A stretch of 64,000 nt of DNA from Hyphomicrobium sp. (lineage in GTDB: Bacteria > Pseudomonadota > Alphaproteobacteria > Rhizobiales > Hyphomicrobiaceae): contig NZ_JAIETU010000003.1 of the NCBI RefSeq assembly GCF_019744875.1, positions 434,001 to 498,000 of the forward strand, in the 5' to 3' direction. The notes under the pieces are model-generated. The model saw only the letters and a program-made list of their open reading frames with translations. It was not told the origin of the DNA and ran no database searches. Both the position numbers and the translations under genes were made by a program. Positions 1 through 64,000 of the stretch are shown here, piece after piece. The stretch's first letter is position 1, and every line of letters begins with the position of its first letter.

Positions 1-331
1 GCCACCATTGTCCCCCGCGCCCGGCCAACATGAACCCCGCCGCAGCGAGCGCGACAGCAATCAGAAGTGACGCCAAGGTCGGGTTGAGGTCGAATTCGGT
101 AGGAAATCCGCCGTCGTAGGCAAGCATGGCAACGAAGTGCGTCGCCCAGATCCCCGTTCCGGCGGACACCCCGGTGAGGATCGACCAACTGGTTCTGCGG
201 AGCCCGCGGCTGGTGGTCGCCACGGAGTAAGTCATGAACGTCGTCAGCGCCGTGCTAACGCAAACCACCGCCGCCAGGGCAACAAGCCAATAGTCGTGCT
301 CCGTCGCCAGGCAGGAGAGAACGCGATACAT
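1..331 (-). CDS. MHYT-domain membrane sensor protein, N-terminal part
   Basis: The gene starts with ATG at 331 and leaves the window on the left, so only about 110 residues are visible. They are hydrophobic and contain TEHDYWLVALAAVVC near residues 10-25, followed by ATHFVAML near residue 70. This combination of a short aromatic/His motif with the Met-His-Tyr/Phe-like pattern in predicted transmembrane helices is typical of MHYT sensor domains, which are proposed to sense diatomic gases or redox through bound copper. Such domains usually precede GGDEF/EAL or histidine kinase modules, but that part is outside the window, so the output activity is unknown. The next gene downstream of its start is the convergent-free RTX protease on the same strand, 145 bases away. 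Confidence 0.7.
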   Translation of the reverse strand, partial: MYRVLSCLATEHDYWLVALAAVVCVSTALTTFMTYSVATTSRGLRRTSWSILTGVSAGTGIWATHFVAMLAYDGGFPTEFDLNPTLASLLIAVALAAAGFMLAGRGGQWW

Positions 332-440
332 ATTTCTCGCTCCAATACTGGATCACGAAGAAAATACACAGCGTTCACGAAAGAACTCTTAAGCGTCGGC
401 GGAAGGCCATACACCGCGCTAATTTCTGCGCCGGCCTAGG

Positions 441-464
441 AAAATCCGAGGTTGCGCCCTCGGA
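441..464 (-). terminator. Probable rho-independent terminator of the RTX protease gene
   Basis: A 7-bp perfect stem (TCCGAGG / CCTCGGA, loop of 6) begins 13 bases past the stop codon of the protease and is followed on the minus strand by TTTTCC. Size and place fit an intrinsic terminator, though the T-run is short. Confidence 0.55.
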
Positions 465-476
465 AATCAGCTCAGA

Positions 477-2732
477 TCACAAATAAAACTGTGCCGAAGC
501 AAGGCTCGCGACGTTCTGCAGATAGACGCAGAAGTCGGCAGTCGCGTCGCCGTTGACGTCCGCGCTGAGAAAACCGTTCGAGAAAATCAACTGGCCCGCG
601 ACACCCGTGAAGTTCGTGTCGCCGAGATATTTGAAAGCCTGGTTGCCGGCCTGCTTGGTGCTCGCATCCAGAAGCTTGAGATCGATGATATCGACGCTCG
701 CATCGAAATCCGTGATGGTGTCGTACGAAAACGTGTTGCTGTCGTTGAGCACCGAAAAGCGAACGATGTCCGCGCCCGCGCCACACGTGATCACGTCGGC
801 ACCCAAGCCGCCGATCAGGATGTCGTTTCCGTCGCCACCCACCAGCACGTCGTTGCCGGCCTTGCCATCGAGAACGTCGTTCCCGGCACCACCTACAATC
901 GTGTTGTTGAGCGCGTTGCCTGTGCCCTTGAAGGCTGCCGCTCCAATGTACGTCACGTTCTCGACGTTGCTTCCGAGCGTGTAGGTCTTGAGAGAGGTCT
1001 GCACGGTGTCGATGCCCGCATTGGCCAACTCCGTGACAGAGTCGCCCGCCACATCGACGACATACGTATCGTCGCCCGCGCCGCCGAACATCTTGTCGCT
1101 TCCCGCGCCGCCATCGAGCAGATCGTTGCCCGCATTACCGTGCAGCACGTCGTTGCCCGCCAACCCGCGCAGGATATCGCCCAGCGCGCCACCGATCATC
1201 GTATTCGCAACCGCGTTGCCGGTGCCGTCGAAGGCGCCGATACCGGTGTAGGTCAGATGCTCGAGATTGGTCCCGAGCTGGAACGTGGACAGGTCCGTCT
1301 GGATCGTATCCGTGCCGCCTTTGGCGCCCTCGTTGACGACGTCGGCCGCGTTGTCGACGACATAGGTGTCGTTCCCCAAATCGCCCTGCATCACGTCCGC
1401 GCCGCTGCCGCCATCGAGCAGATCGTTGCCCTTGCCGCCGATCAGCGTATCGGCGCCACCCAGGCCGAAAAGTTGATTGCTCGTGCCGCCCGTGATGAAG
1501 TTGTCGCTGGCGTTGCCGTAGGCGGTGAAGGCACCTTTTCCGGTATAGGTCAGCGTCTCGACATTGCCGGTGAGCGTGTAGGAGGAAAGCGAAGTCCGAA
1601 CCGCGTCCGTCCCGCCGTTCGCCGCTTCGGTAACGATGTCCCCCGCGTCGTCCACCGTATAGGTGTCGTTGCCGGATCCGCCAACGAGGAGATCGGCGCC
1701 TGTGCCGCCGTCGAGCGTGTCATCGTTGGCGCCACCATAGAGCGTATCCGCGCCCGCGCCGCCGATCAGCGTATCGCTGCCCGCACCGCCCGAAAGCACG
1801 TTGTTGAGCGCATTGCCCCTCAATGTGTCGTTCTGTGCCGTGCCGACGGCGTTCTCGATCCAGGCGCTGAACGCAATCGAGATGTTCGACGTCATCATGT
1901 CCGAGTTCGAGAACGCACCCGGATTGAGATCGATGACGCACGCATAGCTCGATCCGGACAGATCGATCGTATCGTTGCCGGAGCTGTCGAAGAGGCACAC
2001 GATCGGGTGCGGATTGAGCGTGAAATCGAACACGGAAGTCCCCGCGTTCGAGTTGTATCCGTATGTCGTGTCGCCGGTCCGCGTCGTGGTGTCCACGCCG
2101 TACATGCTCTGCAGCGCCATGATGTCGAGCACCATCGGCGTCTGCGCGAAGTAGCGCTTGCCGTCGCTCGCGACCCAGTCGGCGCCGGTCTTGTCCGCGC
2201 CGAAATACGACATCACGGTGTACTGATGGGAATCCTGCCGGAAGAGCGCGTTCTTTTCGTAAGTCGGCGCCCCGCCGTTGTAGTTGCCGGGATGATTGAG
2301 CCCCAGCGCATGCCCCGCCTCATGCACGAAAGTTTGAAATCCATACTCGCCGACTTTCGGATCGACGACGTTATTCTGGCCCGAATTGGCGCCGTAGTTC
2401 GAATTGAACCAGACCGATCCCGCCGTCGTCGACTGACCGGGGAAATAGGCGTGCGCGTACTGGATGTTCGTCGTCGTATTGGCGAACTTGATGTTGGCCG
2501 AATTGCCTGCAGCCAGGTTGAAGTTCGGCGCGATGAGGCTGTCCCACAGCTCCATGGTCAGCGTTGCGGCGGCCTGCTGAGCAGCATTCAACTGCGAAAA
2601 CCCGGCAGCTTCGCCCCCGGGAAAACCGCTGGCGCTGGTCGGAAAGCTGTAGGTGAGCGAGCCGCCGGACCAGTGAACGCCCGAATCGAGCTGTTTCACG
2701 ATCTTTTCGTTCGACCAAACCGCCTTTGCCAT
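477..2732 (-). CDS. Serralysin-like M10 metalloprotease with RTX calcium-binding repeats
   Basis: Secreted zinc protease of about 751 residues. The catalytic motif HEAGHALGLNH lies near residue 137 counted from the ATG at 2732, and the downstream VMSYFG is the Met-turn expected in metzincins. The C-terminal two thirds consist of several blocks of glycine/aspartate nonapeptides such as GGAGNDVLDG, which bind calcium, and the last roughly 120 residues resemble the M10 C-terminal secretion region. There is no N-terminal signal peptide, as expected for type I secretion. A TTG at 2759 would add nine residues; the ATG is preferred, but neither has a strong ribosome binding site. No ABC exporter, membrane-fusion protein partner or protease inhibitor gene lies beside it. 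Family assignment is secure; the natural substrate is unknown. Confidence 0.9.
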   Translation of the reverse strand: MAKAVWSNEKIVKQLDSGVHWSGGSLTYSFPTSASGFPGGEAAGFSQLNAAQQAAATLTMELWDSLIAPNFNLAAGNSANIKFANTTTNIQYAHAYFPGQSTTAGSVWFNSNYGANSGQNNVVDPKVGEYGFQTFVHEAGHALGLNHPGNYNGGAPTYEKNALFRQDSHQYTVMSYFGADKTGADWVASDGKRYFAQTPMVLDIMALQSMYGVDTTTRTGDTTYGYNSNAGTSVFDFTLNPHPIVCLFDSSGNDTIDLSGSSYACVIDLNPGAFSNSDMMTSNISIAFSAWIENAVGTAQNDTLRGNALNNVLSGGAGSDTLIGGAGADTLYGGANDDTLDGGTGADLLVGGSGNDTYTVDDAGDIVTEAANGGTDAVRTSLSSYTLTGNVETLTYTGKGAFTAYGNASDNFITGGTSNQLFGLGGADTLIGGKGNDLLDGGSGADVMQGDLGNDTYVVDNAADVVNEGAKGGTDTIQTDLSTFQLGTNLEHLTYTGIGAFDGTGNAVANTMIGGALGDILRGLAGNDVLHGNAGNDLLDGGAGSDKMFGGAGDDTYVVDVAGDSVTELANAGIDTVQTSLKTYTLGSNVENVTYIGAAAFKGTGNALNNTIVGGAGNDVLDGKAGNDVLVGGDGNDILIGGLGADVITCGAGADIVRFSVLNDSNTFSYDTITDFDASVDIIDLKLLDASTKQAGNQAFKYLGDTNFTGVAGQLIFSNGFLSADVNGDATADFCVYLQNVASLASAQFYL
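765..1830 (-). repeat. RTX nonapeptide repeat region inside the protease gene
   Basis: At least four clusters of GGxGxDxLx repeats separated by similar spacer units of roughly 90 residues (each spacer containing a T-Y-V-V-D or T-Y-T-V-D stretch and a V-E-x-L/V-T-Y stretch). The duplication is visible at DNA level as recurring gccgccgatcagc-like strings. The regular block-spacer alternation suggests internal duplication of a unit of about 110 codons. Confidence 0.85.
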
Positions 2733-2979
2733 CGCCGCCCCCACGCCGCACGCTGCCAAAGATACGCGCGACGACTTAAAAAAACGGGTGGCATTTCAAT
2801 CAAATTGTAGAAGTCAGATTTTGAAACGGCGCATTATAGTTTTTTAAGCAAACCGGGATTGGCGAAACTTTCGAATTGCAGATCTTCTGGCCCAACAAAT
2901 GCCGCGCGCCGAACGGAAACACCGGCCACACACCGCCGCGGAGCGCGTTTCACCGTCGCGGAAACGCATGTCTCTCCGG

Positions 2980-3138
2980 TCAAGTCCTGCGTGTCGTGAC
3001 CGCAAGAACGGCGATCGCCACGACGACACCGACGATCCCGTGCATCAGCGTGCCGGGCAACAGGAAGCGATCGACCAGAAACACGGTGAGCAGGCCCACC
3101 GCGAGCCCGGCCAGCAGCCTTGCAAATTGAAACCCCAT
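2980..3138 (-). CDS. Small two-helix membrane protein, 52 aa
   Basis: The ATG at 3138 follows a clear AGGA ribosome binding site by 8 bases and opens a 52-residue protein that is almost entirely hydrophobic: one helix over roughly residues 8-22, a short polar turn with RFLLPG, and a second helix over residues 33-47 ending in TTRRT. No family was recognised. It lies between the RTX protease and the PepSY protein on the same strand. Evidence for coding is the ribosome binding site, the amphipathic layout and the positive C-terminus; its short length leaves some doubt. Confidence 0.5.
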   Translation of the reverse strand: MGFQFARLLAGLAVGLLTVFLVDRFLLPGTLMHGIVGVVVAIAVLAVTTRRT

Positions 3139-3256
3139 CGCAGTCGTCCTCTTGAGCGCCGGCAGTCACCGTGACCGCGGACCGCACGGGACTCTAGGGG
3201 CGCTCGCACGGCTCCGCAGTTCTTCGCGTGACACCTTTGCCCAACACCAACGAAAG

Positions 3257-3280
3257 ACCCCCGGCTCTGCAGCCGGGGGT
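3257..3280 (-). terminator. Strong GC hairpin after the PepSY gene
   Basis: A perfect 10-bp stem, ACCCCCGGCT / AGCCGGGGGT with a CTGC loop, sits about 43 bases after the PepSY stop codon. On the minus strand it is followed by CTTTCG, a poor T-run. It is probably a terminator. Confidence 0.5.
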
Positions 3281-3322
3281 CCGATTCACCACTCAGATAC
3301 GCCACGTCGTCGAGAGACCGCG

Positions 3323-3613
3323 TCAGTGCTTGTCTTCGACCTCTTCCTTCACGATCGAGCCGTCCACCGGATTGAAGTAGACCTCGACCTCCTTGCCGTC
3401 TTTGTTCTTGCCGTAGATCTCGTAGCAGTTGCCGGAAACTTTGAAGACGTCGTGCGTGTAGCCCATGTCGGCAATCTTCTGTTTCATCTGCGCTTCCGCC
3501 ATCCACGTGTCCTTCGGTGCCGCCGGGCAGTCGGCATCCGCGAGTGCCGCGCCGCTTCCCAGCACGATGGCGAGGCTTCCAATGATTGGCGCGAATGCGG
3601 ATCTCAGTGTCAT
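3323..3613 (-). CDS. Exported small PepSY-domain protein, 96 aa
   Basis: A signal peptide (residues 1 to about 27, ending GSGAALADA) precedes a mature domain of about 70 residues with GYTHDVFKVSGNCYEIYGKN and a final VYFNPVDGSIV, the pattern of PepSY-like domains found in small periplasmic proteins. The ATG at 3613 is chosen over an in-frame codon 30 residues upstream because it has GGAGA 8 bases before it and begins a proper signal sequence. A GGAAC-N16-CGTT promoter lies 50 bases upstream on this strand, so it probably belongs to the EcfG-controlled general stress regulon. PepSY domains are thought to inhibit proteases or bind envelope ligands; the role here is unknown. A protease gene is nearby but not adjacent. 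Confidence 0.75.
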   Translation of the reverse strand: MTLRSAFAPIIGSLAIVLGSGAALADADCPAAPKDTWMAEAQMKQKIADMGYTHDVFKVSGNCYEIYGKNKDGKEVEVYFNPVDGSIVKEEVEDKH

Positions 3614-3633
3614 CGTTCGATCTCCCTGATTGG

Positions 3634-3660
3634 CTCCAGCGACGCGTTCCGTCGCTGGAG
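3634..3660. promoter_or_regulatory. Inverted repeat abutting the EcfG-type promoter
   Basis: CTCCAGCGAC (3634-3643) and GTCGCTGGAG (3651-3660) form a perfect 10-bp inverted repeat with a 7-base spacer. It begins one base next to the promoter motif at 3661-3687 and covers the expected transcription start of the PepSY gene. It may be an operator or a leader hairpin. Confidence 0.45.
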
Positions 3661-3685
3661 GGAACGCTTCACCCATCCGCGCGTT
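3661..3685 (+). promoter_or_regulatory. EcfG-type promoter, rightward
   Basis: GGAAC (3661-3665), 16 bases, CGTT (3682-3685) exactly matches the consensus of the alphaproteobacterial general stress sigma factor EcfG. Transcription would start near 3691 and run to the 90-residue protein gene at 3970, leaving a leader of about 280 bases. Confidence 0.65.
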
Positions 3686-3687
3686 CC
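3663..3687 (-). promoter_or_regulatory. EcfG-type promoter, leftward, for the PepSY gene
   Basis: On the minus strand the same segment again reads GGAAC (3687-3683), 16 bases, CGTT (3666-3663). The -10 element lies 50 bases before the PepSY start codon. The two promoters overlap almost completely because the outer GGAACG and CGTTCC are mutual complements. Confidence 0.7.
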
Positions 3688-3969
3688 ACGCAAATTCACA
3701 CAATCAGCCGTCGGACGACTGCCCCACCTTGGTTAACCCTGCGGCGACCAAACGACCCACCGCACGAACGGTTTTTGGGCGGACCAAACATCCTTAACGC
3801 CGGAAAGTCCCGTCATTCGGACCTCCACGGCCCGGCTTTTCGAGGATCAACCCAACCAAAAGGTTGCAGCCGCCCGCTCACGTTCACGGTTAGCAGCGGA
3901 TGGGCTGGCGCGGCGGTCCAGAACCTGGGAGGGTTAGGTCAAAGCCACCCCTCAGACGCGAGATCGATC

Positions 3970-4242
3970 ATGAGTGCTATCACCGGATGGCGCATTCAAG
4001 TGCGTCCCCAGTTCTGCGATTCCGACCTCACCACGTCGGTCTTCATCAACGTGCGCATCGCCGATCGCGAGCAGGCGCTCGCTGCAGTGCGCAGCCGCGA
4101 GGATGCCGAGCCCGGCGAGAAGGTGTTCGCGGTGCGCCCGCTGTTGCGCGACGAGAGCGGTTCGACCGAAGGCCGTGTCATCCCGTTTTCCGACTACCTC
4201 GGCCGGCCCCGCGCCAAAGTGCTCGCCCACAAATCGGGTTAA
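3970..4242 (+). CDS. Conserved-looking hypothetical protein, 90 aa
   Basis: Starts at the ATG at 3970 and encodes a soluble 90-residue protein beginning MSAITGWRIQVRPQFCDSD. It has no signal peptide or membrane segment, a mixed alpha/beta composition and a single cysteine. I do not recognise a family. Codon use with G/C in third positions fits the surrounding genes, supporting coding. It lies downstream of the rightward EcfG-type promoter, so stress induction is a reasonable inference. Its ribosome binding site is weak (GCGAGATCGATC before the ATG). Confidence 0.6.
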   Translation: MSAITGWRIQVRPQFCDSDLTTSVFINVRIADREQALAAVRSREDAEPGEKVFAVRPLLRDESGSTEGRVIPFSDYLGRPRAKVLAHKSG

Positions 4243-4398
4243 GCGCACAAACGAAGCCACACTCTCACCCCGAGTCGGGTCATAGAATGGGCACATGGCC
4301 ACGGAACAGTGGCCGGTGGCTGGGCCTGATTCCGGTTCGGCCCGAGCTTGGCCGCAACCCGGCCTGGAAACTGGCGAGGGAACTGGCGAGGGCAACGC

Positions 4399-5769
4399 GT
4401 GCTCCAACTGACGCTCCTGACGAGAACAGGCGCGACCGCGATGGCCGCTTTTGCGGCCGCGGCGTTGGCGCTTGCGCACGTCGGAGCGGCGCAGGACACG
4501 GCCATACCCGATCCCTCTGCGCTCGATGCGACGCGCCCAGCGCTCTCTCATCCCGCCATCAGCGCTGAAACCGCGCGCGCGCGTCCCGCCGAAGAGGAGC
4601 CTGCGCCGTCAGCACCCGCCGACGCAGCGCCGAAGTCACCCGCCGTCGAAGCGCTCGCGCCCGCCAGCGAACCGCATGCCGGAGATGCGCCCGCCGAAGG
4701 CAGCGGCGCCGCGGACACGCCTGCGTCCGCCGACGACATCGCCGATATTTTCTCCAAGCTCGGCGACCAGATCTACGAGGATTGCATCTTCGATCTCTCC
4801 GAAGAGCAGATCAACGTCCAGGCCGCGCTCATTCTGGCCTACATGGACCAGGGCGCCGAGAGCGCCGTCGCCCGCAGGCTCGCCGCCATCCAGATCCAGG
4901 CGCCGAAGCTCTCGGCAAAGTGCGAGCAGATGCGCCGTGCGCCCCCGCCGCCGGCCGACTGGACCACCACCACCGAAGCGCAGGAACGGCCGCCGGAAGC
5001 CCCGGCGCCCACGGCCGCCAAGCCTCCGAAGCCAGTCGTCGCCGCCGCACCGAAAGTGCCCGTGCCGGAGCTTCCCCCGCCCGTCATTGCTCTGACAGGC
5101 AAACAGGTCCCCGCGCAGTGGGACTGCGCCGACGGCGTCGACTACGTCACCATCACGCTCAACGGCTATCGGCGCAAGCTGACGGGCGGAGAAATCTGCA
5201 ATCCCTTCGAGGATGTCGCGCGCGAAGTCCCCGCCTCGGCCGGAAACTTCCGTCTCGGCTATTCCATCACCAACGGACGTCTGTTCGTCATCTCGGACAA
5301 TCCCGCCATCAACGGGCAGACCATCTCCTGGGGTCTGTCAGGGCGCGACGTCTGCCGCAACAATCCGGATCCCGATTGCTTCGCCGCGCGCGCCGTGGGC
5401 CCGCTCCCGCCGGGCGAGTACGCCTTCGCCGCCGAGAAGAAGCACCGCGTGAGCTGGGGGCCGAAGACCAAGCGCCAAGTGGCCGCGATCTACCTCAAGA
5501 CGCTCTCGAACAAGGAGCGCTTCAGCCCGGCGCACATCGCCGCCATCAAGAAGCGCGGCAATATCGCGATCCACGTCCGCCTCAAGGGCGAGATGTCGGA
5601 GGCCTGCATCGGGCTCGAGCCGAAGGGCTGGGCCTATGTCGCCTCGCTGATCAAGGACGGCCGGGCCACCGGCCTGACCGTCTACATCGACGAGCCCCAC
5701 CCGCAGATCGCCGAAGCCCCCCCGGTGATCGTTGCCTCCTCGTTCTCCCTGACGTCCCTGTTTAAGTGA
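4399..5769 (+). CDS. Exported protein with putative L,D-transpeptidase-like (DUF2778/Tlde1-like) C-terminal domain
   Basis: GTG at 4399 is preferred because GAGGG precedes it by 6 bases and it gives a signal peptide ending near AHVGAA. The 456-residue product then has an Ala/Pro/Glu-rich low-complexity region of about 200 residues with a helical block (around DIADIFSKLGDQIYEDC), and a C-terminal domain of about 200 residues. That domain carries GPLPPGEYAF and a His-Cys pair in IHVRLKGEMSEACIGL (about H392 and C403), the arrangement seen in DUF2778/Tlde1 and other L,D-transpeptidase folds, where the Cys is the nucleophile. The usual S-x-G-C is S-E-A-C here. A cell-wall role in the periplasm is inferred; other catalytic functions are possible. 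Confidence 0.6.
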   Translation: MLQLTLLTRTGATAMAAFAAAALALAHVGAAQDTAIPDPSALDATRPALSHPAISAETARARPAEEEPAPSAPADAAPKSPAVEALAPASEPHAGDAPAEGSGAADTPASADDIADIFSKLGDQIYEDCIFDLSEEQINVQAALILAYMDQGAESAVARRLAAIQIQAPKLSAKCEQMRRAPPPPADWTTTTEAQERPPEAPAPTAAKPPKPVVAAAPKVPVPELPPPVIALTGKQVPAQWDCADGVDYVTITLNGYRRKLTGGEICNPFEDVAREVPASAGNFRLGYSITNGRLFVISDNPAINGQTISWGLSGRDVCRNNPDPDCFAARAVGPLPPGEYAFAAEKKHRVSWGPKTKRQVAAIYLKTLSNKERFSPAHIAAIKKRGNIAIHVRLKGEMSEACIGLEPKGWAYVASLIKDGRATGLTVYIDEPHPQIAEAPPVIVASSFSLTSLFK

Positions 5770-5871
5770 TCTGAGCGCACGCGATTTCGGCCACCCGGCA
5801 GGTCCCGGCAGCAGCGCTTTGAATTTCTGCGCAAGTCGGTCTACAAGGCCCCCTCAACAAGGAGAAAACCC

Positions 5872-5994
5872 ATGCCGACCATGTCCGATCAGCGCCGTAA
5901 GCGCATCCAGGCCAAGCAGCGCAAGTCAGCCAACGCCGAAAAGCGCGTCGCCAAGATCGCCAAGCGCGACCGCAACAAGAAGGCCGCGAACTGA
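5872..5994 (+). CDS. Very basic small protein, 40 aa
   Basis: AAGGAGA lies 6 bases before the ATG at 5872. The 40-residue product is made almost only of Lys, Arg, Ala, Gln and Asn (for example RRKRIQAKQRKSANAEKR), predicted to be a single charged helix. No family was recognised; the composition suggests nucleic-acid or ribosome binding. It stands alone between the L,D-transpeptidase-like gene and a convergent gene. A second in-frame ATG three codons on is possible as a start. Confidence 0.6.
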   Translation: MPTMSDQRRKRIQAKQRKSANAEKRVAKIAKRDRNKKAAN

Positions 5995-6030
5995 GCCGCA
6001 CGCGGCTCGCCTCGCACGGACCGTTCTGAC

Positions 6031-6057
6031 CCTGATCGTCCGGCATGCGGACGACAG
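6031..6057. other. Hairpin after the basic small protein
   Basis: CCTG-A-TCGTCCG and CGGACGACAGG form an 11-bp stem with one bulged A and a GCATG loop, about 37 bases past the 40-residue gene and between convergent genes. There is no T-run on either side, so a terminator function is uncertain. Confidence 0.35.
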
Positions 6058-6136
6058 GGCTCGCGCCACCATCCACGTCTGTTGGAAGTCTGAAGCGCCC
6101 CGGCGGGTCATAGCGCCCAGCGGGGAAATTAGCGCC

Positions 6137-6562
6137 CTAGCGGGATGCCACCAGCAGCACGCCGAAGTTGCGGCCGAACACATCGGCCGCCGACCGGCCC
6201 TGCGCCCGCGTCGAAGCCGCCGATGCCAGGCGCGCGCGGCGGCCACGCTTCACGCCCCGGTCTGCCACCTCAGCCAGATCCATCTGCGCCGCCAGCACAT
6301 GCAGCGGGAGAAGCGGTGCGTCGGGGACGAAAGTCGCCGCGCGTTCCGCCTTGGGCTCGCGCTCGACGATGGCTGCGATCTCGGCCTGCCGTTGCTCGGC
6401 CCGCGATGGCGGCGAGCTGGCGAGCTGCACCAGATGCGGCGACGCCGCCGCGACCGCCTGAGCCACGATCAGCCCCGCAAGCTGCACGAGAACGCCGCCC
6501 AACCCAGCGACGAACGCAACATACGCGATACAGCGATCGAACTTTGTAAAACGCACGTGCAC
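6137..6562 (-). CDS. Membrane-anchored hypothetical protein, 141 aa
   Basis: GTG at 6562 has AGGAG 7 bases upstream. The protein has one N-terminal membrane segment (about residues 12-38, AYVAFVAGLGGVLVQLAG onward), then a polar region rich in Ala, Glu and Arg with no recognised domain. It is probably anchored in the inner membrane with the rest in the periplasm. It lies just downstream of the extensin-family gene on the same strand with a 72-base gap and could share its transcript. Coding is supported by the ribosome binding site and codon use; function is unknown. Confidence 0.55.
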   Translation of the reverse strand: MHVRFTKFDRCIAYVAFVAGLGGVLVQLAGLIVAQAVAAASPHLVQLASSPPSRAEQRQAEIAAIVEREPKAERAATFVPDAPLLPLHVLAAQMDLAEVADRGVKRGRRARLASAASTRAQGRSAADVFGRNFGVLLVASR

Positions 6563-6634
6563 AAGCGGGCTCCTTGCCAGGATCAGGAACGCGCGAAAGG
6601 CGGTGTCCGTTCCGTGCCGCTTAAGAGCGACTGG

Positions 6635-7807
6635 CTACTCGCAATACCCGCGATTGCGACGCGGGATCAGATCGAGATGAAAATGGTTGCGATGGGGATC
6701 GTTCGCCTCGGGACCTAGCACAGTGCCGAACGGACCGCACGCCCCGCTGTGAATGGCGCGCAGGAACAGCGCCTCCTTGGTCGGCTTTGCCGGCGCAGCC
6801 TCTTTTGCGGTCTCCGCGACTGGCGAGGCGGTCGCTTTCGACGTGCCCGCAGCCGGCGGCGAAAGCGACGCGCGCGTCACGTTTTTCCCAGCCTTTTCGG
6901 CCAGATCCGCTTTTGCAGCGACGGTCGTCTTCGCCGCGCGAGCCTCCTTTGACGCGGCTGCTTCCGGCACGGCAGTCTGCACGTCCTTGCCTCCGGCTTT
7001 GGCTCGCTCCGCCTTGGATTTCGCCGCCGCGACCGCCTTCGCCTTGGCTTGCGCCTTGATGTCGCGCTCCGTCAGCCCCCAGCCCTTGAGCACGCCGACG
7101 ACGCGCCCATTCGCGAGGCCGAAACCGCCGATATCGATCGCGTTGGCGAGCGCATGCTGGCTGAGACGCGCATTCGGGAGATTGTAGATGTTGCGGCACG
7201 AGTAGCCGGATGCGCCGACGATGCGCACCACCTGGCTGCTGAAGCGCTGCTTGGCCTCGGGCTGAAGCGAGGACTTCGCCCACGTGCCGAGCGCGGCGGC
7301 CATGCGGCAGTTCACCTGAACGGGAGGATCGAACACGATCTTCGGATCCGAGCCAACGCTCTTGAGCCGGATCGGCGCAGGCAGCCCGCAAGAGCCCTTC
7401 TTCACCGGCTCCATCCATTCGACGTCCGCAGGCGTGCTCGACAGCAGGTGCATGCACTGCTCGCGCGCCCGCGCGACATCCTCGGCGGGCCACTCCTCCT
7501 TGATCGGCGTGACCTCAGCCGGCGTGGACGGCTCGCTCGGCGACGACGGCGCAACGGCGCCCGCCCCGCCCGACGCCGGCACGGCCGACGGCGACGCGGC
7601 CGCGGGCGACTGGGCCGCGGGTGCAGGAGAAACAGACGGAGAAGGACGCGCAAGCGCCTCGCGGCCAGGAGCCGGAGCGCCCGGCGATCCACCGGGGGAT
7701 GGCATCTGCGCAAGCGGCGGCAACGCGAACGACAACAGGAGACCTGTCATCACCACGTACGACATGCCCGCCGAAAGGGCCGGAATGGGTTCTTCTCTTC
7801 GTATCAC
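6635..7807 (-). CDS. Extensin-family (Extensin_C) exported protein
   Basis: The core has conserved features of bacterial extensin-like proteins: an early Cys-containing segment (KKGSCGLPAPIRLKSVG), NCRMAAALGTWA, the SQHALANAIDIGGF motif, and the terminal DPHRNHFHLDL followed by Cys. The HxxxxAxD plus HxH pattern resembles the metal site of LAS/VanY-type peptidases, so a peptidoglycan role is plausible. An Ala/Pro/Ser-rich linker follows a signal-peptide-like N-terminus. A GTG at 7807 or ATG at 7765 could be the start; the GTG is listed. Between the two metal-binding motifs sits an unusual insertion of roughly 90 residues made of Ala, Lys and Glu, which most family members lack. Function is inferred from motifs only. 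Confidence 0.75.
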   Translation of the reverse strand: MIRREEPIPALSAGMSYVVMTGLLLSFALPPLAQMPSPGGSPGAPAPGREALARPSPSVSPAPAAQSPAAASPSAVPASGGAGAVAPSSPSEPSTPAEVTPIKEEWPAEDVARAREQCMHLLSSTPADVEWMEPVKKGSCGLPAPIRLKSVGSDPKIVFDPPVQVNCRMAAALGTWAKSSLQPEAKQRFSSQVVRIVGASGYSCRNIYNLPNARLSQHALANAIDIGGFGLANGRVVGVLKGWGLTERDIKAQAKAKAVAAAKSKAERAKAGGKDVQTAVPEAAASKEARAAKTTVAAKADLAEKAGKNVTRASLSPPAAGTSKATASPVAETAKEAAPAKPTKEALFLRAIHSGACGPFGTVLGPEANDPHRNHFHLDLIPRRNRGYCE

Positions 7808-8038
7808 GACCGATCCGTCGCCATCTCGAAAAGGGCGCCACCGCGCCAAGGCGCCCACCGGATCATGATACGGTAAGGCGTCTAAGGAACCCTTAGAGCA
7901 GTCGAAAAAGTCCGAGATATGTCGTGAACCGGCCGCCACCACCGGGAAGATCAGCCCAAAATACGGGCCCGAGCGGTCAAAGTCTTCGCAAAATGAAGAC
8001 TGCGAGAATATCGAAAAACATCAAGTTGAACAAGAAGA

Positions 8039-8067
8039 GCACCTGCGTAAGGATCCCACGCAGGTGC
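8039..8067 (-). terminator. Probable terminator of the Lys-rich protein gene
   Basis: A perfect 10-bp stem (GCACCTGCGT / ACGCAGGTGC, 9-base loop) lies 11 bases beyond the stop codon at 8078 and is followed on the minus strand by TCTTCTTG. Confidence 0.6.
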
Positions 8068-8077
8068 ACGAGAAACC

Positions 8078-8548
8078 TTAGCTCCGCGCGACGACATACT
8101 TCTTCGCAAACTTCTGCTTCGCGTAACGGTTCTTGGCCATGCCCTTGCTGGGCGAGGCCTTGATCTCGTTAGGAGAAACAGCTTTTGCGAGCTTTTTCTT
8201 GCCGCCTTGCATCTTGGCAAATTTCTTCTTGCCGTTGTTGGCCTTGGCGAAGGTTTTCTTCGCGACGGCCTTCTTGGCTGCGTACCGCTTTTGAGCGTGC
8301 AACGTCGTCTTGGAAGCAACTTTGGACTTCTTGATTTCACCAGCATCGGCAAGAGCGCCGAGGCAGCGTTGTGAGAGCCTGGGTCCCACCGCCCGCATGC
8401 ATTGCCTCACCTCTTGGCTACCCGGTGAGTGCATGCTGCAGTGAGCAAAATAGTCGTCGCGGCACGCCATTTTCACGGCGTGACTGACGGCATACGCATG
8501 GTTGGCTGAGAACGCGATCACAAAGACAGCAAATATTGTCGCTCGCAT
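8078..8548 (-). CDS. Exported protein with Cys-containing domain and Lys/Ala-rich tail
   Basis: ATG at 8548 follows a perfect AGGAGG by 6 bases and opens a 156-residue protein with a signal peptide (MRATIFAVFVIAFSANHAYA). The first 55 mature residues hold four cysteines in a helical hairpin-like arrangement (ACRDDYFAHCSMH, QCMRAVG, RCLGAL), a pattern seen in small periplasmic Cys-pair proteins. The remaining 80 residues are a histone-H1-like tail of repeated K/A units (KKAVAKKTFAKAN, GKKKFAKM). No known family name is offered. The very basic tail could bind LPS, peptidoglycan or nucleic acid; this is speculation. It has its own promoter region and terminator. Confidence 0.7.
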   Translation of the reverse strand: MRATIFAVFVIAFSANHAYAVSHAVKMACRDDYFAHCSMHSPGSQEVRQCMRAVGPRLSQRCLGALADAGEIKKSKVASKTTLHAQKRYAAKKAVAKKTFAKANNGKKKFAKMQGGKKKLAKAVSPNEIKASPSKGMAKNRYAKQKFAKKYVVARS

Positions 8549-8845
8549 GTCTGTCCTCCTTGATGCCCTGATAGTTCTACAGATTCTCAATGCGTTACCC
8601 AAGCCGTAAGTACGAATTCTATGAAATAACTTCGACACCAAGTATAGCCGAAGCACTTTCCTCAGTTAACAGCGCAGCACCTTTGCACGAAGCAAACCCT
8701 TATGAATTGCAGTGCCTTAAGATAAATTGATCTGCACACACTCAGACGTGCGCCGGCACCCCAAAAAATGCCGACGAAATCCTTTTGCGATCGCGCGATT
8801 AAGAGCCGCACGTAAACAGCAGCGGTTTCGTGCTACGTTGCGAAG

Positions 8846-9118
8846 ATGAGCGAAATCAGAAGCGCGCCGACGCCCCTTCGGCCAGAAGACGATCTCCACA
8901 TTCCGCTGAACGAGCGCAAGACGGTTGCTACGCTCTTGTCCACCGACTGCCGCTGGCCGTTTGGCGATCCCACGCAGCACGACTTCCATTTCTGCGGAAA
9001 GCGCCAGCGCGATGGCAGTCCCTACTGCGAGTTCCACGCCCGCCGCGCCTTCCAGTCCGCGCGCCCGAGAACGGACCGGCCGATGGCCGGCGCCATCGGA
9101 TTCCAGCGCCTCGCCTGA
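8846..9118 (+). CDS. GcrA C-terminal-domain-only protein, 90 aa
   Basis: Residues 35-70 read CRWPFGDPTQHDFHFCG followed by GSPYCEFHARRAFQ. This is the hallmark of the C-terminal domain of GcrA, the alphaproteobacterial cell-cycle regulator that binds the housekeeping sigma factor. The protein is only 90 residues long and lacks the N-terminal helix-turn-helix that full GcrA (about 170 residues) uses to bind methylated DNA; the first 34 residues are polar and unstructured. The four Cys/His residues may hold a metal. The gene stands alone, 186 bases before a helicase gene. It could modulate sigma-70 or compete with GcrA; this is inference. Confidence 0.75.
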   Translation: MSEIRSAPTPLRPEDDLHIPLNERKTVATLLSTDCRWPFGDPTQHDFHFCGKRQRDGSPYCEFHARRAFQSARPRTDRPMAGAIGFQRLA

Positions 9119-9304
9119 GGTCTGGTCTGAGGCAAGGGCGCGCCCCGCGGCCTTAACCGACAAGCAAGACTGCGCGGTGCTGCCCGCTGGCGGCGCCACG
9201 CAAAACCATATATGCACGCCCCATCAAGCGCCTGCAGCCGTTCTCCACCCGCGCCCCATACTGGGAGCGGGGCGCGCTGTTCCATTTGAAAAGCAACCTG
9301 CTCC

Positions 9305-11494
9305 ATGACATTCCCGCCCACTCACCCCGCGCTTGCACGCGCCATCGCCGCGCGCGGCTACACCTCCGCAACGGCGGTGCAGACGGCCGTGCTGGAAGCG
9401 GACGCGGCCGGCCGCGACATGGTCGTTTCGGCTCAGACCGGCTCCGGCAAGACCGTGGCCTTCGGGCTCGCGATCGCGCCCACGCTGCTGGGGTCGGAGG
9501 AGCGGCTTCCGCAGGCGGGCGCACCCATGGCGCTGATCATCGCCCCGACGCGCGAGTTGGCCATGCAGGTCCAGCGCGAGCTGATCTGGCTCTACCGTGA
9601 AACGGGCGCCCGCGTCGTCACGTGCGTCGGCGGCATGGATGCCCGCGCCGAGGCCCGCAACCTCGCGTCCGGCGCGCACATCGTCGTCGGCACGCCCGGC
9701 CGCCTGCGCGACCACCTCGAGCGCCAGCGCCTCGACCTCGCGACGTTGAAGACGATCGTTCTCGACGAAGCCGACGAGATGCTCGACCTCGGCTTCCGCG
9801 AGGACCTGGAGTTCATCCTCGAGGCGACTCCGCCGACGCGCCAGACGCTGCTGTTCTCCGCGACCATGCCGCACGAGATCGAAAACCTCGCCCGCCGCTA
9901 CCAGCGCGACGCCATCCGCATCGCCACCACGCGTGGCCACGAGCAGCACGTCGACATCGAGTATCGCGCCATCCGCGTTGCGCCGTTCGACATCGAGAAC
10001 GCTGTCGTCAACGTGCTGCGTTTCAATGAAGCCCCCGCCGCGATCGTGTTCTGCGCCACCCGTGAATCCGTCAAGCGCATGCACGCCCGCCTCGTCGAGC
10101 GCGGCTTTGCCGCCGTGGCGCTGTCGGGCGAGCTGACCCAGAACGAACGCACCCACGCGCTCCAGGCCGTGCGCGACGGCCGCGCCCGCGTCCTCGTCGC
10201 AACCGACGTCGCCGCCCGCGGGCTCGATCTGCCGGCCCTCGCGCTGGTGATCCATGCCGACCTGCCGAACGACGCCGAAACCCTGCTGCATCGCTCCGGC
10301 CGCACTGGCCGCGCCGGCAAGAAGGGCCAGTGCGTGCTGATCGTGCCCTTCAACCGCCGCCGCAAGGCGGACACGCTGCTTGCGGGCGCAAAGCTTAAGG
10401 TCAGTTGGGGCGCCGCCCCCACCGCCGAGGAAATCCGCGCACGCGACCAGGAGCGCTTTCTCCTCGAAAGCATCTTCACCGATGCCGTAACGCCCGACGA
10501 GACACCGCTCGTCGAGGCCCTGAAGGCGGCACGGAGCACGGACGAAATTGCATTGGCTCTCGTGCGCATCCACCGCTCGCGCCTGCCCGCACCGGAAGAC
10601 CTCGCGGAAGATCGCGGACCGCCGCGTCGCGACGACCGCGCCCCGTCTGGCCGCGACCGCTTTTCTCGTCCCGGCGAGCGCCCCGATCGCGACCGCTCAG
10701 CAAGCCGCGAGCGCCCGAGCTACGACCGCCCGAGCCACGAGCGCGACGACCGGCGCGCACGCCCGCGCTCCGCCGAAGGTTTCGACAGCGCCGCCCCGCG
10801 TGAGCCGCGCAGCCCCCGCCCCCTGCGCGATGATGGCCGCGAGATGGTCTGGTTCACGCTCAGCATCGGCCGCGAACGCAATGCGGATCCGCGCTGGCTG
10901 TTGCCGATCATCTGCCGCGCAGGCAACGTGACGAAGTCCGAGATCGGCGCCATCCGCATCCAGGACAATGAGACGCGCTTCCAGGTCGTGGCCGAGATCG
11001 CCGACACCTACGCCGAGACGGTGCGCGCCAATCGGCCGAAGGAAGGCCGCATCGCACGCGTTGGCGCTCCTCAGGGCGCAGGCGACGAAGCACCGCCGGC
11101 CGACGCGCCTGCACGCGCCCCGCGCGCGACACCGCCGCGCGCAAAGTTCACCGAACGCGCTCACTCTGATCGCGGCCCCTCGGATCGCGCAAAGTCAGAG
11201 CGCTCTCACTCGGACCGCCCAAAGTCCGAGCGCACTCACTCGGACCGCACCCACTCAGATCGGACCCACTCCGACCGCGCACCAGACGCCGCGCCGCGCG
11301 AGCGCGACAAGTCCCGCTGGCGCGATCGCGCCGACAAGCCGAACCAAGGCTTCCGCAAAGCGGACTCAGCAAAGCCGCATAGCCCGCGGGAGAACGGCCA
11401 CAAACCGCGTCCCGCGTCCGCTCCCGGCGGCAAGCCGCAATCGAAATACTCGCACAAGAAAAAACATCGTTCGGCACATCAATCAAAGGGTTGA
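9305..11494 (+). CDS. DEAD-box RNA helicase with DbpA-type C-terminal domain
   Basis: The 729-residue protein shows the DEAD-box order: Q-motif region GYTSATAVQ (18-26), Walker A AQTGSGKT (43-50), PTREL, DEAD in VLDEADEML, SAT in FSATMP, and the helicase C motifs through HRSGRTGRAG. After an Arg/Asp-rich linker a DbpA-type RNA-binding domain follows (MVWFTLSIGRERNADPRW through VVAEIADTYAE), then a disordered tail with Ser-Asp-Arg/Ser-Glu-Arg repeats. It probably remodels structured RNA or assists ribosome assembly in the cytoplasm. The start at 9305 gives the normal length before the Q motif. This is one of two DEAD helicases in the window. Confidence 0.9.
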   Translation: MTFPPTHPALARAIAARGYTSATAVQTAVLEADAAGRDMVVSAQTGSGKTVAFGLAIAPTLLGSEERLPQAGAPMALIIAPTRELAMQVQRELIWLYRETGARVVTCVGGMDARAEARNLASGAHIVVGTPGRLRDHLERQRLDLATLKTIVLDEADEMLDLGFREDLEFILEATPPTRQTLLFSATMPHEIENLARRYQRDAIRIATTRGHEQHVDIEYRAIRVAPFDIENAVVNVLRFNEAPAAIVFCATRESVKRMHARLVERGFAAVALSGELTQNERTHALQAVRDGRARVLVATDVAARGLDLPALALVIHADLPNDAETLLHRSGRTGRAGKKGQCVLIVPFNRRRKADTLLAGAKLKVSWGAAPTAEEIRARDQERFLLESIFTDAVTPDETPLVEALKAARSTDEIALALVRIHRSRLPAPEDLAEDRGPPRRDDRAPSGRDRFSRPGERPDRDRSASRERPSYDRPSHERDDRRARPRSAEGFDSAAPREPRSPRPLRDDGREMVWFTLSIGRERNADPRWLLPIICRAGNVTKSEIGAIRIQDNETRFQVVAEIADTYAETVRANRPKEGRIARVGAPQGAGDEAPPADAPARAPRATPPRAKFTERAHSDRGPSDRAKSERSHSDRPKSERTHSDRTHSDRTHSDRAPDAAPRERDKSRWRDRADKPNQGFRKADSAKPHSPRENGHKPRPASAPGGKPQSKYSHKKKHRSAHQSKG
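11160..11278 (+). repeat. Tandem HSDR-type codon repeats in helicase tail
   Basis: About ten imperfect 12-base units encode H/P/K-S-D/E-R (for example HSDRTHSDRTHSDR). Units near the end are nearly identical (actcggaccgcacccactc), indicating recent slippage-type expansion of a disordered charged tail. Confidence 0.8.
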
Positions 11495-11705
11495 TAAGCA
11501 AATACGCGATGAATGCTTGATGTGTGCGGCCGCTTGGCTATCATGGCCACTTCGAAGCGAACGCCGTCACGCACCATTGAATGCCAACGTCTTCCGTCGA
11601 CGTCTTCGAACACCAAAAGCAAGCCATCTGAATACGATTGCTCCCACGAACCGCGGAGCGAAGCGGTATCCCTGCCGCTTCCGCCAACCCAGTTTGGAGG
11701 TCGCT

Positions 11706-11933
11706 ATGGCCCTGTACGACGTACACGTCATCCATCAGAACGGCGCCGGCTGGACCGTGAAGCAGCGCTCTGGCGAGTTGAAATCCTACGGCTTCCGGAT
11801 CCGCGAGCACGCGGAAGCCTTTGGCCGGGCGCTGGCTCATCGCAACAAGGTGGCGCTTGTCGTGCACCACCCCGACGGCCACGAAGCCCGCTACGCCGAA
11901 GCCGCCCTGAGCTACCCGGCGCATCTGTCCTGA
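11706..11933 (+). CDS. DUF2188-domain protein, 75 aa
   Basis: TTTGGAGG lies 5 bases before the ATG at 11706. The 75-residue product (YDVHVIHQNGAGWTVKQ, then EHAEAFGRALAHRN and VVHHPDGH) matches the small DUF2188 family, whose members have a short beta-beta-alpha-beta layout with Trp and a final HxxDG-like element. No function is established for the family. It is preceded by about 210 bases without another supportable gene and followed by the CHASE2 gene 88 bases later; shared transcription is possible but not shown. Confidence 0.7.
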   Translation: MALYDVHVIHQNGAGWTVKQRSGELKSYGFRIREHAEAFGRALAHRNKVALVVHHPDGHEARYAEAALSYPAHLS

Positions 11934-12021
11934 TCCGGACATGAACCGCGTCGCTCATCAGACCAATTGACAGCCCCCGTCGTGTCATGCCCGAATTGCT
12001 CGGGGATGACGGGGGCACTGC

Positions 12022-13821
12022 ATGGTATCCGAGTTCCGCACGAGGCTCCGGGACCTGTGCGCGCGCGCTCAAAAAAGCCGGCCGGTGAAGCTCGGCCTCA
12101 TCGTGGCGACCTATGCGGCCTTCACATTCATCAACCCATTCGGCCTCCAGTCCTCGACCAACCACCTCTCCGAACAATTCGTCTACCGGCTAATGTCGCT
12201 TTGGCAGCGCGACGCTGCTGAGCACATCTCTGTCCTGCTGGTCAACGACGCCTCGGCGCGCAAGATCAACGGCGAAAACGGCTATCCGATCACGTTCTCG
12301 CAGCATGCCACGGCGCTCAAGCACACGCTTTGCACCGGGCCTGCGGCCCTCTTCATCGACATCACGTTCCGCGGATTGAGGGGAGAGCCGTCGGCTGCAT
12401 CAGTCGACCCCGCCGAAGGTCAGCAAGAGACACCCATCGATCCGTTGCTGAAGGCGCTCGCTATCCGCCCGTCAGCCGACGATGAATATTGCCGCCTGCC
12501 CGACGTCGGCCGCTTCCACCCGTCGACCGCCCCTCAGGTCTTCATGGCGCGCACGCGATCGCACCCACCCGACGACTGCGATCCCCTTTACGGCAAAACG
12601 CTCGCAGACGAATGCAGGATCGGTCGCGTCATAGACCAGTTGGCGACCGTCAGCACCCCGATATCGGTCGGCAGTGTCCTCGAAAACGGCGCTTACCAGT
12701 TGGTGAATGTACGAGACAGAGACGACGCAAGTGCATCTGCAGGACTCGAACCGAGCCCTGCTCTTGCAATGGTCTTCGCATTCTGTGAGGCAGCAAAGGG
12801 AACGCCGCGCGCCGATCTGCCGGGCTGCCGCGATAAAGAAGCTTTGCGCGATCTCCTCGTCAGCAAGACGGTCGAGCCACGTCACACGCTCTACCCCGTC
12901 TGGTCTTTCTTCAAGACGCCGACGTACATGAATGACCGCCGCGAAAACGCTTCAGGTGATACCGAAACCGCAGACCGCTCGGTGTTCTCGACATGCAAAC
13001 TGCAAATGCGCCGCGACGTCGGGCTGATGGAGAAAATCGAGCTGATCTCCCGCGAATTCTGGCAAAGCATTTTTATATTCGACAAGACCAGCGCATTCGA
13101 ACAAAAGCCCTGCCTTCCAGCCGATACGATATCATTGAATGATCTACACGAGATGGCCGGCTACTGCGGCGGTTCCGAAAGCGCGTGCCGCGAACGCGTT
13201 GCCAAGTTCTTTTCAGGGCGGATGGTTTTCTACGGCATCGACGTAACCGGCATCAACGACCTCGTTCGGACACCTGTCGTCGGTTTGATACCTGGTGCCG
13301 CATACCATGCAGCGGCGGCAGAGACGCTTTTGAACTACGGCAAGAGCTACCATCGCCAGCCGGACGCTCTGGGTGGCGTCATCGCCTACGATAAGATTTT
13401 CGAGATCGTGATCTTCGCCGCTGCCGCTGGCTTCGTGACTCTCATCTTCAGGCTGAGAGGAGGAGGCAGCAAGGGTCGCTACGTCGCAAACTGCATCATC
13501 TGCGGAATGCTGACGCTCATCGGTGTCGCCGCGGCTGTCAGCCTGGCACTTGCTTACAGTGCCGGGCTACCAACCCTGACAGCCGTCGCCGCACTCATCG
13601 GCATCGCTGCGTACTGCTACCTGATGACCACCACTTTCGTGTTCCGGCTCGATCAAAAGCGCGCGTTCGGATTTCGCGCCGGCCGGCGCATCGCCGCCAT
13701 GGCTGTTGGCGCCGTCATCGTCGTGCCGATGGCGATCGTCATGACGATGCTCCTGAACTTCCCGCCCGCTAACGTCATAGCGAGCATCGTTTTGCTGGCT
13801 CAGCTACCGGCAGAGCCGTGA
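12022..13821 (+). CDS. CHASE2-domain membrane protein without output domain
   Basis: The 599-residue protein has an N-terminal membrane helix (about residues 24-42), a large extracytoplasmic region and three or four C-terminal helices from about residue 470. The periplasmic part has CHASE2 hallmarks: an early strand VLLVNDAS, FIDITFRG near residue 115, and GRMVFYGIDVTGINDLVRT followed by GLIPGAAYHAAAAETLL. CHASE2 sensors usually continue into a cyclase, kinase or GGDEF domain; here the chain ends soon after the last helix (about 15 residues), so no output domain exists. Signals may be passed to partner proteins. Genes for an SH3 lipoprotein and an M48 lipoprotein follow in the same direction. 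Confidence 0.75.
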   Translation: MVSEFRTRLRDLCARAQKSRPVKLGLIVATYAAFTFINPFGLQSSTNHLSEQFVYRLMSLWQRDAAEHISVLLVNDASARKINGENGYPITFSQHATALKHTLCTGPAALFIDITFRGLRGEPSAASVDPAEGQQETPIDPLLKALAIRPSADDEYCRLPDVGRFHPSTAPQVFMARTRSHPPDDCDPLYGKTLADECRIGRVIDQLATVSTPISVGSVLENGAYQLVNVRDRDDASASAGLEPSPALAMVFAFCEAAKGTPRADLPGCRDKEALRDLLVSKTVEPRHTLYPVWSFFKTPTYMNDRRENASGDTETADRSVFSTCKLQMRRDVGLMEKIELISREFWQSIFIFDKTSAFEQKPCLPADTISLNDLHEMAGYCGGSESACRERVAKFFSGRMVFYGIDVTGINDLVRTPVVGLIPGAAYHAAAAETLLNYGKSYHRQPDALGGVIAYDKIFEIVIFAAAAGFVTLIFRLRGGGSKGRYVANCIICGMLTLIGVAAAVSLALAYSAGLPTLTAVAALIGIAAYCYLMTTTFVFRLDQKRAFGFRAGRRIAAMAVGAVIVVPMAIVMTMLLNFPPANVIASIVLLAQLPAEP

Positions 13822-13931
13822 TCCTCTAAATCACCACCTCTACCATTCTCACAAGTTTGGAAGGCTGCCCGCTTTACAATTCACAATCCGCATGATGATC
13901 TGACGTGTGCTGATGTGCGGGTGCATTTTTT

Positions 13932-14579
13932 ATGAGCGTTTTCCATCGCCCATTTTCCGGGTTTCGGAACCAGAGATGCAGTAGGCGCTTTTCGCCTTTG
14001 TCCACGCTTGCCGTCGCGGCGATGCTGGGAGGCTGCGCCGGCAACGACGGCGCAATGCCCGAGACCGTCGGCTCCGTTCCGGCGCCGGCCACCGCACAGC
14101 CCACCTCAAACACCGCCTTTGTTCCTGAAAATGGACCAGCCGCGGCAGCTTCCCCCGTCGTTACGAAATCGCAGGGCGCAGACGCTCCTACTCCAGAAAG
14201 GGTTGCCGCGCGCGCGGCTCCGGTCGCCATGAGCCCACCGGCGCCAGCAATCCAGCATTTCACTTCGTTCTTCACGCCCGAGGTCGCCGTGTACGACCGG
14301 CCCTACGGCCACATCCAGAAACGCATCCCCGAGAAGTCGCTGCCGCGGGAGGCGATGCGCACAGACGATGGCAGACAAGGCGTGCCGATCTACGACAGCA
14401 AAGACGCATACGCGAAGATCCGCTTGGCCGACGGAAGCGCGGGGTGGATCACCATCGACTCTGGCCGCATATCGGCCAGGCCGTGCGAGCTGTCCGATCA
14501 CAACGTTCGGGCATCTCAGGGCCCGATCGGCGCGGGCGCTACTGACGTGAGCTGCGTGGAGAAGAAAAAGAACGGCTAA
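13932..14579 (+). CDS. Lipoprotein with bacterial SH3-like domain
   Basis: The 215-residue protein has a long basic N-terminus and a lipobox, MLGGC with Cys 35, so it should be an exported lipoprotein. A Pro/Ala-rich linker leads to a C-terminal SH3b-like domain: AVYDRPYGHIQKRIPEKS, then YDSKDAYAKIRLADGSAGWI, the usual substrate-adhesion layout of periplasmic SH3 domains. A downstream in-frame ATG nearer the lipobox (residue 31) would be too short a signal peptide, so the listed start is kept. It lies between the CHASE2 and M48 genes, 110 bases after the former and 34 before the latter. Confidence 0.7.
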   Translation: MSVFHRPFSGFRNQRCSRRFSPLSTLAVAAMLGGCAGNDGAMPETVGSVPAPATAQPTSNTAFVPENGPAAAASPVVTKSQGADAPTPERVAARAAPVAMSPPAPAIQHFTSFFTPEVAVYDRPYGHIQKRIPEKSLPREAMRTDDGRQGVPIYDSKDAYAKIRLADGSAGWITIDSGRISARPCELSDHNVRASQGPIGAGATDVSCVEKKKNG

Positions 14580-14613
14580 AGCGCGCCTCAGCGGGGGGCG
14601 TAAGGGGGCAAAG

Positions 14614-16290
14614 GTGCGGGGAGTTCGTAGCGGGTCAGGCGTGCTGGCGGTCGTGACGCTGAGCTTGGTGCTCAGTGCATGCGGCCTCAATTCCGGCGGG
14701 GGCTTCTCGACCGGGTCAATCGTTCCCCACCTCGACCACATCAAACCCCAGAAAAGCGGCCGCGTCTTCGCAGCGGCTCCCGATCCGGCCAACGGCACGA
14801 CCATGAAGTCCGCCAACGGGTTCGCAATCGTTCGCGATCCGAAGGTGGAAGCCTACATGCAGGGCATTGTGGGGCGGCTTCTCGATCACTGGCATGGCGA
14901 AAAGCCCACACGCGTCGGCGTATTCCTCGACTCCGGCGCCACCATCGGGGGCCTCGCCACGCCGTCCGGCGACATCCTGATCCCGATCGGCGCTTTCGAT
15001 GGCATCGAAAACGAGGATCAGCTCGCCGCCCTCATCGGACACGAGCTTGGCCACATCGTGCTCAAACATCACGAGGACGAGAAGCAGGCACGTGAACTCG
15101 CGAAGCTCGGAGAATTCGCGGTAATGGCCGCATTCGCGGTAAGCGCCATAAACAACGGAGAGGTGACCAAGTACGGCAACACGCGCGAGTTTCGCGTGAC
15201 GAGGCCGGGCGCCGTGCAAGACGACACTCTTCGCGCTTTCGCCGTCCAAACGGCAATGGTCACGCTCACCCAGGATATAATTCTGACCGCTTACTCCCGC
15301 GAGCAGGAATACGCCGCCGACGTCTTCGGCTCGACGCTGGCGGGACGCGCCGGTTGGGAACCACGCGCGATGTTGAACCTGACCCAAAAGTGGCACGATG
15401 CCGAGGAGGCAAAGCGGCTCGAGAAAAAGGAACTGATGCAAAATGCTGGTCTCGTGCCCGGGATCATGCAGGGCATCGGAGAAATGGCTGCCAGCATCAC
15501 CGGCACACACCCGAGTGCCGCGGATCGCAGCGAATACGTCGCAACATCACTGCAAACGACGTTCGCCAACGCACCGCCGATCCCACCTTCGACAGAGCCC
15601 TACAAAAAAGCCGTCGGCAGTAAAGCCTTCGAACGCAAACGGCAGCTTTGGCGCGACGTCAACACCGCCCACGATTTGATCAAGAAGGGACGAGCGCCGG
15701 AGGCGGTCGCGATCATGCGCAAAATCGAGAAGCAGGCGGACTCGAACCACCCCGAAACGCGAATGGTCATGGCGCTCGCGTACAGGACGCTCAACACACC
15801 CGATGCAGCAGAAATTTCATATCGCGTTCTGGCATCGGCTGATCTGCGCCAGCCGGGCACATTGACCTTTTACCAGAACCTGATCGACGCCCACGGGATA
15901 CGAGGCAACTGGGCCAAAGCTGAAGAGGCTGCCGCCGTCGGCGAGAAATTCTACGGCGACAAAATGCTCCCAGACAGGATCGCGTTGCTGCGCATGAAGG
16001 GATCAGGCCAACACCCCGCACATCCACAAATCGTCCAGGAGATCGATCTGTTGATGCAAAGGTGCAGGGCATCGGGCGACGATGAACTCGTGAAGAGCTG
16101 CAGCGGGGCTTGGTCTGGCCAGAACGTCGATGAGCAATACAAGGTGTGCGGCGGTGTCATCGACGCACTCGCCGGGCTCGCCGGACAGGCGAAATGTACC
16201 CCGCAAGATGCTGCGAAAGCCTCGACCGGCGGAGTGGGCAATATGGTACCCAACGTCATCGGCGGGGTTCTGAGCGGAGTGTTCCAGTAG
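14614..16290 (+). CDS. M48-family metallopeptidase lipoprotein
   Basis: GTG at 14614 follows AAGGGGG. A lipoprotein signal with LSAC (Cys 23) leads to a peptidase domain with HELGH at 143-147 and the second zinc ligand in SREQEYAADVFG, typical of M48 peptidases such as BepA/LoiP that act in the periplasm on outer-membrane proteins. The C-terminal 200 residues are helical and TPR-like (KKGRAPEAVAIMRKIEKQ, MVMALAYRTLNTPDAAE), as in BepA. With 558 residues it is larger than most. It ends the three-gene row that begins with the CHASE2 protein. Zinc protease activity is likely; its client proteins are unknown. Confidence 0.85.
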   Translation: MRGVRSGSGVLAVVTLSLVLSACGLNSGGGFSTGSIVPHLDHIKPQKSGRVFAAAPDPANGTTMKSANGFAIVRDPKVEAYMQGIVGRLLDHWHGEKPTRVGVFLDSGATIGGLATPSGDILIPIGAFDGIENEDQLAALIGHELGHIVLKHHEDEKQARELAKLGEFAVMAAFAVSAINNGEVTKYGNTREFRVTRPGAVQDDTLRAFAVQTAMVTLTQDIILTAYSREQEYAADVFGSTLAGRAGWEPRAMLNLTQKWHDAEEAKRLEKKELMQNAGLVPGIMQGIGEMAASITGTHPSAADRSEYVATSLQTTFANAPPIPPSTEPYKKAVGSKAFERKRQLWRDVNTAHDLIKKGRAPEAVAIMRKIEKQADSNHPETRMVMALAYRTLNTPDAAEISYRVLASADLRQPGTLTFYQNLIDAHGIRGNWAKAEEAAAVGEKFYGDKMLPDRIALLRMKGSGQHPAHPQIVQEIDLLMQRCRASGDDELVKSCSGAWSGQNVDEQYKVCGGVIDALAGLAGQAKCTPQDAAKASTGGVGNMVPNVIGGVLSGVFQ

Positions 16291-16374
16291 CCGAACGCAC
16301 GCGCAAAGTGGCCGCGTCAGCTTAACACACACCTGTAGACGGCGGTGCGTCGACCGACGGCGCCCCCGCGTCTC

Positions 16375-17295
16375 TCACATGTTCGCCTGCGATTTGGTGA
16401 TTGCTATCTCGGCCGACGGCAGCGCCTTCGGAGGCGTCGCGACCACCGGTTGGGGCTTGTTGGCGGCACCCGGAGGTGCCGGAACCGGCGTCGCAACAAA
16501 CGTCTCAGCCGAGCGCAACGACTGGGCCAGCAGGTGGCCGAGGCAATCGTAGGAGCGGTCGTTGAGATGGAACTGATCGGACGATAGCAGCGTCGCCGTC
16601 GTGAACTGCGCGCTGTCAATCAGGTGCTGCATGATGCGGAACCGCTGCACGACCGGCGCGCCATACTGGGCGGCGACATCGCGAATGGCGGCCATATAGA
16701 GCGGGCCGTCCTTGAGCTTCTTGAACCTCGGATAGTACTGCTGGTCGATCAGCACCACATCCACACCCGCCTTGCGGAACTGGTCCATGCCGTTGCGCAG
16801 CTGCTCCTTGAACTTGTCGAGCGGCACGCCCTTGATGGCGTCGTTGACGCCGGTCTGCCAGATCACGAGCTGCGGATTGCGCGACAGCACGTCCCGGTCG
16901 ATCCGCACGATCATATGGCGCGCAAGCTGGCCGCCGACACCGGCGTTGATCACGCGCACCGAGTTCTTCGGCCAGACTGTCCGCAGCTCCTTCTCGAGCC
17001 GGGCGGGATAGCTGTGCGCGGAGCTGGATGCGCCCGCCCCCGACGTGCTTGAGGATCCGAGCGCGACGATGGTGAGCGGAGCATCGGTGCGGACGGCCGC
17101 GAGCAGCTTCGGAAGCGGCGCTTGAAGCTTGATGAGCTCCACAGGCGCAGTGCAACCGCCGGCGGAGACCGGCGGAGCACCAAGAACACAGACAGCGAAA
17201 AGCGAGAGCAGCAGCCCTACGAAGTTGCGAGAGCGGAGCTCTGCGGGCGCAGCCAATGTGCCCCGCGAGAGGACGTGCGTCGTGCCATCTGCCAT
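16375..17295 (-). CDS. Periplasmic SGNH/GDSL hydrolase
   Basis: Block I is LGSSSTSGAGASSSAHSYP, with the nucleophile Ser after LG; block II has NAGVGGQLARHM; block III is IWQTGVND; block V is DQFHLNDRSYDCLG with the Asp-His pair. This is the SGNH hydrolase layout used by esterases and acyl-transfer partners. An N-terminal hydrophobic stretch (FVGLLLSLFAVCVLGAPPVSAG) predicts export. The start is uncertain: ATG at 17295 is listed, TTG at 17256 would give a tighter signal peptide. The gene starts inside the OpgC gene (79-base overlap), implying translational coupling. It may remove or transfer acyl groups on the glucans modified by OpgC. Confidence 0.8.
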   Translation of the reverse strand: MADGTTHVLSRGTLAAPAELRSRNFVGLLLSLFAVCVLGAPPVSAGGCTAPVELIKLQAPLPKLLAAVRTDAPLTIVALGSSSTSGAGASSSAHSYPARLEKELRTVWPKNSVRVINAGVGGQLARHMIVRIDRDVLSRNPQLVIWQTGVNDAIKGVPLDKFKEQLRNGMDQFRKAGVDVVLIDQQYYPRFKKLKDGPLYMAAIRDVAAQYGAPVVQRFRIMQHLIDSAQFTTATLLSSDQFHLNDRSYDCLGHLLAQSLRSAETFVATPVPAPPGAANKPQPVVATPPKALPSAEIAITKSQANM

Positions 17296-18425
17296 GCGGT
17301 CAAACCCATGATCGCGATGCCAGCGATATTCACCGCCCACATCGTCATTTGATTGGAGCCCAATTCTGTGAGGCATATCCAACCAAAAAATGACAGAAGT
17401 GTGCCTAATGCAAAGATTTCGAGGGACTTACGGCCGCAGAGCTGAATCACCTCGGCCCACTGGTGTTTGAGCCACGCCGCATTCTTGGGCACGACGGCCG
17501 CAACGACGTAGGCCAGGGCAAGAACATGGACGAAGCGCCACGCAGAGAGGTCGTGCTTGCTGATGGAGCCCAGCAGCTCGCGCGGAATGATCCGGTCGTT
17601 CGGCAGCCAGGACACCATGACCCACGGCGCTGCGACGATGAAGGCGAACACGAGATAGGCGCTGGCCGGGATCAGGAACTCGGCGCGGGGGCGTGCCTCC
17701 ATGCGGCGCACGAGCACCGAGACGGCCGCGCCGGTCGTGAACAGAAGCTGCCAGGCGAACGGATTGAAGAACCAGCCCGTGGTGCGATGATGGGTCGGGA
17801 AGTTCAGCCCCGTGGACGTCGACAGGAACCAGATCGCGACCGAGATGCCGAGCGCGAGCGCCACGCTGCGGCGAAGCAGCATGATGATGACGGGCAGCCA
17901 GAGCATCAACACGACGTACATCGGCAGGATGTTCATCATGTTGGGCTGGTAGAAGAGCGCGAGCGAGGACGCGAGCGTGCGGACCGGGTCGAGCGCAAGC
18001 TCGGCAATGGCGATGTTGTTGATGTAGGACGCGTTGTTGAACAGGCGCGCCGCCGAATAGAGCATCAGCGCCGAGACCACGAGCACGCCGAGATGCCAGA
18101 CGTAGATCTCACCGGCCCGCTTGCTGGCGCGCTGGAACGTAGCGGCGAACCCGCCCTTATCGGCGGTCGACCAGTAGGCAAGACCGGCTGAATAGCCGGC
18201 CAGCAGAACGAACACCTCGCTCGCGTCGGCGAAGCCGAAATTCTTGAGCGTCACCATGGCCCAGCTGTTGTCGGGGATATGATCGACAAAAATGAAGATG
18301 AGCGCCAACCCGCGGAAAAAATCGATCCGCAGATCACGATCTTTTTTGACGATCTCACGCATGGCAGCGCAATGGTCCGGTTGCTGGAGCTGCTGAAAGG
18401 ATCGCTGGTTTCCGCGGTCCGCCAT
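17217..18425 (-). CDS. opgC: OpgC-family membrane acyltransferase
   Basis: A 402-residue inner-membrane protein with about ten helices. The N-terminal cytoplasmic segment RDLRIDFFRGLALIFIFVDH and the following SEVFVLLAGYSAGLAY are diagnostic for OpgC proteins, which add succinyl or related groups to osmoregulated periplasmic glucans. An in-frame ATG at 18362 would remove 21 polar residues; the upstream ATG is kept because it has a weak CGGG site. It is co-transcribed with the overlapping SGNH hydrolase gene. No glucan synthase gene is seen here, so the acceptor glycan is inferred from the family. Confidence 0.85.
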   Translation of the reverse strand: MADRGNQRSFQQLQQPDHCAAMREIVKKDRDLRIDFFRGLALIFIFVDHIPDNSWAMVTLKNFGFADASEVFVLLAGYSAGLAYWSTADKGGFAATFQRASKRAGEIYVWHLGVLVVSALMLYSAARLFNNASYINNIAIAELALDPVRTLASSLALFYQPNMMNILPMYVVLMLWLPVIIMLLRRSVALALGISVAIWFLSTSTGLNFPTHHRTTGWFFNPFAWQLLFTTGAAVSVLVRRMEARPRAEFLIPASAYLVFAFIVAAPWVMVSWLPNDRIIPRELLGSISKHDLSAWRFVHVLALAYVVAAVVPKNAAWLKHQWAEVIQLCGRKSLEIFALGTLLSFFGWICLTELGSNQMTMWAVNIAGIAIMGLTAWQMARRTSSRGAHWLRPQSSALATS

Positions 18426-18672
18426 CTAAACCCGATTGAAGCCCATTGGTTTCAAAAGGACATAAGTGCCGGGTCGATACGCGGACCCCAGAAGGGCTAA
18501 GTGACCTGGACAGCGCTTGTTTCATTTGATTCGGAATGAAAAAGGGCGCCGCCGGGGTTCGTGAGGTTAATGCCGTCGGAGGCTACGAGTCCCCGATCAG
18601 GCCACCATCGGCGATTGTCGATGAACTGAACCTGAACGCCGTGTCGGGGCCGCGTGGGTGCCGGGAATCGTC

Positions 18673-19545
18673 CTAGCGCGCGAGTTCGGCTGCAGCCAAT
18701 GCGGCGATTTGGAAATCGACGCTCGCTTCATCCCCGTCGCCGATCAGCCAGGCCGCCGAAAGACCGCTGTACGCCAGGATCCAGCTCAGCAGCCGCTGAC
18801 GCTCGAGCCCGGCTTTGGCGACCACAATGTCGAGGCGCTGCCTGAAGCGCTCCGGGTTGACGGCTACCGGCTGGGAGGGATCGTCCATATCCGGATTGCA
18901 GAACAGGTTGGCGTAGTCGAACGCCCGGTCGCCGCAGAGCCGGTTGGGATCGATCGCCAGCCACCCGCGTTCGGGGCCGAAATCGAGAATGTTGTCGTGA
19001 TGGATGTCCCCGTGCAGGGCGCCGATCTCACACTGCGCACTGAGCAGCCTCTGCGCAGCATCAGCCGACTGCGCGAGCAAGCCGCCGTGTTTCGCCGCCG
19101 CCGGCCAGAGCGCGGCGAACCAATCGTTCAGGGAAATGAGGTCGGGCAGCGGCGTCCTGCGCGGGGCATGTAGCTCGGCAATGACATCGCAGATGATCTG
19201 TGTCGCCTCGTCGTCCTGGCCCGAGCGCGCCATGGCCGCAAGCGACCTGCCGCCCTCCGCGCGCTCGATCAGCAGCGCATCGCCCTCCGCTTCGTGCACG
19301 CGCGCTGCCCCCTCGCCGTCCCACCACGCGAGCAGCACGCCACCGTCTTTGGCCTCGGCGTGGGTCGCGATGCGCAGCATGGCCGGTTCGTCAGCCTGCC
19401 GCACCGGCAGCAGCCGCGCGGCACGCGTGACGATCTCCTCGCCGTCCGCTTCGAGGTTCCAGCGCGTAAGATAAGAAGCATAGGGCGCCGCATTGGCCAC
19501 AGCCGTATGGGCTGGCGACGCGTCGCGCGAAGTCGGATCGCTCAT
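18673..19545 (-). CDS. StrB/APH(6)-like streptomycin or hydroxyurea phosphotransferase homologue
   Basis: The 290-residue cytosolic protein has the kinase catalytic loop LHGDIHHDNILDFG and metal-binding segment LAIDPNRLCGDRAFDYANLF, both close to the pattern of the aminoglycoside/hydroxyurea resistance kinase family (APH(6), hur). N-terminal lobe features are YASYLTRWNLEADG and LLAWWDGEGAARVHEAEG. Family members phosphorylate streptomycin or hydroxyurea, but chromosomal homologues in environmental alphaproteobacteria often have unknown substrates. It sits alone between OpgC and a Cys-rich protein with no mobile element nearby, so it looks native rather than acquired. Confidence 0.85.
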   Translation of the reverse strand: MSDPTSRDASPAHTAVANAAPYASYLTRWNLEADGEEIVTRAARLLPVRQADEPAMLRIATHAEAKDGGVLLAWWDGEGAARVHEAEGDALLIERAEGGRSLAAMARSGQDDEATQIICDVIAELHAPRRTPLPDLISLNDWFAALWPAAAKHGGLLAQSADAAQRLLSAQCEIGALHGDIHHDNILDFGPERGWLAIDPNRLCGDRAFDYANLFCNPDMDDPSQPVAVNPERFRQRLDIVVAKAGLERQRLLSWILAYSGLSAAWLIGDGDEASVDFQIAALAAAELAR

Positions 19546-19600
19546 CGTCCCTCGATGCTCGAAGCACGGCGCGACGCGAAAATGCGAAGCGGCAACCGTC

Positions 19601-19882
19601 TCACCTCAGCGGCACAGCGCGCTGCCCGTCGAGCCATTTGGCGATGATGGTCCGGTCGTGGAATTCGATTGCTCCGCAGTTTTGGCACACAATCATCAGC
19701 ACGTTGAGCGTCGAGCTTGACGAGCAGTCCTGCGTCGCGCCGCGCTGACAGCTCAACGTATGAACGTCGAGATCGCATTGCGACCGGAAGCGCCCACACA
19801 CCGCACAACTCGTCAGGTGCTTGCCGAAGAGAAACCGGTCGACGTCGGCTTTAGTGATATCGCGGGTCAGCGTATCTTCCAT
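19601..19882 (-). CDS. Cys-rich, probably zinc-binding small protein, 93 aa
   Basis: Starting at the ATG at 19882 (GAGA site upstream) the protein has MEDTLTRDITKADVDRFLFG, then two cysteine groups, CAVCGRFRSQCD and later CQRGATQDC, and finally IVCQNCGAIEFHD. The CxxC pairs suggest one or two zinc ribbons. The N-terminal half resembles no family I can name. Its last residues are near the start of the StrB-like gene (55 bases away), so they may share a transcript. An extended start at 19927 is possible but lacks a good ribosome binding site. Confidence 0.6.
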   Translation of the reverse strand: MEDTLTRDITKADVDRFLFGKHLTSCAVCGRFRSQCDLDVHTLSCQRGATQDCSSSSTLNVLMIVCQNCGAIEFHDRTIIAKWLDGQRAVPLR

Positions 19883-20049
19883 AGCCACTCTCGTGTTTTT
19901 TTGCGTTTCCTCAATGAGAAGGTGCAATGACGATAGACCCGCATCGAAAGGCGGGCAAGATTGGCAAGGCCAATTTCGCGCTGCAACATCATGGGTTTCC
20001 GCATGCGATTGCCGTGAGCGCGGCGCCGGCGGCTCCTAAGCGGCGACGA

Positions 20050-20940
20050 TCAGTTGCCGCCCACGCGCCTGATCTGCGGCACCGGCGTTTCGTCCGCGCT
20101 TTTGAGCGCAACCGTTGCGGCGGCGGCCCCGCGCCCGGCTTCGACCTGGATTTCCGCAGACTTGATGCAGATCGCCATCCGCTCGGGCTTGAACGTCTGC
20201 TTGATTTCGAACTGACCCGCGTCGTCCTTCACGGTCACGTTGGCCTGCCCTTGAGCCAGCTTCTCCACTTCGGCCTTGCCGCCGAGCCGCGCCAGATCCG
20301 CTTGCTTGAGCCTGTATCTGACCGCTCCCGCCCGCACGGTCTCACGCACGAGGAAGTATTTGCTGCCGGGCTTCGGCTTCATGTTCGCCTGGAACAGATC
20401 GACGATCTTGTCGGCGACGCTGTCGTCGATCACCTCCCCCACCATGTCCTCGACCGTGATGTCGACCGTCATGGCCTTCTTGTAGTCGGCCGAGCCCGAC
20501 GCCGTGAGACCGGGCATGACCTTCTTGAGCAAATCGAACGACAGCCCCGCGCTCGCGTTCTGCGTATCGGAAAGCGCGTAGTTCGAGATCGCGACCTCGC
20601 GCTTGAAAGCGCCCAGCGCCTGGATGGCGGGATCGGTCGTGAAATCCTTGACGCGATAGTAGGTGCCGTCTTTTTCGAGGCGGTAGATCGAGCCTGCGGG
20701 ATCGAACCCGTTCGGAACCAGCGGACACTGATAGCCCTTCGGCACGCCGGGCACGAATTGGCTCGTCACGCTGTCGGCTGAGGGCTTGATCGAGGCCGTG
20801 TCCATGCCCGAGATCGTCTCGCCGCAACCGGAGGCAAGCGCGGCCACGCCGCAAAGCCCCAGCACACGCGCGCCGCGCAAGCCAAATACCAGCACACCGT
20901 GCAAGGCCCGCAAACGCGCTCCGCGTAAGACCGTCCGCAT
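20050..20940 (-). CDS. Hypothetical lipoprotein, 296 aa
   Basis: A long Arg/Leu-rich signal region ends in a lipobox LASGC (Cys 39). The mature protein of about 255 residues is mixed alpha/beta with no motif I recognise; it includes GYQCPLVPNGFDPAGSIYR, a segment FDLLKKVMPGLTASGSADYK and a Lys-rich VDLFQANMKPKPGSKYF. It is likely anchored to the outer or inner membrane facing the periplasm. It stands alone, with 245 bases upstream containing no other supportable gene. The low-complexity start (RGARLRALHG) is odd, and an internal start is possible. Confidence 0.6.
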   Translation of the reverse strand: MRTVLRGARLRALHGVLVFGLRGARVLGLCGVAALASGCGETISGMDTASIKPSADSVTSQFVPGVPKGYQCPLVPNGFDPAGSIYRLEKDGTYYRVKDFTTDPAIQALGAFKREVAISNYALSDTQNASAGLSFDLLKKVMPGLTASGSADYKKAMTVDITVEDMVGEVIDDSVADKIVDLFQANMKPKPGSKYFLVRETVRAGAVRYRLKQADLARLGGKAEVEKLAQGQANVTVKDDAGQFEIKQTFKPERMAICIKSAEIQVEAGRGAAAATVALKSADETPVPQIRRVGGN

Positions 20941-21186
20941 GTTGCAGCTCTCCGTCCCAGTGGCCGCGCCTCAGCGCAGTCGATGGAAGGAGTGGTACCA
21001 GCCCCTCCGCACACCAACAATGGCGCGCAAGCCGATTGAGCCGCGCTCCGTGTGGACATCGTCGGCATTCATCACTTTCATAGCCGAGGTGTTACACGCG
21101 CAGCGCACATTGCGGCAGCTAGCCTCCGCGCGGCAGACGCGCGGCAACAATTGATCCGCACCCGAAACGGAATTTTCCGTGCCGCG

Positions 21187-22509
21187 CTAGCGCATTGAGC
21201 CTCGGACAGGCGCACCGCCGAGGCCCGCCTCAGCAGCCTTCCTCCCCATGCGTCCGGCCCGCTTCTTGAACCAGATGACGATGCCCGTCGCCGACAGCAG
21301 CGCAACGACCAGCCCCATGAAGGACAGGAACACCCGCCCGGGTAGCCCCGCAATACGGCCCGAATGCAGCGGGAACTGAAGCTGCATGAAAATGTCGGCC
21401 GCCGTGCCTTCCCACGGCACGCGGCCGCCTTGCAGCGCACCGCTATTTCCGTCGAGGAACAGCATCTTCACGCCCATGCCGCCCGATCCATGATCGTCGC
21501 CCGGATGAAAGAAGCTGATCGAGTAAAGCCCGTGCAACGAGCCGTAGAACGCAGTCCCCGCGGGCTCTTCCCATCCGCGCTTGCGGGCTTCGGCGCTCGC
21601 GATGTCGATCGCCTGCGGAAAGGTGAGTTTCGGCTCGATCGGCTTGTTCAGCGCCGCCGGCGTGCGGTCGTCGAACGCATCGGGCGTCAACGTCGAGAGA
21701 CGGCTCAGGATCGGCCGCACCACCTCGTTGTTGAGGTTCATCGAGATGGACGTGAAGGCGAGAATGAACAGCATGACCCACAGCCAGAGCCCGAACGCGC
21801 GATGCAGATCGAGGTTGAGGCGATAGGCGCTCGCGCCGCGCTTGATTGTCCAGGCGGGCTTCCACCGCTGCCACCACGTCCGGCGCGCGATCGCGGATGA
21901 CGCGACCGATGCAGCGCTGGCCGCGCCCATGCCGTCGTCCGGCTCATCCGCGGCTCGCTTCGTCCGCCTTGGAAGCGTCAGATAGAAGCCGACGAAACAA
22001 TCGAACATCCAGACGATGCCGACGAGCCCCATGAACCACATGCCCCACCGGTCGATGCCCCAGAAGTCCGGGATGTGCATCGAGTAGTGGAGTTTGTAGA
22101 GGAACGGCAGAATGTCTTCGCTGTTGAGCGAGATTGCCCCCCAGAAACGCCGGCCCGCCACCTCGCCGCTGACGGGATCGATGAACACTTGGTTGTAGGG
22201 AACGGAGTAAAGCTCACCCGTCTTCGGATCCACGCGCGGCTCGACAAACAGATCCGCGTTGTGCCCCTCCTCGAATGACAGCGGGAAGAACGACACGCGG
22301 ATCTTGGGATCGGCTTCCTCGACGCGGCGCTTCAGCTCCATGGGCGGCAGCGTGGGGCCCGTCGTCTTCGCATCGAAGAGATGCGGATTGAGCCACTCGT
22401 CGAGCTCATGATCCCATGAGATCACCGCGCCAGTCAGTCCCGCAATGAAGAGGAACACGGCGATGAACAACCCTGCCCATCGATGAATGACTGTAAATGC
22501 GGCGCGCAT
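21187..22509 (-). CDS. PepSY-associated TM-helix protein, probable ferric-siderophore reductase
   Basis: The 440-residue inner-membrane protein opens with VIHRWAGLFIAVFLFIAGLTGAVISWDHELDEWLNP, of which HRWAGL and the TGAVISW helix are typical of PepSY-TM iron reductases. Three further helices follow (around WGMWFMGLVGIVWMF, HRAFGLWLWVMLFILAF, and near the C-terminus VFLSFMGLVVALLSATGIVIW), with paired histidines suited to haem. Homologues next to TonB siderophore receptors reduce ferric iron in the periplasm or release it from the siderophore. The TonB receptor gene lies 72 bases upstream on the same strand and the pair is surely one operon. Confidence 0.85.
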   Translation of the reverse strand: MRAAFTVIHRWAGLFIAVFLFIAGLTGAVISWDHELDEWLNPHLFDAKTTGPTLPPMELKRRVEEADPKIRVSFFPLSFEEGHNADLFVEPRVDPKTGELYSVPYNQVFIDPVSGEVAGRRFWGAISLNSEDILPFLYKLHYSMHIPDFWGIDRWGMWFMGLVGIVWMFDCFVGFYLTLPRRTKRAADEPDDGMGAASAASVASSAIARRTWWQRWKPAWTIKRGASAYRLNLDLHRAFGLWLWVMLFILAFTSISMNLNNEVVRPILSRLSTLTPDAFDDRTPAALNKPIEPKLTFPQAIDIASAEARKRGWEEPAGTAFYGSLHGLYSISFFHPGDDHGSGGMGVKMLFLDGNSGALQGGRVPWEGTAADIFMQLQFPLHSGRIAGLPGRVFLSFMGLVVALLSATGIVIWFKKRAGRMGRKAAEAGLGGAPVRGSMR

Positions 22510-22581
22510 CGTGCCCCTTGGTGTGAGTGGCGATCCACCGGGTGCCCCAACGCAGAGGGGCAGTCGCGGCGGTCTGCAAGG

Positions 22582-24948
22582 TTAGAACCTGTACGTCAGC
22601 CCCGTCGTGACCGTGCGCCGGGTGCCGTTGAAGCAATCGCCGCGATACAGACAGGTCGTCAGATACTCTTTGTCTTCGAGGTTAGTGGCGCTCAACTGCC
22701 AGCGCCAGTCTCCAGCGTCGTAAGCCAAGGTCGCATCGACGAGGCCCACCGGCGGCGTCTTAATCGTGTCGTAGCCGTCCATCGAAGACCCGATATAGCG
22801 TACGCCCGCGCCAACAGACCAGCCCTGGAGCATCGGAGTGTCGAAGCTGTACATGGCCCAGAGCGATGCCAGGTGCTCGGGCACGGATTCGATCCGGAAA
22901 CCGGCCTGATCGCCGCCGACATACTTGGCATCCGTAAACGAGTACGCGCCGACAATTTTAACGTTTTTGGTGACGTTGCCGATTGCCTCGATCTCAAAAC
23001 CGCGGATGCTCACTTCGCCCGTCTGAACCGAGAAATTTGGGTTAGGTCCCTCGGCCAGCCGGTTGCTCTCCGAAATATCGTAGACGGCGCTGTTGATGAC
23101 GAAGTTGGCGCCCGGCGGCTGATACTTGAAGCCGACCTCGTACATCGTGCCGAGCTGAGGATCGAACACGCCGCCCCCTTGCTTGCGGCCAATGACAGGA
23201 ACGAAGGATTCCGCATAGCTGAAGTAGGGCGTGAGACCGAACGCAAACTCGTACATGAGCCCTGCGCGGTAGGTGGTCGCCTCGTTCTTCTGGTTGGTCG
23301 GATCGAGGTTCGTAATGCTGTCCTGCTGCAGCCAGTCCTGGCGCGCGCCGAGTACGGCAATCCAGTTCCCGAGCCGCATCTGGTCCTGCACGTAGAGCCC
23401 CGTCTGCGTGATGGTCTGCCTGTCGTCGAACGTGACCGGGATCTCAGACACCGGGTCGTAGCCAATGATCTCCCCCGTCACAGGATCATAGATCGGAAGG
23501 CCGAGATTGTCCGGCTGACCGTAGACCGGATGGTAGACATTAAACGGAGTGCGCGCGATCGCCTCGCCGGACTTCTGGTTCGATTGGAAGTTGCTGTAAT
23601 CGATACCGCCGATGATCTTGTGGCTCAGCAGCCCCGTCTGCACCTTGGCTTCGAGGTTGGTATCCGTGCTCCAGGTCTGCGTGTTCGAAAAACCTGCCGA
23701 TTTGACGCGCCGCATCGTCTCCTGCTGAGGATCGGAGTACGAGCCGGTGTCCGTGGGCTCAGAGCCGAAGAAGAAGGCGGGATAGTAAGTGTCGTAGACG
23801 TTGTGAATGTCGGTATAGCGCACGTTGCTGCGCAGCCGGAACGTGTCGTCGAACTTGTGATCGACGAACAGCGAGCCGCTCTTCACATCCGTGTCGTAGC
23901 GGTCGTACCCCGGCTCGCCGATAAAGCGATCGAAAGGAATGAAGCCGCTCGGGCCGGGATACCGCGTGCCGACATGCGGCAGGAACTGTTGGGTCGAACC
24001 GCTGTCATCGTTCTGGAAGTGCCCGAGCAGCGTGATGCTCGTGCCGGCGACCGGCTTGTAGGTGATCGACGGAGACAGCGCCATGTGGTCGTCAGGGACG
24101 TAATCGACCTGCGTGTCCGCATCGCGCAGCGCGCCAACGAGCCGGTAGCTCCACTTCCCGTCGTCCGTCAGCTTTCCGGTTAGGTCTGTCTTGACCTGCT
24201 TGTAGTCGAACGTGCCGTACTCGACGGTGACCTCGCGATACTCCTCCTCTTGCGGCCGCTTCGAGACGGAGTTGACGATGCCGCCAACCGGCGCCTGGCC
24301 ATAGAGAACCGAAGGCGGGCCGCGCAGCACCTCGATGCGCTCCATGAAGTATGGGTCGATCTTGTAGGAGTAGGTGTAATAGTTGAACGTCCGCTTCAGG
24401 CCGTCGAGGAACTCCGACGCCTCCGTGCCGCGCACGAACGCCGTGTCGGCGCGGCTATCCAGGCCGTACCCATCAGCGATGACGCCGGGCACATAACGCA
24501 GCGTCTCCTGCCAGGTCTTGGAACCCTGATCGCGGATCTGCTCGGCGCCCACCACGGAAACGGACTGCGGAATTTCACGCAGCGGCGTATCGGATTTCGA
24601 ACCCGTCGTCGTCTGGGTCGCCACGTAGCCGTTCTTGATCGGCCCCGTTCCTGTCTCCGCCTGCCCCTCACCTGACGGCGCCTCGGTCGCGGACGGCGCC
24701 TGCGCCACGGGGCTTGCGACGGGCGCTTGCTTGGCGGGCACCGCCTTCTTGGCCGTGGATTTCTTGATCGCGGGCGCTTCGACGTTAACGGGTGGCAGCT
24801 CGACGGTCTCTGCGGCAGGTGGCGCCGGCTCCTGCGCGAGCGCACCCGGCACGGTGAACGAGACGCTGAGCGCCGCGATGCCCCCCAGAACAGTCGAAGT
24901 TCTCTTCGAAGACCTCTGTGAAACCGCGCGCAACGTCCCGTTAGCCAT
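22582..24948 (-). CDS. TonB-dependent siderophore receptor
   Basis: ATG at 24948 is preceded by GGGGGA and opens a signal peptide ending in GALAQ, giving 788 residues. A Pro/Ala-rich stretch leads to the TonB-interacting and plug region (LREIPQSVSVVGAEQI, then WQETLRYVPGVIADGYG, RIEVLRGPPSVLYGQAPVGG), which is the ferrichrome/pyoverdine-type signature. The remaining 500 residues form the 22-strand barrel and end in TVTTGLTYRF with the terminal Phe of outer-membrane proteins. It imports a ferric siderophore in the outer membrane. The PepSY-TM gene downstream likely completes iron release. No biosynthesis genes are present, so a xenosiderophore is likely. Confidence 0.92.
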   Translation of the reverse strand: MANGTLRAVSQRSSKRTSTVLGGIAALSVSFTVPGALAQEPAPPAAETVELPPVNVEAPAIKKSTAKKAVPAKQAPVASPVAQAPSATEAPSGEGQAETGTGPIKNGYVATQTTTGSKSDTPLREIPQSVSVVGAEQIRDQGSKTWQETLRYVPGVIADGYGLDSRADTAFVRGTEASEFLDGLKRTFNYYTYSYKIDPYFMERIEVLRGPPSVLYGQAPVGGIVNSVSKRPQEEEYREVTVEYGTFDYKQVKTDLTGKLTDDGKWSYRLVGALRDADTQVDYVPDDHMALSPSITYKPVAGTSITLLGHFQNDDSGSTQQFLPHVGTRYPGPSGFIPFDRFIGEPGYDRYDTDVKSGSLFVDHKFDDTFRLRSNVRYTDIHNVYDTYYPAFFFGSEPTDTGSYSDPQQETMRRVKSAGFSNTQTWSTDTNLEAKVQTGLLSHKIIGGIDYSNFQSNQKSGEAIARTPFNVYHPVYGQPDNLGLPIYDPVTGEIIGYDPVSEIPVTFDDRQTITQTGLYVQDQMRLGNWIAVLGARQDWLQQDSITNLDPTNQKNEATTYRAGLMYEFAFGLTPYFSYAESFVPVIGRKQGGGVFDPQLGTMYEVGFKYQPPGANFVINSAVYDISESNRLAEGPNPNFSVQTGEVSIRGFEIEAIGNVTKNVKIVGAYSFTDAKYVGGDQAGFRIESVPEHLASLWAMYSFDTPMLQGWSVGAGVRYIGSSMDGYDTIKTPPVGLVDATLAYDAGDWRWQLSATNLEDKEYLTTCLYRGDCFNGTRRTVTTGLTYRF

Positions 24949-25346
24949 GTGTCCCCCATCAACAAATTCGGCGGCAAACACGATGGTCACCGCGCGTTGT
25001 ATGGACTGGCTTGCGTTGCAGATAGAGCTGCCGCTGGCTCGTCTTTTGCGGATTCCCCCTTAGCACTACTGCGGTGGTATTAATACCCGCGGAGTACACT
25101 TAACGACGAAGTGAGTGCAAGTTGGTGCCGGAAAAACACCGGAACATGATCCTTGCTTTCGCCACAGACTGCCCGCATATACACGCTGCCGGTGCGCTCC
25201 GAGGTGGATCGTACCCTCAAGAAGTTGAATGAGATAGCGTGCCACCGGCCGTTTGCCTTATTCCTGATGACTGGGACCTCGAATGACGGCGCGCCGTTCG
25301 GGACTGGCTGATCTTTGCGCGCGAATTGATTGAAGGAAGACTACAA
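24949..25346. other. Intergenic stretch of 398 bases between receptor and cold-shock genes
   Basis: Must contain divergent promoters for the receptor operon and the cold-shock gene. It holds a perfect 12-bp palindrome at 25076-25087. I see no classic Fur, RirA or Irr box. The 100 to 200 bases before the cold-shock gene probably form its leader RNA. Confidence 0.5.
25076..25087. promoter_or_regulatory. Perfect palindrome GGTATTAATACC
   Basis: A 12-base perfect palindrome 130 bases upstream of the TonB receptor start and 260 bases upstream of the cold-shock gene. It could be an operator; the cognate regulator cannot be named. Confidence 0.35.
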
Positions 25347-25562
25347 ATGGAACGCATCACCGGAACCGTGAAGTTCTTCAACACCGCCAAGGGCTTTGGA
25401 TTCATCCAGCCTGAAGATGGCTCGAAGGACGTGTTCATCCACGTTTCCGCTCTCGAGCGGGCTGGCATCAACGGCGTCTACGAAGGCGACAAGCTTTCGT
25501 TCGTGCTCGAAGATGACCGCAAGGGTCGTGGCAAGCAGGCCGGTCAGGTCCAGGTCGCTTAA
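25347..25562 (+). CDS. cspA: Cold-shock domain protein
   Basis: The 71-residue protein MERITGTVKFFNTAKGFGFI has both RNA-binding motifs of the cold-shock OB fold, KGFGFI and DVFIHVSAL, and a normal family length. GAAGGAAGA lies before the ATG at 25347. It acts as an RNA/ssDNA chaperone in the cytoplasm. A strong terminator follows at once, so it is monocistronic. The gene name marks the family only; alphaproteobacteria have several paralogues. Confidence 0.92.
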   Translation: MERITGTVKFFNTAKGFGFIQPEDGSKDVFIHVSALERAGINGVYEGDKLSFVLEDDRKGRGKQAGQVQVA

Positions 25563-25603
25563 TTAGCGGCGGATCCGCAAAATCAGGCCCGATGGGGCAC
25601 CGA

Positions 25604-25636
25604 AGCCGCCGGCCACAGCCGGCGGCTTTTTCTTTT
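25604..25636 (+). terminator. Rho-independent terminator of the cold-shock gene
   Basis: Perfect 10-bp stem AGCCGCCGGC / GCCGGCGGCT with a CACA loop followed by TTTTCTTTTG, 42 bases after the stop codon. Confidence 0.9.
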
Positions 25637-25662
25637 GCTCGCGACACCCAATAGGCGTGTCG

Positions 25663-26265
25663 CTAGCGCGACTCGGCGAGCCACACCGTATGGCCGCCGC
25701 AGGTTTTATCCTCCGCGACATGCGCCACCACATCAAAGCCGTGCTCCGACAGGAGCGCCCTGTACTCGTCCGGTGCAAGGCTGGCGTGATAGAGCGCCTC
25801 ACCCTTTAAGCTGCCGATTGCCTCGCCGTGCGCTGGTCCGCTCGTGAACATCAGCGCGGCCTGAGGCGCTGCGTGAGCTGCGAAAATCGCAAACATCGCC
25901 CGCTGGTCGTCGTGCGAGAGATGGAAGAAGCTGTCCCATGCGATCAGCCCATCGAAGCGACGCCCGAGCGCAAGGCGGCGCATGTCCGCAACCGCCCAGG
26001 TGTGATCCGGAAAACGGGCGCGGCAGGTCTCGATCATTGTCTGGGAGGAATCGACGCCCGTCACGGCGTGCCCCGCGGAGATCAGGTAGCGCGCGATGGG
26101 CTCTCCCGATCCGCAGCCGATGTCGAGCAGCGAACCGGCGGGCGTGGCAATGGCGAGGAAGCGATCGATCCAGTTCTGCTCGTACAGCACGTTGCCGCGG
26201 TCGCGAGACCAGGCTTCGGCATGACGTTCGTAGAGACCGGTGATTTCTGATGCGGCTGGATGCAT
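25663..26265 (-). CDS. Class I SAM-dependent methyltransferase
   Basis: Starting at the ATG at 26265 (GGGGAAAG 7 bases upstream) the 200-residue protein has motif I LLDIGCGSGEP, motif post-I VTGVDSSQTMI, and motif II around FDGLIAWDSFFHL. These show a SAM-binding Rossmann fold. The substrate is not evident; the family includes small-molecule and quinone methyltransferases. It is 26 to 30 codons shorter than it could be if an upstream extension were used, but that region has no conserved features. It faces the helicase gene across a 395-base gap. Confidence 0.82.
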   Translation of the reverse strand: MHPAASEITGLYERHAEAWSRDRGNVLYEQNWIDRFLAIATPAGSLLDIGCGSGEPIARYLISAGHAVTGVDSSQTMIETCRARFPDHTWAVADMRRLALGRRFDGLIAWDSFFHLSHDDQRAMFAIFAAHAAPQAALMFTSGPAHGEAIGSLKGEALYHASLAPDEYRALLSEHGFDVVAHVAEDKTCGGHTVWLAESR

Positions 26266-26660
26266 GGGCAGACTTTCCCCAAAGCCAGCCGCCCGCGCAA
26301 CGCCTTCGGCGCCACACCTCGCCGAGAAGCAACCGGGTCGCCCAGAAGCCACACTGGTCCCGCCTGCGACTCCGCAGCGCCCCGCGCCACCCGGCTTCAC
26401 CTTGACTTCGCACCCGCAACATGAGAAAAGCCGCCATCGCTCGAAAAGGTCGAGCGTCTTCCGGCGCTCCAGCCGCGTGAAGGGACATGTAGGGGACCTT
26501 ATAGAGGTCCAATTCGTCCCCCTGTTGAGCGCCCTGAATCTTCCAAAACCGACAGCCCAGGCCACGCGGGGCGTCACATGCAACGAGCCCGTGAGCGCCA
26601 TTGCGATGGCCCGCGGCCGCTCCGCCGCGTTGACGCGCGGCCAACCGAAAGAATTCTCAA
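26266..26660. other. Intergenic stretch of 395 bases before the RhlE-type helicase
   Basis: No supportable gene on either strand. Contains an inverted repeat GGACCT-TATAG-AGGTCC at 26494-26510. Probably divergent promoters plus a long leader of the helicase mRNA. Confidence 0.5.
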
Positions 26661-28388
26661 GTGACATCCTTTAACGATCTTCGCCTTGCCGAGCCCATCC
26701 TCAAGGCCCTCGCGGACGAAGGCTATACGACGCCGACCCCGATCCAGGCCAAGGCCATTCCTCCTGTCATGGAGGGCCGCGACCTGCTCGGCATCGCGCA
26801 GACGGGCACCGGCAAGACCGCCGCGTTCGCCCTTCCGATCCTCAACAGGCTGGCAGCCGACCCCCGTCCGGCTCCCCGCAAGGGCTGCCGTGTGCTTGTC
26901 CTCTCGCCGACCCGCGAGCTCGCCTCGCAGATTGCCGAGAGCTTCCGCGCCTACGGCCGGCACCTCGGCGTCACCGTCGCCGTCGTGTTCGGCGGCGTCG
27001 CCCATCGCCCGCAGATCCAGGCCCTCTCGCGTGGCGTCGACGTGCTCGTCGCCGCTCCCGGCCGCCTGCTCGACCTGATGGACCAGCGCTGCTGCGAGCT
27101 GTCCGGCACCGAGATCTTCGTCCTCGACGAAGCTGACCAGATGCTCGACCTCGGTTTCGTGAAGCCGATCCGCCGCATCGTCTCGACGCTCTCTCATCGC
27201 CGCCAGAACCTGTTCTTCTCGGCCACCATGCCGACCGAGATCTCGGGCCTCGCCGATGAGCTTCTGAACAACCCGGTCAAGGTATCCGTGACGCCCGTCG
27301 CGGCCACGGCCGACCGCGTCCGCCAGCGCGTCATCCACATCGAAGCCGGCAAAAAGCGCACGATCCTGGTCGAATTGCTGGCCAACCCTGAAATGACCCG
27401 CACGCTCGTCTTCACGCGCACCAAGCGCGGCGCCGACCGCGTGGCACGTCATCTCGAAACCGCCGGCATGAAGGCCGCCGCGATCCACGGCAACAAGAGC
27501 CAGCGCCAGCGCGAAATCGCGCTCGAAGATTTCAAGCAGTCGCGCATCAACGTTCTGGTCGCCACCGACATCGCCGCGCGCGGCATCGACATCGATCTCG
27601 TCTCGCACGTCATCAACTACGAGCTGCCGGAAGTTCCGGAAGCCTACGTCCACCGCATCGGCCGCACCGCGCGCGCCGGCGCATCGGGCATCGCCATCTC
27701 GCTCTGCGACGTCGAGGAGCGCGATCAGCTTCGCGCCATCGAGCGCCTGACGCGCCAGCAGATCCCGCACGAAGACCGCCGCAACGATCCGTCGATCGTC
27801 GCCGACAAAACTCCCGCCCATCGCAACGACGGCCAGCCCGCTTCGGGCCATCGCCGTGGCCGCGGTGACGGGCACGGCCGGGGCGACGGACGCGGCCGGG
27901 GTGAAGGGCGCGACGAGCGCGGCGCACGCCGCGGCGGCCAGCACCAGGCCCGCGGCGACCGCGGACACGGACGGCCCGAAGGACGGCCTGAGAGCGCGGG
28001 CGCATCGCGTCACGAGAACCGCTCCGAGCGTCACGAGAGCCGCCCTGAGCGTCACGAAAATCGCGCCGAGCGCCACGAAGGTGGCCCCGCACGCCGCGAC
28101 CACGGGCACGCTCCGCGCGCAACTCAATCGCGCAACGATCACCACGGCGATCGCCGTCCCCACCGTGCCAGCCACGCATCGGATCGCGCCCCTGGTGGTG
28201 AGAGCACGGGCAGCCTGCGCGATGTCGGCTTCCTCGCCCGCCCCACGCGGCGCGACGGAGAGGCATCTGCGAAGGGGAACGGTCATCGCGGCGGCCCCTC
28301 GCGCGGACATGGCGACCGGCGCGACCAGGGCGGCTTTGCACGCCCCGCCCGCCCCGGCTCGGCAAGCCGCGGCCGCGACGCGGTGTAA
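26661..28388 (+). CDS. rhlE: RhlE-type DEAD-box RNA helicase
   Basis: The 575-residue protein starts MTSFNDLRLAEPILKALADE, has Q motif TPTPIQ, Walker A AQTGTGKT (46-53), PTREL, VLDEADQMLDLGF, FSATMP and HRIGRTARAG, the RhlE order. After about residue 385 a disordered basic/acidic tail follows, with Gly-Arg-Gly-Asp-Gly-His stretches and repeats of the SERHESRPERHENRAERHE type. It unwinds RNA duplexes, in ribosome assembly or mRNA decay. The start codon partly overlaps nothing upstream. The expanded charged tail mirrors the one in the other helicase in this window. Confidence 0.92.
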   Translation: MTSFNDLRLAEPILKALADEGYTTPTPIQAKAIPPVMEGRDLLGIAQTGTGKTAAFALPILNRLAADPRPAPRKGCRVLVLSPTRELASQIAESFRAYGRHLGVTVAVVFGGVAHRPQIQALSRGVDVLVAAPGRLLDLMDQRCCELSGTEIFVLDEADQMLDLGFVKPIRRIVSTLSHRRQNLFFSATMPTEISGLADELLNNPVKVSVTPVAATADRVRQRVIHIEAGKKRTILVELLANPEMTRTLVFTRTKRGADRVARHLETAGMKAAAIHGNKSQRQREIALEDFKQSRINVLVATDIAARGIDIDLVSHVINYELPEVPEAYVHRIGRTARAGASGIAISLCDVEERDQLRAIERLTRQQIPHEDRRNDPSIVADKTPAHRNDGQPASGHRRGRGDGHGRGDGRGRGEGRDERGARRGGQHQARGDRGHGRPEGRPESAGASRHENRSERHESRPERHENRAERHEGGPARRDHGHAPRATQSRNDHHGDRRPHRASHASDRAPGGESTGSLRDVGFLARPTRRDGEASAKGNGHRGGPSRGHGDRRDQGGFARPARPGSASRGRDAV

Positions 28389-28520
28389 GCAAACCACCTG
28401 ATCGCAAGCGGCCGCGCGAGACGTGCGGCCGCTCCCGCAAGGACCCGAACCCGGCAGGACGCTCGGACGCAGGCACCGCTCGCGTCGTCGTTGGGTTGGC
28501 AATTGAGAGAGGAGTTCCCG

Positions 28521-28739
28521 ATGGCACGGAAGAAACCCAACCCGAAGGCCGAATTCGTGTTCTTCAACGTCGTCTATGAGGACGGCTCGCAGACCTCAAA
28601 CCGCAAGGTGCCCAGCGATGTTCTCGGCGGCTTCGACGGCGACGAGCCCGCACGCGCGGCAATCGAAGCTCAGGACCGCGAGATCGCCGAGCGGTCCGGC
28701 CGCCCGCGCGCACCGATCAAATCGATCGAGCGCGCCTGA
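28521..28739 (+). CDS. Small conserved-type hypothetical protein, 72 aa
   Basis: GAGAGGAG precedes the ATG at 28521. The 72-residue soluble protein contains AEFVFFNVVYEDGSQTSNRKVP and a charged helix EPARAAIEAQDREIAERSG. No family name is recalled, but codon use and the ribosome binding site are clearly those of a real gene. It follows the RhlE gene by 132 bases and ends in a strong terminator, so it may be the last gene of that transcript. Confidence 0.7.
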   Translation: MARKKPNPKAEFVFFNVVYEDGSQTSNRKVPSDVLGGFDGDEPARAAIEAQDREIAERSGRPRAPIKSIERA

Positions 28740-28790
28740 GTCACTTCTGGAAAATGAGCTGCTTCTTGAACAACGACGATCGACACATAA

Positions 28791-28822
28791 AAAAACGGCC
28801 GCTGGTGACAGCGGCCGTTTTT
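28791..28822. terminator. Bidirectional rho-independent terminator
   Basis: A 14-bp stem AAAAACGGCCGCTG / CAGCGGCCGTTTTT with a GTGA loop lies between the 72-residue gene (plus) and the desaturase gene (minus). A and T runs on the flanks serve both directions. Confidence 0.92.
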
Positions 28823-28844
28823 GCATTTGGTGATGAGAGTGGCC

Positions 28845-29891
28845 TCAGGCGTACGCCTGGACTTCCGACAGCGGCACCATGCGCCGCTCGTTCTCGTCCC
28901 ACAGCCTGAGCTTCACGCATTTGAAGCTCTCCCACAGCGTGATGCGATGCACGTCCGCGAGTTCGGGGAAATCGCGCAGCACGTGCGGCAGCCGGTAGTA
29001 CGGGATGCGGCTGTAGAGATGATGCACGTGGTGCACGCCGATGTTGGCGGTCAGCCAGGGCAGGAAGCCGGGGAGATCGTAGTGCGAGCTGCCGTGCAGC
29101 GCGGCCTCGTGCACGTTCCACTGCGGATTCTCTGCCCAGAACGTGTCTTCGAACTGGTGCTGGATGTAGAACAGCCAGACGCCGATCGACGAGCCGATGG
29201 CGACGATCGGAAGCTGCACGGCCAGGAACGCCTTCCAGCCAACGAGCCAGATCATCGCTCCCCCGAGCACGACCAGACCGATGTTGGTGCCGATCACGCT
29301 GGCCCAGCTCCGCCAGTCCGCGCCACGCAGCATGCTGAACGGCAGACGGTGCTGCACCACGAACAGCAGCGTCGGCCCGATGCCGAACAGAACGATGGGG
29401 TTGCGGTACACGCGATAGATGAAGCGGCGGAACGGCGAGAGCGCCTTATACTCGCGCACGGTCAGCGTATCGATGTCGCCCGTGCCGCGGTCGTCGAGGT
29501 TGCCGTGGGTGGCGTGATGGATGGCGTGGCTGCGCTTCCAGGCGTCGTAGGGCGTGAACGTCAGAACGCCCATCGCGCGTCCGACCCAGTCGTTGGTCAG
29601 GCGCTTCTTGAACAGTGCGCCATGGCCGCAGTCATGTTGGATGAGAAACAGGCGGACGAGGAAGAACGCCGCCGGAATGGCGATGAGCAGCGTCAGCCAA
29701 TAGCCGACATACAGTGCTGCCCAGGCAGCCGCCCACAGGGCGACATAAGGAACAAGTGAAACGACGACTTCGAAGAAGCTCCGCGCCGGATCGGGATGTC
29801 GGTAGCGTTGCAGGATTTCGATCCAGTCGCGCGCCTTCTGAGGCTGCGCCGTGTCGGGCGCGACGGCGCCGGACGCGATAACGTTTGCCAA
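28845..29891 (-). CDS. Membrane fatty-acid desaturase
   Basis: The three His boxes are present: HDCGHG, HAIHHATHG and HHVHHLYSRIP. These bind the di-iron centre of acyl-lipid or acyl-CoA desaturases. Four helices are seen in the usual pairs. TTG at 29891 is taken as start because GGGGGAA lies 5 bases before it; it gives 348 residues, a normal length, and no ATG exists nearby. It likely introduces a double bond into membrane fatty acids; homologues resemble omega-6/delta-12 or carotenoid-related enzymes, so exact regiochemistry is open. Confidence 0.88.
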   Translation of the reverse strand: MANVIASGAVAPDTAQPQKARDWIEILQRYRHPDPARSFFEVVVSLVPYVALWAAAWAALYVGYWLTLLIAIPAAFFLVRLFLIQHDCGHGALFKKRLTNDWVGRAMGVLTFTPYDAWKRSHAIHHATHGNLDDRGTGDIDTLTVREYKALSPFRRFIYRVYRNPIVLFGIGPTLLFVVQHRLPFSMLRGADWRSWASVIGTNIGLVVLGGAMIWLVGWKAFLAVQLPIVAIGSSIGVWLFYIQHQFEDTFWAENPQWNVHEAALHGSSHYDLPGFLPWLTANIGVHHVHHLYSRIPYYRLPHVLRDFPELADVHRITLWESFKCVKLRLWDENERRMVPLSEVQAYA

Positions 29892-30115
29892 GTGATTCCC
29901 CCGTGGAATTCGCGGTCGAGCGCGCCCGCCGAGGCGACTCCCCCTGGTTGCCGGGGCACACTTGCAGGCCGCCATCCTTTCCGCAAGTGGGGGGCCACAT
30001 ATTCTCACTGCTGCGGTACACAAATGCGCCGCATGGCGCCGGCCGCCTCGCCGCGTGCCGCACTGCACGCGAGCTTATGAGGCCGCAACCTCGCGGCGAG
30101 GCTGCGTTGACGCGG

Positions 30116-30778
30116 CTACGGATAGAGTCGCTCTTTCGTCCATGACTCCGAGAGGTTGGCGCGCCGGAACACAATCCTGTCATGCAGCCGGAAGGGACGG
30201 TCGTGCCAGAGTTCAATCTCGACGGGCGTCAGCCGGAAGCCCGACCAATGAGGGGGACGCGGAACGGTCCCGAGCGCATATTTTGCTGTGTAAAGAGCAA
30301 TGCGCTTCTCAAACGCGAGCCGGCTCTCGACCGCACGCGACTGATCCGACGCCCAGGCGCCGATTTGTGACAGGCGCGGCCGCGTCGCGAAGTAGGCATC
30401 CGCTTCCTCGGGCGAAACCGGGCTCACCAGTCCGCGCACCCGGACCTGCCGGCGCAGGCTCTTCCAATGAAACAGCAGCGCCGCGCGGCCCGAGCCCGTG
30501 AGCTCAAGGCCCTTGGCGCTTTCGAGATTGGTGTAGAACACGAACCCGCGCGCGGGATGCTCCGCCTCGTCGAGCCCCTTGAGAAGCACCATGCGCACGT
30601 TCGGAAGGCCGGATCCGTCCACGGTCGCCAGCGCCATGCCGTTCGGGTCGTTGATCTCGGACGCCGTCGCGTCCTGCAGCCAGGCCTCGAACAGCGCGAA
30701 CGGATCGTCCGACGACGTGAAATTGTCCGAGCCGTCTTCCGCAGCCGGGGTCCCGGAAATATGAGGTTCGTCCGTCAC
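30116..30778 (-). CDS. pdxH: Pyridoxamine 5'-phosphate oxidase
   Basis: The FMN-dependent final step of vitamin B6 synthesis. Landmarks are [49 protein letters not shown], the IGAWAS segment, and the C-terminal [18 protein letters not shown] with the final basic RLYP. GTG at 30778 gives 220 residues, close to the alphaproteobacterial norm; a TTG at 30823 would add 15. It is alone, divergent from the surface-antigen-like gene. Confidence 0.92.
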
Positions 30779-30923
30779 GCAGGCCTGCCGATTTTGCGTT
30801 TCCAATACAGCGTTTTCGATCAATGGGACGCTGATTTAGCACCTTTTAACCACGACGGACCACAATAGCGAGGCTGGGGCCAGTGTGTCGCCCTGGCGCG
30901 TCATGTGTTTGGAGTTGTTCGTC

Positions 30924-31376
30924 ATGCGTCAAGTCGATTGGATGGACACCTACGTCCTCGTGGCCGCCATGGGCGTGGCCCTCGCCGCTACGATCCTGCT
31001 CTTCGACAACCAGGCTTTTAGCGCCGAAGCAGCGCCCTCTGCCCGCCCCGAATGCTCGTGCTCCAGCGAACAGCGGAAAGAAACCCGCCCGAGTTTCGCC
31101 GAACTCACCGACCGCCGCCTCGACGAAGCCGACGAGATCGCGGCCCTGGAGAGCATCCAGATGGGCCTCTCCAGCATGAACGACGGCGAACCATTCGTCT
31201 GGCGCCGGTCCAACGGGAAGCTCTCCGGCATCGTCCGCCCGACGGTCTCCTTCCGCAACGCCAAGCACGACATTTGCCGCCACGTCGTCGTTCTACTGAC
31301 GACCGGCTTCAAAACGCGTACCCTCGAAGGGGTTGCCTGTCGGGCGGCGAACCGTCGCTGGGTGCTCGAAGGCTGA
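30924..31376 (+). CDS. 17-kDa surface-antigen-like protein
   Basis: ATG at 30924 follows GGAG by 9 bases. The 150-residue protein has an N-terminal membrane or signal segment (YVLVAAMGVALAATILLF) and a C-terminal domain with PFVWRRSNGKLSGIVRPTVS, CRHVVVLLTTG and GVACRAANRRWVLEG. The last part matches the C-terminal half of rickettsial-type 17-kDa surface antigens, where conserved Cys and Trp residues occur in a small beta domain. The glycine-zipper half of that family is absent. Periplasmic location is inferred; function unknown. Confidence 0.6.
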   Translation: MRQVDWMDTYVLVAAMGVALAATILLFDNQAFSAEAAPSARPECSCSSEQRKETRPSFAELTDRRLDEADEIAALESIQMGLSSMNDGEPFVWRRSNGKLSGIVRPTVSFRNAKHDICRHVVVLLTTGFKTRTLEGVACRAANRRWVLEG

Positions 31377-31580
31377 GCCTGACCCCACGCAAGCCCGGCC
31401 GGCCGTCCTGCCACTAAGGCGTTGGCGTTAATAATTTTTTCGTCATGTCGGCGCCGTCACCCAGGTACTCGGTATAGCCTTGTGCCGGCACAGCAGAAGC
31501 ATGTCCAATCGGTATCTGGACCCGAATGCCCTTTTGTGTAGGATGCGGCCAAATTTCAAAAGAATGGGGATTGCGGCAAG

Positions 31581-32426
31581 ATGACTGAAATGGCGCCAGG
31601 CGCACAGCAACTTGGCGGCACGCTCATGGCCGGCAAGCGCGGCCTCATCATGGGGGTGGCCAACAATCGCTCGATTGCCTGGGGCATCGCCAAAGCCGTG
31701 ACCGCGCAAGGCGCCGAAGTGGCCCTGACCTATCAGGGTGACGCCCTGAAAAAGCGCGTCGAGCCGCTCGCCGCCGAACTCGGATCCAAGGTCGTGCTGC
31801 CCTGCGACGTCTCCGACGCCGCCTCGGTTGATGCCCTGTTTGCCGAGATCAGCCGCGTCTGGGGCCGTCTCGACTTCCTCGTGCACGCCATCGCCTTCTC
31901 CGACAAGAACGAGCTCGACGGCCGCTACGTCGACACGACCGAAGCCAACTTCACGCAGACCATGCTGATTTCGTGCTTCTCGCTGACGGCCCTCGCCCAG
32001 CGCGCCGAAAAGCTGATGACCTCGGGCGGCTCGATCGTCACCCTCACCTACTACGGCGCCGAGAAGGTGATGCCGCACTACAACGTCATGGGCGTCGCCA
32101 AGGCCGCGCTCGAGGCGTCCGTGCGCTACCTCGCCTCCGACCTCGGCAAGAACAACATCCGTGTCAACGCCATCTCCGCCGGTCCGATCAAGACGCTCGC
32201 CGCGGCCGGCATCTCGGACTTCCGCTACATTCTGAAGTGGAACGAGTACAATTCTCCGCTCCGCCGCACCGTCACCATCGAGGATGTCGGCGGCGCGGGC
32301 ATCTACCTCTTGTCGGACCTGTCGCGGGGCGTGACCGGCGAAGTTCATCATGTCGACGCGGGCTACCACGTCCAGGGCATGAAGAACGAGGACGCCCCGG
32401 ACATTTCCGTCGTCAAGGGCGACTGA
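31581..32426 (+). CDS. fabI: Enoyl-[acyl-carrier-protein] reductase (NADH)
   Basis: Last step of the fatty-acid elongation cycle in the cytoplasm. The 281-residue SDR protein shows GLIMGVANNRSIAWGIA (NAD-binding), FLVHAIAFSDK, and the active-site Y-x6-K in YNVMGVAKAALEASVRYLA, all standard for FabI. A 15-residue N-terminal extension before MAGKRGLI may be real or the true start may be the internal ATG at 31626. The histidine phosphatase gene follows by 49 bases. Confidence 0.93.
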   Translation: MTEMAPGAQQLGGTLMAGKRGLIMGVANNRSIAWGIAKAVTAQGAEVALTYQGDALKKRVEPLAAELGSKVVLPCDVSDAASVDALFAEISRVWGRLDFLVHAIAFSDKNELDGRYVDTTEANFTQTMLISCFSLTALAQRAEKLMTSGGSIVTLTYYGAEKVMPHYNVMGVAKAALEASVRYLASDLGKNNIRVNAISAGPIKTLAAAGISDFRYILKWNEYNSPLRRTVTIEDVGGAGIYLLSDLSRGVTGEVHHVDAGYHVQGMKNEDAPDISVVKGD

Positions 32427-32475
32427 CCAGGGAGCCAGGCCGCGCGTTTCGAGCCGCGCGGGTGACGATCGCCTC

Positions 32476-33063
32476 ATGCGTGACCACCCGACGATCTACT
32501 TCATCCGCCACGGCGAGACGGACTGGAACCGTGACCGGCGCTATCAGGGCCAGCGCGACATCCCGCTGAACGAGACCGGTCGCGCCCAGGCGCGCCGCAA
32601 TGGCGATGTTCTGCGCACCCTCCTGCCCGATCCCTCGCGCACCCGTTTCGTTGCGAGCCCGCTCGGGCGCACGCGCGAGACGATGGAGATCGTGCGCCGC
32701 GAGCTCGGCCTCGCCGAGGCGGACTACGACATCGACCCGCGCCTCATCGAGCTGTCCTATGGCGCCTGGGAAGGCACGTTGCAGGACGACGTCGCAACCC
32801 AGGATCCTGACGGCACCGCCGCCCGTCGCGTCGATCCGTTTCGCTGGCGCCCGTCCGGCGGCGAAAGCTATGCCGATCTCTTTGCGCGCGTGAAGGGGTG
32901 GGCGGGCGCGCAGACGGGCGATTGCGTGGTCGTCTCTCACGGCGGCGTGTCCCGCTGCCTGCGCGCCGACGTCCTTGGCCTCGACCCTGGCCTGATTCCG
33001 AGCCTGGAAAGCCCTCAGAACCGCGTGCTCGTGCTCGAAAACGGCACCATGCGGTGGGTGTAG
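32476..33063 (+). CDS. Histidine phosphatase superfamily (phosphoglycerate mutase-like) protein
   Basis: The catalytic RHGETDWNRDRRYQGQRD motif near residue 10, the second FVASPLGRTRETME and the late VVSHGGVSR give the full set of a dPGM/phosphatase fold. At 195 residues it is shorter than true glycolytic GpmA, so a broad-specificity phosphatase is more likely. It sits between fabI and aroC in the same direction; the arrangement is common in this lineage but implies no pathway link. Confidence 0.88.
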   Translation: MRDHPTIYFIRHGETDWNRDRRYQGQRDIPLNETGRAQARRNGDVLRTLLPDPSRTRFVASPLGRTRETMEIVRRELGLAEADYDIDPRLIELSYGAWEGTLQDDVATQDPDGTAARRVDPFRWRPSGGESYADLFARVKGWAGAQTGDCVVVSHGGVSRCLRADVLGLDPGLIPSLESPQNRVLVLENGTMRWV

Positions 33064-33550
33064 CCGCCGAACCGGGTCGCTCCCCCCCAGACCACCAAAA
33101 AGCAAAGGGAGCCAGAGCAGCGGCGCTCCAGCTCCCTCGATGCAAACGATACATGGGGCAGATCGCTCGGGCCGGTTGCTCAGACCGGATAGAGTGATCC
33201 GCTGAAACGCAGACGCGTCTACTACCTATAAGCCCATCAAGGCGCCGCAATTGGGTTGCGGTCACCCGGCACGCCTCATGCTGCCTCCTTCCAAAGAGCG
33301 CACAACACGCAGGGCACCTGCCTGCTTACCTGCGTCGCGCGCTCCTGCAAAACAAATCCGCGCGGAGGCTCTTCTACTTGTACATGCCGCGCATTGGCTC
33401 GTACTGACCCCTTGGGCAGAGCCGCCTCCCCGCGGCCGCACCGGGGCGCTGTGCCCTTGCTGTAGGCGCGCGCGGCACTTATGACAGGTCAAGACGTTTC
33501 GGTTCGCGCCTCGAACAGGCAATTCGAACCCCCGGCAAAAATCGGATTGC
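33064..33550. other. Intergenic stretch of 487 bases before aroC
   Basis: No supportable gene on either strand. A hairpin lies at 33106-33137. The rest shows no recognisable element; a GGAAGGAGG on the minus strand near 33285 is followed by only five codons. Confidence 0.5.
33106..33137 (-). terminator. Hairpin with T-run on the minus strand
   Basis: AGGGAGC / GCTCCCT (7 bp) with an inner GAGC/GCTC pair. On the minus strand TTTGCTTTTTGG follows. This looks like an intrinsic terminator for leftward transcription although no leftward gene is known here; on the plus strand it could still end the phosphatase transcript. Confidence 0.4.
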
Positions 33551-34639
33551 ATGTCACACAATACCTTCGGCCATCTCTTCCGCATGACCACCTGGGGCGA
33601 AAGCCACGGGCCCGCCATCGGCTGCGTGGTCGACGGCTGCCCGCCCGGCATCCCGCTGACCGCCGAGGAGATCCAGGTCCACCTCGACCGCCGCAAGCCC
33701 GGCCAGTCCCGCTTCACCACCCAGCGCCGCGAGGCGGACGCCGTCGAGATCCTGTCCGGCGTCTTCAACGATGCCCAGGGCCGCCAGGTCACGACCGGCA
33801 CGCCGATCGCGCTCCACATCGCCAACACCGACCAGCGCAGCAAGGACTACGGCGAGATCAAAAACGCGTTCCGCCCTGGCCACGCCGACATCACGTACTG
33901 GACCAAGTACGGCATCCGCGATTTCCGCGGCGGCGGCCGCTCGTCGGCGCGCGAAACGGCGATGCGCGTGGCCGCAGGCGCTATTGCCCGCAAGGTACTG
34001 GGCGAAGGCGTCGTCATCCGCGGCGCGCTCGTCCAGGTCGGCACGCACAAGGTCGACCGCTCGCGGTGGGACTGGGACGTCATCGACACCAATCCCTTCT
34101 TCGCGCCGGATCCCTGCATCGTGCCCGAATGGACGGCCTACCTCGACAGCGTGCGCAAGAGCGGCTCCTCGGTCGGCGCCGTGATCGAGGTCGTGGCTGA
34201 AAACGTTCCCGCGGGCCTCGGCGCACCGATCTATGGCAAGCTCGACCAGGACCTCGCCTCCGCCATGATGAGCATCAACGCGGTCAAGGGCGTCGAGATC
34301 GGCGACGGCATGGGTGCCGCCGAGCTGACCGGAGAAGCCAACGCGGACGAGATCCGCATGGGCACCGACGGCAAGCCGCGCTACCTCTCCAACCACGCCG
34401 GCGGAATTCTGGGCGGCATCTCGACGGGCCAGGCCATTGTCTGCCGTTTCGCGGTCAAGCCGACGTCCTCGATCCTCACCCCGCGCCAGACCATCGACGC
34501 CGAAGGCCACGAGACCGAGATCGTCACCAAGGGCCGCCACGACCCGTGCGTCGGCATTCGCGCCGTCCCCGTCGGCGAAGCCATGATGGCGCTCGTGCTG
34601 GCCGATCACCTGCTGCGCCATCGCGCCCAGTGCGGCTAA
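33551..34639 (+). CDS. aroC: Chorismate synthase
   Basis: The 362-residue protein starts [20 protein letters not shown], with GESHG as signature 1, [16 protein letters not shown] as the second signature, and the RxDxxAVPRA-type region here [15 protein letters not shown]. It makes chorismate from EPSP using reduced FMN in the shikimate pathway. Length and motifs are normal. It is preceded by a long intergenic region and is probably transcribed alone. Confidence 0.95.
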
Positions 34640-34774
34640 CCGCCTGACGCGGGCAGCGCCGCGCAAAGCTTCGCGCTTACCGACGGCCGGCTGCACCTTC
34701 CACATTGCCAATGCCCCAAAGCAGGCATACCGTCAGTTATCTGCTCATCAGCCCGACTGACGGGGGAGGCACTG

Positions 34775-35176
34775 GTGGAACCTGCGCAGCATTCGGCGTC
34801 GACACAACACCTGCCCTGGTTCCTCACCGCGCCCGGCCAATCGGACACATTGATGGCATTCACGGCCATCGTCGTGTTTGCGGCGGTCCTTGCCCTCGGT
34901 CTCATCTTCTTTCGTCTGCATTCGCTCCCCGAGCGCCTTGGCCACAAGAAGCTCCAGTTTGAAATCGTAGCCGTGCTTGGCTTGCTCTCGCTCTTTACGC
35001 ACGTGCACGCATTCTGGGTGGCAGGGCTGCTGCTGGCGCTCATCGACCTGCCGGATTTCCAGACCCCGCTGAAGCGCATGGCGTCATCGCTGGAGAAGCT
35101 GTCGGAGGAGAAGGCGCCGCCGGAGATCGCCCCGGTCCCCCTGCCGGCGCCCCCGCAGCCTGAGCCGGGAGCCTAG
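34775..35176 (+). CDS. Small membrane protein paired with HlyD-type efflux gene
   Basis: GTG at 34775 has GGGGGAGG 5 bases upstream. The 133-residue protein has two membrane helices (about residues 26-48 and 66-88), followed by DLPDFQTPLKRMASSLEKL and a Pro-rich acidic tail. It ends 3 bases before the HlyD-like gene, so the two are translated as one unit. The combination of a small inner-membrane protein with an HlyD-like protein recalls yiaW-yiaV of enterics, but this protein does not obviously belong to the same family. Function: probably an accessory of the efflux unit. Confidence 0.65.
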   Translation: MEPAQHSASTQHLPWFLTAPGQSDTLMAFTAIVVFAAVLALGLIFFRLHSLPERLGHKKLQFEIVAVLGLLSLFTHVHAFWVAGLLLALIDLPDFQTPLKRMASSLEKLSEEKAPPEIAPVPLPAPPQPEPGA

Positions 35177-35179
35177 GTC

Positions 35180-36412
35180 ATGCTGGAGATCGCGCTCTGC
35201 TCGCTCGTCACGATCCTTCCCGATTATCTCTATCGGCGCTATGCGCAGAATAAGCAGATCGGCCGGGACATTACGCTCTACTCCGTATGGTTCGAGCTCC
35301 GCTGGGGCATCACCACCTGTCTGATGCTGACGGTGCTGCTGATCACCATCATCTTCTACTATCACCCGTCATCGACCAGCGTGACGCCCCTCTTCCGCAC
35401 CGTCCCGATCCTGCCTGAAGAAGGCGGGCGGGTGAGCGAGATCTTCGTCAAGTGGCGCGATGAAGTTGAAAAGGGCCAGCGCATCTTCAAGCTCGATAGC
35501 GCCAAGCAGGAAGCCGAACTCGAGGTCGCCAAGCGACGCATCGAGGAAGTCGACGCCGCGATGGTGATGGGCGAAGCCGATCTTGCCGCCGCCGAAGGCC
35601 AGATCCAGCAGGCGAAGGGCGCCTACCAGCAGTCCTTGGACGAGCTTGCCACCAAAGAGGAACTGCGGCTGCGCAACGCCGATGTGGTGACGGTTCGCGA
35701 AATCGAGCGCCTGAGAAACATTGTCGACGGCCGCAAGGGCGCAGTCGTCGCCGCCGAGGCCGCCAAGCAGGCCGCCGTAACGCGCATGTCAACGCTTCTG
35801 CCGGCCCAGAAGGCCAGCGCCAGCGCGGCGCTTCAGAAAGCTCAGGTCGATCTCGACAAAACGGTCGTCTACGCGGGCGTCTCCGGACACGTGGAGCAGT
35901 TCATCCTCAGGGTCGGCGACATCGTCAATCCGTTCATGCGCCCCGCCGGGATCTTGATCCCGAGGGAAGCCGGGCGCACCCAGCTCCAGGCCGGTTTTGG
36001 ACAAATCGAGGCGCAGGTGATGAAGGTCGGCATGGCCGCCGAAGCGACCTGCGTTTCGAAACCGCTCACCATCATCCCGATGGTGGTGACCGGGGTGCAG
36101 GACTTCATCGCCGCCGGTCAGATCCGCGCCGGAGAGCAGTTGCTCGATGTCCCGCTGGCGGCCCGCAACGGCAAGCTCCTGGTGTTTTTGGAGCCCCTCT
36201 ATGAAGACGGGCTCGATGGCGTGACGCCGGGCAGCAGCTGCATCGCCAATGCCTATTCCAACAATCACGACCGCATGGAGAAGGAAGACCTGGGTTTCTT
36301 CACCCGGATCTATCTGCACGGCGTGGACGCGGTTGGCGTCGTGCACGCGATCATACTGCGCGCACAAGCCTTGCTGCTGCCTATCAAGACGCTGGTGCTT
36401 TCGGGCCACTGA
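35180..36412 (+). CDS. HlyD-family membrane fusion protein
   Basis: A 410-residue protein with one membrane helix near residues 50-72 and a periplasmic part: biotinyl-lipoyl-like half motif EGGRVSEIFVKWRDEVEKGQRIFKLD, a coiled coil of about 110 residues (AKQEAELEVAKRRIEEVDA onward), and the second half VVYAGVSGHVEQFILRVGDIV. This is the usual order of HlyD/EmrA-type adaptors. No transporter or outer-membrane channel gene adjoins, as in YiaV/YibH-type orphans. A tiny membrane protein gene follows. Confidence 0.85.
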   Translation: MLEIALCSLVTILPDYLYRRYAQNKQIGRDITLYSVWFELRWGITTCLMLTVLLITIIFYYHPSSTSVTPLFRTVPILPEEGGRVSEIFVKWRDEVEKGQRIFKLDSAKQEAELEVAKRRIEEVDAAMVMGEADLAAAEGQIQQAKGAYQQSLDELATKEELRLRNADVVTVREIERLRNIVDGRKGAVVAAEAAKQAAVTRMSTLLPAQKASASAALQKAQVDLDKTVVYAGVSGHVEQFILRVGDIVNPFMRPAGILIPREAGRTQLQAGFGQIEAQVMKVGMAAEATCVSKPLTIIPMVVTGVQDFIAAGQIRAGEQLLDVPLAARNGKLLVFLEPLYEDGLDGVTPGSSCIANAYSNNHDRMEKEDLGFFTRIYLHGVDAVGVVHAIILRAQALLLPIKTLVLSGH

Positions 36413-36550
36413 CGGCCGCACGAGGGAGGCACGCGGGAGTTGGACGGCGAAAGGGAGATGGACTGGTCAGCCCGAGACAGGCTGCGCTGACTAGGGTCGC
36501 CGCACGCGCCGGGTATCCCGTTCGGTGCGAGCACCGGCAAGGAACCGTAA

Positions 36551-36676
36551 GTGGCGCCAGATCAGCTTCCCCGCACGATCGTCAATCTCCCCATGGCCGC
36601 CGGGCTTTTCCTCGTCGCGGTCTTTGTCGTCCTGGTGCTTACAGCGGGGTATCTGGGGCATTCGTTGGCCAGTTGA
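36551..36676 (+). CDS. Small single-helix membrane protein, 41 aa
   Basis: AAGGAA lies 6 bases before the GTG at 36551. The 41-residue product (PDQLPRTIVNLPMAAG then a helix LFLVAVFVVLVLTAGYLG) is a typical small inner-membrane protein. It is in the same direction as the HlyD gene, 138 bases downstream, and may be its partner. Its length makes it easy to miss in annotation; coding is supported by the ribosome binding site and the clean helix. Confidence 0.5.
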   Translation: MAPDQLPRTIVNLPMAAGLFLVAVFVVLVLTAGYLGHSLAS

Positions 36677-36782
36677 GCCAAACGATCGCGAAACCGTCGC
36701 AAAGAAGCAACCACGTGCGGAGCGCCACCCCGGGCGCGCCAGCGGCCAAGACTTGCCACGGCCTAAAAGGGCTGGTCACAGT

Positions 36783-37481
36783 CTAAAAGCGGAGCGCAAG
36801 ACCCGCGGTCAGCCATTGAGCACGTTCGCCGGTGACGTTGTCGCCATAGATGACATCGCAGTCGATGGTATCGGATGGCGAATAGCGCACGCCCACCTGT
36901 GCGCGCGGGTCGTGATCGCCATCGTTGCCGACTTGTCCGTAGACCTCTCCGATCAGGCTCAAGGCCGTCGCAAAGTCCCATTCGAAGCCGCCACCCCACG
37001 TCGCGTGATGGACATCCGTCAATTCGTCGAGGGACCAGCCGCCGTTTAGATTGATCCGGAGTTGCGCGCCGAGGTGCACTGAGACCGGCACGTTGACATA
37101 GGTCTGCACACCCTGTCCGGAGGAGAAATCGACCAGAGTGCCAACGGACAGCGCCATCCCCACCTGATGGTGCTCGACCGGGATCAAGACGGATTTGGCC
37201 TGAAGGCCGCCGATTGCGGCCCAGTCTCCATCCGTGCGCACGGCCTGCGGCGACACCGTGATTTCAACAGGAATGCCGAAGTTCGCCACGCAGGCAGGTT
37301 GCGAGACAAGGATGCGATTGCCGTTGTCCGCAGACGACACCCATGTTTCGACTTGGCAGTCTCCCACAGCGCCGATGGCGGCGTCATCGACAGCATAAGC
37401 GCCTCCGGCGGCGCTCACGGGCGCAGAATGGGCCAGAAGAAAAAGAACGCCGATGATGGGGCGATGGAAATGAAGCCGCAA
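36783..37481 (-). CDS. Exported protein, probable outer-membrane beta-barrel
   Basis: A signal peptide (IIGVLFLLAHSAPVSAAGG) and alternating hydrophobic strands (VEITVSPQAV, VGMALSVGTLVDF, AQLRINLNGGW, ALSLIGEVYGQVG, AQVGVRYSP) ending in WLTAGLALRF with a C-terminal Phe fit an 8- to 12-strand outer-membrane barrel. Two Cys residues (GDCQVE and QPACVAN) may form a disulfide. Start is TTG at 37481 with AGAGGA upstream. No named family. Confidence 0.65.
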   Translation of the reverse strand: MRLHFHRPIIGVLFLLAHSAPVSAAGGAYAVDDAAIGAVGDCQVETWVSSADNGNRILVSQPACVANFGIPVEITVSPQAVRTDGDWAAIGGLQAKSVLIPVEHHQVGMALSVGTLVDFSSGQGVQTYVNVPVSVHLGAQLRINLNGGWSLDELTDVHHATWGGGFEWDFATALSLIGEVYGQVGNDGDHDPRAQVGVRYSPSDTIDCDVIYGDNVTGERAQWLTAGLALRF

Positions 37482-37646
37482 AATCGTGATCCTCTAGTTC
37501 GGCCTGCCCGATTCGCCGACGATGCGGCCCAAGAAGTAGAACAGATCTCCTTGAAGCTTTCTTGCTCCCTTGTGGTGCTGGCGGTTGGCGCGGGATCTGG
37601 GCCACGCGCTGGCCGTGTGACGCCGCGATCCCGGAGCACCCCGCGC

Positions 37647-38336
37647 TCAGTCGGGAATTGATTTCAGCGCTTCCATGATCGGCGAGTAGAACTCGCGCCG
37701 GTAAAGCACGATCGTGATGACCAGCGTCGCCGCAAGGAACGCGTGCGCACTTGCGAACCACGCGATCAGCGGAATGGAGAAGTAATAGGCGCGCACCCCG
37801 TTGTTGTAGCTTTCACCCGCCAGCGCCGCCACGTGACCGGCCGACCTCGCGTAGGCCGCGCGGGCGCCGTCATCCGTTCCCCGCGCGGGCATCGCCCCGA
37901 TGAGAATAGAGAGCACGTTGTACTGCCAGGCCGACCAGGTGAACTTGAAGAACGCGTAGACGAACACGAGAATGAGCGCGATCGCTTTCAGCTCCGCCAG
38001 CTTCGGGTCGCCGGCCGTCGCGAACGGAAGCTGCCCGATCAGCTCAGCCACCTTCGGCGCCGTGCCGAGCAACGCGACCAGGGCGCCGAGAATGAACACG
38101 GTGGTCGACGCGAAAAACAGCGCGCCACGCAGAAGATTGCCGAGAAGCTGCGCATCCGCGATATGGCTATCCCGCTCCGCCATCCGCTCGAACCAGCGCA
38201 GCCGGAATTTCTTGACGAGCGACACGAGGCTCGCGCGGTGCGTGTCCACATACCCCGCCGCGATATGATAGACGGGCCAGCACACCAGGAACGTGACGAA
38301 GGCAACGACGTCGGAAAACCCAAGACTGCGAAGCAT
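37647..38336 (-). CDS. DUF599 membrane protein
   Basis: The 229-residue protein has four helices and the DUF599 signature: an early LVCWPVYHIAAGYV, then a cytoplasmic arm with RLRWFERMAERDSHIADAQ, and later FKFTWSAWQYNVLSILIGAMP and SYNNGVRAYYFSIPLIAWF. Function of the family is unknown. ATG at 38336 follows a weak GAAG. It is alone on the minus strand. Confidence 0.85.
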   Translation of the reverse strand: MLRSLGFSDVVAFVTFLVCWPVYHIAAGYVDTHRASLVSLVKKFRLRWFERMAERDSHIADAQLLGNLLRGALFFASTTVFILGALVALLGTAPKVAELIGQLPFATAGDPKLAELKAIALILVFVYAFFKFTWSAWQYNVLSILIGAMPARGTDDGARAAYARSAGHVAALAGESYNNGVRAYYFSIPLIAWFASAHAFLAATLVITIVLYRREFYSPIMEALKSIPD

Positions 38337-38533
38337 GATTTTTCTTCTGTTTTGTGAAACGCAAATCCATGCGCGGTGCGCAAATTCCAGGCGCGCTCCG
38401 GCCCATTGAAGATCAGGGTTTTCTCACCATCGTCAACGGCGCGAGTTAGCACACCGGCCCGTGACATGGAGCGCGTCGACGGCCGCTTAGGCGCTGAACG
38501 CGGCCGCGCCAGGCGCAGATCATCTCCGCCGGA

Positions 38534-39403
38534 CTAGAAACGAAGCGTCGCGCCCATGACGGGACCTTGCATCAGCGCGTCGAGCTCGTACCGGTTCGTG
38601 CCCGAGCCTTGCGCGTAGTCAACGGACAAGGCGCGGTAGCCGACATAGCCGTCGATGGTGTAGCTATCCGACGCGCAGATCTCGAAATCGTAGGTCGCGA
38701 TCACCTGCCACGTAAACTCGCTTCCGGCACCGAAGCCGCCGACGTCGCCGCGGAGCGTGAGGTTATGACCCGGCGCAATCGGCTGGCGAAGCCGCGCTCC
38801 GACAAAGGGATCGATCCAGTCCACCGATCCCGACCTGGCGAACACGCGATTGCCTTCCACGGTCAGGCCATCGAAGTTGATTGTCGCAGAAAGATCGGCC
38901 GAAACCACCGCGCTCTGGTGCCAGTACCGGCCGCCCGCCAGAACATCGACCGAAGACGAACCGGCCGACCAGACCTCGTAGGCGCCACCCAGCTCCACGA
39001 TCGTCTGCTCATAGTCGGCACCGAGATTCCCGGTCAGCGTCACGACGCCCGCCGGTCCCGTTTTCGCGAAGTCTTGCGAGCCGGTGAGCTTGGAGTAGAG
39101 GATGTCGTTGAAGAGGAACAAGCGCCCGTTCCTCGCCTCGGCATAGCTGAACCATGCAGGCAACTGAGACCAGTCCAGCGCGTCGAGAACCTGCCCTGCG
39201 CTGACATCGACGTCGAAGGATCGGCCCTTGACGACGAGATCACCTGAAATCCAAGGAAGCCAGCTATAGGTCGTGAACGAGAACGACCATGGGTTCGCGG
39301 ATGCGACCGGCGCAACACCGCCAACACTGTCGCCCGCCGATGCCGGAGCAGTGCAGCCCAGAAAAACGATAAGCCCCATCAAGGTTGAAGCGCGTTGTCT
39401 CAT
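38534..39403 (-). CDS. Exported outer-membrane beta-barrel-like protein, 289 aa
   Basis: A signal peptide (LMGLIVFLGCTAPASAG) precedes strands with aromatic girdles (WSFSFTTYSWLPWISGDL, LPAWFSYAEARNGRLFLF, TIVELGGAYEVWS) and a final YELDALMQGPVMGATLRF with terminal Phe. This is the pattern of a 10- to 12-strand outer-membrane barrel; homologues in this lineage are often unnamed. It lies upstream of the alkyl sulfatase across 384 bases and on the other strand. Confidence 0.65.
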   Translation of the reverse strand: MRQRASTLMGLIVFLGCTAPASAGDSVGGVAPVASANPWSFSFTTYSWLPWISGDLVVKGRSFDVDVSAGQVLDALDWSQLPAWFSYAEARNGRLFLFNDILYSKLTGSQDFAKTGPAGVVTLTGNLGADYEQTIVELGGAYEVWSAGSSSVDVLAGGRYWHQSAVVSADLSATINFDGLTVEGNRVFARSGSVDWIDPFVGARLRQPIAPGHNLTLRGDVGGFGAGSEFTWQVIATYDFEICASDSYTIDGYVGYRALSVDYAQGSGTNRYELDALMQGPVMGATLRF

Positions 39404-39787
39404 ATCGCGAGCCTCGCCATCCGCAATCCAACTACCTTACGCGACTTCGGGCATTCGCGTTGTTGCGGCGCAGGCACGTCCCACAGGCATTTCAAATTTA
39501 CCCCAACCGAACAACCATAAAACAAACCCGACCTTATCGACTGCGGAATAGCAGTTTCTCAAAAGCACATTGCGTGATATTCTACCGTATGCTGCTCGAT
39601 ATAATTGGACGTGTACTCCATCATATTTTTTAGGGAGCCAACTCTGCGCTCCAGCCGTCGGCATGCAGCGGGCCGATGACGCCGCAACCACCATGTGGAT
39701 TTTCTGACTTCGCCGCCGGCGTAGGTCAATAACCGCGCTTATGGCTGACGGGCGAAGGATTTGGGTTTCCTGATCGAGGAGTGCCTG
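39404..39787. other. Intergenic stretch of 384 bases, partly AT-rich
   Basis: No gene supported. The segment about 39480-39640 is clearly richer in A/T than its surroundings (for example tcgatataattggacgtg and catcatattttttaggg), so it likely holds the divergent promoters of the barrel protein and the alkyl sulfatase. Confidence 0.6.
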
Positions 39788-41890
39788 ATGACGACGCGTC
39801 GCGAGTTCCTTGAAGCTATTCCCGCAGCAAGCGCAGCTTTCGCAGTTGGATCGAGTTTCCTGCTCGAATCCCCCCCAGCGCACGGCGAGACCGCCGCCCC
39901 TCTCGCCGGCCACTTCCATCCCAAAGGAAAAGGGCCCTCGAAGTTCACGCGCGAGATCCTTGAGAAAACAAAAGCGGATCTTCCATTCAGCGATACCAAA
40001 GACCTGGAGGAGCAGAAAAAGGGGCTGATCGCCCCCATGACGGAGATGGAAATCAAGGCCGATGCGGGCCATGTCGCTTGGGACATGAAGCGCTTTCAGT
40101 TTCTCGACAAGCAAGATGACTTCGACAGCATCCACCCCTCGCTGCTGCGCCAAGCGAAGCTCAACAACAACTATGGTCTCTATGAAGTTGTGCCGGGCAT
40201 TTATCAGGTCCGCGGCTTCGATCTGTCCAACATCACGTTCGTGCGCGGCAAGACGGGTTGGATCGTGTTCGATCCCCTCGTCACGGCGGAGCCGGCGCGC
40301 GCGGCCTGGCAGCTCTTCCAGAAGCACGTCGGAGAGGGGCTGCCGGTCACGGCGGTGATCTACTCGCACACGCACGGCGACCATTGGGGTGGCGTTCGCG
40401 GCATCGTCAAGGAAGAGGATGTGCGCTCGGGGAAGGTGCTCCTCATCGCCCCCGAAGGCTTCATGGACCACACGATTTCGGAGAACGTGTACGCCGGCAA
40501 CGCCATGAACCGCCGGCTGTTCTACCAGTACGGCCTGCTGCTGCCGGCCAGTCCGCACGGGTTCGTGGACATGGCGCTCGGCAAGGGCGTGTCGGCGGGC
40601 GCGACGGGCCTGATCGCGCCGAACCGCTACGTCTCTGACGCAATCGAGGAGATCGACGTCGACGGCGTGAAGATGGTCTTCCAGAACACGCCGAACACCG
40701 AAGCGCCGCGGGAAATGAACACCTACATTCCCGCGCTGAAGGCGCTCTGGATGGCCGAGAACGTCACGGCCTTGCTCCACAACATTTACACGCTGCGCGG
40801 CGCGCCGGTTCGCGATCCCCTGAACTGGTCGAAGTACATCGCCCGAACGCTGCAATTGTTCGGCCAGGAGGCAGAGGTGATTTTCGCCTCACACCACTGG
40901 CCGCGGTGGGGCAACAGCCGGATCCAGCAGGTGCTGCGCGCTCAACGCGACCTCTATGCGCACATGAACAACCAGGTGCTGCACTTCGCCAATCAGGGCG
41001 TGACGATCAACCAGATCCACAACGTCTATCGCTTGCCGAACAGCCTTCTGCAGCAATGGTATTGCCGCGGATATCACGGTTCGGCGGAGAACAACGCGCG
41101 CGGCGTGATCCAGCGCTTTCTCGGATACTGGGACTGCAACCCCGCGACCCTCATTCCGCTGTCGCCGGAAGCCTCCGCCCCGCTCTATGTCGAGATGATG
41201 GGCGGATCGGCCAAGATCATCGCCAAGGGGCGGGAGCTGTATGACAGCGGGCAATATCCGCTCGCGTCCGAGATCCTGAACAAGCTTGTGCAGGCGGAGC
41301 CCGGAAACACCGATGCAAAGGACCTCTTGGCCGACATCTTCGAGCAGATCGGATACCAGCAGGAGAACGTGGGGCTCAGAAACAGCTTCCTCGCCGCGAC
41401 CTATGAATTGCGCTCCGGCATCCCGCAGGGCGAGATCGCGGACACGACCAGCCCGGACGTGATACGGGCCATGTCGACGGAACTGTTCTTGAACTTCCTC
41501 GGCATCCGCATGGACAGCCGCAAGGCCGAAGACCTACGGTTCACGATGAACCTGATCACGCCGGACAACGGCGAAAAGTTCATCGTCGAGCTGGAGAACG
41601 CCACCCTGACCAACATCAAGGGCTATCAGGCCGAAAAGCCCGATCTGACGTTGACCATCAACAGGTCAGATCTCGAACAGACGATGATGGGCGTCAAAAC
41701 GCTGGAGATGCAGATCGCGGAGGGCAACGCGACGTTCGAGGGCGACATCTCGATCCTGGGAAAACTCGCCGCCACCATGGTGGACTTCGACCCACGGTTT
41801 GAAATCATGCCGGGCACGAAGGCTGGCAAGCCAGCGCTCGCGCATGCCGACGCCTACCAGGCGGTGACGGAGAAGATCATCGCGGAATAG
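39788..41890 (+). CDS. Tat-exported metallo-beta-lactamase-fold alkyl sulfatase
   Basis: ATG at 39788 has GAGGAG 6 bases upstream and starts with a twin-arginine signal, TTRREFLEAIP. The zinc-binding motif is THTHGDHWGGV, followed further on by ASHHWPRWG. The last 120 residues form an SCP2-like domain (LITPDNGEKFIVELENATL, LTLTINRSDLEQ), the classic order of SdsA1/Pisa1-type linear alkyl sulfatases. It hydrolyses alkyl sulfate esters such as SDS in the periplasm. The 700 residues match the family. No dedicated regulator or downstream alkanol genes adjoin. Confidence 0.88.
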   Translation: MTTRREFLEAIPAASAAFAVGSSFLLESPPAHGETAAPLAGHFHPKGKGPSKFTREILEKTKADLPFSDTKDLEEQKKGLIAPMTEMEIKADAGHVAWDMKRFQFLDKQDDFDSIHPSLLRQAKLNNNYGLYEVVPGIYQVRGFDLSNITFVRGKTGWIVFDPLVTAEPARAAWQLFQKHVGEGLPVTAVIYSHTHGDHWGGVRGIVKEEDVRSGKVLLIAPEGFMDHTISENVYAGNAMNRRLFYQYGLLLPASPHGFVDMALGKGVSAGATGLIAPNRYVSDAIEEIDVDGVKMVFQNTPNTEAPREMNTYIPALKALWMAENVTALLHNIYTLRGAPVRDPLNWSKYIARTLQLFGQEAEVIFASHHWPRWGNSRIQQVLRAQRDLYAHMNNQVLHFANQGVTINQIHNVYRLPNSLLQQWYCRGYHGSAENNARGVIQRFLGYWDCNPATLIPLSPEASAPLYVEMMGGSAKIIAKGRELYDSGQYPLASEILNKLVQAEPGNTDAKDLLADIFEQIGYQQENVGLRNSFLAATYELRSGIPQGEIADTTSPDVIRAMSTELFLNFLGIRMDSRKAEDLRFTMNLITPDNGEKFIVELENATLTNIKGYQAEKPDLTLTINRSDLEQTMMGVKTLEMQIAEGNATFEGDISILGKLAATMVDFDPRFEIMPGTKAGKPALAHADAYQAVTEKIIAE

Positions 41891-42038
41891 AAGTTGCACC
41901 TGCGCCCGCACGCACGTGCCCGCCCACCCGTCGTGTGTTCGGGACCAAAGACACGCCCGTTGAGACGCTTGAGAATGCCCGAGAGGCCTCTGAATCCTCA
42001 TTGGCGCGTAGGCGCGACCGGACACGAGTTTGATTTGC

Positions 42039-42114
42039 TGGCGACCCCGGCAGGATTTGAACCTGCGACCCTCAGATTAGGAATCTGATGCTCTATCCAC
42101 TGAGCTACGGGGCC
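42039..42114 (-). tRNA. tRNA-Arg (anticodon CCT)
   Basis: Reading the minus strand, the acceptor GGCCCCG pairs with CGGGGTC (one G-U), D arm GCTC/GAGC, anticodon stem TCAGA/TCTGA with loop TTCCTAA (anticodon CCT at 42081-42079), T arm GCAGG/CCTGC with TTCAAAT, discriminator G and an encoded CCA. Length 76. The T loop has CAAAT where most have CGAAT. tRNA-Arg(CCT) genes are frequent integration sites, but no integrase lies in the window. Confidence 0.95.
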
Positions 42115-42264
42115 CCCGCCCGTTCTCAATACATGAGCCGGGCGACAATTTCACATCCATTTGTCGCAACCCCAGCGCGACACGAGCGCCAGTTCGCCGA
42201 GGGCCGCTTGGCCGGGTAATGCGCCCCACAAGAGCGGCCCGGAAAGCCCACTTCCCGCCCCGCG

Positions 42265-43191
42265 CTACTGCAACGCCCCCTGCTCCAGCAGGGCCCGCCG
42301 CGCCACATCGGCCAGCTCGCGCGGAATCCGCCCGAGCTCGCGATGCCGGGCGACCAGCGTCAGCTTGCGCGTGAACTGCGCCCCCGGCAACGGCGCGGTG
42401 ATGAACTGCGTTTCCGGAAGCCCCGCCTCCCTAATGCAGAGCGGCGTCGTGATGGCAAACCCGCGCGCCGCCGCCACCATCGACGCAACGCCGAAGGGCG
42501 TGTCGAACTCGAACGAGCCCGGAATGTCGAGGCCGACGCGCCGGAGATGGCCTTCGATATCGATACCCGTCTGGGAGCGTGCGCTGAAGCGGATCAGCGG
42601 CAGCTTTTCGACCAGCTTGCGCAGCGCACCGATGCTCCGCGGCGCCTCCGTGCCCGCCGGCAGCAGCAGCACGTAGGGCTCCTTGGCCAGCGGCCAGCGC
42701 TCGAGCCCCGCCCACGTTTCGAGATCGTCGACGCCGAGAAACAGGTCGAGCCGCCGCGTCAGGAGATCGCTCGCGTGCGCCGCCGTCAGCCCCGACAGGA
42801 TGGCGACCTCGTCGGCGGCCGTCGCAAGATAGGCGGCGAGTGGATACGTGAGCACGCGCGCCAGTGAATCGACGAGCCCGACGCGGATCAGCGGCGCGCG
42901 CCCATGCTGGGTCTCGCGCAAGAGCGGCCCGATCTCGCGCGCGTCGGCCACGAGCGCGCTGGCCCGCTGCCGCAAGAGGCTCCCAGCAGGCGTCACAGCG
43001 AGCGGCCGCACCGTGCGGTCGAAGAGCGCAAACCCGAGCTTGCGCTCGAGGTCGCCGACCGCAAGCGAGACCGCCGGCTGCGTCAGCCCGAGCGCCCGGG
43101 CAGCCGACGACATGGCCCCCGTATCGCAGACGGACAGGAAGATTTCGAGCGATCTAAGATCGAACGGAAGGGCGGGCTGTGTGTCTCTCAT
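42265..43191 (-). CDS. LysR-family regulator, divergent from the sarcosine oxidase operon
   Basis: The 308-residue protein has the LysR helix-turn-helix near residues 20-60 (LEIFLSVCDTGAMSSAARAL, then TQPAVSLAVGDLERKLG) and a periplasmic-binding-type effector domain after residue 90. ATG at 43191 matches the HTH spacing. The 132-base gap to soxB holds a palindrome with the T-N11-A pattern. It likely activates soxBDAG in response to a one-carbon or methylamine-derived ligand; this follows from position, not from direct evidence. Confidence 0.88.
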   Translation of the reverse strand: MRDTQPALPFDLRSLEIFLSVCDTGAMSSAARALGLTQPAVSLAVGDLERKLGFALFDRTVRPLAVTPAGSLLRQRASALVADAREIGPLLRETQHGRAPLIRVGLVDSLARVLTYPLAAYLATAADEVAILSGLTAAHASDLLTRRLDLFLGVDDLETWAGLERWPLAKEPYVLLLPAGTEAPRSIGALRKLVEKLPLIRFSARSQTGIDIEGHLRRVGLDIPGSFEFDTPFGVASMVAAARGFAITTPLCIREAGLPETQFITAPLPGAQFTRKLTLVARHRELGRIPRELADVARRALLEQGALQ

Positions 43192-43199
43192 CGGCTCAG

Positions 43200-43216
43200 T
43201 ATAAGTATGCCTTATA
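43200..43216. promoter_or_regulatory. Candidate LysR operator
   Basis: TATAAG-TATGC-CTTATA is a perfect inverted repeat containing TAAGTATGCCTTA (T-N11-A). It lies 9 bases upstream of the LysR start codon and 108 bases upstream of soxB, as expected for an autoregulated LysR site. Confidence 0.6.
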
Positions 43217-43323
43217 TGGCCTACAATGCCTTTCGGCCGTATCCCTAACACCCTATTCGAAAGCGCAAGGCAGCCCCGGTGTGACGCCGGACAATGGCCT
43301 TCGCGGCAGGGAGCAGTCCGGCC

Positions 43324-44580
43324 ATGAGCGACCGCTATTCTATTTTTTCCGTTCTGCGCGAGTCTTTGCGCGGCCACACGGGCTGGCGCCCGGCTTGGCG
43401 CGAACCCAATCCTCAGCGCGACTATGACGTCATCATCGTTGGCGGCGGCGGCCACGGCCTCGCGACCGCGTTCTACCTCGCCAAGAACCACGGGCCGCTG
43501 CGCATCGCAGTGCTCGAAAAGGGCTGGATCGGCGGCGGCAACGTCGGCCGCAACACCACCATCGTGCGCTCGAACTACCTGCTCCCGGGCAACATCCCGT
43601 TCTACGAGATGTCCATGAAGCTCTGGGAAGGGCTGGAGCACGAGCTCAACTATAACGCGATGGTGAGCCAGCGCGGCGTGCTCAACCTCTATCACTCCGA
43701 CGGCCAGCGCGACGCCTTCGCCCGGCGCGGCAACGCCATGCGCCTGCATGGCGTCGATTCCGAGCTGCTCGACAAGGAAGCGGTCCGCAAAATGGTGCCG
43801 TTCCTCGACTTCGACAACGGGCGCTTCCCCGTCCAGGGCGGCCTTCTGCAGCGCCGCGGCGGCACCGTCCGCCACGACGCCGTCGCCTGGGGCTACGCTC
43901 GCGCTGCCGACCGCCTCGGCGTCGACATCATCCAGAACTGCGAGGTCAAGGGCTTCAAGCGCGAGGGCGGCCGCATCGTCGGCGTCGAAACCTCGCGCGG
44001 CGACATCGGCGCCAAGAAGATCGGCGTGGCGGTTGCAGGCAGCTCCTCGCGCGTCGCCGCCATGGCGGGCCTGCGCCTCCCGATCGAAAGCCACGTGCTG
44101 CAGGCCTTCGTCACCGAATCCATCAAGCCGTTCATCGACGGCGTCGTGACGTTCGGCGCAGGCCACTTCTACATTAGCCAGTCGGACAAGGGCGGCCTCG
44201 TGTTCGGCGGCGACCTGGACGGCTACAACAGCTACGCCCAGCGCGGCAACCTGCCCGTCGTCGAGGACGTCTGCGAAGGCGGCATGGCGATCATGCCGCG
44301 CATCGGCCGCGTCCGCCTGCTGCGCCACTGGGGCGGCATCATGGACATGTCGATGGACGGCAGCCCGTTCATCGACAAGACGCCGGTGGACGGCCTCTAC
44401 CTCAACGCCGGCTGGTGCTACGGCGGCTTCAAAGCCACCCCGGCATCCGGCTTCTGCTTCGCGCACCTGATCGCACGCGGAGAACCGCATCCCGTCGCCA
44501 GCGCCTATCGCCTCGACCGCTTCGCAACCGGTCACGCCATCGACGAAAAGGGCATGGGCCCGCAACCAAACCTGCACTGA
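43324..44580 (+). CDS. soxB: Sarcosine oxidase beta subunit
   Basis: First gene of the heterotetrameric sarcosine oxidase operon. The 418-residue flavoprotein has the FAD Rossmann motif VIIVGGGGHGLATAFYLAK and IAVLEKGWIGGGNVGRN, then GGTVRHDAVAWGYARAADRLG, the region whose His carries covalent FMN in characterised enzymes, and the late GWCYGGFKATPASG. It oxidises sarcosine to glycine and a methylene group with O2. AGGGAG precedes the ATG at 43324. soxD follows after 27 bases. Confidence 0.95.
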   Translation: MSDRYSIFSVLRESLRGHTGWRPAWREPNPQRDYDVIIVGGGGHGLATAFYLAKNHGPLRIAVLEKGWIGGGNVGRNTTIVRSNYLLPGNIPFYEMSMKLWEGLEHELNYNAMVSQRGVLNLYHSDGQRDAFARRGNAMRLHGVDSELLDKEAVRKMVPFLDFDNGRFPVQGGLLQRRGGTVRHDAVAWGYARAADRLGVDIIQNCEVKGFKREGGRIVGVETSRGDIGAKKIGVAVAGSSSRVAAMAGLRLPIESHVLQAFVTESIKPFIDGVVTFGAGHFYISQSDKGGLVFGGDLDGYNSYAQRGNLPVVEDVCEGGMAIMPRIGRVRLLRHWGGIMDMSMDGSPFIDKTPVDGLYLNAGWCYGGFKATPASGFCFAHLIARGEPHPVASAYRLDRFATGHAIDEKGMGPQPNLH

Positions 44581-44607
44581 TGCAAATCGGCAAGGAAGGC
44601 ATCTGCG

Positions 44608-44925
44608 ATGAGAATCGCTTGTCCCTACTGCGGTGAACGCAGCCTCGATGAGTTCGTCTACTCCGGCGACGCAACCGTAACGCGTCCCGACGCCGCCAGT
44701 CCGACGGCGATGGAGGACTTCGTCCGCTACAGCTTCGAGCGCACGAACCCGCCCGGCATGCACCGCGAGCTCTGGTATCACTCCGCCGGCTGCCACGCCT
44801 GGCTGGTCGTGACCCGCGGCGTCGCCACGCACACTATTGCTTCCGTCGAAGTGGCTCGCGATGTCGCCCGCGCGGCGTCTCGCACCTCAAGCGACCCTGC
44901 GGCTCCAGCCAAGGACCCTGCATAA
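44608..44925 (+). CDS. soxD: Sarcosine oxidase delta subunit
   Basis: The 105-residue zinc-binding delta subunit begins MRIACPYCGERSLDEFVYSGDA; the CxxC pair with later His (HSAGCHAWLVV) binds zinc in the known structure. ATG at 44608 has AAGGAAGG upstream. Its stop codon overlaps the soxA start codon by one base (44925), coupling translation. Confidence 0.93.
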   Translation: MRIACPYCGERSLDEFVYSGDATVTRPDAASPTAMEDFVRYSFERTNPPGMHRELWYHSAGCHAWLVVTRGVATHTIASVEVARDVARAASRTSSDPAAPAKDPA

Positions 44926-47912
44926 TGGCGCATCCGACCCAACCCAACCGGCTGTCCTCGGGCGGCCTCGTTGACCGCACGCGCACGCTGTCGTTCACGT
45001 TCGACGGCAAGACGTACACCGGCCATCCCGGCGATACGCTCGCTTCCGCTCTCATCGCCAACGGCGTGATGCTGACGGGCCGCTCGTTCAAGTATCACCG
45101 CCCGCGCGGCATCCTGACGGCCGGCTCCGAAGAGCCGAACGCGCTGGTCGAACTGCGCGAGGGCGCGCGTCGCGAGCCGAACACCAAGGCCACGATGGCT
45201 GAGCTCTACGGCGGCCTCTCGGCACGCAGCCAGAACCGCTGGCCGTCGCTGTCGTTCGACGTCATGTCGATCAACTCGCTGCTGTCGCCGGTCTTCGTTG
45301 CGGGCTTCTACTACAAGACGTTCATGTGGCCGTCGGCGCTTTGGGAAAAGCTCTATGAGCCGGCCATCCGCCGCGCCGCGGGTCTCGGCCGCGCTGCAGA
45401 GACGCACGATCCCGACATCTACGAGAAGGCGACCGCATTCGCCGACGTGCTCGTCATTGGCGGCGGTCCTGCCGGCCTGATCGCGGCCCTGGCGGCCGCG
45501 CGCTCCAAGGCTCGCGTCGTCCTCGTCGACGAGAACGCATCCCTCGGCGGCCGCGCCGTCGACGACGCTTCCGAGATCGACGGCAAGCCCGCCCGGGAAT
45601 GGGTGGACGCCGCCGAGCGCGAGCTTTCGGGCCTCGAGAACGTCCGCATCCTTCGCCGCACCACGGCTTTCGGCAGCTACGACGGCGGCACCTTCGGCGC
45701 CATCGAGCGCGTCAGCGACCACTTGGCCGCCGCGCCTGCGGGCGTTCCCCGCCAGCGCGTGTGGAGGATCGTCGCAAAGAAGACCGTGCTGGCCTCCGGC
45801 GCCACCGAACGCCCGCTCGTGTTCGGCAACAACGACCGGCCCGGCGTCATGCTGGCGGGCGCTGTGCGCACCTACATCAATCGCTTCGGCGTTCTGCCGG
45901 GCAAGCGCGTCATCGTCTTCACGAACAACGACTACGGCGCAACAACCGTCACCGACCTCAAGCGCGCAGGCGCCGAGGTCGTGGCCCTGGTCGACACGCG
46001 GCCGCAGCCTTCCGAGATGACCAAGCGCCTGGCCGGCGAAGCGCAGACGCGCCTGATTTCCGGCGGCGTGATCGTTGGCGCGCTCGGCCGTCACGGCGTC
46101 ACGGGTGCCGTGATCCGCACCAACTCCGGCGACGAGGTCAAACTCGACTGCGATCTGATCGCAGCCTCCGGCGGCTGGAACCCGAACATCCAGCTCGCGA
46201 CCCACCAGGGCGCAAAGCCCGTCTGGAACACGACCTGCCATTCGTTCCTGGCGGGCGTGCTGCCTCACGGCATGTCGAGCGCAGGCGCCGCGTCTGGCGC
46301 GCTCAGCCTCGACAAGGCGCTCGCCTCGGGCGCGGCCGCAGGTTCCGCCGCGGCCTCCGAAGCAGGGTTCGCAACCGTGCCCGTCTCCGTTCCGGATGCG
46401 CGCGCCGAAAGCGAAGCCATCACCCCGCTGTGGCGCGTGGATAACCCGCGCGGCAAGGCCTTCGTCGATCAGCAGAACGACGTCGCCACCTCCGACATCG
46501 TCCTGGCGGAGCGGGAAGGCTTCCGCGCCGTCGAGCATCTGAAGCGCTACACCACGCTCGGCATGGCGACCGACCAGGGCCGCACGGCCAACGTCAACGC
46601 CATCGCCATCATGGCGGAAATCACCGGCCGCTCCATCCCGGAGACCGGCATCACGATGGCGCGCCCGCCGTACACGCCCGTGGCCGTCGGCGCGCTCGCC
46701 GGTCATCATCGCGGCAAGACGTTCAAACCGACGCGCCTGCCGCCCTCCTACAAGTGGGCCAAGGAGCAGGGCGCCGTCTTCGTCGAAACCGGTCTCTGGT
46801 TGCGTCCGAGCAGCTTCCCGCGTCCCGGCGAGGGCGACTGGCTCGACACCGTCAAGCGCGAGGTCAACACGGTCCGCAACGCCGTCGGTATCTGCGACGT
46901 GTCCACGCTCGGCAAGGTCGACGTCCAAGGCACCGACGCGCTGGCGTTCATCGAGAAGCTCTACTGCAACGGCTTCAAGACACTCGGCGTCGGCAAGGCC
47001 CGCTACGGCTGCATGCTGCGCGAAGACGGCATGCTGCTCGACGACGGCACGTGTGCCCGTCTCGGCGAAAACCACTTCTTCATCACCACGACCACCGCCA
47101 ACGCCGTCAAGGTGGTCCAGCACATGGAATACTGCCACCAGTGGCTGTGGCCCGAGATGGACGTGCAGATCACGTCCGCGACGGAGCAGTGGGCGCAGTA
47201 CGCCATCGCCGGACCCAAGTCGCGCGATCTCATCCGCCGCGTTGTCGATGCCGAGTTCGACGTCTCCGACGCCGGGTTCCCCTACATGGGTGTCGGAGCG
47301 ATCACGGTCTGCGGCGGCATCAAGGCGCGCCTGTTCCGTCTCTCGTTCTCGGGTGAGCGGGCCTATGAACTCGGCGTCCCGGCGCGCTTCGGCGACGCCC
47401 TCATGCGCCGCCTCATGGAAGCGGGCAAGGATCTCGGCGTCTGCGCCTACGGCACTGAAGCACTCGGCGTCATGCGCATCGAGAAGGGCCACATCAGCGG
47501 ACCGGAGCTGAACGGCACCACCACCCCACGGGACGTCGGCCTCGGCGGCATGGTGTCGTCGAAGAAGGACTTCATCGGCAGCGTGCTGGGCAAGCGCCCG
47601 GGCCTCGTGGATCCGCAGCGCCCCGCGCTTGTCGGCTTCCGCCCCGTCGACCGCTCAGACCGCCTTCGCTCGGGAGCTCATTTCATCCCGCGCAACGCAA
47701 TGGCCTCCGCGACTGTCAGCGAAGGCCACATGACGTCCACCGCCTACTCGCCGTCCAACGGACACTGGATCGGCCTCGGCTTCTTGAAGAATGGCGCCAA
47801 CCGCATGGGCGAAATCGTGCGGGCCTACGACCCGGTGCGCAATGGCGACACGCTGGTCGAGGTCGTCTCTCCGGTCTTTGTTGATCCTGAAGGAGGTCGC
47901 GTCCGTGGCTGA
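44925..47912 (+). CDS. soxA: Sarcosine oxidase alpha subunit
   Basis: 995 residues, the normal size. An N-terminal Fer2-like domain (SFTFDGKTYTGHPGDTLASAL) is followed by the NAD-binding Rossmann domain VIGGGPAGLIAALAAARSK and FVDQQNDVATSDIVLA, and a C-terminal folate-binding GcvT-type domain (from about residue 600, including the SFSGERAYELGVPARFG and TEALGVMRIEKGHI segments). The last takes the released methylene onto tetrahydrofolate. It overlaps soxG by eight bases. Confidence 0.95.
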   Translation: MAHPTQPNRLSSGGLVDRTRTLSFTFDGKTYTGHPGDTLASALIANGVMLTGRSFKYHRPRGILTAGSEEPNALVELREGARREPNTKATMAELYGGLSARSQNRWPSLSFDVMSINSLLSPVFVAGFYYKTFMWPSALWEKLYEPAIRRAAGLGRAAETHDPDIYEKATAFADVLVIGGGPAGLIAALAAARSKARVVLVDENASLGGRAVDDASEIDGKPAREWVDAAERELSGLENVRILRRTTAFGSYDGGTFGAIERVSDHLAAAPAGVPRQRVWRIVAKKTVLASGATERPLVFGNNDRPGVMLAGAVRTYINRFGVLPGKRVIVFTNNDYGATTVTDLKRAGAEVVALVDTRPQPSEMTKRLAGEAQTRLISGGVIVGALGRHGVTGAVIRTNSGDEVKLDCDLIAASGGWNPNIQLATHQGAKPVWNTTCHSFLAGVLPHGMSSAGAASGALSLDKALASGAAAGSAAASEAGFATVPVSVPDARAESEAITPLWRVDNPRGKAFVDQQNDVATSDIVLAEREGFRAVEHLKRYTTLGMATDQGRTANVNAIAIMAEITGRSIPETGITMARPPYTPVAVGALAGHHRGKTFKPTRLPPSYKWAKEQGAVFVETGLWLRPSSFPRPGEGDWLDTVKREVNTVRNAVGICDVSTLGKVDVQGTDALAFIEKLYCNGFKTLGVGKARYGCMLREDGMLLDDGTCARLGENHFFITTTTANAVKVVQHMEYCHQWLWPEMDVQITSATEQWAQYAIAGPKSRDLIRRVVDAEFDVSDAGFPYMGVGAITVCGGIKARLFRLSFSGERAYELGVPARFGDALMRRLMEAGKDLGVCAYGTEALGVMRIEKGHISGPELNGTTTPRDVGLGGMVSSKKDFIGSVLGKRPGLVDPQRPALVGFRPVDRSDRLRSGAHFIPRNAMASATVSEGHMTSTAYSPSNGHWIGLGFLKNGANRMGEIVRAYDPVRNGDTLVEVVSPVFVDPEGGRVRG

Positions 47913-48489
47913 ACCAGCACTCGTCGCAAGCTCGGCGCTTCTGCACTCGCCGCCGATCAACCACAAGAGCCTCACCGTCGCCGCGCGCGAAACGCTGACG
48001 ATGGCGAGCATCGGCGCAACCTCCGGCAAGCTGGACGCGCTGAAGGCGGCGATCCAGAGCGCCTACGGCGTCGCGCTCCCCGACAAGCCGGGCCGCGTCG
48101 AAGGCAATGGCATTGCTTTCGTCTGGGCCGGCCCCGGCCAATGGCTCGCCGTAGCCGAACGCGGGCCGTCGCGTGACCTGGAAGTCGAGCTCAAGGCCGC
48201 GCTGCCGGGCCTCGCCTCCATCGTCGATCATTCCGACGGCCGCGTCGTCATGCGCATATCGGGCCCCCGCGCCCGCGACGTACTCGCCAAGGGCGTGCCG
48301 ATCGATCTCGACCCGCGCGCGTTCCGCCCAGGTGACGTCGCCATCACGCACGCGAGCCACATCGGCGTTATTCTCTGGCAGCTCGACAACGCACCCACGT
48401 ATGAGGTCGCGCTGTTCCGCAGCTATGCCGACAGCTTCGCCCATTGGATCGAAGAAGCCGCCGCCGAGTTCGTATCGGCACGCGACTAA
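47905..48489 (+). CDS. soxG: Sarcosine oxidase gamma subunit
   Basis: GTG at 47905 has GAAGGAGG 8 bases upstream and lies inside the end of soxA. The 194-residue protein has the GcvT-like SoxG pattern, with WAGPGQWLAVAERG, VDHSDGRVVMRISGPRARDVL and RSYADSFAHWIEEAA near its end. It completes the four-subunit enzyme. The Fae homologue follows by 114 bases. Confidence 0.92.
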   Translation: MAEPALVASSALLHSPPINHKSLTVAARETLTMASIGATSGKLDALKAAIQSAYGVALPDKPGRVEGNGIAFVWAGPGQWLAVAERGPSRDLEVELKAALPGLASIVDHSDGRVVMRISGPRARDVLAKGVPIDLDPRAFRPGDVAITHASHIGVILWQLDNAPTYEVALFRSYADSFAHWIEEAAAEFVSARD

Positions 48490-48603
48490 CCACCGCCGCC
48501 GGCACCACGATCGCGCCCCGCGCGATCGGCCGGACGATTTTTCACATTCGAACCGTAACCCTTTCGCGGGCGAACAGGCCGCGTCAGCACACAGGAGCCG
48601 CAC

Positions 48604-49152
48604 ATGAGTGGACGAATTGGAATTAGAACGGGCGAAGCACTTGTGGCCGGTGGCCCTCCGTTCACGGCCGCAGAGCCGGAAGTTGCCATCGGTGAAATGG
48701 ACGGGCCCCTCGGCACCGCCTTCGCGAACCTTCTCGGCAACCAGGTTGTCGGCCACAGCCGCGTTCTGGCCCTGCTCAACACCGACGTCATGGTCCGCCC
48801 GGCCACGCTCTGCGTGAGCAAGGTCACGGTCACCAGCGAGCGCTACACGAACATCCTGATGGGCACGGTGCAGTATGCCACCGCCATGGGCGTGCTCGAC
48901 GCCGTGCGCAACGGCGACATCCCCAAGGACAAGGCCAACGACCTCGGCATCATCGTGTCGCTGTGGCTCAACCCGTCCATCGTGACCGTCGAAAAGCTCG
49001 ATCACAAAGCCCTGTTCGACATTCATCGCGAGGCCACGTCGCGCGCCATCCACAAGGCGATGTCGAACGAGCCGTCCATCGACTGGCTGCTCGAGAACCA
49101 GGACAAGATCGTGCACAAGTACTTTGAAAAGGGCCTCAAGGGCGAACTCTAA
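48604..49152 (+). CDS. Formaldehyde-activating-enzyme (Fae) family protein
   Basis: The 182-residue protein aligns with Fae, which condenses formaldehyde with tetrahydromethanopterin: GEALV, ETAF-like GPLGTAF, NTDVMVRPATLCVSKVTV, TVQYATAMGVLDAVRNGDIP and ANDLGIIVSLWL. In canonical Fae the sequence around the catalytic His reads roughly VAHIDLIIG; here the matching segment is EPEVAIGEMDG, so the His appears to be Glu (E24). It lies just after the sarcosine oxidase operon, whose product is a C1 unit. Either a paralogue with altered chemistry or a formaldehyde sensor or carrier; canonical activity is doubtful. Confidence 0.8.
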   Translation: MSGRIGIRTGEALVAGGPPFTAAEPEVAIGEMDGPLGTAFANLLGNQVVGHSRVLALLNTDVMVRPATLCVSKVTVTSERYTNILMGTVQYATAMGVLDAVRNGDIPKDKANDLGIIVSLWLNPSIVTVEKLDHKALFDIHREATSRAIHKAMSNEPSIDWLLENQDKIVHKYFEKGLKGEL

Positions 49153-49186
49153 TCGCTCCCGCGCGCCAAACGACGCGGGCCCAAAC

Positions 49187-49220
49187 TGGCGGGCGCAGGA
49201 TTACTGTCCTGCGCCCGCCA
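49187..49220. other. Perfect 14-bp hairpin after the Fae homologue
   Basis: TGGCGGGCGCAGGA / TCCTGCGCCCGCCA with a TTACTG loop. Very stable, but followed by AAGATC without a T-run, so either a transcription pause/processing site or an atypical terminator of the sox-fae transcript. Confidence 0.6.
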
Positions 49221-49263
49221 AAGATCAGCTTGACGAACCGCAGCGAACCGCCATGCTGTTCAA

Positions 49264-49785
49264 ATGCTGACGCTTTCCCTTCTTCGCCACGCCAAATCGA
49301 GCTGGGCCGATCCCCAACTCGACGACCATGACCGCCCGCTGGCCAAGCGCGGCGCGAAGGCCATTCCGCTGGTTGCCAAGTTCATCCGGCACGAAAAGCT
49401 CCGCCCCGATCTGATCCTGTGCTCGGACGCGATGCGCACCCGCGCAACGCTCTCCTTGCTATTGGCGGAGCTGGGCGCACCCACCCCGCGCGTGATCTAC
49501 GACGACGCTCTATATCTGGCGCCGCCCTCCGTGATCCGCGGCGTCATCGCGGCGTCAGCGACCAGCGAACCGCACGTTCTTGTCGTCGGACACAACCCGG
49601 GGCTTCATGCACTGGCGCTGGAGCTCGTCGGCCACGGAGAGCGCAAGCTGCTCTCAGCCCTCGCGCAGGAGTTTCCGACCGGCGCCCTCGCGGTTCTGAA
49701 TTTCCAGGCCGCCGCCTGGGCGGACATCGCAGGGTCGACCGGAAACCTCGAGCACTTTACGACGCCGCGCCGCCTCGACGCGTGA
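49264..49785 (+). CDS. SixA-like histidine phosphatase
   Basis: The 173-residue protein has LLRHAKSSWADPQL, the R-H-G variant RHAK typical of SixA-type phosphohistidine phosphatases, DRPLAKRG, CSDAMRTRATL and VVGHNPGLHALAL. SixA dephosphorylates His-phosphorylated HPt or PTS proteins. A cytosolic enzyme; the target is unknown. It is separated from the stress locus by about 100 bases. Confidence 0.85.
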   Translation: MLTLSLLRHAKSSWADPQLDDHDRPLAKRGAKAIPLVAKFIRHEKLRPDLILCSDAMRTRATLSLLLAELGAPTPRVIYDDALYLAPPSVIRGVIAASATSEPHVLVVGHNPGLHALALELVGHGERKLLSALAQEFPTGALAVLNFQAAAWADIAGSTGNLEHFTTPRRLDA

Positions 49786-49889
49786 CGGCAGACGCTCTGC
49801 GCGATCGCACGCACATGGCACAAAATGCGCCAGCGCGACCATGTCCTCCAAAGATATCGAGAGATGCCGATCAGGCAGGCAGAGCCCTG

Positions 49890-50243
49890 TCACTGCCCCG
49901 GCTGAAGCAGATCCGTAACCAGCTTCCGCACGGCTTCGAAATCGAACGGCTTAGAAACCGTCACGTGGTCACGGAAATCATCCGGCACCGCGTGCGAGCC
50001 GTGGCCAGTTGCGAAAGCAAAAGGAATCCCCTGCCCCTGCAGCGCGCGCGCGACAGTGAAGCAATCGTGATCTCCGAGCGTCACATCCAAGATCGCCGCG
50101 TCGATATCGGTCGACGCGACAAGCTCCAGCGCCTGGCTTTCCGAGTGGGCGGGACCGACGGTCTCATGCCCATATTCAGAAAGAAGATCGCCGAGCATCA
50201 TGGCGATGAGCGCCTCGTCATCGACAACAAGAACACGCGCCAT
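49890..50243 (-). CDS. Single-domain response regulator
   Basis: The 117-residue receiver has the acidic pair D8-D9 (VLVVDDEALIAMM), the phosphoacceptor D53 in AAILDVTLGD, and the switch Thr and Lys in FATGHG and VSKPFD. No output domain. Proteins of this kind near PhyR genes often act in phosphorelay with HWE-type kinases as phosphate sinks or inputs to the general stress response; no kinase lies here. Transcribed leftward, 244 bases downstream of phyR. Confidence 0.85.
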   Translation of the reverse strand: MARVLVVDDEALIAMMLGDLLSEYGHETVGPAHSESQALELVASTDIDAAILDVTLGDHDCFTVARALQGQGIPFAFATGHGSHAVPDDFRDHVTVSKPFDFEAVRKLVTDLLQPGQ

Positions 50244-50487
50244 TCAGGTTCCAATTCTTAGCGGCGAAAGGCTAGGAGGCGAAACGGCTGGAATTCGGGG
50301 AACGCAATTTCCCGGCTGGCAACAACCAACTTAGCGAGAACCAGACTTAATCGACCTTAGGAGGATCAATCTGTCCAAGCATGAAATTGCATACGCTTGC
50401 CGTACCCAAGGCTGACAAGCGCAGTATACCACCTATTTGGAAAGAAACCACCATTCTGCCCTGCGTTCAGAACGAGCGACGACGAAC

Positions 50488-51330
50488 CTACGTCCTCGCC
50501 CGCCCTCCGGCAGCCGCATAGCGCCCGCCGCTATCGCTGTCCCCCGTCGCATCCGGGAAATGCGCACTCGTGCCGAAGAACAGCGCCTGGCTGACGAGCG
50601 CCCGCACCGTATTGGGCTCGAACGGCTTCGTGATCAGGAACGTCGGCTCGGGGCGTTCACCCGTCAACAGCCGCTCAGGGAACGCAGTGATGAAGATCAC
50701 CGGCACGGTGAACCCGAGCAGGATCTCGTTGACAGCATCAAGTCCGGAGCTTCCGTCGGCGAGATGGATGTCGGCGAGAACGAGACCCGGCCTCTTCTTG
50801 CGCACTTCCGCCAGCGCCTCGCGATGCGTTCTGGCGACGCCGGACACGCGATGCCCCAGCCCCTTCACCAGCGCCTCGAGGTCCATGGAAATGAGCGGCT
50901 CGTCCTCGATGATCAGCACGTCCGTCGCGGTCTGCTCGGCGATCTGCTCGCCGGCTTCCTCGATCAGCCGCGTAACCTCATCGGCGGAGGTGCCGAGAAT
51001 TTCGGAGATCTGCTGCGTCGTGAAGCCCTCAACGGAGGCGAGCAGAAACGCCTGACGCGGCAGCGGCGTGATGGCCTCGAGGCTCTTGTCGGCCTGGGTC
51101 TTCGGTTCGACAGGCTCGCGATTGAGGCTGACCGAGTTCCATACCTTGAGGAAGCACTTGTAGAGGCCGACGCGCTTCAAGTGCCCTTCCGGGAAGCTCG
51201 CGGGATCGGCGACGAGCGTCTCGAGCACCGCCACCACGTAGGCATCACCGCTTTCCTGGCTGCCGGTGAGCGCGCGGGCAAATCTCCGCAGATACGGAAG
51301 TTGCGGCGCGATGGTCTCAGCAAGCGACAT
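50488..51330 (-). CDS. phyR: PhyR general stress response regulator
   Basis: The 280-residue protein joins an N-terminal EcfG-like sigma domain (SLAETIAPQLPYLRRFARAL, then GFTTQQISEILGTS) to a C-terminal receiver whose phosphoacceptor is D187 in PGLVLADIHLADGSSG and switch Lys in FLITKPFE. On phosphorylation PhyR binds the anti-sigma factor NepR and frees EcfG. ATG at 51330 is set by homology. A GGAAC-N16-CGTT promoter lies 62 bases upstream, so EcfG drives its own activator. A 20-residue Ser/Gly tail is extra. Confidence 0.95.
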   Translation of the reverse strand: MSLAETIAPQLPYLRRFARALTGSQESGDAYVVAVLETLVADPASFPEGHLKRVGLYKCFLKVWNSVSLNREPVEPKTQADKSLEAITPLPRQAFLLASVEGFTTQQISEILGTSADEVTRLIEEAGEQIAEQTATDVLIIEDEPLISMDLEALVKGLGHRVSGVARTHREALAEVRKKRPGLVLADIHLADGSSGLDAVNEILLGFTVPVIFITAFPERLLTGERPEPTFLITKPFEPNTVRALVSQALFFGTSAHFPDATGDSDSGGRYAAAGGRART

Positions 51331-51391
51331 GGAAGTTCTCTCCCTACATGGCAGACGTGTTGGATTGGCCGAGGCCCGCGGCCCCCAGCTT

Positions 51392-51416
51392 AACGCAAAG
51401 CGCCGGCAAAAGTTCC
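51392..51416 (-). promoter_or_regulatory. EcfG-type promoter of phyR
   Basis: On the minus strand GGAAC (51416-51412), 16 bases, CGTT (51395-51392). It exactly matches the EcfG consensus and lies 62 bases upstream of the phyR start. Confidence 0.9.
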
Positions 51417-51454
51417 ACAAGAGCGTGAAACTCCGCTGGCGCAGGATAGACGAC

Positions 51455-52048
51455 CTAGCGGCCGCGCGCCGTGCCTTTTTCGTGGGCCGGCTCCTCTGCG
51501 GTAGTCGCGCCCTCCGGGTCGGCCTCAACAGCGGAGCGCGCCTGCGCCGCGCCACCCTTCTGATCGTCGTCTCCGAGCAGTTCCACGAGGCGGTTGCGCG
51601 CCCGGTTGACACGGCTCTTGATCGTGCCCACCGCGCATCCGCAGATTTGGGCCGCCTCCTCATAGGAGAAGCCCTCGGCACCGACAAGCACCAGCGCTTC
51701 ACGCTGATCCGGCGGGAGCGTACCCAGCGCGGACCGGAAGTCCGCCATGTCGAGATGGCCGTACTGCTCCGGCTGCACGGCGAGCGAATTCTGATACTGC
51801 TCGTCCGGGTCGTCGACCTCGCGGCGAAGCTTGCGATGCTGCGAGAAGTAGACGTTGCGAAGAATGGTAAAGAGCCAGGCCCGGAAGTTGGTGCCGGGCG
51901 TGAACGAATCCCGGCTGTTCCACGCCTTGACCAGCGTTTCCTGCACGAGGTCGTCGGCGCGCTGCGGATCGTTGGCGAACGATCGCGCGAAGGCGCGCAG
52001 ATGCGAAATGGCGCCGACGAGAGCTTCTTCGAATTCAGGTCCTGCCAT
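51455..52048 (-). CDS. ecfG: EcfG general stress sigma factor
   Basis: The 197-residue ECF sigma factor has region 2 in FARSFANDPQRADDLVQETLV and WLFTILRNVYFSQHRKL, and region 4 in LPPDQREALVLVGAEGFSYEEAA followed by GTIKSRVNRARNRL. The start ATG is one base after the nepR stop. Region 4 and the adjacent context identify the EcfG group. It recognises GGAAC-N16/17-CGTT. A C-terminal Ala/Glu-rich tail of 30 residues is unusual. Confidence 0.95.
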   Translation of the reverse strand: MAGPEFEEALVGAISHLRAFARSFANDPQRADDLVQETLVKAWNSRDSFTPGTNFRAWLFTILRNVYFSQHRKLRREVDDPDEQYQNSLAVQPEQYGHLDMADFRSALGTLPPDQREALVLVGAEGFSYEEAAQICGCAVGTIKSRVNRARNRLVELLGDDDQKGGAAQARSAVEADPEGATTAEEPAHEKGTARGR

Positions 52049-52276
52049 CTAGCTCTTGCCCGTCTTTCCTGAGCCTTCCGACTGCTTGAGCTGGTCGAGA
52101 AGCTGCAGAAATTTATCGGGCACGGTCTCCTTGACCACTTGGTCGTAGCTCTCGCGCAGTTTGCGACCCAAAGCACCCTGAATGGCGGCGTCGACGCCCG
52201 CGGTTTCAGTGCTTTCGTGGTCTTCGGCCGTGGCACTCTGAGCCGGTCCGACCGATTTAGACGTCGTCATTGGCAT
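52049..52276 (-). CDS. nepR: NepR anti-sigma factor
   Basis: The 75-residue protein has the NepR core AIQGALGRKLRESYDQVVKETVPDKFLQLLDQL, the two helices that wrap EcfG or PhyR. MPM gives two possible starts; GAGGGA precedes the first. It holds EcfG inactive until phosphorylated PhyR binds it. It is the first gene of the nepR-ecfG unit, with an EcfG promoter 190 bases upstream. Confidence 0.93.
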   Translation of the reverse strand: MPMTTSKSVGPAQSATAEDHESTETAGVDAAIQGALGRKLRESYDQVVKETVPDKFLQLLDQLKQSEGSGKTGKS

Positions 52277-52468
52277 TCATTCCCTCGGAACCTGTCAGCG
52301 TCACACACCTCCCGAACGCGCCCGGCGGACCCACCGGACGTGTTAGCGCTTTGTATTCGCGGGAATTCCTATACCCACCGACAATCGGCGGACCCGCACG
52401 GGCGCCGTCTTGCCGTATCAAATCCACTCTATTCAGGGTAGTACCCGCCCACCAGCATGATCCGCCAA

Positions 52469-52493
52469 AACGGATATCCGGCCAGAAAGTTCC
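52469..52493 (-). promoter_or_regulatory. EcfG-type promoter of nepR-ecfG
   Basis: On the minus strand GGAAC (52493-52489), 16 bases, CGTT (52472-52469). It lies about 193 bases upstream of nepR and gives autoregulation; the spacer again begins TTT as at phyR. Confidence 0.88.
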
Positions 52494-52506
52494 AGGGGGA
52501 CTGTTG

Positions 52507-52528
52507 GACGAGTGATCGACGAGTGATC
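52507..52528 (+). repeat. Tandem 11-mer repeat
   Basis: GACGAGTGATC occurs twice head to tail between the two divergent EcfG promoters. It may bind a regulator or be a chance duplication. Confidence 0.6.
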
Positions 52529-52583
52529 CGGGTTCGGTTGCATGGGCGAGACGGCTGCGACCATCTTGCCACCCACGGACAAT

Positions 52584-52608
52584 GGAACCGCCCTCAAGGC
52601 CCCACGTT
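52584..52608 (+). promoter_or_regulatory. EcfG-type promoter, rightward
   Basis: GGAAC (52584-52588), 16 bases, CGTT (52605-52608). Expected transcription start near 52615, directly in front of a hairpin at 52617. Confidence 0.85.
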
Positions 52609-52614
52609 AACCCC

Positions 52615-52780
52615 ATGCTCCCAGGCTCGCCGTCAGGCACCTGGAGCCCGAAGCGCAAACCGCTTTGGATTGCGGGCGCCACTCGCACCCCCTCCCCGAC
52701 CCTAGAGCACGAGTGGCGTCTCGCTTCGTGGTGCCGGCAGACAGCTCCCTCCCGATCCTGCTGTCGGCACCACTCCCTCC
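52615..52780 (+). ncRNA. Candidate EcfG-controlled structured small RNA (or leader)
   Basis: From the predicted start four stem-loops follow without a gap: 52617-52647 (8 bp with one bulge), 52651-52665 (5 bp), 52677-52718 (9 bp, CGCCACTCG/CGAGTGGCG, 24-base loop with ACCCCCTCCCC) and 52728-52773 (9 plus 5 bp with a bulge, loop TCCCTCCCGATCCT), then TCCCTCC. The CU-rich loops are complementary to Shine-Dalgarno sequences, as in known alphaproteobacterial regulatory RNAs. Caulobacter GsrN is a known small RNA of this stress response; homology is not claimed. No T-run terminator is seen, so the 3' end is a guess and it could be the leader of the gene at 52942. Confidence 0.55.
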
Positions 52781-52941
52781 GGGCTTTCCCTAAGTTCTAC
52801 AATGTCTTGCGCGCGGGCCAAAACACAAACCGTTGGCTCCGTTGTGCGTGTATGCCGGACGGCCGTAAGCCTCCGGTAATCACATTTTCACGAACTGCCC
52901 GCATACTCCCACTGCTGACAATCCAGAAAAAGCAGTAAAGC

Positions 52942-53850
52942 ATGCATGTCGTGATCGTCGACCCGAGCCGTGTCGTGCAACAGAAGCTGGCCATCGAGCT
53001 TCAGGCAGCCGGCTGCTACGTCGACTGCTTCTCGGCGTCGGATCTTGCGCTCCAGTACATCGAGACGACGCGCAGCGTCGACGTCGTGCTGACGAGCCTC
53101 GAAATCGAACCGATCCCCGGCCTCGAGCTCTGCTGGAACCTCAGAACATTTGTGGGCGCAGCACGCCCCCTCCACATCATCGTCATGTCCTCGAACACGA
53201 GCGAGCGCGCACTCGCCGAGGCGCTCGATTGCGGCGCCGACGACTTCACCGTCAAGCCGGTGCGCCACGAGGAACTGACGGCACGCCTGCGCGCCGCCAA
53301 CCGCATCATCACCATGCAGCGCCAGCTCGTTGAGCAGGCGAGCACCGACTACCTCACCGGCGCTCTCAACCGCCGCGCCTACATGGCAACGGTCGAGCAA
53401 CGGCGCAGCGAACTGGACGAGGGCGACAACCTCGCGCTCGCGCTCCTCGACATCGATCGCTTCAAGAGCATCAACGATCAGCACGGCCACGACGTCGGCG
53501 ACGAAGTCATCTCGGCGGTCGCGCGAATCGCCGGCGAAGAAGCTCCCATCGTCGCGCGTTTCGGCGGCGAAGAGTTCGCACTCGCGTTTCCGGTGCTAGA
53601 TGCTCCGCAGGCTGCACATTGGTGCGATGTCATCCGCCGCGCCATTTCAGAGACCGAATTCATCGGATCGAACGGCCCCTTCCACATCACGTGCAGTTTC
53701 GGCGTCGCCGAATGGCCGGCCGGAGAGACGCTTCGCAACGCGTTGAAGCAGGCTGACAAAGCGCTGATGCTCGCGAAGTCCAGCGGACGCAATCAAGTGA
53801 TCGTTGCCGACTTTGCGACGATTGAACCGGTGCGAATTTCGGCGGCTTGA
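52942..53850 (+). CDS. Receiver-GGDEF protein, probable diguanylate cyclase with pseudo-receiver
   Basis: The 302-residue protein has an N-terminal receiver-like domain (residues 1-120) and a GGDEF domain whose active motif is GGEEF in VARFGGEEFAL, together with DIDRFKSINDQHGHDVGD, so cyclase activity is plausible. In the receiver the phosphoacceptor position reads VVLTSLEIEP where VVLTDLEMP is normal, so the Asp is Ser 52; the other receiver residues (D7 and K in TVKPVRHEE) remain. No RxxD inhibitory site precedes GGEEF. The EcfG promoter 330 bases upstream may link it to the stress response. Confidence 0.85.
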   Translation: MHVVIVDPSRVVQQKLAIELQAAGCYVDCFSASDLALQYIETTRSVDVVLTSLEIEPIPGLELCWNLRTFVGAARPLHIIVMSSNTSERALAEALDCGADDFTVKPVRHEELTARLRAANRIITMQRQLVEQASTDYLTGALNRRAYMATVEQRRSELDEGDNLALALLDIDRFKSINDQHGHDVGDEVISAVARIAGEEAPIVARFGGEEFALAFPVLDAPQAAHWCDVIRRAISETEFIGSNGPFHITCSFGVAEWPAGETLRNALKQADKALMLAKSSGRNQVIVADFATIEPVRISAA

Positions 53851-54001
53851 TCGTTTTTTGTGCACTCCAACAAATGATTGCTGCAAAGCCGCAATTATCT
53901 TTTTTACAAAGCGATTGTTCGTCTTTGCGAAGCGAATGAATGAAATTGTCCCGCGCCTGACCTACTCTCCCAGAGCGATCTAACCTTAAGGGGAGCGTAA
54001 G

Positions 54002-55492
54002 ATGGAAGGACATTCACAAGGCGTCACCTACGAGAAAGTTGACGACGCCTACTTCAAAGCGCGTGGATTACGGCGTCATGCCGGCGTGTGGTCGTTGTGG
54101 GCGCTCGGCGTCGGCGCGGTGATCTCGGGCCACTTTTCGGGCTGGAATCTCGGTCTCGCGCAAGGCGGTTGGGGTGGCATGTTCATCGCCACCATCGTCA
54201 TCGCCACTATGTACCTCGGCCTCACGTTCAGCCTCGCTGAAATGAGCCCGGCCATGCCGCACACCGGCGGCGCCTACTCGTTCGCACGTACCGCCTTCGG
54301 TCCCTGGGGGGGCTTCCTGACCGGCTTGGCGGAAAACGTCGAGTACGTCATCACTCCCGCCGTCATCGTGTTCTTCATCGGCAGCTATGCCGCCGCCATT
54401 CTCGGCGCGCCGGCCGAAACGCAACCGCTGTTTTGGATCGCGTTTTACATAATTTTCGTGACGCTGAATTACGTCGGAGTGGAATTGTCGTTCCGCTTTT
54501 CGTTGATCATCACGATCCTGGCGCTGCTTTGCCTTGCCGTGTTTCACTTGAGCGCGATTGGGCACATCGACTTCAGCCGCTGGGCCCTGAACATCGCGCC
54601 CGATGGCACCGAGCTGCCGGAAGGCAACGGTCCGTTCCTGCCGTTCGGCAGCTACGGCGTTCTTGCCGCCCTGCCGTTTGCGGTCTGGCTGTTCCTTGCC
54701 ATCGAGCAGTTGCCGCTCGCCGCCGAGGAATCCGTCGATCCGAAGCGCGACATGCCGAAGGGCATTCTCGCCGGCATGTTCACGCTGCTGGTCTCGGCGT
54801 TCCTCATCCTGACGCTCAATCCGTCGGTGAACGGCGTCGGCTCGCACAAGCTCGGCGCTTCGGGCGAACCGCTCCTTGACGGCTTCCGCGCTCTCTACGG
54901 CACGGAAATCGCAACCCTGCTCGCCATCGTCGCCCTCACCGGCCTAATCGCGAGCTTCCACACCATCATCTATGCCTACGGCCGCCAGATCTACTCGCTG
55001 TCGCGCGCCGGCTACTTCCCGCGCGCTCTGTCCATCACCCACGGCGAGCGCAAGACCCCACACATCGCATTGTTTGCCGGCGCAATCTTGGGCCTGGCCG
55101 TCATGCTGATCGTGTGGTTCGCGGAAGGCGCCGACAAGGGTGCTCAGCTCATCGGCGGCACGCTGCTCAACATGGCCGTCTTTGGCGCCATGTTCTCCTA
55201 CGTCATGCAAGGCCTGACCTACATCAAGCTGAAGCGCGACTTCCCGACCCTGGAGCGTCCTTACAAGAGCCCGGTGGGCATTGCGGGCGCAGCCGCCACG
55301 GTGATCATCGCCTTGGTGACGATCTACATGCAGTTGCAGGATCCCGTGTACCGCGTCGGCGTCTACTGGGTTGCCGCCTGGTTCGCCATCGGCGTGCTCT
55401 ACTTCGCGCTCATCGGCCGGCACAAGCTGATCCTGTCGCCGGAAGAAGAGTTCGCTCTGACGAAGGGCGAGAAGGCTTACGCGACGCACTGA
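54002..55492 (+). CDS. Ethanolamine permease-like APC transporter
   Basis: The 496-residue protein has twelve helices and the amino acid-polyamine-organocation family signature. Its start KARGLRRHAGVWSLWALGVGAVISGHFSGWNLGLAQGG is that of ethanolamine permeases of the Eat type; later AEMSPAMPHTGGAYSFAR is the first consensus of the family. It imports ethanolamine or a similar amine in symport. GGGGAG precedes the ATG. No ethanolamine ammonia-lyase genes adjoin, so the substrate remains open. Confidence 0.85.
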   Translation: MEGHSQGVTYEKVDDAYFKARGLRRHAGVWSLWALGVGAVISGHFSGWNLGLAQGGWGGMFIATIVIATMYLGLTFSLAEMSPAMPHTGGAYSFARTAFGPWGGFLTGLAENVEYVITPAVIVFFIGSYAAAILGAPAETQPLFWIAFYIIFVTLNYVGVELSFRFSLIITILALLCLAVFHLSAIGHIDFSRWALNIAPDGTELPEGNGPFLPFGSYGVLAALPFAVWLFLAIEQLPLAAEESVDPKRDMPKGILAGMFTLLVSAFLILTLNPSVNGVGSHKLGASGEPLLDGFRALYGTEIATLLAIVALTGLIASFHTIIYAYGRQIYSLSRAGYFPRALSITHGERKTPHIALFAGAILGLAVMLIVWFAEGADKGAQLIGGTLLNMAVFGAMFSYVMQGLTYIKLKRDFPTLERPYKSPVGIAGAAATVIIALVTIYMQLQDPVYRVGVYWVAAWFAIGVLYFALIGRHKLILSPEEEFALTKGEKAYATH

Positions 55493-55517
55493 TCGACACG
55501 CACGTGACATTCTGACG

Positions 55518-55558
55518 GAAGCTCGCGGGCGGCTCAGCCTCCGCGAGCTTCTTTTTTT
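55518..55558 (+). terminator. Rho-independent terminator of the permease gene
   Basis: 11-bp stem GAAGCTCGCGG / CCGCGAGCTTC followed by seven T, starting 26 bases after the stop codon. Confidence 0.93.
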
Positions 55559-55652
55559 GCCCGCGCCCTCTGCAAAGACACGCGCACGTTCCAATATCTT
55601 CGCCACCTGAACCCGCGTTTGGCGGCGCGCGCGCCCTCAGGCGAGCACATCC

Positions 55653-55696
55653 TTGACAAGCCGCCCGGCCCATCGCTGTATCGCCGCAGATACAGC
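55653..55696 (+). promoter_or_regulatory. modA promoter with overlapping ModE-type operator
   Basis: TTGACA (55653-55658), 18 bases, TGTATC (55677-55682) is a fair sigma-70 promoter. GCTGTAT (55675-55681) and ATACAGC (55690-55696) form an inverted repeat with an 8-base spacer that covers the -10 box, as a repressor site should. The pattern resembles ModE boxes; the HTH ModE-like gene is downstream. Confidence 0.75.
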
Positions 55697-55713
55697 CAGA
55701 CAGGACATGCTCC

Positions 55714-56520
55714 ATGAGCCGGACGCTTCGATTGACGATCGCACTGCTCGCCCTCGCTTTCGTGGGCGCCCCACTCGCGCGCGCCCAGGACGCCCGCCCC
55801 GCCGCGGAAGCTGCCACCGCGACGAAGCCCGTCGTCGTCTTCGCCGCCGCAAGCCTCAAGAACGCGCTCGACGGCATCGCCAAGTCGTGGGAGGCGAGCA
55901 CGTCGAAGAAGGTGACGCTGTCGTTCGCCGCCTCGTCCGCGATCGCCAAGCAGATCGAATCCGGCGCACCGGCCGACCTGTTCATCTCCGCCGACCTCAA
56001 ATGGATGGACTGGCTCGCCGAGCGCAAGCTGATCGACGCGGGATCGCGCAAGACCCTTCTCGCCAACACCCTCGTGCTGATCGCACCGAAGGACAGCACC
56101 AAGACGCTCAAGATCGAGAAGGGGTTCGCACTTGCCGAAGCTCTGGGCGACGGCCGTCTTGCCATGGGCGATCCGAAATCGGTTCCGGCCGGTACGTATG
56201 GCAAGGCCGCGCTCGAGGCGCTCGGCGTCTGGGACAAGGTCGCGGAAAAGGTCGCCGGAGCCGAGAACGTGCGCGTGGCCCTGACTTACGTGGCCCGCGG
56301 CGAAACTCCGCTCGGCATCGTCTACGGCACCGACGCCAACAGCGAGCCCGGAGTGAAGGTGCTCGACACCTTCCCCGCCGACAGCCATCCGCCGATCGTA
56401 TATCCCGCCGCGCTGACGGCCTCGTCGGCGAACGCCGACGCCAAGGCCTTCCTCGACTATCTCTCGTCTGCCGAAGCAACGAAGATCTTCGAAGGACAGG
56501 GCTTCACCGTCGTCAAGTAA
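55714..56520 (+). CDS. modA: Molybdate-binding periplasmic protein ModA
   Basis: A 268-residue periplasmic-binding protein: signal peptide to LARA, then VVFAAASLKNALDGIAKSWEA, SFAASSAIAKQIESGAPADLFISAD and KWMDWL, ending PADSHPPIVYPAAL and FLDYLSSAEATKIFEGQGF. All are standard ModA features. It delivers molybdate to ModBC, whose genes are not in the window, so either they lie elsewhere or this is a scattered system. Repressed by ModE at high molybdate is likely (see operator). Confidence 0.92.
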   Translation: MSRTLRLTIALLALAFVGAPLARAQDARPAAEAATATKPVVVFAAASLKNALDGIAKSWEASTSKKVTLSFAASSAIAKQIESGAPADLFISADLKWMDWLAERKLIDAGSRKTLLANTLVLIAPKDSTKTLKIEKGFALAEALGDGRLAMGDPKSVPAGTYGKAALEALGVWDKVAEKVAGAENVRVALTYVARGETPLGIVYGTDANSEPGVKVLDTFPADSHPPIVYPAALTASSANADAKAFLDYLSSAEATKIFEGQGFTVVK

Positions 56521-56533
56521 GGCGCCGCGCGCC

Positions 56534-56941
56534 TCAGACGTCGTGAAAATCTTGCTCGAAGGCCGCCAGCTCCGCGCACGCCGCGGCGGCTGCGCGGTCT
56601 TCGATGCGTCTGTACGCAGCCAGCAGCGCCTGCCCGAATTCCGTGAGCTGCGCCCCGCCGCCGTGAGCGCCGCCCGCCGCCGTCGTCAGGATCGGCGTCT
56701 TGAACAGCCGTCCCAGCTCGTCCGCCAGGATCCACGCGCGCCGGTAGCTCATCCCGAGATCGCGCGCCGCCGATGAAATCGATCCCGACCGCGCGATGGC
56801 ATCCAGCAGGTCCGCCTTGCCCGGCCCGATCTGCCGATCCGAAGAAAACACGATCCGAAGCCGGAGCGTGGCGCGCGACAGCGGCCCCTTCCGAGCGAGT
56901 TGCTTGCGGGACGCCGTCGCGGAGGAGATTTTTTTTGCCAT
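56534..56941 (-). CDS. modE: HTH-only ModE-like regulator
   Basis: The 135-residue protein (ATG at 56941) consists of the LysR-like winged HTH of ModE (GPGKADLLDAIARSGSISSAARDLGMSYRRAWILADEL, in shorter stretches) and a C-terminal helix with a Gly-rich hairpin (TTAAGGAHGGGAQLTEFG). The molbindin domains that bind molybdate in E. coli ModE are absent, as in several alphaproteobacteria. It is convergent with modA, 13 bases apart. It probably represses modA; how it senses molybdate is unclear. Confidence 0.82.
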   Translation of the reverse strand: MAKKISSATASRKQLARKGPLSRATLRLRIVFSSDRQIGPGKADLLDAIARSGSISSAARDLGMSYRRAWILADELGRLFKTPILTTAAGGAHGGGAQLTEFGQALLAAYRRIEDRAAAAACAELAAFEQDFHDV

Positions 56942-57147
56942 CGGGAGGTCGAATAGATCTGTGAGCAATGTCTGGTGCCGAAGTCTAGCCCCCACCGCTC
57001 ACGGAAGCGAGGCCGATCGCTGACGTTGTCCGCAGAGATCGCCCCTTGCCAGATCCCTCTTGTCATATGTCCGGTTCTGGACGATGCCCGGGGGCCGGGG
57101 ATACGCCGCCGGCCGCTCCTCGACCCCGCCTCACTTGAAAGAACGCC

Positions 57148-58728
57148 ATGGCACGGGAACGTCTGGTCCATAAATTCGCCGAGACTTCGAACGAAGAGGC
57201 CGAGCTGATCGGCTTCCTGTTCAACCCGTATTCCTATCCCGAAGGCGTCGACAACGTATCGCTGATCGAAACGCATGCGGCCCGCGTGTTCCTGGCCGGC
57301 CGCAAAGCGATCAAGATCAAGAAGCGCATCCGCCTTCCCTTTCTCGACTTCACGACGCTCGCACTGCGCCACGCGGCCCTGAAGCGCGAACTGGACTTGA
57401 ACGCCTCCCACGCACCCGACATCTACGGCCACCTCATCCACATCGGCCGCAATGCGGACGGACGGATCGCGTTCGGCGGCGAAAGCATTATCGACTACGC
57501 GCTCGTCATGAACCGCTTCGACCAGAACGATCTCCTGGCGCATCGGGCCGACACCGCCCCCCTCCAGCCCCCGCTGGCCAAGGCGCTCGCCGATATGGTG
57601 GCGCGTTATCATCGCAGCATCGCGCCGGTGCCCGATCTTTCCGGCGCAAAGGTCATGCGCGACACCGTCCATCAGCTCGCCGACGCGCTGACGGGGGCCG
57701 CTCCGCGCTCCATCGCCCGCGTCGTCGAACGGTTTTCAGACATGAGCCGCGACGAGACCGCCCGCCTCGCGCCTCTGCTCGACGAACGCAGCGAGACAGG
57801 CCTCGTTCGGCGCTGCCATGGCGATCTCCATCTCGGCAACATCGTGCTGATCGGCGGCCATCCGACCGCCTTCGACGCCCTCGAATTCGACGAGCGGCTC
57901 GCCACGATAGATGTGCTCTACGACTTGGCGTTCCTGCTCATGGACCTCGACGTGCGCCTCGATCGCCCCGCGGCCAACGTCGTGCTCAATGCCTATGTCG
58001 CAGCCGCGCCGACAGGCGGCGAAATCGATGGACTGCGGGCCCTGCCGCTGTTTCTCGCAACGCGCGCCGCCGTGCGCGGTCTCGTGGCTCTGGAGGGCGC
58101 ACTGCAACGGGCCGAAGGGCGCGATGCCCACCTGATCGCCGTCGCCCGCTCCTACATCGCGGCCGCCAATGCCTACCTTGAGCCGCGTCCGCCCGTGCTC
58201 GTGGCCATAGGCGGCCTCTCGGGCACGGGGAAGTCGACCCTCGCCGCCAGCCTCGCGCCGCAGATCGGCCCCGCGCCGGGAGCTCTCAGCTTGCGCACGG
58301 ACATCGAGCGCAAGCGCATGTTCGAGGTTCCGGAAACGCAACGCCTGACATCCGACCACTACTCGGAAGAACTTTCCGACGACGTCTACGCCGTGATGTA
58401 TGCGAAGACGGCTCGCGCGCTGGCCGCCGGCCACGGAGTTATCTTCGACGGCGTCTCGTCCAAGCCCGCCGAGCGGGAGCGCATCGCCGAAATTGCGAGC
58501 GAAGCCGGTGCCACGTTCCATGGCCTCTGGCTCGAAGCGTCGCTCGATACGCAGATCGCGCGCGTCGAAGCTCGCCACGACGACGCCTCTGACTCTGACG
58601 CGGCCGTCGTTCGCGCCCAGTTCGAACGCGACGTCGGCCCCATGACGTGGACGCGCATCTGCTCGAACGGGACAGCCGCTGACACCCTCGATCGCGTGCG
58701 CGCCGTGCTTGGCATCGCCGCGCCCTAG
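57148..58728 (+). CDS. Fusion of aminoglycoside-phosphotransferase-like kinase and P-loop ATPase
   Basis: The 526-residue cytosolic protein has an APH-like N-terminal half (residues 1-320) with the loop RRCHGDLHLGNIVLIGG and metal site FDALEFDERLATIDVLYDLAF, then a P-loop kinase domain with GGLSGTGKSTLAASLAP and a Walker B-like FDGVSS. This two-domain form is known in many alphaproteobacteria as a bifunctional APH/ATP-binding protein. Substrate unknown. ATG at 57148. Convergent with the RND operon across a terminator. Confidence 0.85.
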   Translation: MARERLVHKFAETSNEEAELIGFLFNPYSYPEGVDNVSLIETHAARVFLAGRKAIKIKKRIRLPFLDFTTLALRHAALKRELDLNASHAPDIYGHLIHIGRNADGRIAFGGESIIDYALVMNRFDQNDLLAHRADTAPLQPPLAKALADMVARYHRSIAPVPDLSGAKVMRDTVHQLADALTGAAPRSIARVVERFSDMSRDETARLAPLLDERSETGLVRRCHGDLHLGNIVLIGGHPTAFDALEFDERLATIDVLYDLAFLLMDLDVRLDRPAANVVLNAYVAAAPTGGEIDGLRALPLFLATRAAVRGLVALEGALQRAEGRDAHLIAVARSYIAAANAYLEPRPPVLVAIGGLSGTGKSTLAASLAPQIGPAPGALSLRTDIERKRMFEVPETQRLTSDHYSEELSDDVYAVMYAKTARALAAGHGVIFDGVSSKPAERERIAEIASEAGATFHGLWLEASLDTQIARVEARHDDASDSDAAVVRAQFERDVGPMTWTRICSNGTAADTLDRVRAVLGIAAP

Positions 58729-58782
58729 ACGTGTTGGGCTCATCCCGAGAACGGCGATGGCGAGCAGACGTGCACCAATGAA

Positions 58783-58812
58783 AAAACCCGCCGGACATGT
58801 CCGGCGGGTTTT
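58783..58812. terminator. Bidirectional rho-independent terminator
   Basis: A perfect palindrome AAAACCCGCCGGACATG and its complement, 14-bp stem (58783-58812) between two convergent genes; A and T runs serve both. Confidence 0.92.
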
Positions 58813-58814
58813 GT

Positions 58815-61800
58815 CTATTCAGCAGGAGAAGGGGCAGCCGTCGCTTCGACTGGTTTCGGCTTGCGGGAGAACGCCCCGCCGAGCCAGCGGCAGACCACGT
58901 AGAAAACCGGCGTGAAGATGAGGCCGAACACCGTAACGCCGATCATGCCCGCAAACACCGCCGTACCGAGCACCTGACGCAACTCGGCGCCGGCGCCTGT
59001 CGCCCACACGAGCGGAACCACGCCCAGAATGAACGCCAGCGACGTCATGATGATCGGCCGCATGCGCAGGCGAGACGCTTCCGTCGCCGCGGCGAACCGG
59101 CTCTTACCCTGCGCTTCGAGCTGGGCTGCGAACTCGACGATGAGGATCGCGTTCTTGGCCGCGAGGCCGATCAAGACGATGAACCCGACCTGGGTCAGAA
59201 TGTTGTTGTCCTGCCCGCGCATGATCACGCCCGTAATCGACGCGATCAAGCTCATCGGCACGATCAGGATGACCGCGAGCGGCAACGTCAAGCTCTCGAA
59301 CTGCGCCGCCAGCACCAGGAACACGAACACCACGCCGAGCGCGAACGCGAACACGGCCGTGTCGCCCGCCCGGATCTGCTGATAGGCGAATTCCGTCCAC
59401 TCGTAGCTGAAGCCCTGCGGCAGCGTTTCAGCCGCGAGCTTCTGCATCAGGTCGATGGCCTGACCTTGCGAGTAGCCGGGCGCGGCTGCGCCGTCGAGTT
59501 CGGCCGCCGGATAGAGGTTGTAGCGCGGAACGCGCGACGGGCCCGAGATATCCTGCACCGTCGTGAACGTGCCGAGCGGCACCGCATCGCCCGCCGAATT
59601 TCGCACCCGGATTTTGAGCACGTCCTTGCTGTTGTTGCGGAAGTCGCTGTCCGCCTGCGCGGTCACGCGAAATGTGCGTCCGAGCAGGTTGAAGTCGTTG
59701 ACATACGCCGAGCCGAGATACGTCTGCAGCGCCGTAAACACATCCGTGACATTGACGCCGAGCATCTGCGCCTTGACGCGGTCAATGTCGAGATAGAGCT
59801 GCGGCGTGGAGGTCTCGAACATCGAGAACACCTGGCTGAGACCGGGCGTTTGCGCCGCCTTCGCCATCATCGCGCCGACCGCCTGCTGCAGCGCCGCCGG
59901 TCCGGCCCCGGCCCGATCCTGAATCATCATGCGAAAACCGCCGGCGCTGCCGATGCCGCGCACGGGCGGCGGCGCGACGACGAGCACCATCGCGTCCTGG
60001 ATGGTCGAGAACTTGGCCAGCAGCGCCTTCTGGATCGCCTGCGCCGAAAGCTCCGGCTTGCCGGCGCGCTCTTCGAACGGCTTCAGCGTGACGAACACCG
60101 CGCCTGAATTCGAGGCGTTGGTGCGCGTCGCACCGGAGAAGCCAACGATGTTCACCGCATGCGCCACGCCGGGCACGTCGAGCGCCAGTTCCACGGCGCG
60201 CTTGTTGACCTCGTTGGTGCGCGCGAGCGACGCCGCGGGCGGAAGCTGGGTCACCGTGATGAGATAGCCGCCGTCGACGGCCGGAATGAACCCGATCGGC
60301 GTCTTGCGGAATTCGTTCATGCCGAAGGCGAGCAGACCGGCATAGAGCACCAGCATCACGACCGCGAAGCGGACCATGCGCGCCACCAGCCACGAATATC
60401 CGCCCGCGAGCTTGTCGAAGCTCCAGTTGAACATGCGGAAGAAGGCATTGAGCGGCAGCATCAGCCAATTCTGCTTCTGATGCCCTTCCGCATGTGGCTT
60501 GAGCAGCATCGCGCAGAGCGCCGGAGAGAGCGTCAGCGACACAATCAGCGAGATCACGGTCGCGCCCGCGATCGTCAGCGCGAACTGGCGATAGAACTGC
60601 CCGGAAATGCCGGTAATGAATGCGGACGGCACGAACACGGCCGAGAGCACGAGCGCGATGGCGATCAGCGCTCCGCCCACTTCCTCCATCGTGCGATACG
60701 AGGCCTCGCGCGGATCCATGCCCAGCGCCATGTTTCGCTCGACGTTCTCGACTACGACGATCGCATCGTCGACGACGATGCCGATGGCCAACACAAGCCC
60801 GAACAGCGACAGATTGTTGAGCGAAAACCCGAAGGCCGCGAGCAGGAAGAACGTGCCAATCAGCGAAACCGGAATGGCCACGATCGGAATGATCGCCGCC
60901 CGCCACGTCTGCAGGAACAGGATCACCACGAGCACGACGAGCACAACCGCCTCGAGGATGGTCGTGATCACCGCGTCGACGGACTGCTGGATGAACTCGG
61001 TCGGGTTGTAGACGATGTCATACTTGAGGCCATCGGGAAACGAGTGGGACAAGTCCGCCATCGTCGCCTTGATCCGCTCCGCGGTGTCGAGCGCGTTCGA
61101 TCCCGGCAGCTGGAACACGCCAAGGCCCACGGCGGGATTCTTGTCGAGATACGAGTTGAGGCCGTAGTCGAGCGCCGCAAGCTCGACGCGCGCCACATCC
61201 TTGAGCCGCACCACCGACGAGCCGACCTGCTTCACGATGATTTCGGAAAACTCGCCCGGATCGGCGAGGCGGCCCTGCGTCTGCACGGCCACCTGGAACG
61301 CGCCGGGCTGGTCGACGGGCGGCTGATTGAGAACACCCGCCGCCACCTGCACGTTCTGTCGCTGCAGCGCCGTGGTGACGTCGTTGGCCGTCATCGCCAG
61401 CGATTGCAAGCGGTCCGGATCGAGCCAAACCCGCATCGAATAATCGCGGCTGCCGAACACGGTGATCGAGCCCACGCCCTCGATGCGGCTCAAAACGTCG
61501 ACCACGTTGACGCTTGCGAAATTCGAGATGAACAGGGTGTCGCGCGACTGGTTGGGCGAGAACAGATGCACGACCATCAGCATGTCGGGCGACGCCTTCG
61601 CCACCGTAACGCCGATGTTGCGCACGTCGGCCGGCAGGCGCGGCTGAGCGATCGCAACGCGGTTCTGCACCTGAACCTGCGCCGTATCGAGATCGGTGCC
61701 GAGGTCGAACGTCACCGAGATCGTGAAGCGTCCGTCACCCGTCGAGTTCGACGAAATGTACAGCATCCGCTCGACGCCGTTGATCTGCTGTTCGAGCGGT

Positions 61801-61994
61801 GCGACGACGGTCGAGGCCACCACCTCGGCGCTGGCACCCGGATATTGGCCGGAGATATTGACGACGGGCGGCGCGATCTCGGGATATTGCGCGACAGGCA
61901 GCCGGCCGAGCGCCACCGCACCGACGATCACGAACACGATCGAGATGACGCTGGCGAAAATCGGTCGGTCGATGAAGAAGTGTGAAAGGCGCAT
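58815..61994 (-). CDS. RND multidrug efflux permease (HAE1 family)
   Basis: A 1059-residue AcrB-type protein starting MRLSHFFIDRPIFASVISIV, with LPVAQYPEIAPPVV, the proton-relay Asp pair in IGIVVDDAIVVVENVER, and the paired duplicated halves with FIEKPFEE-type loops, ending IFTPVFYVVCRWLGG. It exports drugs, detergents or bile-like compounds by proton motive force with the adaptor next to it and an outer-membrane channel (not in the window). It is 72 bases after the adaptor gene and ends at the shared terminator. Confidence 0.95.
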   Translation of the reverse strand: MRLSHFFIDRPIFASVISIVFVIVGAVALGRLPVAQYPEIAPPVVNISGQYPGASAEVVASTVVAPLEQQINGVERMLYISSNSTGDGRFTISVTFDLGTDLDTAQVQVQNRVAIAQPRLPADVRNIGVTVAKASPDMLMVVHLFSPNQSRDTLFISNFASVNVVDVLSRIEGVGSITVFGSRDYSMRVWLDPDRLQSLAMTANDVTTALQRQNVQVAAGVLNQPPVDQPGAFQVAVQTQGRLADPGEFSEIIVKQVGSSVVRLKDVARVELAALDYGLNSYLDKNPAVGLGVFQLPGSNALDTAERIKATMADLSHSFPDGLKYDIVYNPTEFIQQSVDAVITTILEAVVLVVLVVILFLQTWRAAIIPIVAIPVSLIGTFFLLAAFGFSLNNLSLFGLVLAIGIVVDDAIVVVENVERNMALGMDPREASYRTMEEVGGALIAIALVLSAVFVPSAFITGISGQFYRQFALTIAGATVISLIVSLTLSPALCAMLLKPHAEGHQKQNWLMLPLNAFFRMFNWSFDKLAGGYSWLVARMVRFAVVMLVLYAGLLAFGMNEFRKTPIGFIPAVDGGYLITVTQLPPAASLARTNEVNKRAVELALDVPGVAHAVNIVGFSGATRTNASNSGAVFVTLKPFEERAGKPELSAQAIQKALLAKFSTIQDAMVLVVAPPPVRGIGSAGGFRMMIQDRAGAGPAALQQAVGAMMAKAAQTPGLSQVFSMFETSTPQLYLDIDRVKAQMLGVNVTDVFTALQTYLGSAYVNDFNLLGRTFRVTAQADSDFRNNSKDVLKIRVRNSAGDAVPLGTFTTVQDISGPSRVPRYNLYPAAELDGAAAPGYSQGQAIDLMQKLAAETLPQGFSYEWTEFAYQQIRAGDTAVFAFALGVVFVFLVLAAQFESLTLPLAVILIVPMSLIASITGVIMRGQDNNILTQVGFIVLIGLAAKNAILIVEFAAQLEAQGKSRFAAATEASRLRMRPIIMTSLAFILGVVPLVWATGAGAELRQVLGTAVFAGMIGVTVFGLIFTPVFYVVCRWLGGAFSRKPKPVEATAAPSPAE

Positions 61995-62066
61995 GATCTG
62001 CCTGCCGCTGTGAGCGAGTTCGAAAGCCTGGACCGGTCACGCAACCACGCCCGCGGCGAGAATGGA

Positions 62067-63248
62067 TCAGTTCGTGCCGACGACCGCGTCGCCCGAGTGA
62101 TTTTCGGCGGTCGCCTGTTCGGGCGTCACCTTGATGCCGGGCCGCACGCGCATCAGGCCGTTGACGACAACCTGATCGTTCGCGTCCAGGCCTGCCGTGA
62201 TGACGCGCATGCCGTCGACGACAGGCCCAAGCGTGACGTACTTCGGCGTTGCTACGTCGTCCTTGGAAACGGAATAGACGAACTTGCGCACCTGTTCGGT
62301 GCCGATGGCGCTATCGGGAACCAGCAGCGCCACGGCCGGCTTGGCGATGGCGATCTGGATGCGCCCGAACATGCCGGGCGTAAGCTTTCCGTCCGGGTTG
62401 TTGAACTCGGCGCGGCCGCGGATCGTGCCCGATGAGCGATCGATCGCGTTGTCCACGAAGTCGATCTTGCCCTCGTGCACGAAATCCTTCTCGTCGATCA
62501 GCTTGAGCTTGACCGGCAGCGACATGCCGCGATTGGCATCGCGCGAGGTCGCGGCGGTGGCGGCGCCCACGTACCGGAGATAGGACGCCTCATCCATGGT
62601 GAATTCGAACCGGATGGGATCGATGGACGCGACCGTGGCCAGCAGCGTCGAATCCGTCGTCACGAGGTTGCCGATCGAAACGCGCCGGTCGCCGATGCGC
62701 CCCGAAATGGGAGACTTGAGTTCGGTGAACTGGAGATCGAGCTCCGCCTGCCGCACGGCCGCCTTCTGCGCCGTGACGGACGCTTCCGCCACGCGCTTGG
62801 CCTGCGTTCTCTGATCGAGAGTCTGTTGCGTGATGGTCGTGCCGCGGACGAGGCTTTCGCCGCGCCTGAGGTCGGATTCGGCGAACGCGAGATTGGCCTC
62901 GGCCTGCTCATGCGCGGCCTTCGCCTGATCGAGCGCGGCCAGGAACGGCCGGCGGTCGATGGTGAACAGCGGATCGCCCGCCTTGACGAGCTGGCCGTCC
63001 TTGAACGCGATCTGGTCCAGATAGCCGGACACGCGCGCGCGAACCTCGACGAAGTCGAACGCGACGAAGCGGCCGACGTATTCGTCGTAGTCGCCGACGA
63101 GCTTCTTGATCGGCTTGGCCACCGTCACCTTGGGCGCCGGAGGAGGCCCGCCGGCCTGGCCGGCCGGCTTACCGTCGCCGCACGCCGTCAGCGCGAGCGA
63201 GGTAACGAGCGGAATCACATAAAAAAAACGCGATGCACGAGGCGACAT
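62067..63248 (-). CDS. RND efflux adaptor lipoprotein (membrane fusion protein)
   Basis: ATG at 63248 has GGAGG 5 bases upstream and begins a lipoprotein signal with LTAC (Cys 23). The 393-residue protein has the MFP order: a beta segment DEYVGRFVAFDFVEVRARVSG, lipoyl half GDPLFTIDRRPFLA, a helical hairpin (QAKAAHEQAEANLAFAESD to AAVRQAELDL), and ELKSPISGRIGDRRVSIGNLV. It links the RND pump to the outer-membrane channel. First gene of the operon, divergent from the TetR gene. Confidence 0.93.
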   Translation of the reverse strand: MSPRASRFFYVIPLVTSLALTACGDGKPAGQAGGPPPAPKVTVAKPIKKLVGDYDEYVGRFVAFDFVEVRARVSGYLDQIAFKDGQLVKAGDPLFTIDRRPFLAALDQAKAAHEQAEANLAFAESDLRRGESLVRGTTITQQTLDQRTQAKRVAEASVTAQKAAVRQAELDLQFTELKSPISGRIGDRRVSIGNLVTTDSTLLATVASIDPIRFEFTMDEASYLRYVGAATAATSRDANRGMSLPVKLKLIDEKDFVHEGKIDFVDNAIDRSSGTIRGRAEFNNPDGKLTPGMFGRIQIAIAKPAVALLVPDSAIGTEQVRKFVYSVSKDDVATPKYVTLGPVVDGMRVITAGLDANDQVVVNGLMRVRPGIKVTPEQATAENHSGDAVVGTN

Positions 63249-63401
63249 AAATCCTCCAGCGCGAAGCAATTCTCGTCTCGGACCTGAAGCAGAATGAGCG
63301 GGCAAAAAAGGGATGCCTGCGCCGGAATTCCGAGAATCAGACTACGAACCTTGCAAAGCGAATTTGATCCGATGACAAAGTGGAATCACTTGTGTTAGGA
63401 C

Positions 63402-63417
63402 GTTACTGACCGGTAAC
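63402..63417. promoter_or_regulatory. TetR-operator-like palindrome 1
   Basis: GTTACTGACCGGTAAC lies in the 211-base gap between the efflux operon and the TetR gene, with half-sites GTTAC and GTAAC. It is 25 bases centre to centre from a second copy, a common arrangement for TetR repressors of RND pumps. Confidence 0.65.
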
Positions 63418-63428
63418 ACCCCACTAGG

Positions 63429-63440
63429 TACCGATCGGTA
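63429..63440. promoter_or_regulatory. TetR-operator-like palindrome 2
   Basis: TACCGATCGGTA is a perfect 12-bp palindrome, extended as G..TACCGATCGGTA..AC and similar to palindrome 1 in its half-sites. It ends 20 bases before the TetR start codon. Confidence 0.65.
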
Positions 63441-63459
63441 ACAATCCAGTCAAGAGCGG

Positions 63460-64000
63460 ATGAGCAGTCAATTGGTTCAATTTGGTCGCACCACTGAGGG
63501 GACGGACAGTCCCTTGCCACCTCCGCGGGAGCGCATCCTGGCCGCGGCCCGTGACCTTTTTTATCGCCACGGCGTGCATTCGGTCGGGGTCGAGACGATC
63601 GCGGAAGCCGCCCAGACCAACAAAATGACGCTCTACCGTCATTTCCGTTCCAAGGACGACCTGGTCGCGGCCTACGCCCGGGAGCTTGCGGCCGAAGGCG
63701 ACGCGCTGTGGATCACACTCGCGGCAAACTACCCCGATGATCCCTGCCGCCGTCTCCAAGGCTGGGTCGATCACGTCGAAGAGATTCTGACCAACCGCTT
63801 TGAGCGGGGCTGCGCGATGGCCAACGCTGCCGTCGAGCTTCAGCCGGGCCATCCCGCCCGCGCCGTCATAGAGGACTACAAGCAGCGCAAGCGCGAAAAC
63901 CTCGTGCGGCTGTTCAGCGACGCACGCTACCGGGATCCGGAAACCCTCGCGGACGAAGTGTTCCTGCTGTTCGAAGGCGCCCGCATCAGCATCCAATGCG
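63460..64000 (+). CDS. TetR-family repressor of the RND pump, partial at window end
   Basis: ATG at 63460; the reading frame runs off the right edge after about 180 codons. The N-terminal 65 residues hold the TetR HTH: RERILAAARDLFYRHGVHSVG, then TIAEAAQTNKMTLYRHFRSKDDLV. The C-terminal part is helical ligand-binding (FERGCAMANAAVELQPGHPA). Divergence from the RND adaptor with two operator-like palindromes between makes it the probable local repressor, released by an exported compound. Confidence 0.9.
   Translation, partial: MSSQLVQFGRTTEGTDSPLPPPRERILAAARDLFYRHGVHSVGVETIAEAAQTNKMTLYRHFRSKDDLVAAYARELAAEGDALWITLAANYPDDPCRRLQGWVDHVEEILTNRFERGCAMANAAVELQPGHPARAVIEDYKQRKRENLVRLFSDARYRDPETLADEVFLLFEGARISIQC

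Follow-up and report, generated by a model that had tools for sequence, protein, structure and literature searches.

A candidate EcfG-driven small RNA gene beside nepR-ecfG-phyR in Hyphomicrobium

Introduction

What is encoded in the stretch between nepR, the gene of the anti-sigma factor of the general stress response, and the oppositely oriented receiver-GGDEF gene in Hyphomicrobium? An exact EcfG-type promoter motif points into this region, and a small regulatory RNA, a leader of the downstream gene and a small protein gene have to be considered. The window, i.e., the whole stretch of 64,000 nucleotides that was analyzed, belongs to a genome of 4.52 Mb (G000).

RNAs at this position have been proposed before. 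According to the accessible text of PMC5869019, GsrN of Caulobacter crescentus is a sigma-T-driven RNA of about 100 nt with an exposed C-rich 5′ loop, and Tien, Fiebig, and Crosson (2018) proposed GsrN-like RNAs at the stress locus of several Alphaproteobacteria by their position. Two of these proposals were based on position and promoter alone. The GsrN-like RNAs are typically located beside nepR/ecfG/phyR, C. crescentus itself being the exception (PMC5869019, accessible text).

EcfG-Type Promoters and the General Stress Locus

A previous reading of the DNA, made from the sequence alone, had proposed a stress-regulated RNA or structured leader behind an exact GGAAC-N16-CGTT motif, next to the master regulators of the stress response. 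Both the motif and the placement were confirmed, the former by a motif scan (52584-52608, + strand) and the latter by domain matches for NepR, an EcfG-type sigma factor, PhyR and the receiver-GGDEF protein (Table 1). A stand-alone receiver-domain protein (PF00072) was additionally observed at 49890-50243, just past phyR.

Table 1. Features of the stress locus and of the candidate RNA gene. Positions are those of the window unless a locus is named.
Feature	Position	Strand	Evidence or remark
phyR, anti-anti-sigma response regulator	50488..51330	-	PhyR_sigma2, PhyR_sigma-like, Response_reg
EcfG-type promoter motif 5′ of phyR	51392..51416	-	motif match
ecfG, general stress sigma factor	51455..52048	-	Sigma70_r2 + Sigma70_r4_2; adjoins nepR
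nepR, anti-sigma factor	52049..52276	-	PF18557, 55.3 bits
EcfG-type promoter motif 5′ of nepR-ecfG	52469..52493	-	motif match
EcfG-type promoter GGAAC-N16-CGTT	52584..52608	+	exact match; ahead of candidate RNA stretch
Predicted start of transcription; variable 5′ leader with stem-loops 1 and 2	52615..52671	+	start inferred from promoter spacing
Conserved core, 102 nt	52672..52773	+	near nepR in 8/8 genus genomes
Conserved hairpin A	52672..52724	+	fold and 8-genome alignment
C-rich loop A, GCACCCCCTCCCCGACCCTAGAGCAC	52685..52710	+	CCCTCCCCGACCCTAGAGCAC exact in 8/8 genus genomes
Conserved hairpin B, 15 pairs	52728..52773	+	possible terminator without clear U run
C-rich loop B, CAGCTCCCTCCCGATC	52742..52757	+	CCTCCC in 8/8, TCCCTCCC in 7/8
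Receiver-GGDEF gene	52942..53850	+	PF00072 + PF00990; first gene 3′ of RNA
Amino-acid permease gene after GGDEF gene	54002..55492		AA_permease_2
eutB (ethanolamine ammonia lyase) after RNA	L028:1693-3285; L029:1524-3029; L031:1-492		

With a spacer of 15 to 18 nucleotides, GGAAC-CGTT was found seven times in the window, compared to 2.26 matches expected (shuffle mean). This number was reached by none of 100 shuffles, the largest shuffle count being six. Three of the seven matches head nepR-ecfG, phyR and the candidate RNA stretch, respectively. The remaining four form two overlapping palindromic pairs elsewhere in the window.

For comparison, eight Hyphomicrobium genomes were used (the window's own and seven others). 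The motif GGAAC-N16/17-CGTT is present 5′ of the core described below in all of them, with N16 in six and N17 in two genomes; its surroundings are not conserved, whereas the motif itself is kept.

Divergent EcfG-type promoters 5′ of nepR are also common outside Hyphomicrobium. At 15 such loci inspected by eye, most of these promoters run into a protein start; two of the proteins are CsbD-like and most others PhyR-like. In L032 and L033, two close relatives from outside Hyphomicrobium, the divergent EcfG promoter is followed by a short ORF that resembles, by eye, a CsbD-type stress protein.

Conservation of the RNA Core

A DNA search returned a single match in each of the eight genus genomes, the window's own included. 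In the seven other genomes, the matches correspond to window positions of approximately 52662-52781 with 81-90% identity, and nepR was located within about 1 kb of the core in all eight. The mean pairwise identity of the core was 88%, compared to 25% for the leader between promoter and core, 26% for the 100 nt 3′ of the core and 24% for the 180 nt 5′. The stretch separating the promoter from the core varies in length between 54 and 97 nt.

Since promoter and core were kept while their surroundings diverged, selection has preserved these two parts and little else that is recognizable. The conservation in all eight genomes of the genus lends good support to a small RNA with an EcfG-type promoter.

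Protein-Coding Potential

An ATG-initiated open reading frame of 118 codons is present at 52582-52938 in the window and could represent a small protein gene. In the relatives, this frame is interrupted by a stop codon (L009), lacks a start codon (L005) or shifts its start. A second frame contains a TAG within loop A in all eight species, and in the third frame the core contains stops in three of the eight. No reading frame is thus conserved across the eight species, which is consistent with the earlier statement that the region has no supportable protein gene. A coding gene was rejected on the basis of this frame behavior, and a small protein encoded by the 118-codon ORF is considered extremely improbable.

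Secondary Structure and RNA Strand

The sequence from 52615 to 52800 folds with −86.8 kcal/mol (z −4.97), a value that was reached by none of 200 shuffles. The predicted fold comprises four stem-loops and a small fifth one, the first of which begins at 52617. The four stem-loops that had been described as starting close to the expected transcript start are hence present, and hairpins 3 and 4 (A and B in Table 1) are conserved, whereas stems 1 and 2 are located in the leader of 25% identity and are not. In all eight genomes the folding of the core stands out against dinucleotide shuffles (z −4.89 to −7.45). For the leader, this applies only to the window (z −3.32) and L010 (z −3.09), with z between 1.07 and −1.44 in the other six species. 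As the leader is unconserved and folds clearly in only two of eight species, stem-loops 1 and 2 are not a common feature.

Both loops of the core are C-rich, CCCUCCCCGACCCUAGAGCAC being exact in all eight genomes and UCCCUCCC in seven; in L009, the first C run of loop A is one C shorter. The C-rich motifs ACCCCCTCCC and TCCCTCCC noted in the sequence-only reading were located in the loop of hairpin 3 and that of hairpin 4, respectively. Of the TCCCTCC tail noted there as well, the presence in the window was confirmed; it is not conserved in the relatives.

Standard base pairs account for 97.3% of the 263 pair cells in the eight sequences, compared to 28.5-52.9% in slid versions. Of the 33 pairs, two had changed on both sides; every covariation measure was equaled by 48 of 500 shuffles. 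The pairing is therefore kept, but covariation proper is weak, and the compensatory changes named as a test in the sequence-only reading are few.

In hairpin B, 10 of the 15 pairs are invariant. Stem arms as near-invariant as these exceed the needs of pairing, as might be expected if the partner of the RNA were a protein or a second small RNA (function as a sponge or decoy) instead of the start regions of mRNAs. However, eight species of a single genus are maybe too close for stem drift, and for open C-rich loops there are well-studied precedents of mRNA pairing in the accessible literature (GsrN, NfeR1). A sponge or decoy function is thus regarded as quite unlikely.

Read on the + strand, the core has 18 G-U cells, spread over 10 pairs, compared to three A-C cells at three pairs. 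The one-sided binomial probability of this excess is 0.0007 by cells and 0.046 by pairs, whereby the related species are not independent. The lower folding energy of the minus-strand core in all eight genomes counts against the + strand. Judging from the excess of G-U over A-C, the + strand is likely the RNA strand. No consensus intrinsic terminator was found by the consensus scan of 52400-53000.

The Downstream Gene

The next gene 3′ of the RNA is the receiver-GGDEF gene in five of the eight species (G000, G001, G002, G005, and G007) and eutB in the other three (G003, G004, and G006). In two of the eutB species the GGDEF gene lies about 2.5-2.6 kb further downstream; in the third, the contig ends. 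The replacement of GGDEF by eutB in three relatives indicates a fluid gene content next to the RNA, and the core is as conserved in these three as in the others.

The RNA had alternatively been interpreted as a structured 5′ leader regulating the downstream gene in cis, i.e., the receiver-GGDEF gene in the window. This gene lies on the same strand, its ATG at 52942 being located about 170 nt 3′ of hairpin B, and it is the next gene in the majority of the species (5/8). A cis leader would be located directly 5′ of the same gene throughout, but eutB takes this place in 3/8 species despite the conserved core. Furthermore, the 100 nt past the core are unconserved (26%), and of 51 gene starts in the window, 49 equal or surpass the GGDEF start in their pairing with loop A and 48 in their pairing with loop B. 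The leader interpretation is disfavored by the eutB species and is regarded as very unlikely; in a variant of it, the leader may act on whichever gene comes next. The receiver-GGDEF gene is judged to lie outside the RNA unit.

Distribution Outside the Genus

A covariance model of the Hyphomicrobium core (R1) was used to search 103 genomes of the family and a sample of 397 genomes of the order, both with strict filters. Matches were obtained in eight family genomes (35 candidates scored per genome) and in four genomes of the order sample (nine candidates per genome), all of them Hyphomicrobium. With these filters, no core homologue was found in the 95 other family genomes and the 393 other genomes of the order sample. 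Because few candidates were scored per genome and the filters were strict, distant homologues could be missed.

Among 80 loci around EcfG relatives, five genus members scored 121.7-142.4 bits; the remaining 75 were without a convincing R1 match, the next best reaching 18.9 bits. Likewise, 27 nepR loci of the family, two genus members being left out, gave no convincing match (best 13.4 bits). The loop A motif, searched with up to three mismatches in the 103 genomes, was exact in all eight genus genomes; elsewhere, five inexact places were found, compared to 15 for a reversed-pattern control. Homologues were thus found only in Hyphomicrobium, by searches able to miss distant ones.

Comparison With αr14/NfeR1

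NfeR1 of Sinorhizobium meliloti is described in the accessible text of PMC10746234 as a series of three hairpins, each with the anti-Shine-Dalgarno loop CCUCCUCCC, which silence targets redundantly; ntrB is silenced by occlusion of its start region. Three or four hairpin loops with the same motif CCUCCUCCC are reported for SmelA075 and SmelA099 of S. meliloti in the available part of PMC3927594, in which the word Hyphomicrobium does not occur.

As far as these sources allow a comparison, the Hyphomicrobium RNA resembles αr14/NfeR1 (RF02344) in its series of hairpins with anti-Shine-Dalgarno-type loops and in its core length (123 nt for NfeR1). It differs in the number of conserved hairpins (two instead of three), in the loops (ACCCCCUCCCC and UCCCUCCC instead of CCUCCUCCC), in the promoter and in its stems, which are conserved here and divergent in αr14/NfeR1. 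With SmelA075 and SmelA099 it likewise has anti-Shine-Dalgarno hairpin loops in common, the loop motif CCUCCUCCC being the difference (PMC3927594, available part). Three hairpins each with CCUCCUCCC, as characteristic of αr14/NfeR1, were not found; there are two with other C-rich motifs. From the NfeR1-style hairpin design, the same mode of action would be expected for the Hyphomicrobium RNA.

No Rfam family matched the candidate RNA stretch at its gathering score. With a relaxed threshold, six chance-level matches were obtained, including ar14 with 12 bits (E 8.2), and since its cut-off is 58.8 bits, membership in αr14 was rejected. At E 0.001 and with strict filters, ar14 matched in none of the eight genus genomes. 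The same strict filters yielded αr14 matches below the cut-off (30.7-47.6 bits) in ten genomes of the family outside the genus (L149-L158).

Potential Targets

The two loops were paired with 51 crudely called gene starts of the window and compared to shuffled loops. On average, they pair no better than the shuffles (loop A, −15.0 vs. −16.7; loop B, −11.4 vs. −11.4). The suggested block of translation by pairing with Shine-Dalgarno sequences is plausible, but it receives no backing from these 51 starts.

For loop B, the start of nepR was the best of the 51 (−20.8 kcal/mol); when the start was shifted 6 nt onward and the loop ends were slightly altered, the value was −17.6. A GAGGGA motif is located 5′ of the nepR start codon in all eight species (L003-L010), in five of them inside AGGTTCCGAGGGA. 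The nepR leader around this motif otherwise looks poorly conserved. The UCCCUC of loop B, which is present in seven of the eight species, can pair with GAGGGA. The pairing of loop B with nepR exceeds the shuffle mean in all eight species, albeit modestly, a fraction of 0.026-0.292 of 500 shuffles being as good. For loop A, the result is inconsistent across the species (0.016-0.882 of 500 shuffles as good).

It is conceivable from these pairings that the RNA feeds back on its controllers: loop B would pair with the nepR start, less new NepR would be made and the stress response would be held on. A similar pairing hint could come from any G-rich Shine-Dalgarno site, and little credence is given to such feedback.

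Proposed Function in the General Stress Response

Taken together, the stretch from 52615 to about 52775 on the + strand is probably the gene of an EcfG-driven, trans-acting small regulatory RNA of Hyphomicrobium. The promoter motif, the conserved non-coding core, the conserved pairing, the likely strand and the location are sequence-based; that the RNA is transcribed, that it depends on EcfG, that it acts in trans by base pairing and in which direction is what we infer.

Under stress, EcfG would be released from NepR, as is established for the NepR/EcfG partner switch in the accessible literature. The free sigma factor would recognize the promoter at 52584-52608 and transcribe the RNA, together with nepR-ecfG and phyR, which are preceded by the same motif. 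The working part would consist of the two rigid hairpins, which keep the C-rich loops open. The loops could then pair with target mRNAs at their G-rich start regions and alter the translation or stability of these mRNAs, most likely with repression as the main effect. By analogy with the Caulobacter GsrN, the RNA probably tunes protein synthesis during stress.

The RNA may add another arm to the stress response, a general idea that is already in print (PMC5869019, accessible text). As GsrN-like RNAs at the stress locus were proposed in 2018, the kind is known and the family of the Hyphomicrobium RNA is new as far as searched. A literature search, mostly outside subscription papers, revealed nothing on a Hyphomicrobium sRNA in connection with stress response and sigma factor. 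No title or abstract opening listed for the GsrN and stress literature names the present RNA, and GsrN is not mentioned in the available part of PMC8103513.

If the RNA is transcribed as predicted, the general stress response of Hyphomicrobium would have a post-transcriptional layer. This would support the proposal of a recurrent RNA layer beside nepR-ecfG-phyR without detectable sequence kinship, and the gap in kinship among stress-locus RNAs would then reflect either repeated invention or a very rapid turnover. The RNA is directly testable owing to its conserved loops and a cultured carrier, H. zavarzinii ATCC 27496.

Comparison With GsrN

GsrN and the proposed GsrN-like RNAs, as described in the accessible text of PMC5869019, share with the Hyphomicrobium RNA a promoter of the general-stress sigma factor, typically the nepR/ecfG/phyR neighborhood (not in C. 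crescentus), an exposed C-rich loop and a short length. The predicted Hyphomicrobium RNA is longer (about 160 nt compared to about 100 nt) and has two C-rich hairpins, whereas GsrN has a single 5′ loop and a terminator. Its C-rich loop begins only about 70 nt into the predicted transcript and, unlike in GsrN, there is no clear U-run terminator.

Measured against the features used by Tien et al. (2018), a near-consensus sigma-EcfG site was found upstream in the window and in 8/8 genomes, and nepR/ecfG/phyR are near. C-rich loops are conserved, but behind a variable leader rather than at the 5′ end. Homology in sequence or structure to the GsrN of the Caulobacteraceae was not detected, nor was an intrinsic terminator in the consensus scan of 52400-53000.

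To obtain GsrN sequences, a word deduced from the binding sites in Table 1 of PMC5869019 (accessible part) was searched in 385 genomes of the class, seven of which matched. Among the eight places listed, L160 (genus g220) contains an RNA with an EcfG promoter, the loop CCCCCCCGACUUGA and a U-run terminator. The same genome family yielded six further RNAs of this type, and phyR adjoins all seven. They resulted from a scan of ten loci, of which eight were positive (L160 and L167 denote one place, leaving seven) and two, L173 and L174, were without the motif. The RNA of L160 and its six kin are taken for GsrN, identified by promoter, phyR neighbor and loop, not by the C. crescentus sequence, which was also not included in the model (R2) built from the seven.

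R2 gave no significant match on the Hyphomicrobium RNA and none at all on that of the window. The RNA of the relatives was matched weakly, with 13.8 bits in L008 (E 0.13) and with 10.9 bits in L005 and L030, which represent one place (E 0.69). Conversely, R1 matched all seven GsrN-type RNAs with 9.8-15 bits, none of them significant. These matches were about equally strong on the opposite strand (best 15.0 vs. 14.8), as expected from a long stem alone. Loop A and the GsrN-type loop CCCCCCCGACUUGA have CCCCGAC in common, which also appears in 832 of 20,000 shuffles of loop A (about 4%).

In another reading, the Hyphomicrobium RNA is an actual orthologue of GsrN that has changed too far in sequence to be recognized. 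The EcfG-type promoter, the stress locus, the C-rich loop with CCCCGAC and the weak mutual matches of the two models (9.8-15 and 10.9 or 13.8 bits) are in line with this. On the other hand, no cross-match is significant, R2 misses the window RNA, the R1 matches score about the same on either strand and CCCCGAC arises in the loop A shuffles at the above rate. Furthermore, KatG, to whose family the studied target of GsrN belongs according to the accessible literature, is absent: a profile search for PF00141 found no match in the window's own genome (control matched in 5 of 14 genomes), so that the katG route of GsrN is unavailable there. Orthology is thus unlikely.

A second, true GsrN was searched for with R2 in 40 relatives. 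In 18 of them, 33 places with E up to 1 were listed (best 25.8 bits, E 0.0036), four of them in the window's own genome. Seven of the 33 were inspected, including one of these four. None had an exact EcfG motif on the match strand or the GsrN loop, and most were terminator-like hairpins at gene ends. In the absence of a significant R2 match on the Hyphomicrobium RNA, and of promoter motif or loop at the seven inspected places, both GsrN orthology and a second true GsrN were rejected as identifications.

GsrN and the Hyphomicrobium RNA therefore appear alike in wiring and loop style, with common descent not demonstrable. The best reading is an RNA with GsrN-like wiring and an αr14/NfeR1-like hairpin design, which by its sequence is a member of neither.

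The seven sequences of the GsrN-type RNA (L160, L167-L172, and L175), each with an EcfG promoter and adjoining phyR, have a mean column identity of 91% and could seed a family model.
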